Source: a virus
DNA length: 37,972 nt
IMG/VR virus record: IMGVR_UViG_3300032224_000289
Span: 1 to 37,972 of that record
Strand: one strand, 5' to 3'
Shown: positions 1 through 37,972 of the stretch, in pieces
Layout of the letters: every line of letters starts with the position of its first letter
How positions within the stretch are numbered: position 1 is the stretch's first letter
Program-made: the position numbers and the translations under genes
The notes under the pieces: generated by a model
Database searches by the model: none
What the model was told of the DNA's origin: nothing
The model's input: only the letters and a program-made list of their open reading frames with translations

Positions 1-123
1 GGCTGATTTAGGCGTTACTACTAAAACCGTTAAAGATAGTCAAAAGATTAATAACTATATTAACGATTATGCAAAAGGCATTATTTGGGACTACCAAGAT
101 TTGCTAAAAGTTTTGCAAGAAAA
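1..123. repeat. Terminal direct repeat, left copy
   Basis: Bases 1-123 are identical to 37850-37972. The next base differs only because the window ends. The repeat lies inside a continuous reading frame, so it is most simply the overlap left when a circular or circularly permuted genome was assembled. A genuine short terminal redundancy cannot be excluded. Confidence 0.95.
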
Positions 124-136
124 AAAGGAGGCATAA
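2..136 (+). CDS. C-terminal part of junction-spanning small protein
   Basis: The frame is open from base 2 to TAA at 134-136 and continues without interruption from the gene starting at 37788 when the ends are joined. The complete product would be about 65 aa. This part carries the sequence from ADLGVTTKTVKDSQ to the end LQEKKEA and looks helical. Its stop lies three bases before the next gene, and the AAAGGAGG at its 3' end serves as that gene's ribosome binding site. I do not recognise the family. Confidence 0.8.
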   Translation, partial: ADLGVTTKTVKDSQKINNYINDYAKGIIWDYQDLLKVLQEKKEA

Positions 137-139
137 CTT

Positions 140-424
140 ATGCAATTGTTTAATCCAAAGTGCAAAAAACCGCATTGGTTTGTTTTGGAAGGCAAATTAA
201 TGCTAGAAACCGCCGAAGAAAAGCATCAAGATTTAGCAAAACAGGTAATAACGGTATTAGAAACACAAATACGGCAAAAAATCTATGATGAAATAACTGC
301 GTGGCAACCACTTAAAAATAGAGCGCAAATAATGAAAGTATCAGGCAGTATTGATAATGCGTTACTAGGCGTACAAGCAATTTGCGCTGATATTGCGTTA
401 GGAAATAAAAATGGCTCTAATTGA
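140..424 (+). CDS. Hypothetical early protein, 94 aa
   Basis: The ATG follows a very strong AAAGGAGG site within the preceding gene. The product is mostly predicted helix, with two cysteines (C8 and one near the C-terminus) but no recognisable motif. Its 3' end overlaps the next gene (ATG at 411) by 14 bases, as expected in a translationally coupled early operon. The function is unknown. It is a real gene by its spacing, ribosome binding site and codon use. Confidence 0.75.
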   Translation: MQLFNPKCKKPHWFVLEGKLMLETAEEKHQDLAKQVITVLETQIRQKIYDEITAWQPLKNRAQIMKVSGSIDNALLGVQAICADIALGNKNGSN

Positions 425-581
425 CCACTTTGAATTACTAACAAAAATAATTCGCCATATTGAACTGTTGCGAGAAAAACAAGCAACTGTCAATGCTCAT
501 ATATCGTTACAAAATATCTATAATGAAGGATATGCAGACGGAATAAATGACGCACTAAACGAAGTAAGAAGGGAACTATGA
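411..581 (+). CDS. Small helical protein, 56 aa
   Basis: The frame starts MALIDHFELLTKI, inside the end of the previous gene, and stops at TGA 579-581. That stop overlaps the ATG of the next gene (ATGA). The product reads as one long amphipathic helix rich in Leu, Glu and Asn, ending DALNEVRREL, which suggests a small dimerising protein. I recognise no family. Coupling on both sides supports a real gene. Confidence 0.65.
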   Translation: MALIDHFELLTKIIRHIELLREKQATVNAHISLQNIYNEGYADGINDALNEVRREL

Positions 582-880
582 TAAACAATAACTGTAACAG
601 ATTAGATTGCAGATGCACGCATACAGATGGGTGTGAACGCGGTTTTATCTTTGCAAGATACTTAGATAGACAACAAAAAATGTTCAACGGTGAAGTAAGA
701 ATTGTTGAAAAATGGTACGATGGAGTGCGGTTTTGCCCGATATGCGACCCTGAAAGAGCGCATATACAAGCCACATCTATATCTAGCGAGGAGTTAGGGC
801 AAAGACTAAGAAACCGCTCCCAATTCAAACACGCAGAAAACTACGAAACCCAAGAGGCGAGCAAAACTCGCACTCTCTAA
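578..880 (+). CDS. Cys-rich, probably zinc-binding phage protein, 100 aa
   Basis: The N-terminal half holds spaced cysteines in CNRLDCRC and DGCERG, followed by FCPICDPERAH near residue 55. This is the layout of small phage zinc-finger proteins that share a DGC...RPCP.C.PERA-like pattern. The C-terminal 35 residues are polar and low in complexity. The start overlaps the upstream stop (ATGA). It sits in the early operon, so a regulatory or takeover role is plausible. That role is inference; only the cysteine pattern is visible. Confidence 0.7.
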   Translation: MINNNCNRLDCRCTHTDGCERGFIFARYLDRQQKMFNGEVRIVEKWYDGVRFCPICDPERAHIQATSISSEELGQRLRNRSQFKHAENYETQEASKTRTL

Positions 881-892
881 GGAGTAGCAAAA

Positions 893-1291
893 ATGCCACT
901 TAAAATAAAAACAAAAATAATCGCAGTAATAGCACTATCTCTAGCCATTGTGTTTTTAACTCAGGCGCACGCAGAAGCACCCATTCCAGATAAAGAAACT
1001 GCCATAATCTTTGATGAAAACGATTTCAAGGCTTATGCCGCGCTTAAAATGGAAGAATATAGTTGGGATAAAGAGGAACTAAGTTGCCTTAAACGATTGT
1101 GGGGCAAAGAAAGTGCTTGGAACCATTTAGCGGATAACCCTAATAGCACCGCATTTGGAATTGCTCAAATGCTAGGGGAAAAATCTGATGACCCATTTAT
1201 ACAAATTCGTAACGGATTGCGGTATATTGAGCACCGCTATGACAAACCTTGTAACGCGTGGAGATACTGGCAACGACATAACTGGTACTAG
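893..1291 (+). CDS. Secreted lytic-transglycosylase-like protein, 132 aa
   Basis: An AAGGAG site precedes the ATG. Residues 1-28 form a basic N-terminus, a hydrophobic core and an AHA-type cleavage region, so the protein is probably exported or membrane-tethered. The remainder resembles a small SLT/goose-lysozyme-like fold: KESAWN with candidate catalytic Glu73, then FGIAQML, NGLRYIEHRY and a C-terminal W..W..HNWY cluster. That pattern is typical of cell-wall transglycosylases in actinobacteria and their phages. It lies in the early operon, far from the CHAP lysin, so a role other than timed lysis is possible, such as wall remodelling or superinfection control. The family call is by motif only. 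Confidence 0.75.
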   Translation: MPLKIKTKIIAVIALSLAIVFLTQAHAEAPIPDKETAIIFDENDFKAYAALKMEEYSWDKEELSCLKRLWGKESAWNHLADNPNSTAFGIAQMLGEKSDDPFIQIRNGLRYIEHRYDKPCNAWRYWQRHNWY

Positions 1292-1730
1292 CACGCACTT
1301 TTTCGTTAAAGGTCGCCCTATTCCGCAGGGTTCTCTTAAATTTATTAACGGACACGCAATACATGTACGCGCACAAGACTTAGCATTGTGGCGTGCTGAT
1401 ATTGCAAACACCGCAAAAAGTGTAATACTTGAAAAAGCGCAAGAAGGCGTTGAAGTTAATCTAACTTTTGTGTTAGCCAAACCTAAAACAGTTACACGCA
1501 AAGAACCACACATAAGACCAGACATTGATAAGTTGGTTCGTGCAGTTTTAGACGGATTAACAGATGTTGCCTATAAAGATGATGAACAAGTTGTTAAATT
1601 AAGTGCCAGCAAAGAATATGGCGAAACGCAAGGTGTTTGGATAAGAATTACAGATAGGACAAAGTTAAGCAACACTTTGTTCAACACCAAAGTTACCATT
1701 GAAGATGGCTTCAACGGATATTCCGACTAA
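1239..1730 (+). CDS. rusA: RusA-like Holliday junction resolvase
   Basis: The product contains VKGRPIPQGS near residue 24 and the block RPDIDKLVRAVLDGLTD with downstream YKDDEQV. These are the RusA family signature, with acidic residues that bind the metal at the active site. RusA resolves Holliday junctions as a dimer, which fits with SSB and RecT in this phage. I chose ATG 1239 (163 aa). ATG 1188 in the same frame would lengthen it by 17 residues and increase the overlap with the upstream gene from 53 to 104 bases. Neither start has a strong ribosome binding site. Confidence 0.85.
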   Translation: MTNLVTRGDTGNDITGTSTHFFVKGRPIPQGSLKFINGHAIHVRAQDLALWRADIANTAKSVILEKAQEGVEVNLTFVLAKPKTVTRKEPHIRPDIDKLVRAVLDGLTDVAYKDDEQVVKLSASKEYGETQGVWIRITDRTKLSNTLFNTKVTIEDGFNGYSD

Positions 1731-1759
1731 ACCATCGGATATTTCAAGAAAGGCATCTA

Positions 1760-2110
1760 ATGACGGATTGGCAATCTTTACGCGAGTTGATTTTGGCACG
1801 ATGCAAAGGGTACTGCGAATTTTGTGGGTTAGCACTATCTGAAAACTTTGCTTTACATCATAGAAAATTGCGCTCGCGTGGTGGTAAAGACACCATTGAT
1901 AATTTAGTTGCGTTGCATCACGAGTGCCATAACTTAGGAACTAATTCTGTTCATATGAATATAAAAAAGGCAACGGAAACTGGTCACATAGTACCGACAC
2001 GCCAAAACCCATTTGACTATCCATTACATTTGCCTAACGGTTCTAGTGTTACACTAACGATTGATGGCAACTATAATGTTATAGAAAGGATAGAAGGCTA
2101 TGGCTGGTGA
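1760..2110 (+). CDS. HNH endonuclease, 116 aa
   Basis: The frame has an N-terminal CxxC (GYCEFCG) followed by LHHRKLRSRGG, DNLVALHHECHN and a final short strand. This is the classical HNH/McrA-like ββα-metal fold with a structural zinc site. The compact size and position within the early operon, just before SSB (11-base overlap), suggest a phage enzyme rather than an intruding homing gene. The role could be packaging-associated nicking, recombination or host DNA damage; nothing here decides it. AGAAAGGCA is the ribosome binding site. Confidence 0.85.
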   Translation: MTDWQSLRELILARCKGYCEFCGLALSENFALHHRKLRSRGGKDTIDNLVALHHECHNLGTNSVHMNIKKATETGHIVPTRQNPFDYPLHLPNGSSVTLTIDGNYNVIERIEGYGW

Positions 2111-2498
2111 AGCAATAATTTCAGTTACAGGTAATCTCGGTGGAGATGCTGAACTTAGACAAACTCCGCAAGGCATATTTGTAACTTCATTTTCAATTGC
2201 TAATACTCCGCGAGTTAAGAAAAATAATGAGTGGACAGATGGTGAAACAATTTGGTTTAGATGTTATGTATGGGGCAAAGATGCCGCAAGTGCCGCTAAT
2301 GAATTACATAAAGGTACAAAAGTATTTGTTTCTGGTCGTTTTAGTATAGAAACATTTGTAAGTAGAGAACAAGAAGAAAGAAAGATTTATCAAATTAATG
2401 TGGATAGTTACGGCATTGTTCCGCGTAATGTTCCAGAACCTCAAATTGTTAAAAATGACAAACCAATTGAGGACCCGATTGATGACCCTTGGGCTTAG
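2100..2498 (+). CDS. ssb: Single-stranded DNA-binding protein
   Basis: The 132-aa product begins with an OB-fold: ISVTGNLGGDAELRQTPQG, then FSIANTPRV, WFRCYVWGK and KGTKVFVSGRF. The sequence ends DPIDDPWA, resembling the acidic DDxPF-type tip that recruits partner proteins, although the final residue is not Phe. It protects ssDNA during replication and recombination. Its start overlaps the HNH gene, so the two are probably co-translated. Length and motifs match ordinary SSB. Confidence 0.93.
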   Translation: MAGEAIISVTGNLGGDAELRQTPQGIFVTSFSIANTPRVKKNNEWTDGETIWFRCYVWGKDAASAANELHKGTKVFVSGRFSIETFVSREQEERKIYQINVDSYGIVPRNVPEPQIVKNDKPIEDPIDDPWA

Positions 2499-2509
2499 AA
2501 AGGCACACA

Positions 2510-2704
2510 ATGGAAAATAATGATGACCTTGTAGATAGCATTTATGTATCTGAGTTACTTGGCATTACATCTAACAATTTACGACAATTAGTATTTAGAA
2601 AGGTACTTGTACCTACTGGTAAAGAAAAAAGACGCTCGTTGTTCAAACTAGAAGATGTCCAGCGACTGAAGGCTGTCCGCACTCCCTATGTCCCTTCGGA
2701 GTAG
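2510..2704 (+). CDS. Small winged-helix/excisionase-like DNA-binding protein
   Basis: The 64-aa product reads DSIYVSELLGITSNNLRQLV, then basic KEKRRSLFKLEDVQRL. This is the layout of MerR/excisionase-type winged helices: a helix-turn-helix, then a wing and a short helix. ATG 2510 is chosen because AGAAAGGCA stands in front of it; an upstream in-frame start lies inside ssb and has no such site. With no integrase seen, a transcription-factor role is more likely than excision. A terminator follows immediately. Confidence 0.7.
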   Translation: MENNDDLVDSIYVSELLGITSNNLRQLVFRKVLVPTGKEKRRSLFKLEDVQRLKAVRTPYVPSE

Positions 2705-2712
2705 CGCACATA

Positions 2713-2751
2713 GAGAGAGGGTGCGGTTCCGTCCCTTCGGCACCCTCTCTC
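2713..2751 (+). terminator. Intrinsic terminator closing the early operon
   Basis: A perfect 12-bp stem (2713-2724 with 2740-2751, GAGAGAGGGTGC) encloses a 15-base loop and is followed by an AT-rich stretch, ACTATTATTT. A smaller CTCC...GGAG hairpin around CCCTTCGG lies just upstream, inside the end of the gene. The position between the winged-helix and ParB-like genes separates the replication genes from the modification module. Confidence 0.8.
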
Positions 2752-2774
2752 ACTATTATTTAGAAAGGCAGTAA

Positions 2775-3308
2775 ATGGAACTTAAAACAGAAGTTATCAA
2801 TATTGATGATTTACAACTAGACCCAAATAATGCACGAAAGCATAGTCAAAAGAATTTAGACGCTATTGCTAAATCGTTACAAACATTTGGACAACGCAAA
2901 CCAGTAGTAATAACTAATGAAAATGTTGTTGTTGCTGGTAACGGAACTTTAGAAGCCGCCAAACAAATTGGTTGGAAAGGTTTAGCAGTTGTCCGAGTAC
3001 CTGATGACTGGGACTCAGACACAATTAAGGCATACGCGCTCGCTGATAATCGTTCTGCTGAACTGGCATCGTGGGATACAGATATATTGCTTACCCAATT
3101 ACGAGAATTAAAACTTGAAGATTGGAATGTTGGCGATTTTGGCTTTAAAGATTTTGATTTAAAAACCAGAGAAGAAATTGATACTGGTATGAAAGAGATT
3201 GCCGAGCGTTACGAAGTTGTAATTGAGTGCGAAGATGAAAATGAACAAACTGCGCTACTACTGCGCTTATCGCAAGAAGGTTTGCGTGTAAGAGCAATAG
3301 TTATTTAA
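2775..3308 (+). CDS. ParB-like nuclease-fold protein, 177 aa
   Basis: The N-terminal 100 residues are a ParB/sulfiredoxin-fold domain: DLQLDPNNARKHSQKN, TFGQRKPVVI, VVAGNGTLEAAKQIGW and YALADNRSAEL. The C-terminal 40 residues end in an EVVIECEDENEQ...RLSQEGLRVRAI segment, as seen in phage ParB proteins that accompany DNA-modifying enzymes. There is no HTH like that of chromosome-partitioning ParB. It is preceded by a terminator and an AGAAAGGCA site. Neighbouring ABC-GNAT and zinc-ribbon genes suggest a role in base modification, perhaps recognising or nicking DNA; that role is inferred. Confidence 0.85.
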   Translation: MELKTEVINIDDLQLDPNNARKHSQKNLDAIAKSLQTFGQRKPVVITNENVVVAGNGTLEAAKQIGWKGLAVVRVPDDWDSDTIKAYALADNRSAELASWDTDILLTQLRELKLEDWNVGDFGFKDFDLKTREEIDTGMKEIAERYEVVIECEDENEQTALLLRLSQEGLRVRAIVI

Positions 3309-3313
3309 TAGAG

Positions 3314-3402
3314 TTAGGCAAAATGCCTGACACCACTTAGGCGAACAATAAGTAACCTAAGTAGAGTGCTGGACAAAGCCCTCATAGGTGAAAGTCTATG
3401 AG
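3314..3402 (+). ncRNA. Three-hairpin leader between parB-like and ABC-GNAT genes
   Basis: Three consecutive inverted repeats fill most of the gap: 3314-3320/3324-3330 (7 bp with one G·U pair), 3335-3341/3356-3362 (ACTTAGG/CCTAAGT), and 3381-3387/3396-3402 (CTCATAG/CTATGAG). No T-run follows, so it does not look like a simple terminator. It could be a structured 5' leader or a processed RNA. I recognise no known family. Confidence 0.4.
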
Positions 3403-3431
3403 AGTTATGTTCGGGGATAAGGGAAGGCGTA

Positions 3432-3527
3432 ATGAAAGAAATACTATGGCAATTACAAATGTATGTACTGGACTTAGAAATGCACAAATTCATATTGGAA
3501 TGGTTAATTAAATTGGGGTTATTATGA
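3432..3527 (+). CDS. 31-aa leader-type ORF
   Basis: The short frame begins MKEILWQLQMYVLDLEM, follows a strong GGGAAGG site and stops at TGA 3525-3527. The stop overlaps the ATG of the ABC-GNAT gene by four bases. The product is a hydrophobic/amphipathic helix. It may be a tiny protein in its own right, or exist to couple translation of the next gene, which has only a poor ribosome binding site of its own. Confidence 0.5.
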   Translation: MKEILWQLQMYVLDLEMHKFILEWLIKLGLL

Positions 3528-4654
3528 GCACAATTAGATTACAAACTGAAATAAATCGCACGCCTAGAGTAATGCAATTAGAGGGTATCTTTGACTTACA
3601 AGCCGCCAAAGTATCTATTACTGAAATTCCTAACAATATTCCAGACTTAGACACACGCGATTGGAATATAGGTTTAATTGTTGGACCTTCTGGCGCTGGT
3701 AAGACAACTATTGCCAGAGAAATGTTTAACAAAGAATTATTATCTACGGAAAAAATGTCGTGGGGTACTAGTAACGCCGTTATTGATGATTTCCCAAAGC
3801 CGTTATCAATTAAAGATATTACTGAATTACTATCTTCTGTTGGGTTTAGTAGTCCACCTGCATGGTTACGCCCATATGAAAATCTTTCCAATGGTGAGAA
3901 GTTCCGTGTATCTATGGCACGCGTATTGGCAGAAAGTACAGATATAGCAGTTGTAGATGAATTTACTTCCGTTATTGACCGTACAGTTGCACAAATAGGT
4001 TCAGCCGCTATTGCTAAGACCGTGCGAGCGCGTAATCAAAAGTTTGTTGCAGTATCTTGCCATTACGATATTGAAGAATGGCTTCAACCCGATTGGATTT
4101 ATCAGCCACATATCGGTCAATTTGTTTGGGGGTCGGTTCAACCCCGCCCACAAATCAATTGTGAAATCATTTGGGCGAAGTATGATGCGTGGGAACTCTT
4201 CCGCCGCCATCACTATCTAAGCGATGGTTTGAATAAGTCTGCACAGATATATGTGGGACTTGTAAATGACCAACCAGCAGTAATGACTGCAATATTGCCT
4301 CTTATTAACGCTAATGTTCGTAACGCACGCCGAATAAGTAGAACTGTTGTTCTGCCAGACTATCAAGGCATAGGTATCGGCGGAAGATTTGTGAACGCCG
4401 TTTGCGCTGGACTAAAGGGTCAGGGGTTAGATACTTATACGACCACATCTCACCCAGCACGCGTTAGGGCGTTGAATAAGAGTAAGGAGTGGGAGATGAT
4501 AAGAGAACCGTCCAGAGTGGCGCAAAGAGGTAAAACATCTTCTATAACTGGCAGATTAGGACTATCGCGTAGCCGAATAACTACTGGGTTTAAATATGCT
4601 GGAGAACCGAACTTTGAAATCGCCAAGATACTTTGTCCAAGACCAGTGAATTAA
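3524..4654 (+). CDS. ABC-type ATPase fused to GNAT/Mom-like acyltransferase
   Basis: This 376-aa protein joins two enzymes. Residues about 45-205 are an ABC ATPase: Walker A GPSGAGKT (54-61), signature LSNGE (121-125), Walker B VVDEF (143-147) and a switch histidine (H180). Residues about 212-376 are GNAT-like: FRRHHYLS, then RISRTVVLPDYQGIGIGGRF with the acyl-CoA loop QGIGIG (281-286), then TSHPARVRAL. Mom of phage Mu, which modifies adenine, is a GNAT-fold enzyme. The pairing with a ParB-like gene suggests DNA-base modification or protection against restriction. ATP use, substrate and acyl donor cannot be read from sequence. A tRNA or protein substrate is the alternative. Confidence 0.85.
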   Translation: MSTIRLQTEINRTPRVMQLEGIFDLQAAKVSITEIPNNIPDLDTRDWNIGLIVGPSGAGKTTIAREMFNKELLSTEKMSWGTSNAVIDDFPKPLSIKDITELLSSVGFSSPPAWLRPYENLSNGEKFRVSMARVLAESTDIAVVDEFTSVIDRTVAQIGSAAIAKTVRARNQKFVAVSCHYDIEEWLQPDWIYQPHIGQFVWGSVQPRPQINCEIIWAKYDAWELFRRHHYLSDGLNKSAQIYVGLVNDQPAVMTAILPLINANVRNARRISRTVVLPDYQGIGIGGRFVNAVCAGLKGQGLDTYTTTSHPARVRALNKSKEWEMIREPSRVAQRGKTSSITGRLGLSRSRITTGFKYAGEPNFEIAKILCPRPVN

Positions 4655-4689
4655 TGCTATATTTGTAGTGGATAATGGGGGTGTAAATA

Positions 4690-4857
4690 ATGCCGATGTA
4701 CCAGTTTCATTGTCCTAAGTGTGAAAAAGATATAGAAACATTTTTTGGGTTTAATGAAAAGCACGAAATAGATTGCGAAGATTGTAAAACACCTATGGAG
4801 AAAGTGTTCTTTGCAGTAGGTGTAATACTAAGAGGCACAGGTTGGGGTGGACAATGA
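4690..4857 (+). CDS. FmdB-type zinc-ribbon protein, 55 aa
   Basis: The frame begins MPMYQFHCPKCEKDIETFF, has a second CxxC (DCEDCK), and ends in LRGTGWGGQ. This is the hallmark of the FmdB/CxxC putative regulatory family, whose members start MPxYxYxCxxC and end in a glycine-rich GSGW-like segment. Two CxxC pairs would bind one zinc. It sits 35 bases after the ABC-GNAT gene and may be an accessory subunit of that module. The stop overlaps the next start (ATGA). Confidence 0.8.
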   Translation: MPMYQFHCPKCEKDIETFFGFNEKHEIDCEDCKTPMEKVFFAVGVILRGTGWGGQ

Positions 4858-5030
4858 AAGTTACGGCAACGCTTATAGGCATATTTTTAGGTACTGTAAT
4901 TGTTTGGTGTATTACTGCCTATCCTGTAATGTTATTAATGGGATTGTTTTATCCAATGTCTTATACGCAAGCAGTTGCGGCAGTAATAATGCTTTCAATT
5001 CTTGCGAGTCTATTTAAAGTTACAAAATAA
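4854..5030 (+). CDS. Small two-helix membrane protein, 58 aa
   Basis: Two hydrophobic segments are visible: about residues 4-31, starting TATLIGIFLGTVIVWC, and 37-54, AVAAVIMLSILASL. They are joined by a short YPMSYTQ loop, and a lysine tail follows. Both ends overlap neighbours by one to four bases, so it is translated between the zinc ribbon and terminase genes. The function is unknown. Holin, superinfection-exclusion or membrane-anchor roles are possible but unsupported. Confidence 0.65.
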   Translation: MKVTATLIGIFLGTVIVWCITAYPVMLLMGLFYPMSYTQAVAAVIMLSILASLFKVTK

Positions 5031-5509
5031 TGCCAAAGAAAAGCAAAGTTAATCCAGAAACTTTGGAGAAAGAAGCAAAGGTTCTTGAACTAAGGCGTGG
5101 TGGGCTTACTTTTGACATGATTGCACAAAGATTAGGTTACGCGAGCGCTAGTGGCGCACACAAGGCTTATATGACCGCTTGTACACGCATTGTTTATGAT
5201 GATGTAGTTGAAACGCGTAATATTGAAATGGATAGATTAAATATTGCGCAGGCGGCAATATGGGGCGATGTTATTAACGGCACTACACCGCAAGATAGAT
5301 TTCGCGGTGTAATGGCACTAATGAAGATAATGGAACGGCGTGCCAGACTACTCGGTCTGGATATGCCTACTAAGGCACAGATAGAGGTAAACCTGTATGA
5401 CCGCGACACAATTGATGCAGAAGTCCAGCGACTTGTCACTCTCCTTGCTGGCGAGCCGACAAGTGCGTTGGAAGCACCAGTTAGCGAGACCAGAACAGAT
5501 ACCAACTGA
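5030..5509 (+). CDS. terS: Terminase small subunit
   Basis: The 159-aa product opens with basic residues and a helix-turn-helix (EKEAKVLELRRGGLTFDMIAQRLGY), then a helical oligomerisation region with ERRARLLGLDMP, and a disordered tail. This is the typical small terminase plan: recognition of the packaging site followed by oligomerisation. It directly precedes the large subunit, whose coding region starts 113 bases before this gene stops. No pac site can be assigned. Confidence 0.85.
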   Translation: MPKKSKVNPETLEKEAKVLELRRGGLTFDMIAQRLGYASASGAHKAYMTACTRIVYDDVVETRNIEMDRLNIAQAAIWGDVINGTTPQDRFRGVMALMKIMERRARLLGLDMPTKAQIEVNLYDRDTIDAEVQRLVTLLAGEPTSALEAPVSETRTDTN

Positions 5510-6743
5510 CGATAAAACTTGGACAACTTGGTTATATCTAGCAGGTCGTGGTGCAGGTAAGACACGCACGGCGGCAGAATGGTTAGCGTTTCAGGCATCT
5601 AGCAATCCCAAAACACGCTGGGCTATCGCCGCGCCAACATATTCAGATGTCCGTGATACTTGTGCAGAAGGACAATCAGGTATTGTTCAGATATTGCGCG
5701 AGTACGGCACATTAAAAGATTACAACCGTTCTATTGGAGAATTGTTTTTAACTAACGGCTCGCGCATCAAACTTTTTAGCGGTGAAGAACCAGACCGTTT
5801 CCGTGGACCACAATTTCACGGCGGTTGGTTTGATGAGTTGGCGGCATTTAAGTACCCAGATGCGTGGGACCAGTATCAATTTGGTCTGCGATTAGGTGAA
5901 TTCCCACAAACTATTGTTACAACTACGCCACGCCCAACAAAATTAATCAAAGACTTAATTGCAAGAGAAGGTGTGCGAGTAGTACGCGGTTCTACATTTG
6001 ATAATGCTAAGAACCTTGCGCCGTCTGCACTTGTGGAATTAAAGGCACGATATGAAAACACCAGACTTGGACGACAAGAGTTATATGGTGAAATTCTGGA
6101 CAATGTTGAAGGTGCATTATGGACTAGAGAGATGATTGAAACGGCAAGAGTTACAGAAGCACCGCCTTTGGTAAGAGTTGTAGTTGCCATTGACCCTGCC
6201 GTTACATCTAGTAGCACTAGCGATGAAACAGGTATTGTGTGCGCTGGTATATCAAGTGCAGGTGAATATTACATACTTGATGATAAGTCTTTGCGTGCTA
6301 GTCCAGACCAATGGGCAAGGCAAGCGGTAAATCTATATCACGAACATAAAGCCGACAAGATTGTTGCTGAAACAAATAACGGTGGCGATATGGTCATTAT
6401 GTTATTAAAACAGGTAGATGTTGGTATTGCGACAAAGAAAGTAACTGCCACTAGAGGCAAACAATTAAGAGCAGAACCTATATCTAGTTTGTACGAACAA
6501 GGCAAAGTGCATCACATTGGTTACTTTCCAGAATTAGAAAGCCAAATGTGCGAATGGACGCCTTTATCTAATGAAAGCCCAGATAGATTAGATGCGTTAG
6601 TGTGGGCATTAACAGAATTAAATAGCGGTGGTAGTAGTATGATTGCGTTAGCAAATATGGCATTATTGTGTCCTGTTTGCGGTATGCCATCACCTAAAAC
6701 GGCAACTATTTGCGATAAATGTGGCACCAATTTGAGAGGTTAA
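5397..6743 (+). CDS. terL: Terminase large subunit
   Basis: The ATPase domain shows Walker A GRGAGKT at residues 50-56 and GGWFDELAAF as Walker B. The C-terminal nuclease has VVVAIDPAV, AETNNGGDMV and DRLDALVWAL, supplying acidic metal ligands. It pumps DNA into the prohead and cuts it. ATG 5397 follows AGAGG at 5383. Later starts would remove the conserved LARPEQIP region just before Walker A. An unusual C-terminal tail, CPVCG...CDKCG, looks like a zinc ribbon appended after the nuclease. Length (448 aa) is normal. Confidence 0.96.
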   Translation: MTATQLMQKSSDLSLSLLASRQVRWKHQLARPEQIPTDDKTWTTWLYLAGRGAGKTRTAAEWLAFQASSNPKTRWAIAAPTYSDVRDTCAEGQSGIVQILREYGTLKDYNRSIGELFLTNGSRIKLFSGEEPDRFRGPQFHGGWFDELAAFKYPDAWDQYQFGLRLGEFPQTIVTTTPRPTKLIKDLIAREGVRVVRGSTFDNAKNLAPSALVELKARYENTRLGRQELYGEILDNVEGALWTREMIETARVTEAPPLVRVVVAIDPAVTSSSTSDETGIVCAGISSAGEYYILDDKSLRASPDQWARQAVNLYHEHKADKIVAETNNGGDMVIMLLKQVDVGIATKKVTATRGKQLRAEPISSLYEQGKVHHIGYFPELESQMCEWTPLSNESPDRLDALVWALTELNSGGSSMIALANMALLCPVCGMPSPKTATICDKCGTNLRG

Positions 6744-6747
6744 AGTA

Positions 6748-8592
6748 ATGGGTTTAATTGACCGATTTGCCGAAAGAGTGGCAAAAGAGATTACTAAAGC
6801 ACCTAATCTACCAGTAGGCGCAGTATCTATGACGGAACAACAAATGCGGCAGACAACTCCGCAAACAACAACATATGGAACAACAGTTGCACTTGAACGC
6901 AATCCAAATTATCCAAACGTGCCTTTCGGTCCGGGCAATCCAATTATTCCTGGTGCTATTAATCCACCAAGAGCAGATGGCAGACCAGACCCACGCAGAT
7001 ATGAATTTCAAGTTGCACAAAATATTAATATTACAGAAACACGCTTAACACCTTTTAAAACATTAAGAGCAGCGGCAGACCAAATTGATATCTTGCGTAG
7101 ATGTATTGAAGTAACTAAAGCAAAGATACTTGGTTTGAATTGGGATATTGTTTTAGCAGAAGATAGTGCTGAAAAGATTATTAGCGAAATGGGTGCAACT
7201 TCTCATGTACGCGCTATGAGTATGGCACGCGATAAGTACACAGAAGATATTAGCCGTATGCGTCAATTCTGGGAACAACCAGATAAGGCAAATGGTTTGC
7301 TTATGTACGATTGGCTTAATATTGCACTAGAAGAAATTTTAGTGCTAGATGCGTGGGCTATATGGCCGCAAGCAACAGTAGGCGGAGAATTACACGGCTT
7401 ACAAATTCTTGATGGTTCTACAATTAAGCCATTAATTGATGACCGTGGAATGCGACCAATGCCACCTTATCCTTCTTATCAACAAATCTTGTATGGTTTC
7501 CCACGCTCTGAGTTTGCGGCACCAACAGAAGAAGAACCTGCTGATGGTGAATTTACAAGTGATGAATTATCTTATTTAGTGCGCAATCGCCGTACAACTT
7601 CCGTTTATGGTTATTCACCAACTGAACGCGCATTACCACTTGCCGATATTTATTTGCGCAGACAACAATGGATACGCGCCGAATATACAGATGGCGTTAC
7701 ACCAGAGTTAATGATTAAAACAGATGCAAACTTTGGTAATAACCCTGACCTATTGCGTGCCTATGAAAACATTTTTAATAGCGATTTAGCAGGACAAACA
7801 GAACAGCGCAAGCGTGTTCGTCTATTGCCTATCGGTATGGAACCAGTGCAGTTTGATGGTTATGGCGAAAAGTTCAAAGATACTCTTGACGATTACTTAG
7901 TCAATAGCATTTGCGGACACTTTGGTGTACAACCTTCTGAAATTGGCTTTAGTCCTAAAGGCGGCTTAGGCGGAGCAGGTTTCCAATTAGGTCAAGCAGA
8001 AAGTAGCGAAGTTATTGGCGCAATCCCATTAGCAACTTGGGTAGCCAAAATGATTAGCAATCTTTCTTACATTTATTTGGGTATGCCACGCGAACTTGAA
8101 TTTAAGTTTATGGAAAGTGGTCGTCAAGATTTAGAAAGCGTTGCACGCACACGCGATATTGATATCAAATCTGGCAATCTAACTATTAACGAAAGCCGTT
8201 CAAGAGCAGGTATGCCGTTAATTGAAGCACCAGAAGCAGATATGCCTATTATTGTTGCAGGTACTGGCGCTTACTTTATTACTAACGATGGTATTAAACC
8301 GTTTGATGACACAAGCACTTACATAACAGATGACGGAGAACAAGCCAACGAAATTGACGCACCTTCTGAAAATGTACAAAATGCTATTAAAACTGTACAA
8401 ACTGAAGAAGATACCGATACTGAAAAAACAATTGCAGAGTTACGACAATTCTTGCGCTTCTTAAAGAAATCTCCAGAGCGTAACTTCCGTTTCAAAAATG
8501 TACCAGTTGTATATGCAGAAGTGTTAAATAAATTCGTAGTTGAAAAAGATTACGATAGCGCACGCTGGTATGCCGAACGCTATTTAGCGTAG
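6748..8592 (+). CDS. Portal protein
   Basis: A 614-aa protein placed between TerL and a MuF-like gene. Visible blocks include FKTLRAAADQIDILRRCIEV, the crown-proximal QWIRAEYTDG, and NSICGHFGVQPSEIGFS followed by a Gly-rich loop and FQLGQAESSE. These belong to phage portal proteins that form the dodecameric DNA-entry ring. The C-terminal 110 residues are acidic and probably extend into the capsid. The family is assigned from position, size and these blocks. Confidence 0.9.
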   Translation: MGLIDRFAERVAKEITKAPNLPVGAVSMTEQQMRQTTPQTTTYGTTVALERNPNYPNVPFGPGNPIIPGAINPPRADGRPDPRRYEFQVAQNINITETRLTPFKTLRAAADQIDILRRCIEVTKAKILGLNWDIVLAEDSAEKIISEMGATSHVRAMSMARDKYTEDISRMRQFWEQPDKANGLLMYDWLNIALEEILVLDAWAIWPQATVGGELHGLQILDGSTIKPLIDDRGMRPMPPYPSYQQILYGFPRSEFAAPTEEEPADGEFTSDELSYLVRNRRTTSVYGYSPTERALPLADIYLRRQQWIRAEYTDGVTPELMIKTDANFGNNPDLLRAYENIFNSDLAGQTEQRKRVRLLPIGMEPVQFDGYGEKFKDTLDDYLVNSICGHFGVQPSEIGFSPKGGLGGAGFQLGQAESSEVIGAIPLATWVAKMISNLSYIYLGMPRELEFKFMESGRQDLESVARTRDIDIKSGNLTINESRSRAGMPLIEAPEADMPIIVAGTGAYFITNDGIKPFDDTSTYITDDGEQANEIDAPSENVQNAIKTVQTEEDTDTEKTIAELRQFLRFLKKSPERNFRFKNVPVVYAEVLNKFVVEKDYDSARWYAERYLA

Positions 8593-8599
8593 GTACAAA

Positions 8600-9433
8600 A
8601 TGAATCGCCAATGGAAGAAACGCAATGGCGCAAAGATTAGATTAGCGGCAAGACGAGCCAAACTAATTCGCGAAGCCATTAAACAAAGTATTAATGTTCA
8701 AAGCGTTATTGTTGATTGGAACTCTCAAAACTTCCAAACAATGACACCAGAACAGGCACGCGATTGGGCAAGAACACATATACGCCCAGATAGCGAAGCA
8801 TTAATGAGTGCATTTAGAACGCTTTATGCTGAGAGTTATGTACTTGGTGAAGATATTGGTATGAGCGCAATAATGCGTGCCAAAGTAAACAAAGCACCTA
8901 CTTTGCAACAAATGCGTAACGCTACTGGTATTAACTGGGATAAATGGAAGCCCGGAAACCGTGCCGCCGCACAATTAGTTAAACCGCCTAAAGGATTAAG
9001 CACTTTATTAGATAGAAGAAGCATAACTATTCAAGGTTTAAATCAAACCAGTATTGACCGAATTGGCACGGCTTTGGCACGCATACTTGAACGCGGTGAT
9101 ACGCCTAGAGATGCAGATATAAGCGACATTATTGATGACCCGATTAGAGCATTAACTATTACTCAAACTGAGATGAGCCGTGCAGTTACAACGGCATCAC
9201 GCCAATTGTATGAAGATAGTGGTGTTGAACTGGTAGAATGGTTAGTAGCAGACCCTTGTGATTTATGCCAAGAGAACGCAGATGTATCGCCTATCCGTAT
9301 TGACGATACATTTCCAAGCGGAGATACGGAACCACCTGCGCACCCTAACTGTGTTTGCGATATTGCTCCGTATGTTGTAGATACGCAAAACATTGGTGAA
9401 GATGCGTTAGCATATATTCTTGATAATGAATAA
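8600..9433 (+). CDS. MuF-like minor head protein
   Basis: The 277-aa protein begins with a basic stretch (RQWKKRNGAKIRLAARRAKL). Its C-terminal half has the Mu F/SPP1 gp7-like block: TQTEMSRAVTTASRQLYEDSG, WLVADPCDLCQENAD and PPAHPNCVCDI. In this family the paired cysteines and histidine form a conserved, probably metal-binding site. It is injected or sits near the portal during head assembly. It lies eight bases after the portal gene, as usual for the family. Confidence 0.9.
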   Translation: MNRQWKKRNGAKIRLAARRAKLIREAIKQSINVQSVIVDWNSQNFQTMTPEQARDWARTHIRPDSEALMSAFRTLYAESYVLGEDIGMSAIMRAKVNKAPTLQQMRNATGINWDKWKPGNRAAAQLVKPPKGLSTLLDRRSITIQGLNQTSIDRIGTALARILERGDTPRDADISDIIDDPIRALTITQTEMSRAVTTASRQLYEDSGVELVEWLVADPCDLCQENADVSPIRIDDTFPSGDTEPPAHPNCVCDIAPYVVDTQNIGEDALAYILDNE

Positions 9434-9446
9434 CAAGGAGAAATAA

Positions 9447-9728
9447 ATGGCATTTAAGCATTACAACACACAGACTTTAACAACGACATCAATTATTCAT
9501 CAAGTTGATAAAAACGCCAGACCACAAACTCCACTTACTATTTACAATGGACATAGCGGAACAATTTTTGTCGGCGATAGCGCTATTACAACATCAGGTG
9601 CAACTATTGGGCGCACAATTGCCGCTTCTGCTTCACAAACATTTTATGTAAGTGCTGGAGATATTATTTATGGAATTTCAGCTGCCGCATCTGCAACAGG
9701 TGCAATAGTTATTACTTATTCTGCATAA
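9447..9728 (+). CDS. Small β-rich virion protein, 93 aa
   Basis: The sequence is short, rich in Ser, Thr, Ala and Ile, and patterned as alternating strands: LTIYNGHSGTIFVGDS, TIGRTIAASAS, FYVSAGDIIYGISA. An AAGGAG site precedes it. Its place between the MuF-like and protease genes suggests a capsid decoration or head-fibre component made in quantity. I know no specific family for it. Confidence 0.65.
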   Translation: MAFKHYNTQTLTTTSIIHQVDKNARPQTPLTIYNGHSGTIFVGDSAITTSGATIGRTIAASASQTFYVSAGDIIYGISAAASATGAIVITYSA

Positions 9729-9729
9729 A

Positions 9730-11361
9730 ATGGCTGACGGATTTGCACCACCGCAAAGTGTACGCGATAACGCTAAACGCGGTCTTGAACTGCGTAGAGA
9801 GTTTAAGCGTGGCGGCACAGAAATAGGTGTTGCTCGTGCAAGAGATTTATCAAATGGTAAATCATTACCTTTAGAAACCATTAATCGTATGGTAAGTTAT
9901 TTCGCTAGGCACGAAGTTGATAAAAAAGGAGAAAACTGGGGTAATGCATCTGACCCATCAAGAGGTTATATTGCTTGGCTCTTGTGGGGTGGCGATGCAG
10001 GAAAAACTTGGGCTGACTCAATAGCCGAACGAGAAAAGAAAAAGGATAAATCAATGACCACAGATTTTACACACTCATATGCCGCAATTATTAAACAAGA
10101 AAAGCAAGAAGATGGCACGCTACTTGTTTATGGTAAAGCAACTGATGACTCAATAGATATTGACCAACAGATTTGCGATGCTGGTTGGTTAGATACCGCT
10201 ATGCCACAATGGTTTAAAACAGGTGGCAATATCAGAGAACAACATAGCAATATTGCCGCAGGAGTTGCTAAAGAATTAGATAGCAAATCAGATGGACATT
10301 ATATTTCTGCTCTTGTTGTGGACCCAGTTAGTGTTAAGAAAGTTGAAACTGGCGTATTAAAAGGTTTTAGCATTGGTATTCGTGCACCTCGTATTGTGCG
10401 CGACCAGAAAGCCGCAAATGGTAGAATTATTGATGGACAAATTGTAGAGATTTCTTTAGTTGATAGACCAGCCAATCCAAATGCAAAATTAACATTGGCA
10501 AAGTCCGTAGATGGAGAAACAGATTTAGTTCAAGTTGAGGAACTAATAGAAGCAACAACCGTTAAAGGAGAACATATGGAACAAGAAACCGACAAAGCGG
10601 TTGAGATGCCTTCTAAAGAAGAAGCATTAAAAGCGCTTGAAGATATGCGTGCAAAACTTGCTGAGTACGAAAAAATGTGCAAAGAAGCAGGTTACATGGA
10701 AGAAGAAGAAAAAGCAGAAGATTTGAAACCAGTAGGCGAAAGTGCTGAGGAAGAAACCGAAGAAGGTTCAGACCCAGAAGCCGCCGAAGAAGAAGTTGAA
10801 GAAGCCGAAGGTAAAAAGCCTTTGGATAAAACTTCACACAAATGCCTAGAGTGCGGTTGCGGTGATGTAGCAAACTCACACGGAGATGATTCCGTAAGTA
10901 CTGCAACTATTGTTTCACCAACAGAAACACCTAAGAGCATTGACACAATTGTTCCACCAACACATATTGAAGAAATTGGAACAGTTATTGAAGATGAAGA
11001 TGACGAGGATTCCACAGAAGATGTGGATTTATCTGCTATTGATGAGAAAGCAGTTAATGCTATTATCACCAAAGCCGTAAAGAGTGCTACACAATCTGTA
11101 ACAACAGAGATTAATTCCTATAAAGAGGAGATTAATAAGTTGCAATCAGAATTGGCAACGGCTAAGACAAAAGCAGTATCAGGCGGACCAAAGCGTGCGG
11201 CTATTAAAGTAGATGTTCAACAAATGTCTGAACTTCTTGCTAAAGCAGCCGAGTATCGCGCAAAGTCAGCAGTAACCGCAGACAAAGATTTGGCACGCGG
11301 TTACCGTGAATTGGCATCAGATTTTGAAGCCAAAGCCGCAGTATTAAAGCCAAGCAACTAA
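9730..11361 (+). CDS. Prohead protease fused to scaffold, with extra N-terminal domain
   Basis: Three parts are visible. Residues 1-105 have ARARDLSNGKSLP, MVSYFARHEVDKKGENW and SRGYIAWLLWGGDAGKTWA, a domain found in some phage maturation proteins. Residues 109-260 are an XkdF/S78-like prohead protease with the candidate catalytic His in IREQHSN and Ser in LKGFSIGIR. From about residue 283 the sequence is a strongly acidic, Glu-rich and coiled scaffold, with a CLECGC cluster and a basic C-terminus. Internal in-frame starts at 10054 and 10576 have good ribosome binding sites. The enzyme would cleave scaffold and capsid during maturation. Confidence 0.9.
   Translation: MADGFAPPQSVRDNAKRGLELRREFKRGGTEIGVARARDLSNGKSLPLETINRMVSYFARHEVDKKGENWGNASDPSRGYIAWLLWGGDAGKTWADSIAEREKKKDKSMTTDFTHSYAAIIKQEKQEDGTLLVYGKATDDSIDIDQQICDAGWLDTAMPQWFKTGGNIREQHSNIAAGVAKELDSKSDGHYISALVVDPVSVKKVETGVLKGFSIGIRAPRIVRDQKAANGRIIDGQIVEISLVDRPANPNAKLTLAKSVDGETDLVQVEELIEATTVKGEHMEQETDKAVEMPSKEEALKALEDMRAKLAEYEKMCKEAGYMEEEEKAEDLKPVGESAEEETEEGSDPEAAEEEVEEAEGKKPLDKTSHKCLECGCGDVANSHGDDSVSTATIVSPTETPKSIDTIVPPTHIEEIGTVIEDEDDEDSTEDVDLSAIDEKAVNAIITKAVKSATQSVTTEINSYKEEINKLQSELATAKTKAVSGGPKRAAIKVDVQQMSELLAKAAEYRAKSAVTADKDLARGYRELASDFEAKAAVLKPSN
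10054..11361 (+). CDS. Possible internal start: protease-scaffold without N-terminal domain
   Basis: ATG 10054 is in frame with the 9730 gene and is preceded by AAAGGA at 10041-10046 with seven-base spacing. Its product (435 aa) would begin MTTDFTHSYAAI, exactly at the start of the protease domain. It may be the main protease form. Evidence is limited to the site and the domain boundary. Confidence 0.35.
   Translation: MTTDFTHSYAAIIKQEKQEDGTLLVYGKATDDSIDIDQQICDAGWLDTAMPQWFKTGGNIREQHSNIAAGVAKELDSKSDGHYISALVVDPVSVKKVETGVLKGFSIGIRAPRIVRDQKAANGRIIDGQIVEISLVDRPANPNAKLTLAKSVDGETDLVQVEELIEATTVKGEHMEQETDKAVEMPSKEEALKALEDMRAKLAEYEKMCKEAGYMEEEEKAEDLKPVGESAEEETEEGSDPEAAEEEVEEAEGKKPLDKTSHKCLECGCGDVANSHGDDSVSTATIVSPTETPKSIDTIVPPTHIEEIGTVIEDEDDEDSTEDVDLSAIDEKAVNAIITKAVKSATQSVTTEINSYKEEINKLQSELATAKTKAVSGGPKRAAIKVDVQQMSELLAKAAEYRAKSAVTADKDLARGYRELASDFEAKAAVLKPSN
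10576..11361 (+). CDS. Nested scaffolding protein, 261 aa
   Basis: ATG 10576 lies in frame inside the protease gene, six bases after AAAGGAG (10564-10570). The product starts MEQETDKAVEMPSKEEALK, directly after the protease fold. It consists of an acidic region, a CLECGC patch, a coiled coil (INSYKEEINKLQSELATAK) and a basic end. Phage lambda makes its scaffold Nu3 in the same way, from an internal start of protease gene C. The separate product is inferred; the initiation signal is plain. Confidence 0.6.
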   Translation: MEQETDKAVEMPSKEEALKALEDMRAKLAEYEKMCKEAGYMEEEEKAEDLKPVGESAEEETEEGSDPEAAEEEVEEAEGKKPLDKTSHKCLECGCGDVANSHGDDSVSTATIVSPTETPKSIDTIVPPTHIEEIGTVIEDEDDEDSTEDVDLSAIDEKAVNAIITKAVKSATQSVTTEINSYKEEINKLQSELATAKTKAVSGGPKRAAIKVDVQQMSELLAKAAEYRAKSAVTADKDLARGYRELASDFEAKAAVLKPSN

Positions 11362-11390
11362 TCAAACAAACTCTTTACGAAAGGAAACAA

Positions 11391-13100
11391 ATGGCTCTCA
11401 CAGCCCCAAAGGCTGCTGATTTGTTCGGCGATGTAACATCTGCAAAAGATGCCGCAGTACGCATGGACGAGTTTTCAGCAGAACTTTCAAAGTCTGTCGG
11501 CAATGCCGTAACAGACCCATCAGCAATTATGGCTATTAAGAGTGGCGCATCTACATTTGCACAAGCATCTGGAAATGCAGTAGCAACTCTTGAAGCACTT
11601 GCTTCAAACAAATCACTAAGCCCAGAAGCAGTTGGTTCACTTAACAACGCACTTGCTTCACAACGCTTAGCAATGCAGGATATTCAGAAAGACATTACAC
11701 TCACAAGCCCACTTAGCACATCATTTGCGGCTTTTGACCTTGAAGCACCTTCTAAGTTGCTTACACCACGCCCAACACCTCTTCGCAATAAAATTGCTCG
11801 TAAGAAGGGCGTCGGTACTTCACACCGTGTAAAGCGCATTACTGGTTACACAGGTACAGGTACAGGTGGACAAGGACAGATTTGGCCTGGTATCACAGAA
11901 AGCACTACAACTGCGTTTGGTTCAATCAACTACGAGCGCGGTCCAAAGATTTCTTACACTGCTGATGACCTAGTGTTGCCTTACAACTCTTACTCACTAT
12001 CTGACTCAGTATCATTTGATGCTAACTTCTCAGGTATGGGTTATCAGGACCTTCGCCAACTTTCTTCAACATCTACACTTTACGCAACAATGTTGATGGA
12101 AGAACGCATGATGCTTATGGCACGCGGAACTGCATCAGGATACTCTGGCGCACTTTCAGCACCTACATTTACAAAGGCTTCACCAGTTGCCGCAGGTTCA
12201 CAAACTGCTCTTGCCGCTAACACTTATTACATAAATGTAACTGCAGACGCAGGTATTTCAAGTTCAGGTTTCGGTGAGTCAATTCTCGGAACAGAAACTT
12301 CTGAAGTTGTTGCCGCTGGCGATGTACTTACAGTTACAGTAGCAACCGCAGTTGCAGGCGCACTTGGTTACAACATTTATGTTGGAACTGCAACAGGCGC
12401 AGCAAACTTAAAGTATCAAGGAACTCTAAAGGGTACTGGTACTTTCACAATTCAAGGTGCAGCCGCTACAAATGTAACTGGCAATAACGCCGCATTTACA
12501 ACAACAGGAGCAGCCGCATCACGCGCTTCTGCTGATACTTCTGCTTATGCAACAGGTTATGACGGAATTCTTCCAACAGTACTTGGTGCTAATAGCGGAA
12601 AGAACAACTCAATTAACTCAACATTCTCAACATCAAATCCTGGTGTTGAATACCAGAATGTTTTCTCTTCACTTTACGATTCAGTAAAGTCTGACCCAGA
12701 TGAGATTTTCTTGAACGGTGCAGACCGCAAGCAACTCTCTGATGCAATTAAGAACGGTTCAACTGCAAACTACCGTCTAAATCTCTCACAAAATGAAGTT
12801 GGAGATTATGTTGGTGGCGCAGTTATCGGTGGACTACACAACGAAATTACAGGCAAGTTGGTACCACTTACTGTTCACCCTTGGTTACCACAAGGCGTAA
12901 GCCCTGTGCTTTCCTACACACTTCCAATTCCAGACACAGAGGTTTCTGATGTATGGGCAAACTTTATGGTTCAAGATTACATGGGCATTCAATGGCCAGT
13001 AACCCAGTTCGCATATGAGTTCTCAACATACTTCCGTGGAACATTCTTCTGCACCGCTCCTGCTTGGAACGGCGCAGTTTCAGGAATTGTAAACGCGTAG
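11391..13100 (+). CDS. Major capsid protein with inserted β-sandwich domain
   Basis: A 569-aa HK97-fold-type capsid protein by position after protease/scaffold and by size. The helical N-terminal 110 residues resemble a delta domain, followed by APSKLLTPRPTPLRNKIARKKG and a long β-rich body ending in a hydrophobic membrane-like FFCTAPAWNGAVSGI tail. Residues about 255-375 form an insertion with TYYINVTA, EVVAAGDVLTV and YNIYVGTATG, like an Ig/FN3 domain that would protrude from the shell. Codon use here is more C-ending than in neighbouring genes, as expected for a highly expressed gene. A terminator follows. Confidence 0.92.
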   Translation: MALTAPKAADLFGDVTSAKDAAVRMDEFSAELSKSVGNAVTDPSAIMAIKSGASTFAQASGNAVATLEALASNKSLSPEAVGSLNNALASQRLAMQDIQKDITLTSPLSTSFAAFDLEAPSKLLTPRPTPLRNKIARKKGVGTSHRVKRITGYTGTGTGGQGQIWPGITESTTTAFGSINYERGPKISYTADDLVLPYNSYSLSDSVSFDANFSGMGYQDLRQLSSTSTLYATMLMEERMMLMARGTASGYSGALSAPTFTKASPVAAGSQTALAANTYYINVTADAGISSSGFGESILGTETSEVVAAGDVLTVTVATAVAGALGYNIYVGTATGAANLKYQGTLKGTGTFTIQGAAATNVTGNNAAFTTTGAAASRASADTSAYATGYDGILPTVLGANSGKNNSINSTFSTSNPGVEYQNVFSSLYDSVKSDPDEIFLNGADRKQLSDAIKNGSTANYRLNLSQNEVGDYVGGAVIGGLHNEITGKLVPLTVHPWLPQGVSPVLSYTLPIPDTEVSDVWANFMVQDYMGIQWPVTQFAYEFSTYFRGTFFCTAPAWNGAVSGIVNA

Positions 13101-13113
13101 TAATTAATAGAAA

Positions 13114-13141
13114 GGGGGTGCGGTGTAAAAGCCGCACTCCC
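13114..13141 (+). terminator. Hairpin after major capsid gene
   Basis: A 10-bp stem with one G·U pair (13114-13123 with 13132-13141; GGGGGTGCGG/CCGCACTCCC) has the loop TGTAAAAG and is followed by TATCTTTA. It is probably a partial terminator or mRNA-end stabiliser that limits read-through from the capsid gene into tail genes. Confidence 0.7.
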
Positions 13142-13161
13142 TATCTTTAGGGGGGAAACAA

Positions 13162-13452
13162 ATGGCAAAATTAATAGCATCAGACAAAGGGTTACGCGGA
13201 GTTGATGTAGGCACAAAAAATGGTCAGAAAATAAAATTAAATCCAAACAAACAAGGCGTATTTGAAGTTAATAATCCTAAACTTGCTAATCAATTAAAAA
13301 AAGAAGGCTTTTTTGAAGCGTCATTAATGGGACCAACAACAAATAATGAAAATATTGGCTATAATTGTACGCAGTGCGGTTTCGGAAGTTGGTTCCGTAA
13401 GTGTTCTCGGTGTGGACACGAAACTTTGGCGCAAAGAGATGGTGAAGCATAA
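13162..13452 (+). CDS. Small head-region protein with C-terminal zinc ribbon
   Basis: The start follows AGGGGGGAAACAAATGG. Residues 1-60 read like a small β-domain (FEVNNPKLANQLKKEGFFEA), reminiscent of head-associated proteins that sit before the connector gene. The last 35 residues contain CTQCGFGSWFRKCSRCG, two CxxC pairs of a zinc ribbon. The stop overlaps the next start (TAATGG). The family is unknown to me; a virion or assembly role is inferred from position. Confidence 0.65.
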   Translation: MAKLIASDKGLRGVDVGTKNGQKIKLNPNKQGVFEVNNPKLANQLKKEGFFEASLMGPTTNNENIGYNCTQCGFGSWFRKCSRCGHETLAQRDGEA

Positions 13453-14339
13453 TGGCAGTCGGAATTACAAATGATACTTTTCACGAAACTCCTTACATTA
13501 CAATTGCAGAATATAAAAATGCACCCACATCTATTGACTTTGACAATCTTGTCGTAGGCGGTAATGCTTCTGCTCAAAATGCTGAATTAGATAATGTAAT
13601 ACGCCGTGCATCTTCATTTATGGACGAGTATTTAAATGCAAATCTTAATGCAACTCAATATGTAGAAACACAACGCACACGAATTACACCAGAAGGCTTC
13701 TTGGCAATACACCCACATAATTCACCTATTATTTCTTTATCCAGTTTAGAATATGGCGCAACTCCTAATAGTTTAAATACGCTTTCAGATTGCAGTCAAA
13801 CTTGGTTTGAAGAACAACAAATGATTATTCCGTTATCAAATATGGCAGTTAGTTATTCTTCACAAGGACCTTTGGCATTTGGCGGATACGGAGCATCTGG
13901 ACAACAGATTTACGCTAAGTACACTTATATTGCTGGTTATGTAAATAACGCTATTGCAAGTGCAACTGCCGCCGCCACAAGTCTTACTGTTCAAGATGCA
14001 ACTGGAATTGTTGCAGGGCAAAAACTTCGTATTTATGATGGCGCAAGTAGCGAAAATGTCACAGTTAATAGCACTTACACATATGGTTCTACAACCGTGC
14101 CATTGACCTCTGCATTGGCTTATACGCACACTTCTGGGGTAATTATTAGCAATTTACCTAATGCAGTTAAACAAGCCTGTATTTTGATTACAACTGCTTT
14201 CTTGCGAGTACGCGGTGATAGTTCAATGACAATGAGCGTTACAACTTTTCCACAAGCAAATATAGATGGCGTAAATCGTTACGGCAATGAGATTCAACTT
14301 GCTCTTAATTCTATTGACGCTTATCGCAGGATTCGCTAA
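13452..14339 (+). CDS. Head-tail connector protein with inserted domain
   Basis: The N-terminal half (YITIAEYKNAPTSIDFDNL, NVIRRASSFMDEYLNANL) and the C-terminal helix bundle (VKQACILITTAFLRVRGD, AYRRIR) match head-tail adaptor proteins of the gp6/gp15 type, which close the portal. Between them, about residues 170-240, lies a Thr/Ser/Val-rich β-domain with SLTVQDATGIVAGQKLRIYDG. This resembles short structural-protein repeats and is not part of the basic adaptor fold. The stop overlaps the next start. Confidence 0.75.
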   Translation: MAVGITNDTFHETPYITIAEYKNAPTSIDFDNLVVGGNASAQNAELDNVIRRASSFMDEYLNANLNATQYVETQRTRITPEGFLAIHPHNSPIISLSSLEYGATPNSLNTLSDCSQTWFEEQQMIIPLSNMAVSYSSQGPLAFGGYGASGQQIYAKYTYIAGYVNNAIASATAAATSLTVQDATGIVAGQKLRIYDGASSENVTVNSTYTYGSTTVPLTSALAYTHTSGVIISNLPNAVKQACILITTAFLRVRGDSSMTMSVTTFPQANIDGVNRYGNEIQLALNSIDAYRRIR

Positions 14340-14827
14340 TGGCAGGTCGCACAGGGGTACGAGCCACACTTTATACATTTTTAAGCACACCGCCTATAAC
14401 AAATGTAAATCAGGTACTTACATCTTTTCCTAAGCGTATTAACTTTCAAGAAAATAGTACCGCAGGTCAATTAAGCCGTGCGGCAATAGTTATTTTTATT
14501 CAATCAGAAACAGAAACACGCTTGGCAATAGGCGGAGCCACTAATGGTTGGAAGCGTGTAGATTATGGCGTTGTAATACAAATTTATCACCACTCTTTGC
14601 AACGAGATAGTAGAGATGCAATGGTAGATTTTGATACAATGGTTGATGCTATTAAGACAAGGTTACGCTCTAATCACAACTTTGGTGATTCAACTGGCAC
14701 TTTAGTGTGGCAGGGAGCAGAACCTATAATCAATGCGTCTTATGGCGAACCAGCAACAACTAATGAAGGTGCAACGGAAACATACGCTGAACTTCAGTTT
14801 GATGTTACCGAGATGATACAAGCATAG
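14339..14827 (+). CDS. Tail terminator/completion protein
   Basis: A 162-aa protein after the connector with GVRATLYTFLSTPPI, VVIQIYHHSLQRDSRDAM, and YAELQFDVTEMIQA at the end. The α/β pattern and the position two genes before the tail tube match tail terminator proteins (lambda gpU/HK97 gp10 region), which cap the tail and join it to the head. It is assigned mainly by gene order. Confidence 0.65.
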   Translation: MAGRTGVRATLYTFLSTPPITNVNQVLTSFPKRINFQENSTAGQLSRAAIVIFIQSETETRLAIGGATNGWKRVDYGVVIQIYHHSLQRDSRDAMVDFDTMVDAIKTRLRSNHNFGDSTGTLVWQGAEPIINASYGEPATTNEGATETYAELQFDVTEMIQA

Positions 14828-14835
14828 GAGAACAA

Positions 14836-15024
14836 ATGAAATACAAATACATAGGAACAGATGAGCGCGTGTTCCCTTCGCTTGGAGTTGTTGTCAATTC
14901 TGGCGATGAATTTGATGCGCCTGATGATTTTTCTGCACCAGATTGCGTTCCGTCTAGTGGAGTAAAAGCATTTCCAAAACCAACAACACCATCAACCGAG
15001 ACAAAAAAGCAGGAGAGTGAATAA
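14836..15024 (+). CDS. Small protein before tail tube gene, 62 aa
   Basis: The start follows AGGAGAACAAATG. The sequence MKYKYIGTDERVFPSLGVV then VNSGDEFDAPDDF suggests a small β-domain, followed by a disordered Pro/Thr/Lys tail. Comparable short proteins often sit directly before the tail tube in siphoviruses, with no assigned role. The stop overlaps the tail-tube start (TAATGG). Confidence 0.65.
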   Translation: MKYKYIGTDERVFPSLGVVVNSGDEFDAPDDFSAPDCVPSSGVKAFPKPTTPSTETKKQESE

Positions 15025-16010
15025 TGGCCGTACAAGCCTCCGTCCGTTCCTATGTGGGTATAGCCAAAGAAGCCACTAGAGGAACCGCAGTAGCACCAAC
15101 AGATTTTATACCTGTTGCAAAAGATAGTTTGGCACCAGTAGATGTAATTGACCCGTTATACGACACAGGACTTCGCGGTTCTAATGTTGTTAATTACAAT
15201 TACATTCCTGGTCGCAAGCGTTCAACATTTGACTTTGGTGGCGCAGTATTTGCAGACACTATTGGTTATTCATTAGCAGGAATTATGGGTGCAGTTGCAA
15301 CAACTGGCGCATCAGCACCATATACACACACAATTTCGCTAAAAAATAGCCTTACTTCAAATGTTGATGTTCAACCAATTTCTTACACATTAACCGATTT
15401 TTATGCGGCAAATGTTCGCCGTTTTCCGGGCTGCCAATTCAGCGATTTCTCATTAAAGTTTAACGCTGATGGTATGTTGGAATACGATGCAAAGACAACA
15501 GGTTGGTCATCAAGCACAACAACAGACCCAACACCAACATTTAGCACAGTACTACCTACACCAGTTTGGCAAGGAACAGTTTCTATTGGCGGTTCATCAG
15601 TATCTACCGCAATGGAAGGTTCTATTGAAATGAAGCGTGCCGCAACATCTATTTACGGCATCTCACAAACACAAGACCCATATCAAGTATTTCTTGGTGG
15701 TCTTGAAGTAACTGGCACAATTAAGTTTGTAATGGAAACAGATACAGAATTAACACGCTACATTACAAATACACAACCAGCAATTATCCTTAACTGGGCA
15801 TATGGCACTGGTTCAGCCGCTATACAAATTCAAGCAACTCTTACTAAGGGTGCTTATACTGCGGCAGCAATTAGCCGTGGTGATGATTTTGTATCAGTAA
15901 CTATCAACTTAAACGCACAATCAAATTCAACAGATGCTGGTGCATCTGGTGGTTATGCACCTATTAAGTGGGTACTACAAAACGCAAAGGCTTCTGGAAC
16001 TTACGCATAA
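15024..16010 (+). CDS. Major tail tube protein
   Basis: A 328-aa protein beginning VQASVRSYVGIAKEATRGT, with many β-strands and repeated blocks such as FDFGGAVFADTIGYSLAGIMG, LTDFYAANVRRFPGC and GSIEMKRAATSIY. The start pattern (YVGIAKE..RGTAVAPT.FIPV) is typical of phage tail tube proteins. It is followed by a strong terminator and the chaperone genes, in the usual order. The size allows an extra surface domain in the C-terminal half. Confidence 0.88.
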   Translation: MAVQASVRSYVGIAKEATRGTAVAPTDFIPVAKDSLAPVDVIDPLYDTGLRGSNVVNYNYIPGRKRSTFDFGGAVFADTIGYSLAGIMGAVATTGASAPYTHTISLKNSLTSNVDVQPISYTLTDFYAANVRRFPGCQFSDFSLKFNADGMLEYDAKTTGWSSSTTTDPTPTFSTVLPTPVWQGTVSIGGSSVSTAMEGSIEMKRAATSIYGISQTQDPYQVFLGGLEVTGTIKFVMETDTELTRYITNTQPAIILNWAYGTGSAAIQIQATLTKGAYTAAAISRGDDFVSVTINLNAQSNSTDAGASGGYAPIKWVLQNAKASGTYA

Positions 16011-16024
16011 GTTTCAGAACAGAA

Positions 16025-16083
16025 GTGCTAGGGGGTTGGTTGAAGCAGTCGCCTTCCCTGCTCCCACCCCCTAGCACCTTTTT
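16025..16083 (+). terminator. Strong intrinsic terminator after tail tube gene
   Basis: A perfect 12-bp stem (16025-16036 with 16066-16077; GTGCTAGGGGGT/ACCCCCTAGCAC) has a 29-base loop and is followed by CTTTTT. It would let the tail tube be made in excess over the downstream chaperones and tape measure. Confidence 0.88.
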
Positions 16084-16125
16084 ACAAAACTCGGAAGGCA
16101 TTAACTCCTATTGGAAGGAAACAAA

Positions 16126-16485
16126 ATGGCAAGTAAGACAGTAACACTACCGATTAGCAAGGCTAAAGTTGTTTTAAAAGATGCATCAACACTTAAAGTA
16201 AAAGACCGCAAGAAAGTATTTTTAAATGCCGCAAAAGCAGATGAAGGTATTATGCAAGCGTTATCTCTTACTGATGGTCTTTTGGCAATTATTATTGAAA
16301 GTTGGGATTTAGATTTGCCTATTCCATCAATTCGCATTAACTCTCTTGATGAAATGGAAATGGCAGATTACGATTTCTTAACAGAAGAAACAAAAGATGT
16401 TCAAAAGATGTTATTCCCTGCACTTAATCAAACAGATGCCACAGAAAAGGACGCTGAAAGCCCTTTCGGCAACTCCAACGATTAA
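16126..16485 (+). CDS. Tail assembly chaperone G
   Basis: The 119-aa product begins MASKTVTLPISKAKVVLKD and contains LLAIIIESWDLDLPIPS and MEMADYDFLTEETKDV. These features match gpG-like tail assembly chaperones that bind the tape measure before tail polymerisation. ATG 16126 is preferred to the TTG five codons upstream because GGAAGGAA stands in front of it. Near the end, CCCTTTC permits a -1 shift into the T frame. Confidence 0.85.
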   Translation: MASKTVTLPISKAKVVLKDASTLKVKDRKKVFLNAAKADEGIMQALSLTDGLLAIIIESWDLDLPIPSIRINSLDEMEMADYDFLTEETKDVQKMLFPALNQTDATEKDAESPFGNSND

Positions 16486-16679
16486 AATGGGTACTTGAAG
16501 GTGGAGAAAGGCACGAAGCCTTTACCTATCCAGATGAGCAGTTTGTTTATTATGTGTGCGCCAAAGAATTTGGCTGGACACCGCTAGAAACTGATGAACA
16601 ACCTGCTTATTTGGTAGATTGGATAATTGGTATTGCTGGAATAGTGAAAGAAGTTGAAAATGATAGTAACAAACCTTAA
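16126..16679 (+). CDS. Tail assembly chaperone GT by -1 frameshift
   Basis: If ribosomes slip back one base on C CCT TTC (16461-16467), translation continues from CGG 16467 to TAA 16677-16679. This adds 70 residues, including RQLQRLKWVLEGGERHEAF and FGWTPLETDEQPAYLVDW. The whole protein would be about 184 aa. In lambda and most long-tailed phages a small share of G is made as GT this way. No start codon is needed for the T part. It overlaps the next gene by 20 bases. Confidence 0.85.
16461..16467 (+). other. Slippery heptamer CCCTTTC for -1 frameshift
   Basis: It fits X XXY YYZ (C CCT TTC), so both ribosomal sites can re-pair as CCC TTT. It lies six codons before the G stop, and the only in-frame stop in the -1 frame nearby (16455-16457) is just upstream of the slip site. 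The downstream stretch shows no obvious strong stem. Confidence 0.85.
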
Positions 16680-17091
16680 TAGTGTAAGAAAAGGACTTAC
16701 TAAAGCAACTTCTAACCTAGACCAAAGCGTTATGCATTTGCGCGATGAAATGATGGCGGCATTAATTCAATTATCTAAGGAAGAAATTAAAGGTCGCAGA
16801 CCAGAAGGTCAAAGAGCAACTGCTGGTGAACCACCAATGAATCGCACAGGTAATCTGCGCCGTTCTATCAGAGGAGAAAAATTCAAATCTGGTTTTGCCA
16901 AATATGAGGCAATTGTTGGACCTACAATTGTGTATGGAAGAGCAGTAGAATTAGGCGGTACATTTGCACCTAAGTCTTGGATTGGAACTTCTGCTATGAA
17001 AGGTTTCCCATATATGCAACCTGCATTTAAGAAGTTTCAAGTCAAAGTACCTGCTATGGTTTCAAAGCATCTTAAAGTTGGTGGTAGATAA
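16660..17091 (+). CDS. HK97 gp10-like tail/neck protein
   Basis: The 143-aa product has AALIQLSKEEIKGRRPEGQRA, PPMNRTGNLRRSIRGE, VGPTIVYGRAVELGG and FPYMQPAFKKF. This is the pattern of HK97 gp10-like proteins: a conserved TGxLRxSI segment and a C-terminal YxxPA-like block. Such genes normally lie between the connector and tail terminator; here it follows the chaperones. ATG 16660 is chosen over TTG 16654. The stop overlaps the tape-measure start. Confidence 0.82.
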   Translation: MIVTNLNSVRKGLTKATSNLDQSVMHLRDEMMAALIQLSKEEIKGRRPEGQRATAGEPPMNRTGNLRRSIRGEKFKSGFAKYEAIVGPTIVYGRAVELGGTFAPKSWIGTSAMKGFPYMQPAFKKFQVKVPAMVSKHLKVGGR

Positions 17092-19829
17092 TGGCATCAT
17101 TTTTACCGCCAGCAATATTTGAAATTAAAGCAGTTGCCGACCAAGCAATCGCCGAATTTAAAAAGGTAAATGGCGAACTTGAAAAGATGGAAGATAAAGC
17201 CACTAAGGCTGGCGCAAGCGTATCTAAAATTGATAGCGCTAGTCGTATTGCTACTGCTGGTTTATTAGCGGCTGGTGCCGCATTTGCTGGTTTTGCGGCT
17301 ATTGGAATAAAAGAAGCAATGGACGCAGAAGTTCAATTAAATAAATTAGGACAAACACTTACAAACTTTGGCGTTAATACCGAAAAGAACCGCACACAAA
17401 TCAAAGAACTTACCGATAGTTATGTTGATTTAGGTTTTGGCGGAGATGTGGCTATGGGAGCGTTTAATACGTTACTTACCACAACAGGTGATTTAAGTAA
17501 ATCACAAGATTTGTTAGGACTTTCAGCTGATTTAGCAAGAGCAAAGCAAATTGATTTAGGTAGCGCAGCATCTATTTTATCTAAAGCAAGTATAGGTAAC
17601 GCAAAAGCATTTAAAGAAATGGGTATTGAATTAGATGCTAATTTACCTAAACAACAAGCAATAGATAAGGCTATGGCTCAATTAACCGCCAGAATTGGTG
17701 GACAAGCACAAGCGGCAACTAAAACTTTTGCGGTTCAATTACAAATCTTGAAAGAAAAAGTGTTAGATATTGCCGAAAGTTTAGGCGCAACTCTTATACC
17801 TATTATTCAAAAGTTTATAAGTTTTGTTGGCGACTCAATTAATTTTATTAAAAAACATAGTGAAGCATTTAAATTAATTGCAACTGTTATTGTTGGTGTA
17901 ACACTTGCTCTTGTTGCTTACAATGTAACTGTAAAAGTAGTTACTGCCGCAACTAAAGCGTGGACAGTTATTACTGGCATTGCTTCTGCCGCTACAAAAA
18001 TACTTAAAGGCGAACAAATGGCTCTCAATGCCACTATGAAAGCAAACCCAATCGGTTTGGTAATTGCAGGTTTAACGCTTTTGGGAGTCGCAGTTATTTA
18101 TCTTTGGAACAAATTTGAGTGGTTTCGCAAAGGCGTTGTAAAAGTTTTTCAAGTTGTAGTAAATGGCGTTGGTTATTTAATTGGTTATATTGGCACACTT
18201 CTTAATATTGTTTCTAAAGTGCCTAAAATTGGAGATAAATTTAAGGGCGCGGCAGAAGCGGTTAATAGTGCCGCTAATAAAGTACGCGAATTTAGCGATG
18301 GTTTAAATAAACTAGCCGATAAAAAAGTAAAAGTAGGCGTTGAACTAGCATCTCCACAAATTAGCGATTTTGGCGTAGGTACAAGCAAAGGTACTGGTAC
18401 AGGCGGTGGAACAAAACTAGACCCTAAAGTAAAAGCCGCTAATGAAAAATATATGGGTACTATAAAAGATTTACAGGACAAAATTCGCAGTGCAACAGAA
18501 AAGGCAAACGAAAAACTTATTGAGTTACAAATAGATTACGCAGATAAAGTTGCTAATTTACAAAGCGATGCATCAGACAAAATTACTCGCTTAATGCGTG
18601 ATGCCGATGAAAAACGGCTAAAGGCTAAAGTTGATATGGACAAAAAGATTACTGATGCGCAAAAGCGTTTTAATGACACTATGGCTGACCTAAATAAAAA
18701 GTTAGCCAAAGACCAAGCAAAACTTGAAGAAGATAACGCTAAAGCAATTCAAAATATTAAAAAAGAAAATGCAGATAAGTTACAAAGCATTGTTCAACAA
18801 TCTATTGACCGTCTAAGAGATGCCTTTAAAAACGGTACGGCATTTAGTGTAGGAGATTTATTCAAAGGGCTTGTAGAAAGTGGCAAAACTAGCGCAGATG
18901 ACTTAATTAAGGCACTTAGAACCAAACTTGATGGCGCTCGCTTACTTGCAGAAAACGCTGGCAGATTAGCCTCTTTAGGTTATTCACAAACATTTATTGA
19001 ACAAGTTGTAGCACAAGGACCCGATTTAGGTAACGCTTTAGCAACATCTTTGCTTAAATCTGGTACTGCAACCACAGATGAACTACAAACTATTTATAAA
19101 GAATTGGAAACGCTTAACGAAAGCGGATTAAATATTCTTGCATCAAAATTTAATGAAGGTAATGTTTTAGCAACATCTGAACTTAATACTGCATACGCGA
19201 GCGCAAAAGCAGAATTAGGCGTATTTTTAGCAGAACAACAATTACAATATCAAAATTCACAAGCAGAGTTAATGATTGCATTTACAGATGCTATGGCTGA
19301 GGCTGAAAAAACCAGAGATGATGCTATTGCCAACGCCAGAGCAGATTACGCCGAAACAATTGCAGAGATTAATAAACAACTTGCGCAAGATATTGCTGAT
19401 GTTCAAACTGAATTGGCTAAATCTATGGAAGATGCTCTTAAAGAGTACAACAAATCTGTTGCTGATGTTCAAAAAGAACTTTCTAAAGCACTTGCAGAAA
19501 TACAAAAAGTATTTCAAGAAAAATTGGCAAATATTACTAATGCGGTTAATGCAACTAAATCTGCAATCGCTTCACTCGTAACACAACTTCAACTTGCAAT
19601 TGCTCTTTCTGCTAGTTTGGCATCTAATCAGGCTAAAAGTCTTACAACTACTACAACCAGTAGTGGTGGTGGTACTACTGGTGGCGGAACTACTAAACAA
19701 ATTAATAACAACACTAATGTTCAAATTTCAACTACAAACTTAACAAGCCCACAAGAAGTTGCCAATGCTACTATTAGTGCTATCAAATATGGACAATCTG
19801 TACTTGTAGCACCTGTTGGAGCAGTCTGA
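17091..19829 (+). CDS. Tail tape measure protein
   Basis: At 912 aa this is the longest gene. It starts with coiled coil (FEIKAVADQAIAEFKKVNGE), continues with a TMP-like conserved region (DLGFGGDVAMGAFNTLLTTTGDLS), then hydrophobic segments (IATVIVGVTLALVAYNV; IGLVIAGLTLLGVAVIYLW). Two long heptad-like, lysine/alanine-rich coils lie around residues 450-570 and 720-850, before a Gly/Thr-rich linker. Tape length sets tail length; for a gene of this size a tail of roughly 130-140 nm would be expected. The two helices may help DNA cross the membrane. Confidence 0.93.
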   Translation: MASFLPPAIFEIKAVADQAIAEFKKVNGELEKMEDKATKAGASVSKIDSASRIATAGLLAAGAAFAGFAAIGIKEAMDAEVQLNKLGQTLTNFGVNTEKNRTQIKELTDSYVDLGFGGDVAMGAFNTLLTTTGDLSKSQDLLGLSADLARAKQIDLGSAASILSKASIGNAKAFKEMGIELDANLPKQQAIDKAMAQLTARIGGQAQAATKTFAVQLQILKEKVLDIAESLGATLIPIIQKFISFVGDSINFIKKHSEAFKLIATVIVGVTLALVAYNVTVKVVTAATKAWTVITGIASAATKILKGEQMALNATMKANPIGLVIAGLTLLGVAVIYLWNKFEWFRKGVVKVFQVVVNGVGYLIGYIGTLLNIVSKVPKIGDKFKGAAEAVNSAANKVREFSDGLNKLADKKVKVGVELASPQISDFGVGTSKGTGTGGGTKLDPKVKAANEKYMGTIKDLQDKIRSATEKANEKLIELQIDYADKVANLQSDASDKITRLMRDADEKRLKAKVDMDKKITDAQKRFNDTMADLNKKLAKDQAKLEEDNAKAIQNIKKENADKLQSIVQQSIDRLRDAFKNGTAFSVGDLFKGLVESGKTSADDLIKALRTKLDGARLLAENAGRLASLGYSQTFIEQVVAQGPDLGNALATSLLKSGTATTDELQTIYKELETLNESGLNILASKFNEGNVLATSELNTAYASAKAELGVFLAEQQLQYQNSQAELMIAFTDAMAEAEKTRDDAIANARADYAETIAEINKQLAQDIADVQTELAKSMEDALKEYNKSVADVQKELSKALAEIQKVFQEKLANITNAVNATKSAIASLVTQLQLAIALSASLASNQAKSLTTTTTSSGGGTTGGGTTKQINNNTNVQISTTNLTSPQEVANATISAIKYGQSVLVAPVGAV

Positions 19830-20686
19830 TGCCATTAACAAACGGATATTCTTTTTCATTTAACGGACAAGTATTTGGTGGCGCAGGTTCGCCATATCAA
19901 ATTCTTACTGTTGATGGTTTAGAAAGTATTCCAACAATCCGCAATCAAGACGACAATCGTGGTTATAACGATGGTATGTTTACAGGGCGCGATTTTCTTG
20001 GCGGCAGAACAATTAGCATTATATTTAACACTTTTGCTTCATCAACTGCTTCTGCGCAAGAAAATCTCAACACAATTCAAGGCAAATTATTACCACAATC
20101 TTCTGGCACAACGCCTCTTTACTTTTTAATTCCAGATGGAACTGGTAATGAACAATTTGTTAATGCTCGTGTGCGTATCTTTAGAACCACAGTTGATGTT
20201 AATTACACCTATGGTTACATAACCAGTCAAGTAGATTTCTTTTGTGCCGACCCACGCTATTACAACAGTACTTTAAACACCCTTTCCTTGACCGTAGGCG
20301 GCGGTTTGGGACGTGTTTACAACCGCACTTATAACTTGGTTTACCTAAATGGTGCGCCTTCTTATACAACTGTTACAAATACAGGCAGAACAGATACATA
20401 TCCCACAATTACATTTAACGGTCCTATTACAAACCCTATCTTTGGAAATGTTACACAAAGCAAATACATTTTCTTGAACGGCACTTTTGTTGATACAGAT
20501 ACTTGCGTAATAAATTTACAAAATCAGTTAATTACTTTAAATGGCAACCCTGCCAGAAATCTTATGCTTGGTGGTTCACAATGGTGGTCTGCTTCGCCTG
20601 GTGCTAACTCAATATTTTACTTTGGAACTGGTATTGTTAGCGGTACTACGGCGGCATCAATTTCTTGGTATAACGCGTTTATTTAG
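19829..20686 (+). CDS. Distal tail protein (Dit-like)
   Basis: The protein (285 aa) follows the tape measure by overlap and reads NGYSFSFNGQVFGGAGSPYQ, TVDGLESIPTIRNQD, DGMFTGRDFLGGRTISIIF and VDFFCADPRYYNSTLNTL. The ADPR.Y block and strand order are characteristic of siphovirus distal tail proteins, which form the hexameric ring at the tail tip. The C-terminal half is a β-sandwich (FNGPITNPIFGNVT). Confidence 0.88.
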   Translation: MPLTNGYSFSFNGQVFGGAGSPYQILTVDGLESIPTIRNQDDNRGYNDGMFTGRDFLGGRTISIIFNTFASSTASAQENLNTIQGKLLPQSSGTTPLYFLIPDGTGNEQFVNARVRIFRTTVDVNYTYGYITSQVDFFCADPRYYNSTLNTLSLTVGGGLGRVYNRTYNLVYLNGAPSYTTVTNTGRTDTYPTITFNGPITNPIFGNVTQSKYIFLNGTFVDTDTCVINLQNQLITLNGNPARNLMLGGSQWWSASPGANSIFYFGTGIVSGTTAASISWYNAFI

Positions 20687-20695
20687 GAGAACAAA

Positions 20696-21385
20696 ATGGC
20701 ATTAAGAACACCACCGAGTTGGTTACAAAATGGAAGCCACCCTGCCGAAAATGACCGTCTTTCAATGTTGGCGTTGTGGTCACAAACTGGCGTACGCCGT
20801 ACAGGTGATTTAGCAGTTTCACAATCTGGAACACCTGCTATGTCCGTATCTATTGCGGCTGGTTGGGCGGCAATTGTTGGTACAACAACAAGCAATATGG
20901 GTGTTTATACCGTTTACAATGACGCGGCTACAACTGCAACAGTAACTACCGCAGATGCCACAAACCCAAGAATTGATAGAGTTTGTATAACTGTAAATGA
21001 CTCTGCTTACACAGGCGCAGTAAACAATGTAGTTTTTACTGTTATTGCTGGAACAGCCGCCGCATCACCAACCGCACCCGCTACACCCGCTAACTCAATT
21101 TCTCTAGCAACTATCGCAGTTGCCGCTGGCGCAACAACTATTCTTAACGCAAACATTACAGATACACGCACAAGAACAGATATAGACGAGATTGTGTTTT
21201 CTTCAAGCACAACGGCTACTGTTCCTGTTAGAATTCAACTCAATGCTGGTCAAACTGGCAACGCGTTACAAATTCTAAATTCATCTGGCACAGTGCTTAA
21301 TGGATTTGATAGTAGTGGTAATCTTCTCACTGGAGGCATAGACGCCGCAAGCCTTGAATACGAGTTCATTATGGGAGCATACTAA
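20696..21385 (+). CDS. Baseplate/minor tail protein, 229 aa
   Basis: The sequence starts LRTPPSWLQNGSHPAENDRL and LALWSQTGVRRTGDLAV, a head common to minor tail proteins of actinophages and related viruses. A β-rich middle contains DATNPRIDRVCITVNDS, and DTRTRTDID and a short collagen-free tail follow. It is probably a tip or fibre-base component. An AGGAGAACAAA site precedes it, and the next gene follows immediately. Confidence 0.75.
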   Translation: MALRTPPSWLQNGSHPAENDRLSMLALWSQTGVRRTGDLAVSQSGTPAMSVSIAAGWAAIVGTTTSNMGVYTVYNDAATTATVTTADATNPRIDRVCITVNDSAYTGAVNNVVFTVIAGTAAASPTAPATPANSISLATIAVAAGATTILNANITDTRTRTDIDEIVFSSSTTATVPVRIQLNAGQTGNALQILNSSGTVLNGFDSSGNLLTGGIDAASLEYEFIMGAY

Positions 21386-22177
21386 ATGGCAACTAATACA
21401 CCAGCAGTCTTTTTTAGAGGCACGCCTTCTTATGGCGCAACAAATGTAAACCGCACAGTTACTACGGCAGCACTTACATCTAACCTTGTTACTTTAACTT
21501 TTGGTTCTAACCACGGACTTACTCAGGTAGGCACACTCATAAATGTTCAAGGTGTTGGCGCGTCTTATGACGGATTATTTCCAGTAAACTCTTTTGCTGG
21601 ATTAAACACTTGCACCTATGTTGTAACCGCTTCAAACATTGCGTCAGCCTCAGTAACGCCTAACGGCTCAGGTATATTTAATTCAGGAGTAACAGTAGGC
21701 GGAACAATCTCAAATGTGGCGGTAGTAAATTACACAGCGATTGTGACTACTGGCTCAGCACATGGTCTTGCTATTGGAGATATTGTTCGCGTAAATGTTG
21801 GTCAAGCCGCAGCAGACGGAACTTACGCCGTAACTGCCGTGCCTTCAACCACATTATTTACTTATGTATCACCAACCGCGACACTTGCTTCAACTGCTAT
21901 TTCACAAGGCGCGTTTGGCAAATTTCCTGATGTTTATACTTTAGCAGCCTCAACCAATGGCATTGTTACTAACGCTATATTTTCTAACCCAACTCCAAAT
22001 GCGGCTACGGTAAATTTAACAATAGATGGCGTTTCGGTAGCAGAGCAATTATCTATTGCGGCAAACTCATCTACCTTTTTAGATATTAAACAATACTTCG
22101 CAACTACTAAAAAGATTTCGGTTGGAACTTCTATTCCTCAGATTGACGCGCAAGTTTCAGGCATTACGATTGTTTAA
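21386..22177 (+). CDS. Tail fibre-type protein with two β-repeats
   Basis: The first half contains two related units: NHGLTQVGTLINVQGV...DGLFPV, and AHGLAIGDIVRVNV...DGTYAVTAV...FTY. This HGL-GD-V-V-DG-Y pattern occurs in β-sandwich modules of phage fibres. The C-terminus (TPNAATVNLTIDGVSVAEQL) is another β-domain. The position between the distal tail protein and a large propeller-like protein suggests a host-contact structure. The specific receptor is unknown. Confidence 0.7.
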   Translation: MATNTPAVFFRGTPSYGATNVNRTVTTAALTSNLVTLTFGSNHGLTQVGTLINVQGVGASYDGLFPVNSFAGLNTCTYVVTASNIASASVTPNGSGIFNSGVTVGGTISNVAVVNYTAIVTTGSAHGLAIGDIVRVNVGQAAADGTYAVTAVPSTTLFTYVSPTATLASTAISQGAFGKFPDVYTLAASTNGIVTNAIFSNPTPNAATVNLTIDGVSVAEQLSIAANSSTFLDIKQYFATTKKISVGTSIPQIDAQVSGITIV

Positions 22178-22190
22178 GGAAGGTTAAATA

Positions 22191-23330
22191 ATGGGCATTA
22201 GCACTTTACCTGTCATTAAAACAACGGGAAAAGTTTGGACTGCTTACAGCACTCCTTCTTACGCTTCTTTAAGTGGTGCTAGAACTACTGAAACTAATAC
22301 GTCAGCCTCTACTCAAGTTTATTATGTTGGCGGACTTTATATTTTCGGTACAACTAATGGAGTCATTGGTTATTCAACTGACACTAAAAACTGGAATTAT
22401 CAAGTGATTTTGCCTACTGCTCAAAGAATAAATGGTATTGCTTACAACGGCACAACTTGGGTGGTTGTGGGTGGCAATAACTATTGTTATTCAGGAACGC
22501 CAGGTGGCACTTGGACTGCGAGAACAAGCCAAATATCAGGAGTATTGTCAATTAATGACGTTAAATGGGTTGCTGGTTCAATTAACTTATTTGTTTTAAT
22601 TGGAGATCAATCTGCCGCTTCTAACTCAATTTCTACTTCATCTGACGGAATTACTTGGACTGGAAGATACTCTAGCGGAGATAACGTATACAGTCTAGCG
22701 GTAAATACGGCTCAAAGCGTAATTGTGGTTGGCACCGACAAATCAACAGCAAGTCAACAAGCAGTTTATTCAACTAACGGAACTTCTTGGACATTTTGTC
22801 CAGTTACCACTTCCGCAGTTACGGCTAATTATATTTACTATATGCCTCATGTTGATAAGTTTGCTGCAACTAATGTTACTTATAGACGCTCTTCCGCTTC
22901 GGTAGGAACTGCTTGGAATACGGCAACTGCTGAAAAGCAAAACTTGTTTAACGTTATTGTTGCTAATAACTCTACTTCAACATATTTACAACACGCTTTG
23001 CCAATTTGGGATAGCGCAAATAGAAAATATTATGTCGCAGATAGCAGTTCTAGTAGAGGTCAATTTTTTGCTTCACTGTACACATTTAACGCAACTGATT
23101 TACAAACTAGATTTGATACAGGAGTAGAAAATTATTACGGTTGGAGCCTTGATAAAACAGAGGTTTTGCCAATTAACCAAGCCAATGCTTTCCCCAACAC
23201 TGGTCCTGCCGTCACCAGTATTCCTTACATGGGATACGGAAACGGAATTTGGGTTGCGGTAACTACTGGTAACACTTGGAACGCTAACAATAATACAACA
23301 TTTACCGTATTTTCAACTGCTACATCATAA
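22191..23330 (+). CDS. β-propeller-like receptor-binding/tail fibre protein
   Basis: The 379-aa protein carries recurring S-D/N-G-x-x-W units: YSTDTKNWNYQV, SSDGITWTGRY and YSTNGTSWTFCP, each followed by a strand such as TWVVVGG or SVIVVGT, and closing GNGIWVAVTTG. Such repeats build blades of BNR/sialidase-type propellers, which in phages bind surface glycans. No catalytic arginine triad is visible, so binding rather than hydrolysis is favoured. The codon use is more mixed than in neighbouring structural genes. It may be a receptor-binding module that exchanges between phages. Confidence 0.65.
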   Translation: MGISTLPVIKTTGKVWTAYSTPSYASLSGARTTETNTSASTQVYYVGGLYIFGTTNGVIGYSTDTKNWNYQVILPTAQRINGIAYNGTTWVVVGGNNYCYSGTPGGTWTARTSQISGVLSINDVKWVAGSINLFVLIGDQSAASNSISTSSDGITWTGRYSSGDNVYSLAVNTAQSVIVVGTDKSTASQQAVYSTNGTSWTFCPVTTSAVTANYIYYMPHVDKFAATNVTYRRSSASVGTAWNTATAEKQNLFNVIVANNSTSTYLQHALPIWDSANRKYYVADSSSSRGQFFASLYTFNATDLQTRFDTGVENYYGWSLDKTEVLPINQANAFPNTGPAVTSIPYMGYGNGIWVAVTTGNTWNANNNTTFTVFSTATS

Positions 23331-23339
23331 GGAGATAAA

Positions 23340-23570
23340 ATGCTCACATTCAAAGTAGATAAAGACGCACTTGTCACTTATATTCAAGACGGAGAATCAT
23401 TTACCGATATTTGGCCTTGGGGAAATAAAGCCGAAGCAGAGGCTTTTGCTAAAGCCGTATGCGATAAATACAATAGCAAAGTAGAAAACCCTGACGGCAT
23501 TAAATATCCTAAAGCAATACCAACAGCAGAGGAAAAATTACAACAAACAGGTTTTGTTCTACCTAAGTAA
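23340..23570 (+). CDS. Small protein after fibre gene, 76 aa
   Basis: An AAGGAGATAAAATG start precedes MLTFKVDKDALVTYI and FTDIWPWGNKAEAEAFAKAVCDKYN. It is a compact α/β sequence without membrane segments. Short genes directly after fibre genes are often fibre chaperones, but I see no family motif. That assignment is only contextual. Confidence 0.6.
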   Translation: MLTFKVDKDALVTYIQDGESFTDIWPWGNKAEAEAFAKAVCDKYNSKVENPDGIKYPKAIPTAEEKLQQTGFVLPK

Positions 23571-23573
23571 ATA

Positions 23574-23768
23574 ATGAACACGCTCAACCTTTATTTGCCT
23601 ACAATTCCAGTTTGCCAATTTTGCGAATCTGAGGCTAAATACGAAGCGGTTAGTACAGAACCCGACACAATTCACCAATGGGTTTATGTCTGCCAAAAAG
23701 ATTTAGGCGCAAAGACAATAAGTGACATAGGTGAAGGGGCTGGTAGATTAGTCCTATTGGCTGAATAG
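23574..23768 (+). CDS. Small CxxC protein, 64 aa
   Basis: The sequence has PVCQFCES, then YVCQKDLGA, so three cysteines and nearby histidine/aspartate could hold a zinc ion. It starts three bases after the preceding stop. It lies between fibre and tail-hub genes. No function is recognised; it may be a virion zinc protein or an assembly factor. Confidence 0.6.
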   Translation: MNTLNLYLPTIPVCQFCESEAKYEAVSTEPDTIHQWVYVCQKDLGAKTISDIGEGAGRLVLLAE

Positions 23769-23776
23769 GAGGCATA

Positions 23777-24874
23777 ATGGCAACAACATACCGTTACTTA
23801 TTAGCCGACCTTGTAACAAATCAAATCATTGCAGAATTACCTTTAACTGGCGTTTCATTTACCCAACAACTTAATCAGGCTGGAACATTACAAGGGCATT
23901 TGCTTTTATCTGGTGTTAATGCAAATGGTTTAAATGTTGATGCATCAACAATTCCTGGTCGTAATGTTATTTATGTAGATAGAGATAATGTTATTGTTTG
24001 GGGCGGTGTTATTTGGGGGCGTGAATACAACTCAACATCACAAACTCTTACAATTACCGCACGCGAATTTATATCTTATTTTGAACGCAGAAGAATAAAT
24101 ACAACAACGGCTTATACTGCAACAGACCAATTAACAATTGCGCGCAATCTTATAGATAATGCACAAACGCAAACATATGGAAATATAGGACTTATTTATA
24201 ACACAAAAGGACAAACAACTTCTGGAATACTTATTGACCGTGTTTATTATAGTTATGAATTAAAATCTGTATTTCAGGCTATTCAAGATTTATCAAGGCA
24301 AACTACTGGTTTTGATTTTAGTGTTGATGTTTATTATGAAAGTGGTTCAATAATAAAAGCATTTAACACATATTATCCAAAAACAGGTACAAGTTATTCT
24401 ACTGATAATCCTTATGCAGTTGTATTTAATATGCCCGGAAATATTGTTGAATATGTATATCCAGAAGATGGTTCAATAGCCGCTAATAAGATTTATACAT
24501 TGGGCGCAGGTTCTAATGAAGGCAAATTAATATCTATTGCAACAGATTCAACTAAACTTACAAATGGTTGGGCGTTATTAGAAGACCAAGCAAACTATTC
24601 AGATATAACTGATATTGATGTACTTAATGATTTAGCAACAGGTCGCGTTAATGCGTTAAGTTATCCGCCAACAACTATTAAAGTAATTGTTCCAGCGTAT
24701 GAAGCACCTGTATTTGGCACATATAAAGTTGGTGATAGCGCAAGATTGATAATTACAGATAGTCGTTTTCCAAACACATTAGATGCGGTTTATCGTATTG
24801 TAGGATTATCGGTACAACCTGGTGAAGATGGTCCTGAAAGAGTTACAGTCACACTTACAACTGGCACGGAGTAA
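23777..24874 (+). CDS. Tail hub/baseplate protein (gp37-like)
   Basis: The 365-aa protein starts TTYRYLLADLVTNQIIAELPL and includes FTQQLNQAGTLQGHLLL, VIVWGGVIWGREYNS, TITAREFISYFERR and, near the end, VSVQPGEDGPERVTVTL. This pattern is that of siphovirus gp27-like hub proteins of the ReqiPepy6 gp37 type, which form the central tail-tip assembly. It usually follows the distal tail gene directly; here four or five fibre-type genes intervene. An AGGAGG site is present. Confidence 0.8.
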   Translation: MATTYRYLLADLVTNQIIAELPLTGVSFTQQLNQAGTLQGHLLLSGVNANGLNVDASTIPGRNVIYVDRDNVIVWGGVIWGREYNSTSQTLTITAREFISYFERRRINTTTAYTATDQLTIARNLIDNAQTQTYGNIGLIYNTKGQTTSGILIDRVYYSYELKSVFQAIQDLSRQTTGFDFSVDVYYESGSIIKAFNTYYPKTGTSYSTDNPYAVVFNMPGNIVEYVYPEDGSIAANKIYTLGAGSNEGKLISIATDSTKLTNGWALLEDQANYSDITDIDVLNDLATGRVNALSYPPTTIKVIVPAYEAPVFGTYKVGDSARLIITDSRFPNTLDAVYRIVGLSVQPGEDGPERVTVTLTTGTE

Positions 24875-24876
24875 AA

Positions 24877-25092
24877 ATGGCATTTATTAACCAACCACCT
24901 GATTTGCGTGCAATTTTTGATGATTTAAATGACCGTTTGCGCAAACTTGAAACTGCTGTGCGATTTACTTTTCCTAATGTAACTACTGACCCTACAAATC
25001 CTCGTAAAGGTGATGCTTGGTTAAATACAACAACAAACCAAGCAAAGATTGTGGATAGTTCTGGTACTGTTAGAGTTATTACTTGGACATAA
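24877..25092 (+). CDS. Small minor tail protein, 71 aa
   Basis: The product MAFINQPPDLRAIFDDL has a helical start followed by KGDAWLNTTTNQAKIVDSSG, a motif typical of short tail-tip proteins with a terminal β-hairpin (N...A.I.DSSGTVRVI). It follows the hub gene after two bases. It is probably a small fibre or hub plug. Confidence 0.65.
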   Translation: MAFINQPPDLRAIFDDLNDRLRKLETAVRFTFPNVTTDPTNPRKGDAWLNTTTNQAKIVDSSGTVRVITWT

Positions 25093-25101
25093 AGGATTAT
25101 T

Positions 25102-25296
25102 ATGAGTACAAACGAATGGGCTGGCTTAGCCGTTAGCGTTACCACATTAGTTGGTGCAACTGCTATGAGCGTACGCCATTTAGTTAAGCATTATCTATCC
25201 GAATTGCGCCCTAATTCTGGGTCAAGTTTAAAAGACCAAGTGCAAAGATTAGAGGACAAAGTGGACACTCTTTACCAGATATTAATACAAAAATGA
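25102..25296 (+). CDS. Holin-like single-span membrane protein, 64 aa
   Basis: One hydrophobic segment (WAGLAVSVTTLVGATAMSV) near the N-terminus is followed by a coiled-coil tail (LKDQVQRLEDKVDTLYQI). Short proteins of this kind, directly upstream of a lysin, act as holins or as partners of a second holin in actinophages. The stop overlaps the lysin start by four bases. Confidence 0.6.
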   Translation: MSTNEWAGLAVSVTTLVGATAMSVRHLVKHYLSELRPNSGSSLKDQVQRLEDKVDTLYQILIQK

Positions 25297-25745
25297 CTTC
25301 ACCACTTGCTATTGCTAAATCACAAATTGGTTATCAGGAAACTGGTAATAATGACACTATGTACGGCAAATGGTACGGATTAAATAATGAACCGTGGTGC
25401 GCAATGTTTATTTCTTGGTGTTTTGCGCAAGTAGGACAAAGTGAATTAATTGCAGCACAAAGTAAAAAAGGGTTTGCTTCTTGTGACGCTGGACTAAAAT
25501 GGTTTACAAAGAAAAATAAAATTGTTCCAGTAGGTCAGGCAAAGGCTGGCGATATTGTATTTTTTCAATTTGATGATGATGCGCAACCAGACCATGTTGG
25601 TATTGTTACAAGTAACGATGGTAAAGGTACGCTTAGAACAATTGAAGGTAACACTTCCGAAGGTAAAGGTTCACAATCTAATGGTGATGGCGTGTATGCT
25701 AAGAAGCGTGCCTATTCATTAGTAATGGGTATAGCAAGACCATAA
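25293..25745 (+). CDS. CHAP-domain endolysin
   Basis: The entire 150-aa protein is a CHAP amidase/peptidase: Cys36 in NEPWCAMFISWC, His101 in QPDHVGIVTS and GDIVFFQF, followed by TIEGNTSEGKGSQSNGDGV. It cleaves peptidoglycan cross-links or amides from inside. No cell-wall-binding domain or signal peptide follows, so release depends on a holin. It sits between two membrane-protein genes, forming a lysis cassette. Confidence 0.92.
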   Translation: MTSPLAIAKSQIGYQETGNNDTMYGKWYGLNNEPWCAMFISWCFAQVGQSELIAAQSKKGFASCDAGLKWFTKKNKIVPVGQAKAGDIVFFQFDDDAQPDHVGIVTSNDGKGTLRTIEGNTSEGKGSQSNGDGVYAKKRAYSLVMGIARP

Positions 25746-25753
25746 GGAGATAT

Positions 25754-26014
25754 ATGAAAATCAAACTTGATAATAACAAAAAGCAAATGCTTAAAAGTTA
25801 TCTTCGCGCAGTTGCGGCATCAGCCGTTGTATTGGTTCTAGCATTAGTTACAGATATTCGTCCAGAATTAGCCGTATTACTCGGAGCAGTTTTGGCGCCT
25901 TTGGCTAAATGGTTTGACCCTACGGAAACAGATTTTGGCATTATTGCTCAAAAGTCTATGGAAGATATTAAAAAGGTGGCTAAAAGGTCACCTCGCAAGA
26001 AAAAAACTGAATAG
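25754..26014 (+). CDS. Holin, two transmembrane helices
   Basis: An 86-aa protein with a basic start, then AAASAVVLVLALVTDI-like and ELAVLLGAVLAPLAKWF segments (two likely membrane spans), and a highly basic tail ending RSPRKKKTE. Both the AAGGAGATAT site and its place just after the lysin fit a holin that times lysis. The next gene is separated by a hairpin. Confidence 0.8.
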   Translation: MKIKLDNNKKQMLKSYLRAVAASAVVLVLALVTDIRPELAVLLGAVLAPLAKWFDPTETDFGIIAQKSMEDIKKVAKRSPRKKKTE

Positions 26015-26017
26015 CGT

Positions 26018-26061
26018 TTTGCCTAGGCGATAACATTGGGGAAGATTATCGTCTAGGCAAA
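26018..26061 (+). promoter_or_regulatory. Long hairpin before HNH gene; overlaps its ribosome binding site
   Basis: A 16-bp stem with one G·U pair (26018-26033 with 26046-26061) encloses CATTGGGGAAGA. The right arm ends in AAA of AAAGGCATATATG, so the ribosome binding site of the HNH gene is partly at its foot. There is no T-run. It could stop transcription of the structural operon, slow HNH translation, or be part of a mobile unit's edge. Confidence 0.6.
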
Positions 26062-26068
26062 GGCATAT

Positions 26069-26476
26069 ATGGATATTGTTAGAAGGTTCAAATCTAAAGT
26101 CTTAATTGTTAATGAGTGCTGGATATGGAAAGCCTCTAAATTAAAAAATGGTTATGGTTTATTTACTGATGAAAATGGTAAAACCGTAACTGCTCACAGA
26201 TGGTCTTATCATAAGTTTGTGGAAGATATACCAAGCGGTTTGGTAATAGACCATATATGCCGCAACCCTAGTTGTGTTAATCCAAACCACTTACAAGCAA
26301 TATCTCAATCTAATAATATAAAGAGAAGTTTGCTGGTTAAAGCAAGAAGCGCCAGAACACATTGTAAAAATGGACACGAATTTACGCCAGAAAATACTAG
26401 ATATGTAAAAGGGCAACGCGGTAGAAGATGTGCCACTTGCGCTTATACCTCAAAACTTAATTCAAAACGCGGTTAA
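26069..26476 (+). CDS. HNH homing-type endonuclease, 135 aa
   Basis: The sequence carries an NUMOD4-like opening (NECWIWKASKLKNGYGLF), then HRWSYHKFVEDIPSGLVIDH, ICRNPSCVNPNHLQAIS, and a C-terminal CxxC...CATC zinc pair. The ID-H...C....CVNP.HL core is the HNH active site of homing nucleases. It stands alone between the lysis cassette and small early genes, after a hairpin, as expected of an inserted selfish gene. It may spread by cutting related phages that lack it. Confidence 0.88.
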   Translation: MDIVRRFKSKVLIVNECWIWKASKLKNGYGLFTDENGKTVTAHRWSYHKFVEDIPSGLVIDHICRNPSCVNPNHLQAISQSNNIKRSLLVKARSARTHCKNGHEFTPENTRYVKGQRGRRCATCAYTSKLNSKRG

Positions 26477-26544
26477 TATCCTTTCGTAAATACGAGCGTG
26501 CATACTTTTGCGTGTATGATTTGTTTAACGAGGAAGGGAAAGAT

Positions 26545-26787
26545 ATGTCACTAGCAGATAAAATAGAAAGTGCGGTACAAGAACGCAGAAAGCCTAGTAA
26601 CTTTTGTGCGTATCAGGCTATGTACGATGCACTAAGCCCAGAAAATAAAAAGGCTCTTGATAATGCGTGGGAAAAAGGTTACTCAACAAACATTATTTTA
26701 ACTGCGTTGCGTTCAGAAGGCATTAAGTCCAGCAACGAGTCAATAAGAGCACATAGAAACGGCTTGTGTAAATGCAAGAACAAATAA
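26545..26787 (+). CDS. Small early protein with Cys-rich end, 80 aa
   Basis: The start at 26545 follows AGGAAGGGAAAG; an upstream TTG/ATG reading would use no such site. The product reads SLADKIESAVQERRKPSNF, then DALSPENKKALDNAWEKGY and a CKCKNK tail. The AxxxxLxxxGIxxSxxSIRAHRNG stretch looks like a helix-turn-helix for DNA binding. Its 3' end overlaps the following gene by 16 bases. A TATGAT box at 26515-26520 and a CATAC...GTATG inverted repeat stand just upstream and may be a promoter/operator. Confidence 0.65.
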   Translation: MSLADKIESAVQERRKPSNFCAYQAMYDALSPENKKALDNAWEKGYSTNIILTALRSEGIKSSNESIRAHRNGLCKCKNK

Positions 26788-27038
26788 AAGAAATTTTAGA
26801 ACAACGCCAAATGCATCACGGCGATTTCTATTTTAATTTCTTAACCATAGGCAAAATATGGGGTGCTTTATTAGGTACGGAACCCATAGAACCCTACAAA
26901 GTTGGTTTAATGATGGACGCATTTAAAACCGTGCGTGCATTTAATAATCCACAACACGAAGATAACTGGTTAGACAAAGTTGGTTATACCCAACACGCAC
27001 GCAGTTCTGCCTTCTATGATGTAGGAAAGAAAAAATGA
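26772..27038 (+). CDS. DUF6378-like protein, 88 aa
   Basis: The pattern EILEQRQMHHGDFYFNFLTI, IWGALLG, PYKVGLMMDAFKTVRAF and DNWLDKVGYTQHA matches a phage family (DUF6378) whose members share RxxxHGDF, the VALMM helix and DN..D..GY. Function is not established; the His/Asp pairs hint at nucleotide or metal binding, as in small nucleotide pyrophosphatases. The stop overlaps the next start. Confidence 0.8.
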   Translation: MQEQIKEILEQRQMHHGDFYFNFLTIGKIWGALLGTEPIEPYKVGLMMDAFKTVRAFNNPQHEDNWLDKVGYTQHARSSAFYDVGKKK

Positions 27039-28069
27039 CACTTGAACAACGCTTTAGCAACCTGCCAGAAGGCATAGAGTCCGAAGATGTAAAAGAATTA
27101 CGGCAAGCATTAGTTCGTATTCAAAAACAACTTAAAGATGCAAAGAACCGTACAGAAGAATTAGTTCAAGCGACTATTCAAAGTGCGCACGATGCCACTT
27201 TGGCTATGGGTCCAATTAAACCTGTTCCAGTACCTACTGCGGATAAACGTAAAAAAGGTAATGAAGTTGCTTTATGGCATTTAACTGATTGGCAAGGTGC
27301 TAAAAAAACAACTACTTATAACTCACAAGTTATGCGTAAACGTGTTATGGAGTTTGTAGATAAAGCACACCGTATTACAGAAGTACAAAGAGCAGACCAC
27401 CCAGTTAAAGATGCAGTTGTATTGTTTGGCGGAGATATGGTTGAAGGTTTATTTAACTATCCTGCACAACTACACGAAGTAGATGCCACTTTATTTGAAC
27501 AATATGTAACCGTATCTCGTTTAATTACCGACACTATTAGGCGTGCATTAACTATCTATGAAAATGTTTTAGTTGTCGCGGAATGGGGTAATCACGGACG
27601 CATTGGTAATAAAAGAGCAGATGTACCACGCAACGATAATATTGACCGTATGTGCTACGAATTGGCACGGCAGTTATTAGCAGATGAAAAGCGTTTAACT
27701 TGGCAAGATTGTCCAGATGATGTACAAAGAGTTGAAATTGGTGCTTATCGTGCTTTACTTATACACGGTGATGAAGTAGGCAGAAACGGATTTGCTTCAC
27801 CTACTGCCATTGTTCAACACGCTAATCGTTGGCGGTCTGGTGCGTATCCGTGGGAGTTTAGAGATGTTTATGTGGGTCATTACCACACACACGCCTGTTG
27901 GCCAATGGCAAACGGATTAGGTTCTATTTATCAAACAGGTAGCACAGAAAGTGATAATAGATATGCCAGAGATTTACTGGCGGCAAGTGCTATTCCTAGT
28001 CAGCGTTTGCACTTTATTGACCCAGTTAGAGGCAGAGTTACTGCCGAATACAAAGTGTGGTTGGATTAA
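27035..28069 (+). CDS. Calcineurin-like metallophosphoesterase, 344 aa
   Basis: After a helical N-terminus (residues 1-75) come the five family motifs: LTDWQG near 83 (usually D-x-H, here D-W-Q), VLFGGDMVEG, EWGNHGR, LIHGDEV and VGHYHTH. The histidines and aspartates bind two metals. Many phages encode such an enzyme near replication genes; nuclease (SbcD/Mre11-like) or phosphodiesterase activity is likely, but the substrate cannot be told. The stop codon overlaps the end of an opposing small gene. Confidence 0.88.
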   Translation: MTLEQRFSNLPEGIESEDVKELRQALVRIQKQLKDAKNRTEELVQATIQSAHDATLAMGPIKPVPVPTADKRKKGNEVALWHLTDWQGAKKTTTYNSQVMRKRVMEFVDKAHRITEVQRADHPVKDAVVLFGGDMVEGLFNYPAQLHEVDATLFEQYVTVSRLITDTIRRALTIYENVLVVAEWGNHGRIGNKRADVPRNDNIDRMCYELARQLLADEKRLTWQDCPDDVQRVEIGAYRALLIHGDEVGRNGFASPTAIVQHANRWRSGAYPWEFRDVYVGHYHTHACWPMANGLGSIYQTGSTESDNRYARDLLAASAIPSQRLHFIDPVRGRVTAEYKVWLD

Positions 28070-28152
28070 ATCGGATTATCTAAAGTTGAATCAATTGCAT
28101 CATCAATGGTGCGTGTGTGCTCTTTAGAACAAGAACCACACTCTTTGCACAT
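28066..28152 (-). CDS. 28-aa CxxC microprotein, minus strand
   Basis: Read on the minus strand, ATG at 28152-28150 gives MCKECGSCSKEHTRTIDDAI and ends LDNPI. It has cysteines at positions 2, 5 and 8, and a histidine. Its start overlaps the stop of the upstream minus gene (TAATG), and its stop overlaps the end of the metallophosphoesterase gene. Zinc binding is suggested. The coupling is the main reason to accept it. Confidence 0.5.
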   Translation of the reverse strand: MCKECGSCSKEHTRTIDDAIDSTLDNPI

Positions 28153-28388
28153 TATTCTTCATCTTCAAAATCATCGCCATAATCAGCTGTAATTAGGCGC
28201 ATATTAGATACATCAATTCCGCTTTGTTTGCATTGTTCCATTGCCTCTTTAAATGCAGATAGACAACGATTTGAAATATCATCAATCATGTCTGGGTAAC
28301 CTGCTTCTGTTCCAATTTCCACAGTTAAACCACCACAACGAATTGCCACTTGTGAGTATGCAGGTTTTGGAAGAGGGGTATTAGCCAT
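28152..28388 (-). CDS. Hypothetical minus-strand protein, 78 aa
   Basis: The product begins MANTPLPKPAYSQVAIRCGG, continues TVEIGTEAGYPDMIDDISNR and a helical CLSAFKEAMEQCKQ, then ends in an acidic DYGDDFEDEE. It is one of only two genes on the minus strand and probably starts a separate transcript from the promoter at 28389-28425. Comparable short acidic proteins in phages act as inhibitors or DNA mimics, but nothing here proves that. Confidence 0.7.
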   Translation of the reverse strand: MANTPLPKPAYSQVAIRCGGLTVEIGTEAGYPDMIDDISNRCLSAFKEAMEQCKQSGIDVSNMRLITADYGDDFEDEE

Positions 28389-28425
28389 AGCAGAAGTATA
28401 GGCACGCCTTAGCGTGAGTTAGCAA
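28389..28425 (-). promoter_or_regulatory. Minus-strand promoter with palindromic operator
   Basis: On the minus strand TTGCTA (28425-28420) and TATACT (28400-28395) are 19 bases apart. The start codon lies six bases after the -10 box, so the transcript would be leaderless or nearly so. Between the boxes is the inverted repeat CACGCTAAGGCGTG (28403-28416), well placed for a repressor. Confidence 0.45.
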
Positions 28426-29290
28426 AACCTTGTGCGTGTTGCGTGGAACGAACAAATGCCGACTCTAGCCTTTAAATGCCTATTTAAGCCACTTATGTAC
28501 AAGTGCTATACCTGACTATGCAACGGCGTTTAAAGGTCGCTTAACGGCGTTATAGAGGCGTTAAAAACACCCTCTAAAACCCACTTCGGCGTGGTGTGAT
28601 AGACTCCTCTCATAACTAAATAGTGGTTTTAGAAATCCAGAGAATCCGTTACCCGAGTAATCGGCAGTGGCACTCCCACAACTTCGGCTCAGGAAAGTAA
28701 ATTACCCACACGAACCTAGACAACTAAATAGCAAGACAAGAACTCGGTGAAGGCATCGGCATAACGCGTACGCACCGCACCGCTCTGGCGAGTTTGAGTT
28801 TTGCTATTGACATATAGATGGAACGAATAAATGGCACACACGACAATTACCGTGGCATTTATTTACATGTAACCAGTAACAACACCAAAGTCCGTTACAA
28901 GCCAGCACAATCCGTTAGTCGCTATTAATTACGCTAACAGAATTTAGGCACAGTAACGGTATTCGGCAAGGTAAGCAATTAGCCGATGTAACACTTTTGG
29001 CAGAGTTATGACCCACAAAATAACGGAACGCACGCAACGGATAAGTCCTTGGACAATGTGACAAGAAAAGGCACCCACAGTAGTTGCTAATCAGCGCACT
29101 CCTAATAAAAGTGAAGGACTCAATGGTGAACTATCCATAGAAAGCGGTTTGGCAAACCGCCAGTAATACACACATTACAACAGAGTAATTGTCTAGGGAC
29201 GCACAAATTCCGAAACCACGCTAACACTAAAAGTTAGTGTGGTCTTACGGCATTAGGCACGCCGTAACTGATGATGGAACGCCTTAACTG
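28426..29290. ncRNA. Candidate large structured RNA or origin/regulatory region (no gene)
   Basis: About 0.9 kb has no convincing open frame on either strand, in a genome otherwise nearly fully coding. GC content is visibly higher than in neighbouring genes (lines range up to 58%). Many small inverted repeats are present: 28553-28558/28571-28576, a CCAC-TTCGGC-GTGG hairpin near 28581, 28826-28833/28856-28863, 28963-28967/28982-28986, 29144-29150/29154-29160, 29216-29225/29233-29242 and 29245-29251/29261-29267. CCGTTA/TAACGG words recur at least eight times. The size and lake-phage character recall GOLLD/ROOL-type giant RNAs, but I cannot match a consensus. A replication or packaging locus is the alternative. 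Confidence 0.4.
29216..29267 (+). promoter_or_regulatory. Tandem hairpins before first early gene
   Basis: Two hairpins follow each other closely: 29216-29225/29233-29242 (10 bp with a G·U pair) and 29245-29251/29261-29267 (TTACGGC/GCCGTAA). Together they form the downstream edge of the noncoding region, 37 bases before the first early gene. No T-run follows. They may form a terminal domain of an RNA or a leader. Confidence 0.5.
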
Positions 29291-29304
29291 AAAGGGACAA
29301 ACAA

Positions 29305-29496
29305 ATGGCAATGACAAAAAACGACTACAAATTAATTGCTGCGGTAATTAGTTCAATTAGAGGCAGTAATACAGAGTGCGACCAAATAGCCGACTCATTA
29401 ACTTGGCGGTTTATTGGCGCACTAGAAGCCGAGTACCCACGCTTTAATCGCAACACATTTAAAAATGCGTGTGGCTATCAAGAAATAAACGCATAA
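29305..29496 (+). CDS. First early-operon protein, 63 aa
   Basis: The gene starts with GAAAGGGACAAACAAATG. The product (AMTKNDYKLIAAVISSIRG, SLTWRFIGALEAEYPRFNR) is helical and ends NACGYQEINA. Short proteins of the form NDYxxIAxxI...LA..L....PRFDxxxFxxACG are common in phage early regions, with no known role. It lies immediately after the 0.9-kb noncoding region, so it is likely the first gene read from an early promoter there. Confidence 0.75.
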   Translation: MAMTKNDYKLIAAVISSIRGSNTECDQIADSLTWRFIGALEAEYPRFNRNTFKNACGYQEINA

Positions 29497-29525
29497 ATAA
29501 ACGCACTACAAATTGTCTGCAAATC

Positions 29526-29541
29526 GTAGGCAGTTTTTTAA
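29526..29541 (+). repeat. 16-base repeat, copy 1
   Basis: GTAGGCAGTTTTTTAA is identical to 30570-30585. Here a weak CTGC...GCAG stem precedes the T-run, so it may be a small attenuator. It lies between two early genes, directly before a GAAAGGGACAAA ribosome binding region. Confidence 0.6.
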
Positions 29542-29557
29542 GAAAGGGACAAATCAA

Positions 29558-29980
29558 ATGGCACTAAATTGGGACATAACTAAATGCAATAAAATGCTAG
29601 AACTACAAAGCGATACAGAATGGCCAATAACTAACGCACTTATCTGGTTAACAATGGGCGTTGATTTAGGCGAAATCACCGAAAAAAACATTGGTGAGTT
29701 TTATGCCAGAGTTAAGTTATGGGAAGCGATACAAGGCGGCATGATTAAGGACGACAAATTAGATGATGTTTATTTATCATTTGAAGATGTTCGCAAACGC
29801 ATTGGTTTAACAACTAATGTTTCAGATGTATCACGCACTAAATTCATTAACCGTGTAAAGCGTATGATGACCGAAAATCGTTTCGGTACAAGTAACCGAT
29901 TAACACAAACAGAGATAGACGCTATTTTGGCAAACGCCAAATTAGTAGCAGAAAAGAAAATGAAAGGGGCTAACGCATAA
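29558..29980 (+). CDS. Hypothetical early protein, 140 aa
   Basis: ATG 29558 is preceded by AGAAAGGGACAAATCAA; the upstream TTG would begin inside the intergenic repeat. The helical sequence includes WDITKCNKMLELQSDTEWP, IGEFYARVKLWEAIQGGM and RKRIGLTTNVSDVSRTKF. It ends in a basic KKMKGANA. I recognise no domain. The stop overlaps the next start (TAATG), so it belongs to the same operon. Confidence 0.75.
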   Translation: MALNWDITKCNKMLELQSDTEWPITNALIWLTMGVDLGEITEKNIGEFYARVKLWEAIQGGMIKDDKLDDVYLSFEDVRKRIGLTTNVSDVSRTKFINRVKRMMTENRFGTSNRLTQTEIDAILANAKLVAEKKMKGANA

Positions 29981-30183
29981 TGAGTAATACACGTAAATTC
30001 AATATAACTGTTCAATTAACTGGAAATGACGGTAACGCATTTGCAATTATGGCGGCAGTTAAGAAAGCAATCGTTGCGGCTGGCGCAACACCAGAACAAG
30101 TTAGTCAATACACAATGGACAGTATGAGTGGAGATTACGACAATCTTCTTCGTACTGCTATGGAATGGGTTGAGGTTCAATAA
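29980..30183 (+). CDS. Small phage protein of the NITVQLTG-DGNAF type, 67 aa
   Basis: The sequence FNITVQLTGNDGNAFAIMAA and SGDYDNLLRTAMEWVEV fits a widespread small phage protein with a VQLTGxDGNAF start and a SGDYDxLLxxxxxWV end. The biochemical role is unknown. Overlaps on both sides couple it to its neighbours. Confidence 0.75.
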   Translation: MSNTRKFNITVQLTGNDGNAFAIMAAVKKAIVAAGATPEQVSQYTMDSMSGDYDNLLRTAMEWVEVQ

Positions 30184-30398
30184 TGGGAAATCTAATCCAA
30201 TTACCAAGACAGTGCAGTTGCGTATCTGTTCCAGTAACAGATATTGAATCCGATTTGGCGTTTATATTGTTGGCGCCAGATATATTCGCTAGAGCAATTG
30301 CTTCTAAAAATATAGAAATGGCAATGAAAATAACAGACCAGTTAATTGAGAGTAGTAACGCTCTCGGTCTGTACACAATCCACAAATCACACTCATAG
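30183..30398 (+). CDS. Hypothetical early protein, 71 aa
   Basis: The product begins GNLIQLPRQCSCVSVPVTD, followed by an amphipathic helix (IFARAIASKNIEMAMKITDQL). It overlaps the preceding gene by one base. The two cysteines near the start could be redox- or metal-active. No family recognised. Confidence 0.6.
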   Translation: MGNLIQLPRQCSCVSVPVTDIESDLAFILLAPDIFARAIASKNIEMAMKITDQLIESSNALGLYTIHKSHS

Positions 30399-30409
30399 AA
30401 AGGGACACA

Positions 30410-30547
30410 ATGAAAAGCGATTTGGAATGGGTATTAACTAGGTTGCATAGCATTCTTACTACTGATAAAAGCGAAGAAGATAAGTTACGCACAATCACCG
30501 AAGTAGTTAATGCGTGGGCGAACGAAATTAGTTTGCCACTTAATTAA
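30410..30547 (+). CDS. Small helical protein, 45 aa
   Basis: A short frame, MKSDLEWVLTRLHSIL, then EEDKLRTITEVVNAWANEI, follows AGAAAGGGACACA and ends at TAA 30545-30547. It reads as two amphipathic helices and is likely a real gene because of its consensus ribosome binding region and tight spacing. The function is unknown. Confidence 0.6.
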   Translation: MKSDLEWVLTRLHSILTTDKSEEDKLRTITEVVNAWANEISLPLN

Positions 30548-30554
30548 AGGCGAA

Positions 30555-30636
30555 ATAGCACTTGCGGAAGTAGGCAGTTTTTTAATTCCGCAAGTGCTAT
30601 CTAGTGCTAAACGGCACTACTGATGAGCCTCATCAG
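30555..30636 (+). ncRNA. Three-hairpin leader before the 160-aa gene
   Basis: Perfect stems follow one another: 30555-30569/30586-30600 (15 bp, loop GTAGGCAGTTTTTTAA), 30602-30607/30614-30619 (TAGTGC/GCACTA), and 30620-30626/30630-30636 (CTGATGA/TCATCAG). Only one unpaired base separates the first two, and none the second and third. About 80 of the 106 intergenic bases are in these elements, so a structured leader or small RNA is likely. Confidence 0.6.
30570..30585 (+). repeat. 16-base repeat, copy 2, in hairpin loop
   Basis: Same GTAGGCAGTTTTTTAA as at 29526-29541. It fills the entire loop of the 15-bp hairpin 30555-30600. Confidence 0.75.
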
Positions 30637-30653
30637 ATAAGAAGGGACAAAAA

Positions 30654-31136
30654 ATGGAAGCACAAGCAGTACTTACACCAGAACAAATCGCAACAAATGT
30701 AGTAACAGAACTAACGCATGATGAACAAATCAAGGAAATTACACGGTTAATTACCGAACTTGATTATCAAAAGCAAAACTTGGATATTGCTCGCCAAGAC
30801 AGAATGGAAAAAGCAAACAAGATAAATCAAATTCAGCGAGAAGTACGAACCGCCTTCAAAGATAAATTTGATGGTGATAAGAACACAACGGCTGATTTTG
30901 ATATTGAAGAAGCCAATGAGTTACTAGAGTCAATTGGCGCAGATGCACTTACCTTCACTTACTCAGCCACAATCACAGTAACCGCAACAATTACTGGTAT
31001 TGACGCTAGTAGCGAAAAGGAAGCAGAAGAAAAAGCACTTGAAGCGGTATCTCTTCAGTTTGATTCAAGTTCCGCAGGTGATGATGCGGAGATTGATGAT
31101 GAAGAGTACGAAGTTTCAGATATTGAAGAAGAATAA
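30654..31136 (+). CDS. Acidic coiled-coil protein, 160 aa
   Basis: An AGAAGGGACAAAAA site precedes the ATG. Residues 20-70 form a coiled coil (ITRLITELDYQKQNLDIARQ). The middle is β-rich (LTFTYSATITVTATITG), and the last 45 residues are strongly acidic (DDAEIDDEEYEVSDIEEE). The acidic tail might mimic nucleic acid or bind a basic partner. A structured leader stands directly upstream, so expression may be controlled there. Confidence 0.7.
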   Translation: MEAQAVLTPEQIATNVVTELTHDEQIKEITRLITELDYQKQNLDIARQDRMEKANKINQIQREVRTAFKDKFDGDKNTTADFDIEEANELLESIGADALTFTYSATITVTATITGIDASSEKEAEEKALEAVSLQFDSSSAGDDAEIDDEEYEVSDIEEE

Positions 31137-31165
31137 CCAACCACTAACAGAAAGAAGGCAAACAA

Positions 31166-31438
31166 ATGAAAAATACAGATAGTTATGTGGTCTGCTCACC
31201 AGGCGGTCACTATCACGATTACGCCAAATTAAATGGTTTAATCAAATCTCATCAACACGCCGTTATTAGATTTTCTAAATTTAATAAATGGTATAACGAG
31301 GCACGATTTGCAAATTCAAATATAAAAGTAGCAGCAATACTGCCACCACCAGCATTCGTTGGCGATACTTACGCAATTGCGCAAAATATCGCTAACGAGT
31401 TAAACGAACAACTAACAATGGAAGGGATAAGCAAATAA
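31166..31438 (+). CDS. Hypothetical early protein, 90 aa
   Basis: An AAGAAGGCAAACAA region precedes the ATG. The product has SYVVCSPGGHYHDYAKLNG and later AAILPPPAFVGDTYAIAQN. The GGHYHDY stretch with two histidines could bind metal. No domain is recognised. The stop overlaps the start of the DUF932 gene (TAATGG), suggesting paired expression. Confidence 0.65.
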   Translation: MKNTDSYVVCSPGGHYHDYAKLNGLIKSHQHAVIRFSKFNKWYNEARFANSNIKVAAILPPPAFVGDTYAIAQNIANELNEQLTMEGISK

Positions 31439-32448
31439 TGGCTCATAATCTGGAGCAATTTGAAGATGGCACAACTGCTTTCTTCACCGCCAGAGAAGTA
31501 GCGTGGCATAAACTTGGCACAGTTACTTCTGGCGCACTCACCGCACAAGATGCACTTAAAACTGCATTTCTTGATTGGCAAGTTATCAAATCAGAGGACC
31601 CAGTTTCAACAATGGTTCCGATGTTTGATAATGGCAACGCAATGCAAAGTAACTCAATGGAAGAAATCGTGTTTAAGGATAAGTTTATGACTTATCGTTA
31701 TCACCCAAAGACTTTCAAGGCAGAAGCACTTGGAGTTGTTGGCAATCGGTATACACCAGTACAAAATCTGGAGGCATTTGAGTTTCTAAACAATGTCGCA
31801 GATGAGTCTGGCGCCGTATTTGAAACTGCTGGTTCTATTGATAATGGTCGTAAAGTATTTATGACTATGAAAATGCCAGATACATTACAAATTGGCGGAA
31901 TAGACTCCGTTGATTTATACCTAATGGCTTGGAACACACATGATGGCACATCTTCATTTAGTGTGATGGTTACACCTATTCGGGTGGTCTGCCAAAACAC
32001 TTTAACTGCCGCTATTAACTCAGCAAAGTCCACTTATATCTTGCGACATACTCCAAAGGTAAATGGCAAGATACAAGCGGCACGCGAAACACTAGGTATT
32101 ACTTTCAAGTATGCCGAAGAGTTTGAGAAGAAAGCGGAACTACTACTTAGCCAGAAAATGACCGATAAGGAATTTTTCTCTTTAGTAGAAAATGTATTTC
32201 CAATTGACGAGGACACACCACGCGCCAGAACTTTGGCAGAAACGGCTCGTGGAACTCTTGCTGGTCTTTGGAGAGCACCAACACAAATCAACATAGCCCA
32301 AACAAAATGGGCGGCATATAACGCATTTGCGGAGTATGCGGATTGGGCTAAGCCAGTTAGAGACAAAAATCCTGAAACCGCAAGGGCTATCAGAATTGTT
32401 ACTGGCGCAGGAGATAACTTCAAGAACTCAATTCTTGAACTTCTATAA
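31438..32448 (+). CDS. DUF932 (phage/plasmid-like TIGR03299) protein
   Basis: A 336-aa protein whose N-terminus (FTAREVAWHKLGTVTSG) and core (FMTYRYHPKTFKAEALGVVG, RYTPVQNLEAFEFLNN, MAWNTHDGTSSFSVMVTPIR, VCQNTLTAAI) are typical of the DUF932 family, common in phages and plasmids. The family's function is unknown, although it is widely linked to DNA replication or recombination regions. It ends at a strong terminator. Length is usual. Confidence 0.9.
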   Translation: MAHNLEQFEDGTTAFFTAREVAWHKLGTVTSGALTAQDALKTAFLDWQVIKSEDPVSTMVPMFDNGNAMQSNSMEEIVFKDKFMTYRYHPKTFKAEALGVVGNRYTPVQNLEAFEFLNNVADESGAVFETAGSIDNGRKVFMTMKMPDTLQIGGIDSVDLYLMAWNTHDGTSSFSVMVTPIRVVCQNTLTAAINSAKSTYILRHTPKVNGKIQAARETLGITFKYAEEFEKKAELLLSQKMTDKEFFSLVENVFPIDEDTPRARTLAETARGTLAGLWRAPTQINIAQTKWAAYNAFAEYADWAKPVRDKNPETARAIRIVTGAGDNFKNSILELL

Positions 32449-32464
32449 GGCTAAATAAGTAAAT

Positions 32465-32523
32465 AAACGCAGGTTGCGTATCGTCTAATAGGCACAACAG
32501 ATGATACGCGACTTGCGTTTTTT
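32465..32523 (+). terminator. Strong intrinsic terminator after DUF932 gene
   Basis: A stem of about 20-22 bp with three G·U pairs (32467-32486 with 32499-32518, extended by AA/TT at the foot) has the loop AATAGGCACAAC and a run of six T at 32518-32523. All three deviations from perfect pairing are wobble pairs, pointing to selection at the RNA level. Confidence 0.88.
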
Positions 32524-32575
32524 GCTACTGGACAAATCACTTATCTCAACTAACATATGAAGTGGAGGCAACCCA

Positions 32576-32791
32576 ATGATAAGTAATCTATTCGGCGTTT
32601 TATTTTCTATATTAATGGCAGTAATTGTTTTATTAACCATCAAATATAACGACAATCCAACAAAACTAACTATTCGTGGTAAGCGAATTGTATTTGTACT
32701 GGCGTTATTTGGTGGTTTCTTTATTTACCAATTCGCAATTCATTTTTACTGGACTTGCGATACAACAGGGTGCCAAATTACATGGATTTAG
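32576..32791 (+). CDS. Two-span membrane protein, 71 aa
   Basis: A GGAGGCAACCCA site precedes it. Segments LFGVLFSILMAVIVLLTI and IVFVLALFGGFFIYQFAI are clear membrane spans around a basic loop (KLTIRGKR). The C-terminus has CDTTGC, two cysteines that might form a disulfide outside. It may be a superinfection-exclusion or membrane-associated early protein; no evidence decides. Confidence 0.7.
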   Translation: MISNLFGVLFSILMAVIVLLTIKYNDNPTKLTIRGKRIVFVLALFGGFFIYQFAIHFYWTCDTTGCQITWI

Positions 32792-32810
32792 GCATTTGTT
32801 TAATACAGGC

Positions 32811-32831
32811 TTCTGCACAAATCGTGCAGGA
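32811..32831 (+). promoter_or_regulatory. Short hairpin before 66-aa gene
   Basis: TTCTGCAC (32811-32818) pairs with GTGCAGGA (32824-32831), including one U·G pair, around the loop AAATC. No T-run follows. It lies 21 bases before the next start, between the membrane protein and the recombination cluster. Confidence 0.5.
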
Positions 32832-32851
32832 TAAATAACGGAAGGCAATAT

Positions 32852-33052
32852 ATGAGCAAAGCAACAGTAAAAGCAGTGGTATCTATTGAGGTTCCACTTC
32901 CAAAATCAACCGTTGAAAAACAAAAAACGGCTGAAGTAAATGCTGAAGTAAAAGAAAGGGCAGAAGAACTACTAATTGATGCTCTTACTTTGGCAAATCT
33001 TCAACCAGCAATTCTTCGTATCCGTATTGCTCGTCAGGGTAAGGAAGAATAA
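32852..33052 (+). CDS. Hypothetical protein, 66 aa
   Basis: A GGAAGGCAATAT site is present. The product MSKATVKAVVSIEVPLPKS then a charged helix (VNAEVKERAEELLIDALTL) and PAILRIRIARQGKEE suggests a compact αβ fold. It directly precedes a 64-aa gene by zero bases and leads into the RecT operon. The function is unknown. Confidence 0.6.
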   Translation: MSKATVKAVVSIEVPLPKSTVEKQKTAEVNAEVKERAEELLIDALTLANLQPAILRIRIARQGKEE

Positions 33053-33247
33053 ATGGCAATAGAAGGCGACAAAGCACAAATTTGGATTGAAGAGTTATTT
33101 GTTATGGCAAGTATCGCTAATAATCCAATTCTGCGTGAGGTAGCGGACGCTATTGAAGAAGGCGTTACCACAGGCAGACTTTATTTTAATCAACTAGAAG
33201 AAGGGATAGGTAATGAGCAATCAAACATCAGCGTTGGCGGTAAGTAA
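33053..33247 (+). CDS. Hypothetical protein, 64 aa
   Basis: The start is directly adjacent to the previous stop. The product is acidic and helical (IWIEELFVMASIANNPILRE, EVADAIEEGVTTGRLYF). Its last 35 bases overlap the start of recT, a strong sign of translational coupling. No motif known. Confidence 0.6.
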   Translation: MAIEGDKAQIWIEELFVMASIANNPILREVADAIEEGVTTGRLYFNQLEEGIGNEQSNISVGGK

Positions 33248-34040
33248 TGACCAAGAAATGTGGGACGAAAAACAATTAGCGGCTCTCAAACAACTTGGTC
33301 TTACTAACGCACCAAAGGGAGATTTAGCAGTCTTTCTTCATTACGCACAACGCACAGGGCTAGACCCATTTGCCAGACAGTTATACATGATAGAGAGAGG
33401 TGGTAAGTACACAATCCAAGCAAGTATTGATGGGTTGCGTATCGTGGCACAACGCTCTGGCAAATATGCAGGACAAGTTGGACCTTATTGGTGTGGCGAA
33501 GATGGTGAATGGACAGATGTATGGCTAGAAAGTACACCACCAGTTGCCGCCAAAGTAGGAGTATGGGCGGAAGGTTTCAAAGAACCTGCGTGGGGAATTG
33601 CAAAATTCTCTAGTTATTGTCCGTTAGGACGAGATGGAACACCAATGGGACTATGGAAGAAAATGCCAGACACGATGGTCGCTAAATGCGCAGAAGCATT
33701 AGCACTTCGTAAGGCATTTCCAAATGACTTATCAGGTATCTATTCAGCAGAAGAAATGGAACAGGCAAGTGGTTCTACTCCAGCAATTCCAGCCGTAGTA
33801 GATATATCTACCGAAGCACCAAAACCAGTAGATACACCGCACTTGATTATTCAATATCAAGATACTGCACACACCATCAAATCACTAGAAAGTTTGGAAG
33901 AGTTAAGAAAGATATTTAACGATTTCAAAAACAGTTTGGATAATGAATTTCCAGACCGCAACACTAATCAAGTAACCACTCTTCGAGCAGAAATTATGGA
34001 GAGAAGAGCAACACTAGAAAGCGAAAAGGTGAATGGATAA
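33213..34040 (+). CDS. recT: RecT/Bet-family single-strand annealing protein
   Basis: The 275-aa product shows the family block FLHYAQRTGLDPFARQLYMI, YTIQASIDGLRIVAQRSGKY, YCPLGRDGTPMGLWKKMPDTM and AKCAEALALRKAFPNDLSG. It anneals complementary single strands and is normally paired with a 5'-3' exonuclease; here the likely partner is the nuclease gene at 35831. The C-terminus is helical and less conserved. Length is typical. Confidence 0.93.
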   Translation: MSNQTSALAVSNDQEMWDEKQLAALKQLGLTNAPKGDLAVFLHYAQRTGLDPFARQLYMIERGGKYTIQASIDGLRIVAQRSGKYAGQVGPYWCGEDGEWTDVWLESTPPVAAKVGVWAEGFKEPAWGIAKFSSYCPLGRDGTPMGLWKKMPDTMVAKCAEALALRKAFPNDLSGIYSAEEMEQASGSTPAIPAVVDISTEAPKPVDTPHLIIQYQDTAHTIKSLESLEELRKIFNDFKNSLDNEFPDRNTNQVTTLRAEIMERRATLESEKVNG

Positions 34041-34359
34041 TTCAAGTTTCCTTATGGAACTTGATTTTAGTACCGAACTTACACCTGCGGAGCGTTTTGC
34101 ACAGTTTCACGCAAACAATCCGCAGGTGTACTCGGCGCTAAAGTCTATGACTGCCGAGTTAGTTAATCGTGGTAGGCGCAAGATTGGCATAAAAATGCTA
34201 TTTGAAGTATTGCGCTGGAATTACTATATGGAAACTGATGACCCTAACTCAGACTTCAAGATAAATAACAATTATGCACCGTATTACGCACGGTTAATAA
34301 TTGATGAAAACCCACAATGGGGAGATGTATTTGAACTACGAACAATAAGGAGTAATTAA
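34033..34359 (+). CDS. Hypothetical protein near recT, 108 aa
   Basis: An eight-base overlap joins it to recT. It contains TPAERFAQFHANNPQVYSAL, KSMTAELVNRGRRKIGIKML, FEVLRWNYYMETDDP and YAPYYARLI, a pattern common to a small phage protein found with recombination genes. The fold is probably helical. The role is unknown; an exonuclease or resolvase accessory would be a guess. Confidence 0.75.
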   Translation: MDNSSFLMELDFSTELTPAERFAQFHANNPQVYSALKSMTAELVNRGRRKIGIKMLFEVLRWNYYMETDDPNSDFKINNNYAPYYARLIIDENPQWGDVFELRTIRSN

Positions 34360-34604
34360 TGAATACAACAAATCACGGCACACCAGAATGGCTAAACCTT
34401 GTTCAACAATTAGGTGGACACGCAAAAGTTACAACTTCAAGTGTAACAATTAAGCACAAACAACCAGAAGATAACACTTCCTTAATCTCTGTACCGGTAG
34501 ATAAATTGTTTGAACTATATGGCAATTTAATATTGGCTGGTTTTGATAAAGATGAAGCAATCCTTATCGTGGTTGGTATAGCGCAAAATGCCAGAACTAA
34601 CTAA
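34359..34604 (+). CDS. Hypothetical protein, 81 aa
   Basis: The gene overlaps the preceding one by one base and is overlapped by the next by 17. The sequence (TPEWLNLVQQLGGHAKVTT, LFELYGNLILAGFDKDEAI) looks like a short αβ protein. A GFxxxEAIxIV end resembles small helical phage proteins of unknown role. Confidence 0.65.
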   Translation: MNTTNHGTPEWLNLVQQLGGHAKVTTSSVTIKHKQPEDNTSLISVPVDKLFELYGNLILAGFDKDEAILIVVGIAQNARTN

Positions 34605-34728
34605 AAGCGAACCAATTCGTTGTTGGTATTGCGCAAATTGGAAACCAAACCACATAGACCAATGCACCGTTTGTGGTAATACAGGAGAAAGGAAGTTAAA
34701 TGGTAACTCCACAGGCAATAGAGAATAG
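34588..34728 (+). CDS. Zinc-ribbon microprotein, 46 aa
   Basis: A frame inside two overlaps encodes MPELTKSEPIRCWYCANWK and DQCTVCGN, giving a CxxC...CxxC zinc ribbon about 14 residues apart. It ends in a polar tail. Both overlaps and the paired cysteines support translation. Confidence 0.6.
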   Translation: MPELTKSEPIRCWYCANWKPNHIDQCTVCGNTGERKLNGNSTGNRE

Positions 34729-35038
34729 GTTGGCAACACTCAGTCGCGAGGTTGATGAAGCCCACGAATTTCTTGAAAGAGCAGAACACTCATATCACAA
34801 GGCAAAGACAGATTACGAAATTGAAATGGCACATTCTCGTATGAAGTTATCTACCGAAAAAATGCGTGTTCAAGATATTCAAGATTGCGCTTTAATGAAT
34901 TGCCAAGAGCAATTCAAAGCGTTAAATGCGGCAGAAGCACTTGTGAAAGCCGCCAGAGGTAACTCAATGCGTATCCGCACACAAGTAGATATTGCACGCT
35001 CTATCGGAACTTCCGTTAGGGCTTCATTAGAAATGTAG
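34700..35038 (+). CDS. Coiled-coil early protein, 112 aa
   Basis: The start follows AGGAGAAAGGAAGTTAA within the previous gene. The product is almost wholly helical (IENRLATLSREVDEAHEFLE, HSYHKAKTDYEIEMAHSR) and ends RIRTQVDIARSIGTSV. It probably dimerises. Similar proteins occur beside recombination genes in phages, without assigned function. Confidence 0.7.
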   Translation: MVTPQAIENRLATLSREVDEAHEFLERAEHSYHKAKTDYEIEMAHSRMKLSTEKMRVQDIQDCALMNCQEQFKALNAAEALVKAARGNSMRIRTQVDIARSIGTSVRASLEM

Positions 35039-35049
35039 AAAGGGACAAA

Positions 35050-35295
35050 ATGAAGGTAGGCGTAATAAGAACCATCATTCAACATATGTCAGATGATGAG
35101 CATATTGCTTGCGTTTGGCTAGATAGAGATGATGCAAATTCATATTGCGAACAAGAAGATAAAGAACCACTAACAGATACAGAATGGGAAGAAGTGGCAC
35201 TTAAATTCAGTCGCAATGAATCAATAGACCAGTACGCAACGGATAGTTTCCGCGATTATATGCAAGATGTACTAGATGAAAGGGACAAAAAATGA
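35050..35295 (+). CDS. Acidic hypothetical protein, 81 aa
   Basis: An AGAAAGGGACAAA site precedes it. The product (HMSDDEHIACVWLDRDDANS, DTEWEEVALKFSRNES, FRDYMQDVLDERDKK) is strongly acidic and helical. It overlaps the next gene by four bases. The function is unknown; its 3' end also contains the next gene's AAAGGGACA site. Confidence 0.65.
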   Translation: MKVGVIRTIIQHMSDDEHIACVWLDRDDANSYCEQEDKEPLTDTEWEEVALKFSRNESIDQYATDSFRDYMQDVLDERDKK

Positions 35296-35834
35296 AATAC
35301 AAATTAATTGCACTTGTGGGGTTGGCACTTGTTTTTTCCATAAACACACCTGCACTTGCTAATAATTGTGATGAAAGTTGTTATTCGTACTATGACCAAC
35401 AAACGCATAAAACTATACAAATACCACTTATAAAAGAAGACCAAGAAGCGCACGCCACTTGGTATCAATCTACTGTTGGAATACCAGTATGGAACGCACC
35501 TTTGATGGGAGATGGTTCTAAACCTATTCCGCCAGAAGGTCCGTGGGTTACTTCAGATATGTTGCCAAAACAACCTATTCCGCATAAATCTATTGCGCAA
35601 TATAAAGAAACGCAAACACCACAATTTCAGCCAGTTGAAAAGATTGTAATTGTGGAAAAACCTATTACAAAAGTAGTTATTGATAGTCCAATTATTAATA
35701 CTACAACAACCGTTAATAACTCAACTACAATCAATTATTACGCCAAAATAATGGCGGAATACCAAAGATGGTTAGATGAACTTAACAAATGGTTTTATCT
35801 AACATTTGGATACAAGTTAGGGGGCAATAAGTGA
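35292..35834 (+). CDS. Secreted or surface protein, 180 aa
   Basis: A clear signal peptide (YKLIALVGLALVFSI) ends at an ALA cleavage site near residue 23. The mature protein begins NNCDESCYSYYDQQT, with a likely disulfide. A proline-rich region and a Thr/Asn-rich segment (IINTTTTVNNSTTINYYA) follow, then a terminal helix. An envelope role such as superinfection exclusion is plausible. It is odd to find this gene between recT and the exonuclease. Stop overlaps next start. Confidence 0.7.
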   Translation: MKYKLIALVGLALVFSINTPALANNCDESCYSYYDQQTHKTIQIPLIKEDQEAHATWYQSTVGIPVWNAPLMGDGSKPIPPEGPWVTSDMLPKQPIPHKSIAQYKETQTPQFQPVEKIVIVEKPITKVVIDSPIINTTTTVNNSTTINYYAKIMAEYQRWLDELNKWFYLTFGYKLGGNK

Positions 35835-36748
35835 AGATAGACGAAATACTTATCAAGGCACTTACCGCTTACGATGCAACACGAGAAAGGTCACTTCAAA
35901 AAGAGGTTGGCGTATCTCAGGTTGGCGGTTGTAGGAAGCAAGTATGGTTACAACTACAAGGTACAGTTAAAGAAAATACAACTCTTAAACTACCTTCATT
36001 AATGGGAACTGCTATCCATAAAATGATAGAAGAAGCACTCACTAGTGATAATGAACTTAACTGGAGCAATTACCAGTTAGAAAGAGAAGTTGAATGGGAC
36101 GGTTTGAAGGGTCATATAGATTTATTCATTCCCGATATTGGCGCAGTTGTAGATTGGAAAACTACAAAGTTAAAAAATATGGATTATTTTCCTAGTAAAC
36201 AACAACGCTGGCAGGTACAACTCTATGGTTATTTATTAGAAATGAATGGAGAGAAACCTAAAACTGTAACACTTGTAGCAATTCCGCGTGATGGTGACGA
36301 AAGACAAATCAAAATACACACGGAAGAATACAATCGGGAAATATGCGTGGAAGCACTTACTTGGTTAGATGAAGTAAAGGCAATGAAAGAACCACCAGCA
36401 CCCGAAAGATTTGCTGCTCAATTCTGCCAACACTATTGCTCATATTATGGAACTGCGTGTAGTGGCAAGGGAAAAGATATTCCGCTAGACCCAATTACAG
36501 ATGAAGTAATTATCCAAGCGGTTAAACAATATCTGCAACTTTCTTCTGAGATTAAAGAGAAAGAAACCGCCAGAGATGGCGTCAAAGCGGCACTAGAAAA
36601 TATCAATGGGGTTATACCTGACGGCACAAAAGTTGCTTGGTCACAAGTCGCAGGTCGTAGCAGTATTGATGAAGAAGCCGTCAAATTGGCTATGGGTGAA
36701 GTGCCAAAGAAAGTTGGAGAACCTTCTATGAGATTAACGGTCAAATAA
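35831..36748 (+). CDS. Cas4/RecB-like PD-(D/E)XK exonuclease
   Basis: The GTG start overlaps the preceding stop. The 305-aa protein has Cys34 in VGGCRKQVW, then a helix, GHIDLFIPD, VVDWKTTK (the D...DxK catalytic pair) and QVQLYGYLLEM. A cysteine cluster, FCQHYCSYYGTAC, would join Cys34 in binding an iron-sulfur cluster, as in Cas4 and AddB-type nucleases. It is the likely strand-resecting partner of RecT. The C-terminal 70 residues are helical. Confidence 0.88.
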   Translation: MKIDEILIKALTAYDATRERSLQKEVGVSQVGGCRKQVWLQLQGTVKENTTLKLPSLMGTAIHKMIEEALTSDNELNWSNYQLEREVEWDGLKGHIDLFIPDIGAVVDWKTTKLKNMDYFPSKQQRWQVQLYGYLLEMNGEKPKTVTLVAIPRDGDERQIKIHTEEYNREICVEALTWLDEVKAMKEPPAPERFAAQFCQHYCSYYGTACSGKGKDIPLDPITDEVIIQAVKQYLQLSSEIKEKETARDGVKAALENINGVIPDGTKVAWSQVAGRSSIDEEAVKLAMGEVPKKVGEPSMRLTVK

Positions 36749-36852
36749 TGACACAAAAACTTATTCAAGTTATTTGTTTTCATTGCGCTAAAAAATACTT
36801 AATTCCAGAAAAGGAAATAAGAGTTGCAAATTACTGTTGGGAGTGCAAATAA
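36748..36852 (+). CDS. Zinc-ribbon microprotein, 34 aa
   Basis: A short frame, overlapping both neighbours by one base (TAATG at each side), encodes KLIQVICFHCAKKYLIPE then YCWECK. Two CxxC pairs form a small zinc-binding unit. The tight coupling between the exonuclease and initiator genes makes it likely to be translated. Confidence 0.6.
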   Translation: MTQKLIQVICFHCAKKYLIPEKEIRVANYCWECK

Positions 36853-37658
36853 TGGCGTGGATAAAGATTGACGACAGTTTTCCCGACCACCCAAAGGTAA
36901 TTGGTTTATCTGATAAAGCCTTCCGCATACATATTGAAGGGTTATGTTATAGCGGTAGGTTTCTTACAGATGGATTAATACCAATGGGAGTTGCCGCACG
37001 ATTTGCTAACGAAAATATGGCACTTCTAACGGAACTTACAACGATTGAATTATGGCGTAAAGATGTTGCTAATAATGGTTTTCGTATTCACGATTACTTA
37101 GCACACCAAACTTCTAAACAACAAGTAGAAGAAAAACGCCAGAACCTAAGAGAAAGGCAAAAGCGTTACCGAGAGAAACACGCACAAACCGAAGAACCAT
37201 CTATTGATGATGGTTGGGATAACGCGTTAATAACAGAGCCAGAATACAGAACACAGAATACAGAATACATAAAACAGAATACAGATATACAACTACCTTC
37301 CCCAAGAGTTAAAACTGCGGCATTAGCCGTAAGTAATATCTCAAACAAACTTGCAGAAGCAAGAGCCAATGGAATAAATGCGTGGAACTTATCTAAGTTA
37401 GTGGAAGAGGAATGGGATAAGTTACATAACGCAAATGATATTGGCGGTTGTATAGCACTTACTGCTTGGTATGTAGCAGAACTACAAACTCGGCAATTAA
37501 GTAGTACCGAGATAGGCAGAATAGGTCAAATGACTAAACGGTTTGGGCGTATTGCTTTATTAGCCATTGATGAAGCGGCGAGTAAAGATTTAACCGATTT
37601 AGTAAGTTACGCATACCGCGTGGCGCAAAATATGTATAAAGAAAGGCAAGGCAAATGA
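36852..37658 (+). CDS. Replication initiator-like protein with embedded iterons
   Basis: ATG 36852 is chosen by coupling; the in-frame start 15 bases upstream lies inside the zinc-ribbon gene. The N-terminal domain (AWIKIDDSFPDHPKVIGL, AFRIHIEGLCYSGRFLTDG) is the winged-helix head of phage replisome organisers. A charged linker (QNLRERQKRYREKHAQ) leads to residues TQNTEYIKQNTDIQ, whose DNA carries four AGAATACA iterons. A C-terminal helical domain (IGRIGQMTKRFGRIALLAI) would contact a host helicase loader or helicase. Lambda O has the same plan. Confidence 0.82.
   Translation: MAWIKIDDSFPDHPKVIGLSDKAFRIHIEGLCYSGRFLTDGLIPMGVAARFANENMALLTELTTIELWRKDVANNGFRIHDYLAHQTSKQQVEEKRQNLRERQKRYREKHAQTEEPSIDDGWDNALITEPEYRTQNTEYIKQNTDIQLPSPRVKTAALAVSNISNKLAEARANGINAWNLSKLVEEEWDKLHNANDIGGCIALTAWYVAELQTRQLSSTEIGRIGQMTKRFGRIALLAIDEAASKDLTDLVSYAYRVAQNMYKERQGK
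37241..37283 (+). repeat. Iterons inside initiator gene; candidate replication origin
   Basis: AGAATACA occurs four times in 43 bases, at 37241-37248, 37255-37262, 37262-37269 and 37276-37283. The unit spacing of 14, 7 and 14 bases is regular. AT-rich DNA follows. Clustered repeats inside an initiator gene are the usual place of a theta origin in lambda-like phages. Confidence 0.65.
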
Positions 37659-37810
37659 ACGAAAATAACGAACCACAGACGATTACAGACTCGCAACTCT
37701 CTGACCCTAAGTGTGTGATATGTGATGACCCAGCAACCCACCAGAAACTAGGCAAAGGGGTTTGTACCTATCACTGGGAACTATCTAATGACCATAAGCG
37801 AGGAAGATAA
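37655..37810 (+). CDS. CxxC protein after initiator, 51 aa
   Basis: The ATG overlaps the initiator stop (ATGA). The sequence has DPKCVICDDPATHQKLG and VCTYHWELS, giving a CxxC, two His and a further Cys suitable for zinc. Its 3' part overlaps the junction-spanning gene (ATG 37788) by 23 bases. The function is unknown. Confidence 0.65.
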   Translation: MNENNEPQTITDSQLSDPKCVICDDPATHQKLGKGVCTYHWELSNDHKRGR

Positions 37811-37972
37811 AGTGGTGGACTCATTAGAGTGGTTAAAAAATAAAGTGGCGGCTGATTTAGGCGTTACTACTAAAACCGTTAAAGATAGTCAAAAGATTAA
37901 TAACTATATTAACGATTATGCAAAAGGCATTATTTGGGACTACCAAGATTTGCTAAAAGTTTTGCAAGAAAA
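37788..37972 (+). CDS. Junction-spanning small protein, N-terminal part
   Basis: ATG 37788 begins TISEEDKVVDSLEWLKNKV and continues, once the ends are joined, to the stop at 134-136 (about 65 aa in all). A later GTG at 37812 follows GAGGAAG and is an alternative start. The product is helical and charged. The window end cuts the frame without a stop. No family is recognised. Confidence 0.7.
   Translation, partial: MTISEEDKVVDSLEWLKNKVAADLGVTTKTVKDSQKINNYINDYAKGIIWDYQDLLKVLQE
37850..37972. repeat. Terminal direct repeat, right copy
   Basis: Identical to bases 1-123. The unit length after removing one copy is 37,849 bp. Confidence 0.95.

Follow-up and report, generated by a model that had tools for sequence, protein, structure and literature searches.

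Fusions of an ABC ATPase to an acetyltransferase occur in the archaeal COG2401. In phages, proteins combining a GNAT domain with an ABC ATPase were predicted to acylate DNA bases in a passage of Iyer et al. (PMC7824862), and a homologous fusion is found in the pT24 / PHROG 11143 system, named here after Tenacibaculum phage pT24. The best model of how a chain of this architecture could act on nucleic acid is TmcA, in which the cytidine to be modified is handed to the GNAT domain by the ATPase domain (PMC4234376). Like the phage fusions, TmcA/NAT10 carry the ATPase followed by the GNAT domain in one chain, but they differ in having a Helicase_RecD-type ATPase, an RNA substrate, a tRNA-binding domain and no ParB partner. 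Mom, from phage Mu and relatives (PF25680, PHROG 1384), shares the GNAT fold with the phage fusions and acts on DNA, without an ABC domain. CmoA, CmoX and CmoY are different enzymes, using carboxy-SAM chemistry at C5 of cytosine; CmoX often has ParB-domain neighbors, the function of which was called unknown in a 2025 study (PMC12783734).

Composition of the locus

The stretch of DNA analyzed here (37,972 nt, an entire IMG/VR virus record, hereafter referred to as the window) belongs to a virus of bacteria and encodes, in succession, a ParB-like protein, a fusion of ABC ATPase and GNAT acyltransferase (ABC-GNAT) and an FmdB-type zinc ribbon, the open reading frames of which lie where the original prediction had placed them. 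The relevant features are as follows.

About 2713-2751, + strand: possible terminator hairpin preceding the ParB gene (stem of 12 bp, -25.7 kcal/mol, z -3.2)
2775-3308, + strand: ParB-like protein, 177 aa, very likely partner of ABC-GNAT (PHROG 620 match, ParB/Noc fold, recurrent upstream position)
3204-3305, + strand: ParB residues 144-177, a C-terminal tail that may dock ABC-GNAT (tail profile)
3309-3415, + strand: structured RNA element between the ParB and ABC-GNAT genes (fold z, covariation)
3524-4654, + strand: ABC ATPase and GNAT acyltransferase fusion, 376 aa (PHROG 11143; predicted model)
3524-4138, + strand: ABC-type ATPase domain, residues about 1-205 (invariant motifs; structure match)
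3683-3709, + strand: Walker A, residues 54-62
3884-3898, + strand: LSNGE, residues 121-125
Ending at 3961, + strand: Walker B with E146
4061-4063, + strand: H-loop, H180
4139-4651, + strand: GNAT domain, residues about 206-376 (structure match to GNATs; Mom-like HHY region)
4208-4216, + strand: HHY, residues 229-231
4364-4381, + strand: QGIGIG acetyl-CoA loop, residues 281-286
4690-4857, + strand: FmdB-type zinc ribbon, 55 aa (TIGR02605, 46 bits)
5397-6743, + strand: large terminase, anchor of the slot survey (PF03237/PF17289)

Assignment of the first gene to the ParB fold, as originally proposed, is borne out both by its match to PHROG 620 (135 bits) and by its predicted structure, which resembles ParB/Noc structures and includes the ParB N-terminal fold. 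The second gene product matches PHROG 11143 (358 bits, residues 4-362), with both ABC ATPase and GNAT features, and shares 35% identity over 99% of its length with the pT24 protein. Because of this homology, proteins of this kind are already known as a prediction, and the system has less novelty than originally supposed, given PHROG 11143 and the predictive passage in print (PMC7824862).

The single chain does carry, as first described, all ABC motifs (Walker A, LSNGE, Walker B and H-loop) followed by a C-terminal GNAT domain with QGIGIG, and no domain beyond these two was seen in its 376 residues. Across 30 aligned relatives, G54, G59, K60, S122, G124, D145, E146 and H180 of the ABC domain are invariant, as are H230 and Y231 of the GNAT domain. 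Both genes are under strong purifying selection, with dN/dS of about 0.08-0.15 for ABC-GNAT and about 0.06-0.22 for ParB. The predicted ABC-GNAT model (pLDDT 83) aligns its ABC domain to ABC ATPases with Z up to 14.9 and its GNAT domain to GNATs with Z 13.6-14.2; the solved structures best matching the latter are protein or small-molecule acetyltransferases, RimI among them, and the GNAT fold is generic. A Foldseek search with the same model retrieved TmcA (2zpa) among ABC ATPases at 9e-7, spanning both domains, at rank 43 and with an rmsd of 14. Scanning cellular genomes with ABC-GNAT returned generic ABC ATPases only.

The genes had been described as bounded upstream by a terminator. A strong hairpin is indeed present 5' of the ParB gene; it lacks a consensus T-run, and a terminator scan did not list it.

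The RNA element between the two genes (about 105 nt, with conserved GAAACATAAGTA and GAGTGCTGGAC...GTTC) shows a fold z of -4.4 and covariation in 9 of 23 pairs, and matched no Rfam family. Its model scores the window copy at 104 bits, this copy being one of the training sequences. Further copies were found in nine loci (L003, L007, L010, L012, L018, L022, L033, L035 and L095) and in 45 viral contigs (L227-L271). The element precedes ABC-GNAT in some phages and is missing from the same junction in close relatives; in other phages, without ABC-GNAT, it lies ~34 nt 5' of the small terminase gene, and in a third group directly 3' of a 118-aa HNH gene. Com regulates mom, and a comparable role of the element as regulator of ABC-GNAT was considered and rejected, since its occurrence before small terminase and behind HNH genes shows that it is not specific to ABC-GNAT. 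It is therefore no defining component of the module and is possibly a mobile or leader element. Elsewhere in the window, the beta-globin CoTC ribozyme family of Rfam was hit at 19821-19963 with 32.5 bits, below its gathering threshold of 58 and most likely by chance.

Recurrence of the ParB gene and its C-terminal tail

The original prediction would have been undermined had a parB-like neighbor failed to recur in related genomes. In 80 viral loci related to the ABC-GNAT fusion, a ParB gene was found directly 5' of ABC-GNAT in nearly every locus having upstream sequence, including ParBs missed at first ORF calling and recovered by a six-frame profile search. This order is kept by nearly all relatives, including those with as little as 45% identity, extends to phages with terminases not recognizably related to that of the window, and commonly comes with a gene overlap of 4 or 22 bases, as counted from the starts of the longest ORFs. 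In two loci (L058 and L063) ParB, ABC and GNAT form a single chain, and in Lactococcus P335 ABC and GNAT are separate, overlapping genes 3' of ParB. Besides P335, the pair is present in the cultured phages Leptospira LE4, Arthrobacter EastWest, Gordonia Jace and Pasteurella Pmp13, and the annotated EastWest, LE4 and Pmp13 genomes show the same gene order. For Tenacibaculum pT24 and Aeromonas PX29 no recognizable ParB was seen adjoining ABC-GNAT; the window system differs from that of pT24 in that its phage is small, its genes lie next to the terminase and its ABC-GNAT has a ParB partner. Taken together, ParB is very likely a functional partner of ABC-GNAT.

The FmdB zinc ribbon is missing from most relatives. 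It was therefore left out of the module, and of the three genes originally proposed to form one unit only ParB and ABC-GNAT stand as such.

Two further loci are of note for their composition. Salmonella phage SSU5 (L102, 97201-103299) encodes two ParB proteins and an ABC ATPase of 212 aa, together with two further proteins of 84 and 296 aa, the larger of which weakly resembles GNATs; annotated as an ABC transporter, this locus is probably a split, divergent ABC-GNAT module in phage-plasmids. Aeromonas phage PX29 (L108; record position 36534-36878) has two modification systems, one Mom-like and one ABC-GNAT.

Among ParBs without an ABC-GNAT, those most closely related to the window protein either form fusions with DNA methyltransferases or precede a Mom homolog. 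The identity of these ParB-associated Mom proteins is secure, as judged by PHROG 1384 and by similarity to Mu-type Mom proteins and to the Mom structure 8bv8, and of 34 loci found with this Mom, 32 have ParB immediately 5' of it; in the remaining two, the contig extends little or not at all upstream.

ABC-GNAT-paired ParBs share a conserved C-terminal stretch of about 34 residues, even where their ParB domains diverge strongly. A profile of this tail, built from ABC-GNAT partners alone and hence silent on tails specific to other enzymes, identified it in 74 of 78 ParBs (72 of 76 ABC-GNAT partners and both fusions), counts that include near-copies. Of the four misses, one is a truncated ORF (L083), one is the LE4 protein, which is divergent, and two are the ParBs of SSU5. 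None of the 41 ParBs associated with other enzymes (26 preceding Mom, 8 fused to a methyltransferase, 4 preceding CmoA/CmoX and 3 preceding TET/JBP) matched the profile, and neither did any other protein of the fetched loci. The window ParB is 48% identical to the Mom-paired ParB (alignment A1) and 21-38% identical to many ABC-GNAT partners, which indicates that the tail tracks the enzyme and not ParB ancestry. Such behavior is what would be expected of a docking segment, for which the tail is a candidate.

Gene content of the slot before the terminase

To place the pair in its genomic setting, loci were collected with the large terminase as an anchor independent of the ABC-GNAT finding. The survey covered the best 80 of 191 terminase hits and defined the slot as the interval between replication-type genes and the terminase, in loci with at least 1.8 kb of upstream sequence and a terminase 62-97% identical to that of the window. 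In 53 of the resulting 54 loci, which include near-copies, the slot holds a DNA-modification system. Among these 53 loci, drawn from the best 80 of 191 hits, ABC-GNAT accounts for 33, CmoA/CmoX for 9, a TET/JBP-like oxygenase for 5, a ParB-methyltransferase for 4, and a methyltransferase and a ParB-methyltransferase-PLP fusion for one each, the last (L213) being labeled 'other' by the script and assigned through Pfam. The 54th locus (L226) has a Mom gene nearby, further upstream and ahead of a RusA gene. An additional locus (L101), where a ParB-methyltransferase precedes a more distantly related terminase, was found via ParB and excluded from the 54; at 97% terminase identity, the 55 loci collapse to 35. 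More distant phages (terminase 57-61%), sampled through the RNA element, showed no such gene in the slot.

Pfam searches confirmed C5 methylase, Asn synthase, amino acid:DNA transferase, PLP enzyme and Mom in the surveyed loci; the Tet_JBP match falls just under its curated cut-off (31.5 vs. 34.9 bits). The slot CmoA matches 4gek at 2e-31 and the slot CmoX matches 8YF3, a proven carboxymethyltransferase, at 9e-67. CmoA/CmoX resemble ABC-GNAT in that this phage lineage carries them, too, in the slot, and in that they frequently have a ParB-domain neighbor. The terminase tree implies at least six switches of slot contents (L226 and L101 included; best 80 of 191 hits), among them a well-supported one in which an ABC-GNAT locus (L192) is sister to two CmoA/CmoX loci (L188 and L200) with 97/98 support. 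With its slot exchanged among DNA-modifying enzymes and ParB as its recurrent partner, DNA modification by the pair is well supported. This part of the original reading persists, while the inclusion of FmdB in the module does not.

Several individual loci are also worth recording. The similarly arranged Porphyromonas gingivalis phages 008a and 012a (L152 and L153) differ in what follows their tail genes: at this position one has ABC-GNAT and the other a Mom-like acetyltransferase, which may represent a further exchange that took place independently. An asparagine-synthase-like gene adjoins CmoA/CmoX in L200 (1068-1943) and L212 (113-973), and its product is a candidate amide-forming enzyme acting on carboxymethylcytosine. 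Within a single chain of 768 aa, the fusion in L213 (2104-4410) joins ParB to pieces of an N6/N4 methyltransferase and to a PLP-dependent (PALP) enzyme. One genome (L222) has two modification systems, a methyltransferase and ABC-GNAT.

Proposed activity of the ParB/ABC-GNAT pair

The comparison shows constant pairing, slot exchange, tail specificity and intact motifs. Restriction-digest data were not found in the LE3/LE4 phage paper. The best reading of the locus is an ATP-coupled, ParB-assisted acyltransferase on phage DNA, for which we infer the DNA substrate, the complex, the chemistry, the role of ATP and the benefit. A complex of ParB and ABC-GNAT would probably act on the phage's own genome ahead of packaging and modify its bases by acyl transfer. 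That DNA is the substrate appears quite likely, and transfer of the acyl group to an exocyclic amine reasonably so. ATP coupling may, by analogy, follow TmcA, with nearly as much to be said for it as against it, and we would only tentatively call the pair a DNA counterpart of TmcA/NAT10, in which ParB is a DNA-engaging adaptor common to many DNA-modifying enzymes of phages, fitted here with an enzyme-specific docking tail. Slot exchange, the partner tail and the three-domain fusion are evidence added to the earlier prediction, and the 2013 source may already mention some of it.

In the proposed mechanism, the ParB-fold protein would engage DNA and recruit ABC-GNAT via its C-terminal tail. Two ABC domains would then sandwich ATP as a dimer, on the DNA or beside it, so that a base is exposed or delivered, much as the TmcA ATPase delivers cytidine to its GNAT domain. 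From acetyl-CoA or a different acyl-CoA, the GNAT domain would pass the acyl group to an exocyclic amine, N6 of adenine and N4 of cytosine being the likeliest sites. HHY would lie near the acceptor, and the modified genome would presumably escape host restriction. The idea of an ATPase 'scanning' DNA, put forward originally, is a guess, and TmcA-like ATP-coupled acyl transfer accounts for the ATPase at least as well.

The strongest alternative is that the pair modifies DNA by Mom-like chemistry (carbamoylmethyl or other non-acyl), with HHY as a catalytic or metal site. The HHY region of ABC-GNAT scores 32.5 against the Mom profile, higher than any control profile or any of 150 column shuffles; against Mom, RimI and TmcA do not rise above background. 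The H-Y pair, which we take to be part of the Mom active site, precedes the central sheet, is invariant in Mom as in the ABC-GNAT family and aligns in register, and Mom holds the same ParB partnership. Overall sequence similarity to Mom is weak: an initial profile comparison gave a probability of 1%, and deeper profiles with controls gave 46%, for which reason we claim the link at the motif level only. PF25680, which scores a real Mom protein at 151 bits, is not among the 25 best Pfam families listed for ABC-GNAT (E up to 1), and the RNSESRA motif of Mom is absent from the GNAT domain, which has the classical QGxGxG loop in its place. Mom 8bv8 was not listed in the VIA-align results for the ABC-GNAT model; since ABC domains fill that list, its absence proves nothing. 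Membership in the Mom family was therefore rejected for want of PF25680 among the Pfam families listed and in view of the classical acetyl-CoA loop. The GNAT domain combines the usual loop, as in RimI and TmcA, with a Mom-like HHY region, so that the analogy to Mom drawn originally extends to the HHY motif and the ParB partnership and fails for family match and loop motif. On balance, Mom-like chemistry is unlikely.

Acylation of a protein (host RNA polymerase, a restriction enzyme or a phage protein), with the ABC domain as a regulatory switch, would agree with RimI being among the best solved matches, and a phage GNAT acetylating RNA polymerase does exist according to a passage of the same source (PMC7824862). 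The exchange of the slot with several kinds of DNA-modifying systems, and the constant presence of a ParB that is elsewhere linked to DNA modification, make it improbable. Less probable still is acetylation of RNA (tRNA/rRNA) in the manner of TmcA/NAT10, or action on acyl-tRNA: the domain order and the structural match to TmcA speak for it, and the chain shows no RNA-binding domain and keeps the company of DNA-modification genes and a ParB partner. Finally, a partition or transporter-like pair, in which ParB segregates a plasmid, the ABC ATPase transports and GNAT is incidental, echoes the database names 'ABC iron siderophore transporter' and 'ParB-like partition protein' and is scarcely credible, as no conserved membrane protein or permease was found beside the pair in the relatives' neighborhoods, many members adjoin the terminase, and ABC and GNAT co-occur even as two split genes.

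If DNA acylation by the ParB/ABC-GNAT pair is correct, phages would own an energy-coupled form of DNA acylation, which we could trace in earlier work only as a prediction. ParB domains would then constitute a general platform for DNA-modifying enzymes, and the presence of ParB as a hitherto unexplained companion of phage methyltransferases and CmoX would be accounted for.

Follow-up and report, generated by a model that had tools for sequence, protein, structure and literature searches.

The stretch of DNA analysed here, called the window, is the whole of IMGVR_UViG_3300032224_000289, a record of 37,972 bases from an uncultured virus that encodes a RecT protein, a large terminase and a portal. 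Positions 28389-29304 form a gap of 916 bp with no open reading frame of at least 60 amino acids wholly inside it. This is by far the largest gap in the window; the runner-up measures 215 bp. A first-pass annotation had described a stretch without a convincing gene at 28426-29290 in a nearly gap-free genome, just before the early genes and opposite divergent genes, and this observation holds. Its bounds lie close to a conserved start at about 28393 and to the end of a ribozyme at about 29289. The flanking genes are:

28152..28388, minus strand: divergent 78-aa gene, the boundary of the RNA on the 5' flank and a synteny marker kept in relatives
29305..29496, plus strand: 63-aa gene, the first early gene downstream of the ribozyme HHR1

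The GC content was also said to be raised. This is true locally, in that the most GC-rich 50-mer of the genome (66%, starting at 28743) lies inside the gap, but the overall effect is modest: 44.6% over 28426-29290 compared to 39.9% for the whole window, with about 4% of the genome equally or more GC-rich at a segment length of 865 nt. The recurrence of the words CCGTTA and TAACGG is more pronounced. There are six copies where 0.6 are expected, an approximately tenfold excess that was reached in none of 1000 simulated sequences, and the copies at 28892 and 28954 form the two arms of one covarying helix.

Scans for consensus promoters and terminators gave nothing above chance, and no credible intrinsic terminator was found between the RNA and the early genes. 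The sequence AAGTRTA is conserved at 28389-28400, just upstream of the start of the divergent gene; on the minus strand it resembles a -10 box beside a leaderless start.

A conserved and covarying noncoding RNA

Relatives were gathered through the exonuclease gene upstream of the gap, which yielded 80 related viral contigs, and extra contigs were added by a search with the ribozyme pattern. About 20 of the 80 have a gap that can be aligned with that of the window for hundreds of bases, with an identity of approximately 66-96%. Conservation of the RNA region extends to more than 20 contigs of related phages, and no open reading frame is common to these homologues. Position is kept and conserved blocks are shared in group B (L025, L026, L032 and L035) and group C (L022, L029, L031, L034, L036, L038, L039, L058 and L062). 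In distant members, L086, L092 and L113 among them, the RNA is reduced to a length of about 0.3-0.6 kb, with an interior that can no longer be aligned, yet the hammerhead still stands ahead of the early genes. The ribozyme is therefore the most conserved part, and in all groups tested HHR1 is the final element ahead of the early genes. Protein genes replace the RNA in L063-L077, L054-L057, L074, L078 and L079, where a hammerhead was not found. Judged from these sequences, the RNA and its hammerhead seem to be gained or lost as a unit.

A search found no DNA similarity between the window and cultured phages. The exonuclease has its nearest relatives in Streptomyces phage Dagobah and in Actinomycetia phage DSL-LC01, the latter with 46% identity, and the stretch around the exonuclease gene of DSL-LC01 has no hammerhead. 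A scan of bacterial genomes with the ribozyme pattern gave ten matches, none of which was a proper hammerhead. When a second conserved motif was used as bait, the same clade was returned, together with matches free of the ribozyme motif that were taken as chance.

Substitutions and indels both have a noncoding character. Among the homologues, 235 indels are not multiples of three, against 51 that are. Variability at the three codon positions of the RNA is 0.176, 0.180 and 0.166, with no three-base period; the exonuclease gene in twelve of the same phages gives 0.061, 0.024 and 0.225, a clear excess at the third position. The parts of the RNA are:

28393..29244, plus strand: large structured noncoding RNA, recognized by conservation without a common open reading frame and by covariation
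28534..28828, plus strand: 5' half, structured and more variable, aligning poorly, its consensus fold partly resolved
28867..29138, plus strand: 3' core domain, recognized by covariation
28872-28875/29124-29127, 28876-28880/29005-29009 and 28884-28891/28993-29001, plus strand: helices of the 3' core
28892-28897/28954-28959 and 28911-28925/28929-28941, plus strand: helices of the 3' core
28960-28970/28979-28990 and 29034-29038/29083-29087, plus strand: helices of the 3' core
29143..29178, plus strand: two small hairpins between the core and the ribozyme

The 5' end of the RNA would lie between about 28400 and 28540, and the predicted ribozyme cut would form its 3' end. The folding energy is moderately low on both strands (z of -2.7 and -2.1), and it is covariation that supplies the decisive evidence. 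In the alignment of the 3' domain (23 sequences, 363 columns), 95.7% of 1077 cells are paired, and compensatory changes on both sides are seen in 30 of the 47 predicted pairs. None of 500 shuffles reached any of the measures, a type of test that is inflated by the relatedness of the sequences; when the partner was slid by one to three columns, pairing fell to 32-40%. RNAalifold predicted 193 pairs in group A, 88 of them with double substitutions. Covariation is weaker, but visible, in the 5' half, where 13 of 29 predicted pairs have changed on both sides; the helix 28740-28754/28782-28795 is an example. The small hairpins have double changes in three of six pairs (29143-29148/29156-29161) and in three of four (29163-29166/29175-29178). 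The candidate giant structured RNA of the first-pass annotation is thus conserved, noncoding and strongly covarying on the plus strand. Its terminal hammerhead, and a second one 1.3 kb downstream, had escaped that annotation.

Predicted hammerhead ribozymes in the early operon

The RNA ends, on its 3' side, in an invariant layout: CGAAAC, a hairpin with the loop CACUAAAAG, GUC, a second hairpin, CUGANGA and a short stem, followed in most copies by GCC. This is the order of a type II hammerhead. In the window it consists of:

29206..29289, plus strand: HHR1, type II hammerhead, supported by homologues above the RF02276 threshold and by covariation
29208..29215, plus strand: stem II strand UUCC and core GAAA (29212-29215), from sequence and alignment
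29215..29243, plus strand: stem III (29215-29225/29233-29243) with loop CACUAAAAG
29244..29245, plus strand: predicted cleavage site GUC^U, positioned from the hammerhead consensus
29245..29267, plus strand: stem I (29245-29251/29261-29267)
29268..29279, plus strand: core CUGAUGA (29268-29274), an extra U (29275) and stem II strand GGAA (29276-29279)

GAAA, CUGANGA and an NUH cleavage triplet are found without exception in all 34 aligned copies, the one in the window among them. Where the CUGANGA core does vary, it is at N7, a position at which known hammerheads vary too. Across the 34 distinct copies, stems I and III are paired in all 564 cells and 14 of 17 pairs are doubly changed: 8 of 11 in stem III, which is 100% paired in the 34 sequences, and 6 of the 6 counted in stem I. 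The table of these pairs includes 44 G-U cells, which would become A-C mismatches if read on the minus strand, so the plus strand is the RNA strand. An RNA from the minus strand, where the folding energy is similar, is rejected on the strength of these G-U pairs and of the directional hammerhead core.

In type II hammerheads, loop I and the tail form a pseudoknot (PMC3088659). In HHR1 its counterpart is AGGC in loop I (29255-29258), complementary to GCCU (29281-29284). The interaction is kept across most copies, in the forms UAGGC/GCCUA, UUGGC/GCCAA, UGGC/GCCA and UGGA/UCCA, as read with a descriptor that took some loops too long; a clear pseudoknot is absent from L086, L092 and L113. The CACUAAAAG loop itself (29226-29232) is invariant in 33 of 34 HHR1 copies, while the surrounding stem changes freely, and HHR2 copies are without it. 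The loop was required by the bait pattern, but it is also present in the copies obtained by way of the exonuclease gene.

The Rfam model Hammerhead_II (RF02276, gathering threshold 37 bits) recognizes the HHR1 copies of L029 (41.8 bits) and L034 (38.9 bits). It misses that of the window because of the one extra U which the window's subclade has between CUGAUGA and stem II (GGAA/UUCC). Stem II follows CUGANGA directly, with G10.1-C11.1, in groups B and C and in L037, L098, L106 and L119, the last four of which lack the extra U though they belong to the window's own group. A covariance model built here, R1, finds the window copy at 81.8 bits, a score that is partly by construction, since that copy is in the building alignment. 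A structural descriptor detected two type II hammerheads in the window and no more, compared to 1 in 200 simulated windows. Both of these, found by R1 and the descriptor, are missed by RF02276, a model that seems too narrow for this phage clade. The window ribozyme is probably active.

The second hammerhead lies ahead of the gene that begins at 30654:

30546..30641, plus strand: HHR2, second type II hammerhead (model R1 36.8 bits, E 1.8e-9; descriptor)
30601/30602, plus strand: predicted cut AUC^U
30620..30636, plus strand: core CUGAUGA (30620-30626) and complementary anti-core UCAUCAG (30630-30636)

One or two additional hammerheads occur in most relatives with enough downstream sequence, and the HHR2 of L034 (8972-9034) matches RF02276 at 40.4 bits. 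Of 30 distinct second copies, 27 have an anti-core that pairs with the core over at least 5 nt, and N7 and its partner covary (U:A in 17, C:G in 10). With shuffled tails at most 6 of 30 pair, and HHR1 copies never pair over more than 4 nt. Possible roles of the anti-core are inactivation of the ribozyme, capping of the cleaved mRNA and a response to ribosomes that bind the adjacent Shine-Dalgarno sequence.

Two further observations were made in this region. L043 (5869-7353) and L052 (5198-6738) each have three hammerheads in one early region, before successive genes. In the window, an exact 16-nt repeat, GTAGGCAGTTTTTTAA, occurs at 29526-29541, in an intergenic hairpin that resembles a terminator, and at 30570-30585, in the stem III loop of HHR2.

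Proposed release of the RNA and comparison with known RNAs

The reading that we consider probable is that this is a new family of large structured noncoding phage RNA, about 0.9 kb in the window and 0.3-0.9 kb in relatives, which is co-transcribed with the early operon and freed by hammerhead cleavage. Transcription would proceed rightward from a putative promoter near 28390-28450, with the RNA at the head of the early operon. The RNA would fold, and HHR1 at its end would cut at 29244/29245, freeing a standalone RNA whose 3' end is defined and leaving an early mRNA that starts with a short hairpin. HHR2 would then cut the operon again at 30601/30602. A trans-acting RNA is favoured over a processed leader on account of the size and the intricate conserved fold.

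The leader is the main rival. The early genes always follow immediately after the RNA, and the same operon carries more hammerheads, as would suit a cis-acting element in antitermination, translation control or timing, with its removal by the hammerhead as part of the control. Hammerheads around phage genes have earlier been proposed to cut long phage transcripts (PMC3088659). On this reading, to which we give some weight while thinking it unlikely, the released RNA would have no separate role. The antitermination and leader elements known to us are, however, far smaller than a conserved structure of 0.9 kb, and detachment by a ribozyme is odd for action in cis after transcription. A more elaborate version of the favoured trans-acting RNA is decidedly speculative: a class of giant RNAs cut from the early transcript, perhaps multimeric like GOLLD and ROOL, with the HHR2 anti-core as a switch that responds, for example, to ribosome binding at the Shine-Dalgarno sequence.

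The first-pass annotation had named as candidates GOLLD and ROOL, two large RNAs of phages whose function is unknown (PMC12286853), along with HEARO and group I introns. None of the four survived the Rfam searches. With Rfam 15, the whole window gave no match at the gathering threshold, and the window element gave, at E up to 10, a single chance-level miRNA match; GOLLD and ROOL models also failed to match the homologue L029 at E up to 10, where the sole credible hit was Hammerhead_II at the 3' end of the RNA. The 3' half of GOLLD is more conserved than the 5' half (PMC12286853). The same trait in this RNA would fit a divergent member of GOLLD or ROOL, as would the similar size, the phage location and the complex fold. 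Against such membership, which we think very unlikely, are the failure of the models even at E 10, a tRNA and tmRNA search that found none in the window, and a terminal hammerhead that goes unmentioned in PMC12286853.

GOLLD and ROOL are frequently found near tRNA islands. The RNA is not filed under either, since it fails both the covariance models and the tRNA association. That the hairpins act as DNA, in an origin or packaging site, is hardly credible: an intergenic gap beside a divergent gene would be a suitable place, but a canonical hammerhead with an invariant catalytic core, and pairing that tolerates G-U on one strand only, indicate RNA. The chance of a decayed gene or unstructured spacer with accidental structure is next to nil, for while noncoding sequence, variable length and a z of just -2.7 would be expected of one, covariation far beyond the shuffled and slid controls, conserved single-stranded motifs and the absent codon signal would not.

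To our knowledge, bacteria and phages have so far yielded very few large structured RNAs. The present one adds a family without an Rfam match and with more than 30 distinct ribozyme-bearing copies for covariation. Since the ribozyme would fix its 3' end exactly, the RNA could be made and imaged directly. In the literature consulted, mostly outside subscription journals, we found neither this RNA nor any other giant phage RNA that ends in a hammerhead. The role of phage hammerheads is, as far as we know, a long-standing open question; a concrete use suggested here is the parting of a structural RNA from the mRNA made with it. HHR2, with its covarying anti-core, is a candidate for a natural regulated hammerhead and is testable as such.

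The RNA resembles GOLLD in being large, structured, phage-borne and better conserved in its 3' part. It differs in having no sequence or covariance match and no tRNA nearby, in ending in a hammerhead and in preceding early genes. With ROOL it shares size, structure, phage location and a function yet unknown; it lacks a covariance-model match and a nearby tRNA, and has the terminal hammerhead.

The ribozymes have the features of type II hammerheads (RF02276; PMC3088659): stem order II-III-I, the GAAA/CUGANGA core, a GUC triplet in HHR1, a very short stem II, a loop I/tail pseudoknot and several copies per phage early region. In contrast to these, HHR1 ends a 0.9-kb structured RNA and has the invariant stem III loop CACUAAAAG, the window subclade has an extra U before stem II, and HHR2 has a covarying anti-core. 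As with the clustered phage hammerheads described previously (PMC3088659), there is more than one per transcript, implying cutting into shorter units; here, however, the first unit freed would be a large noncoding RNA rather than an mRNA.
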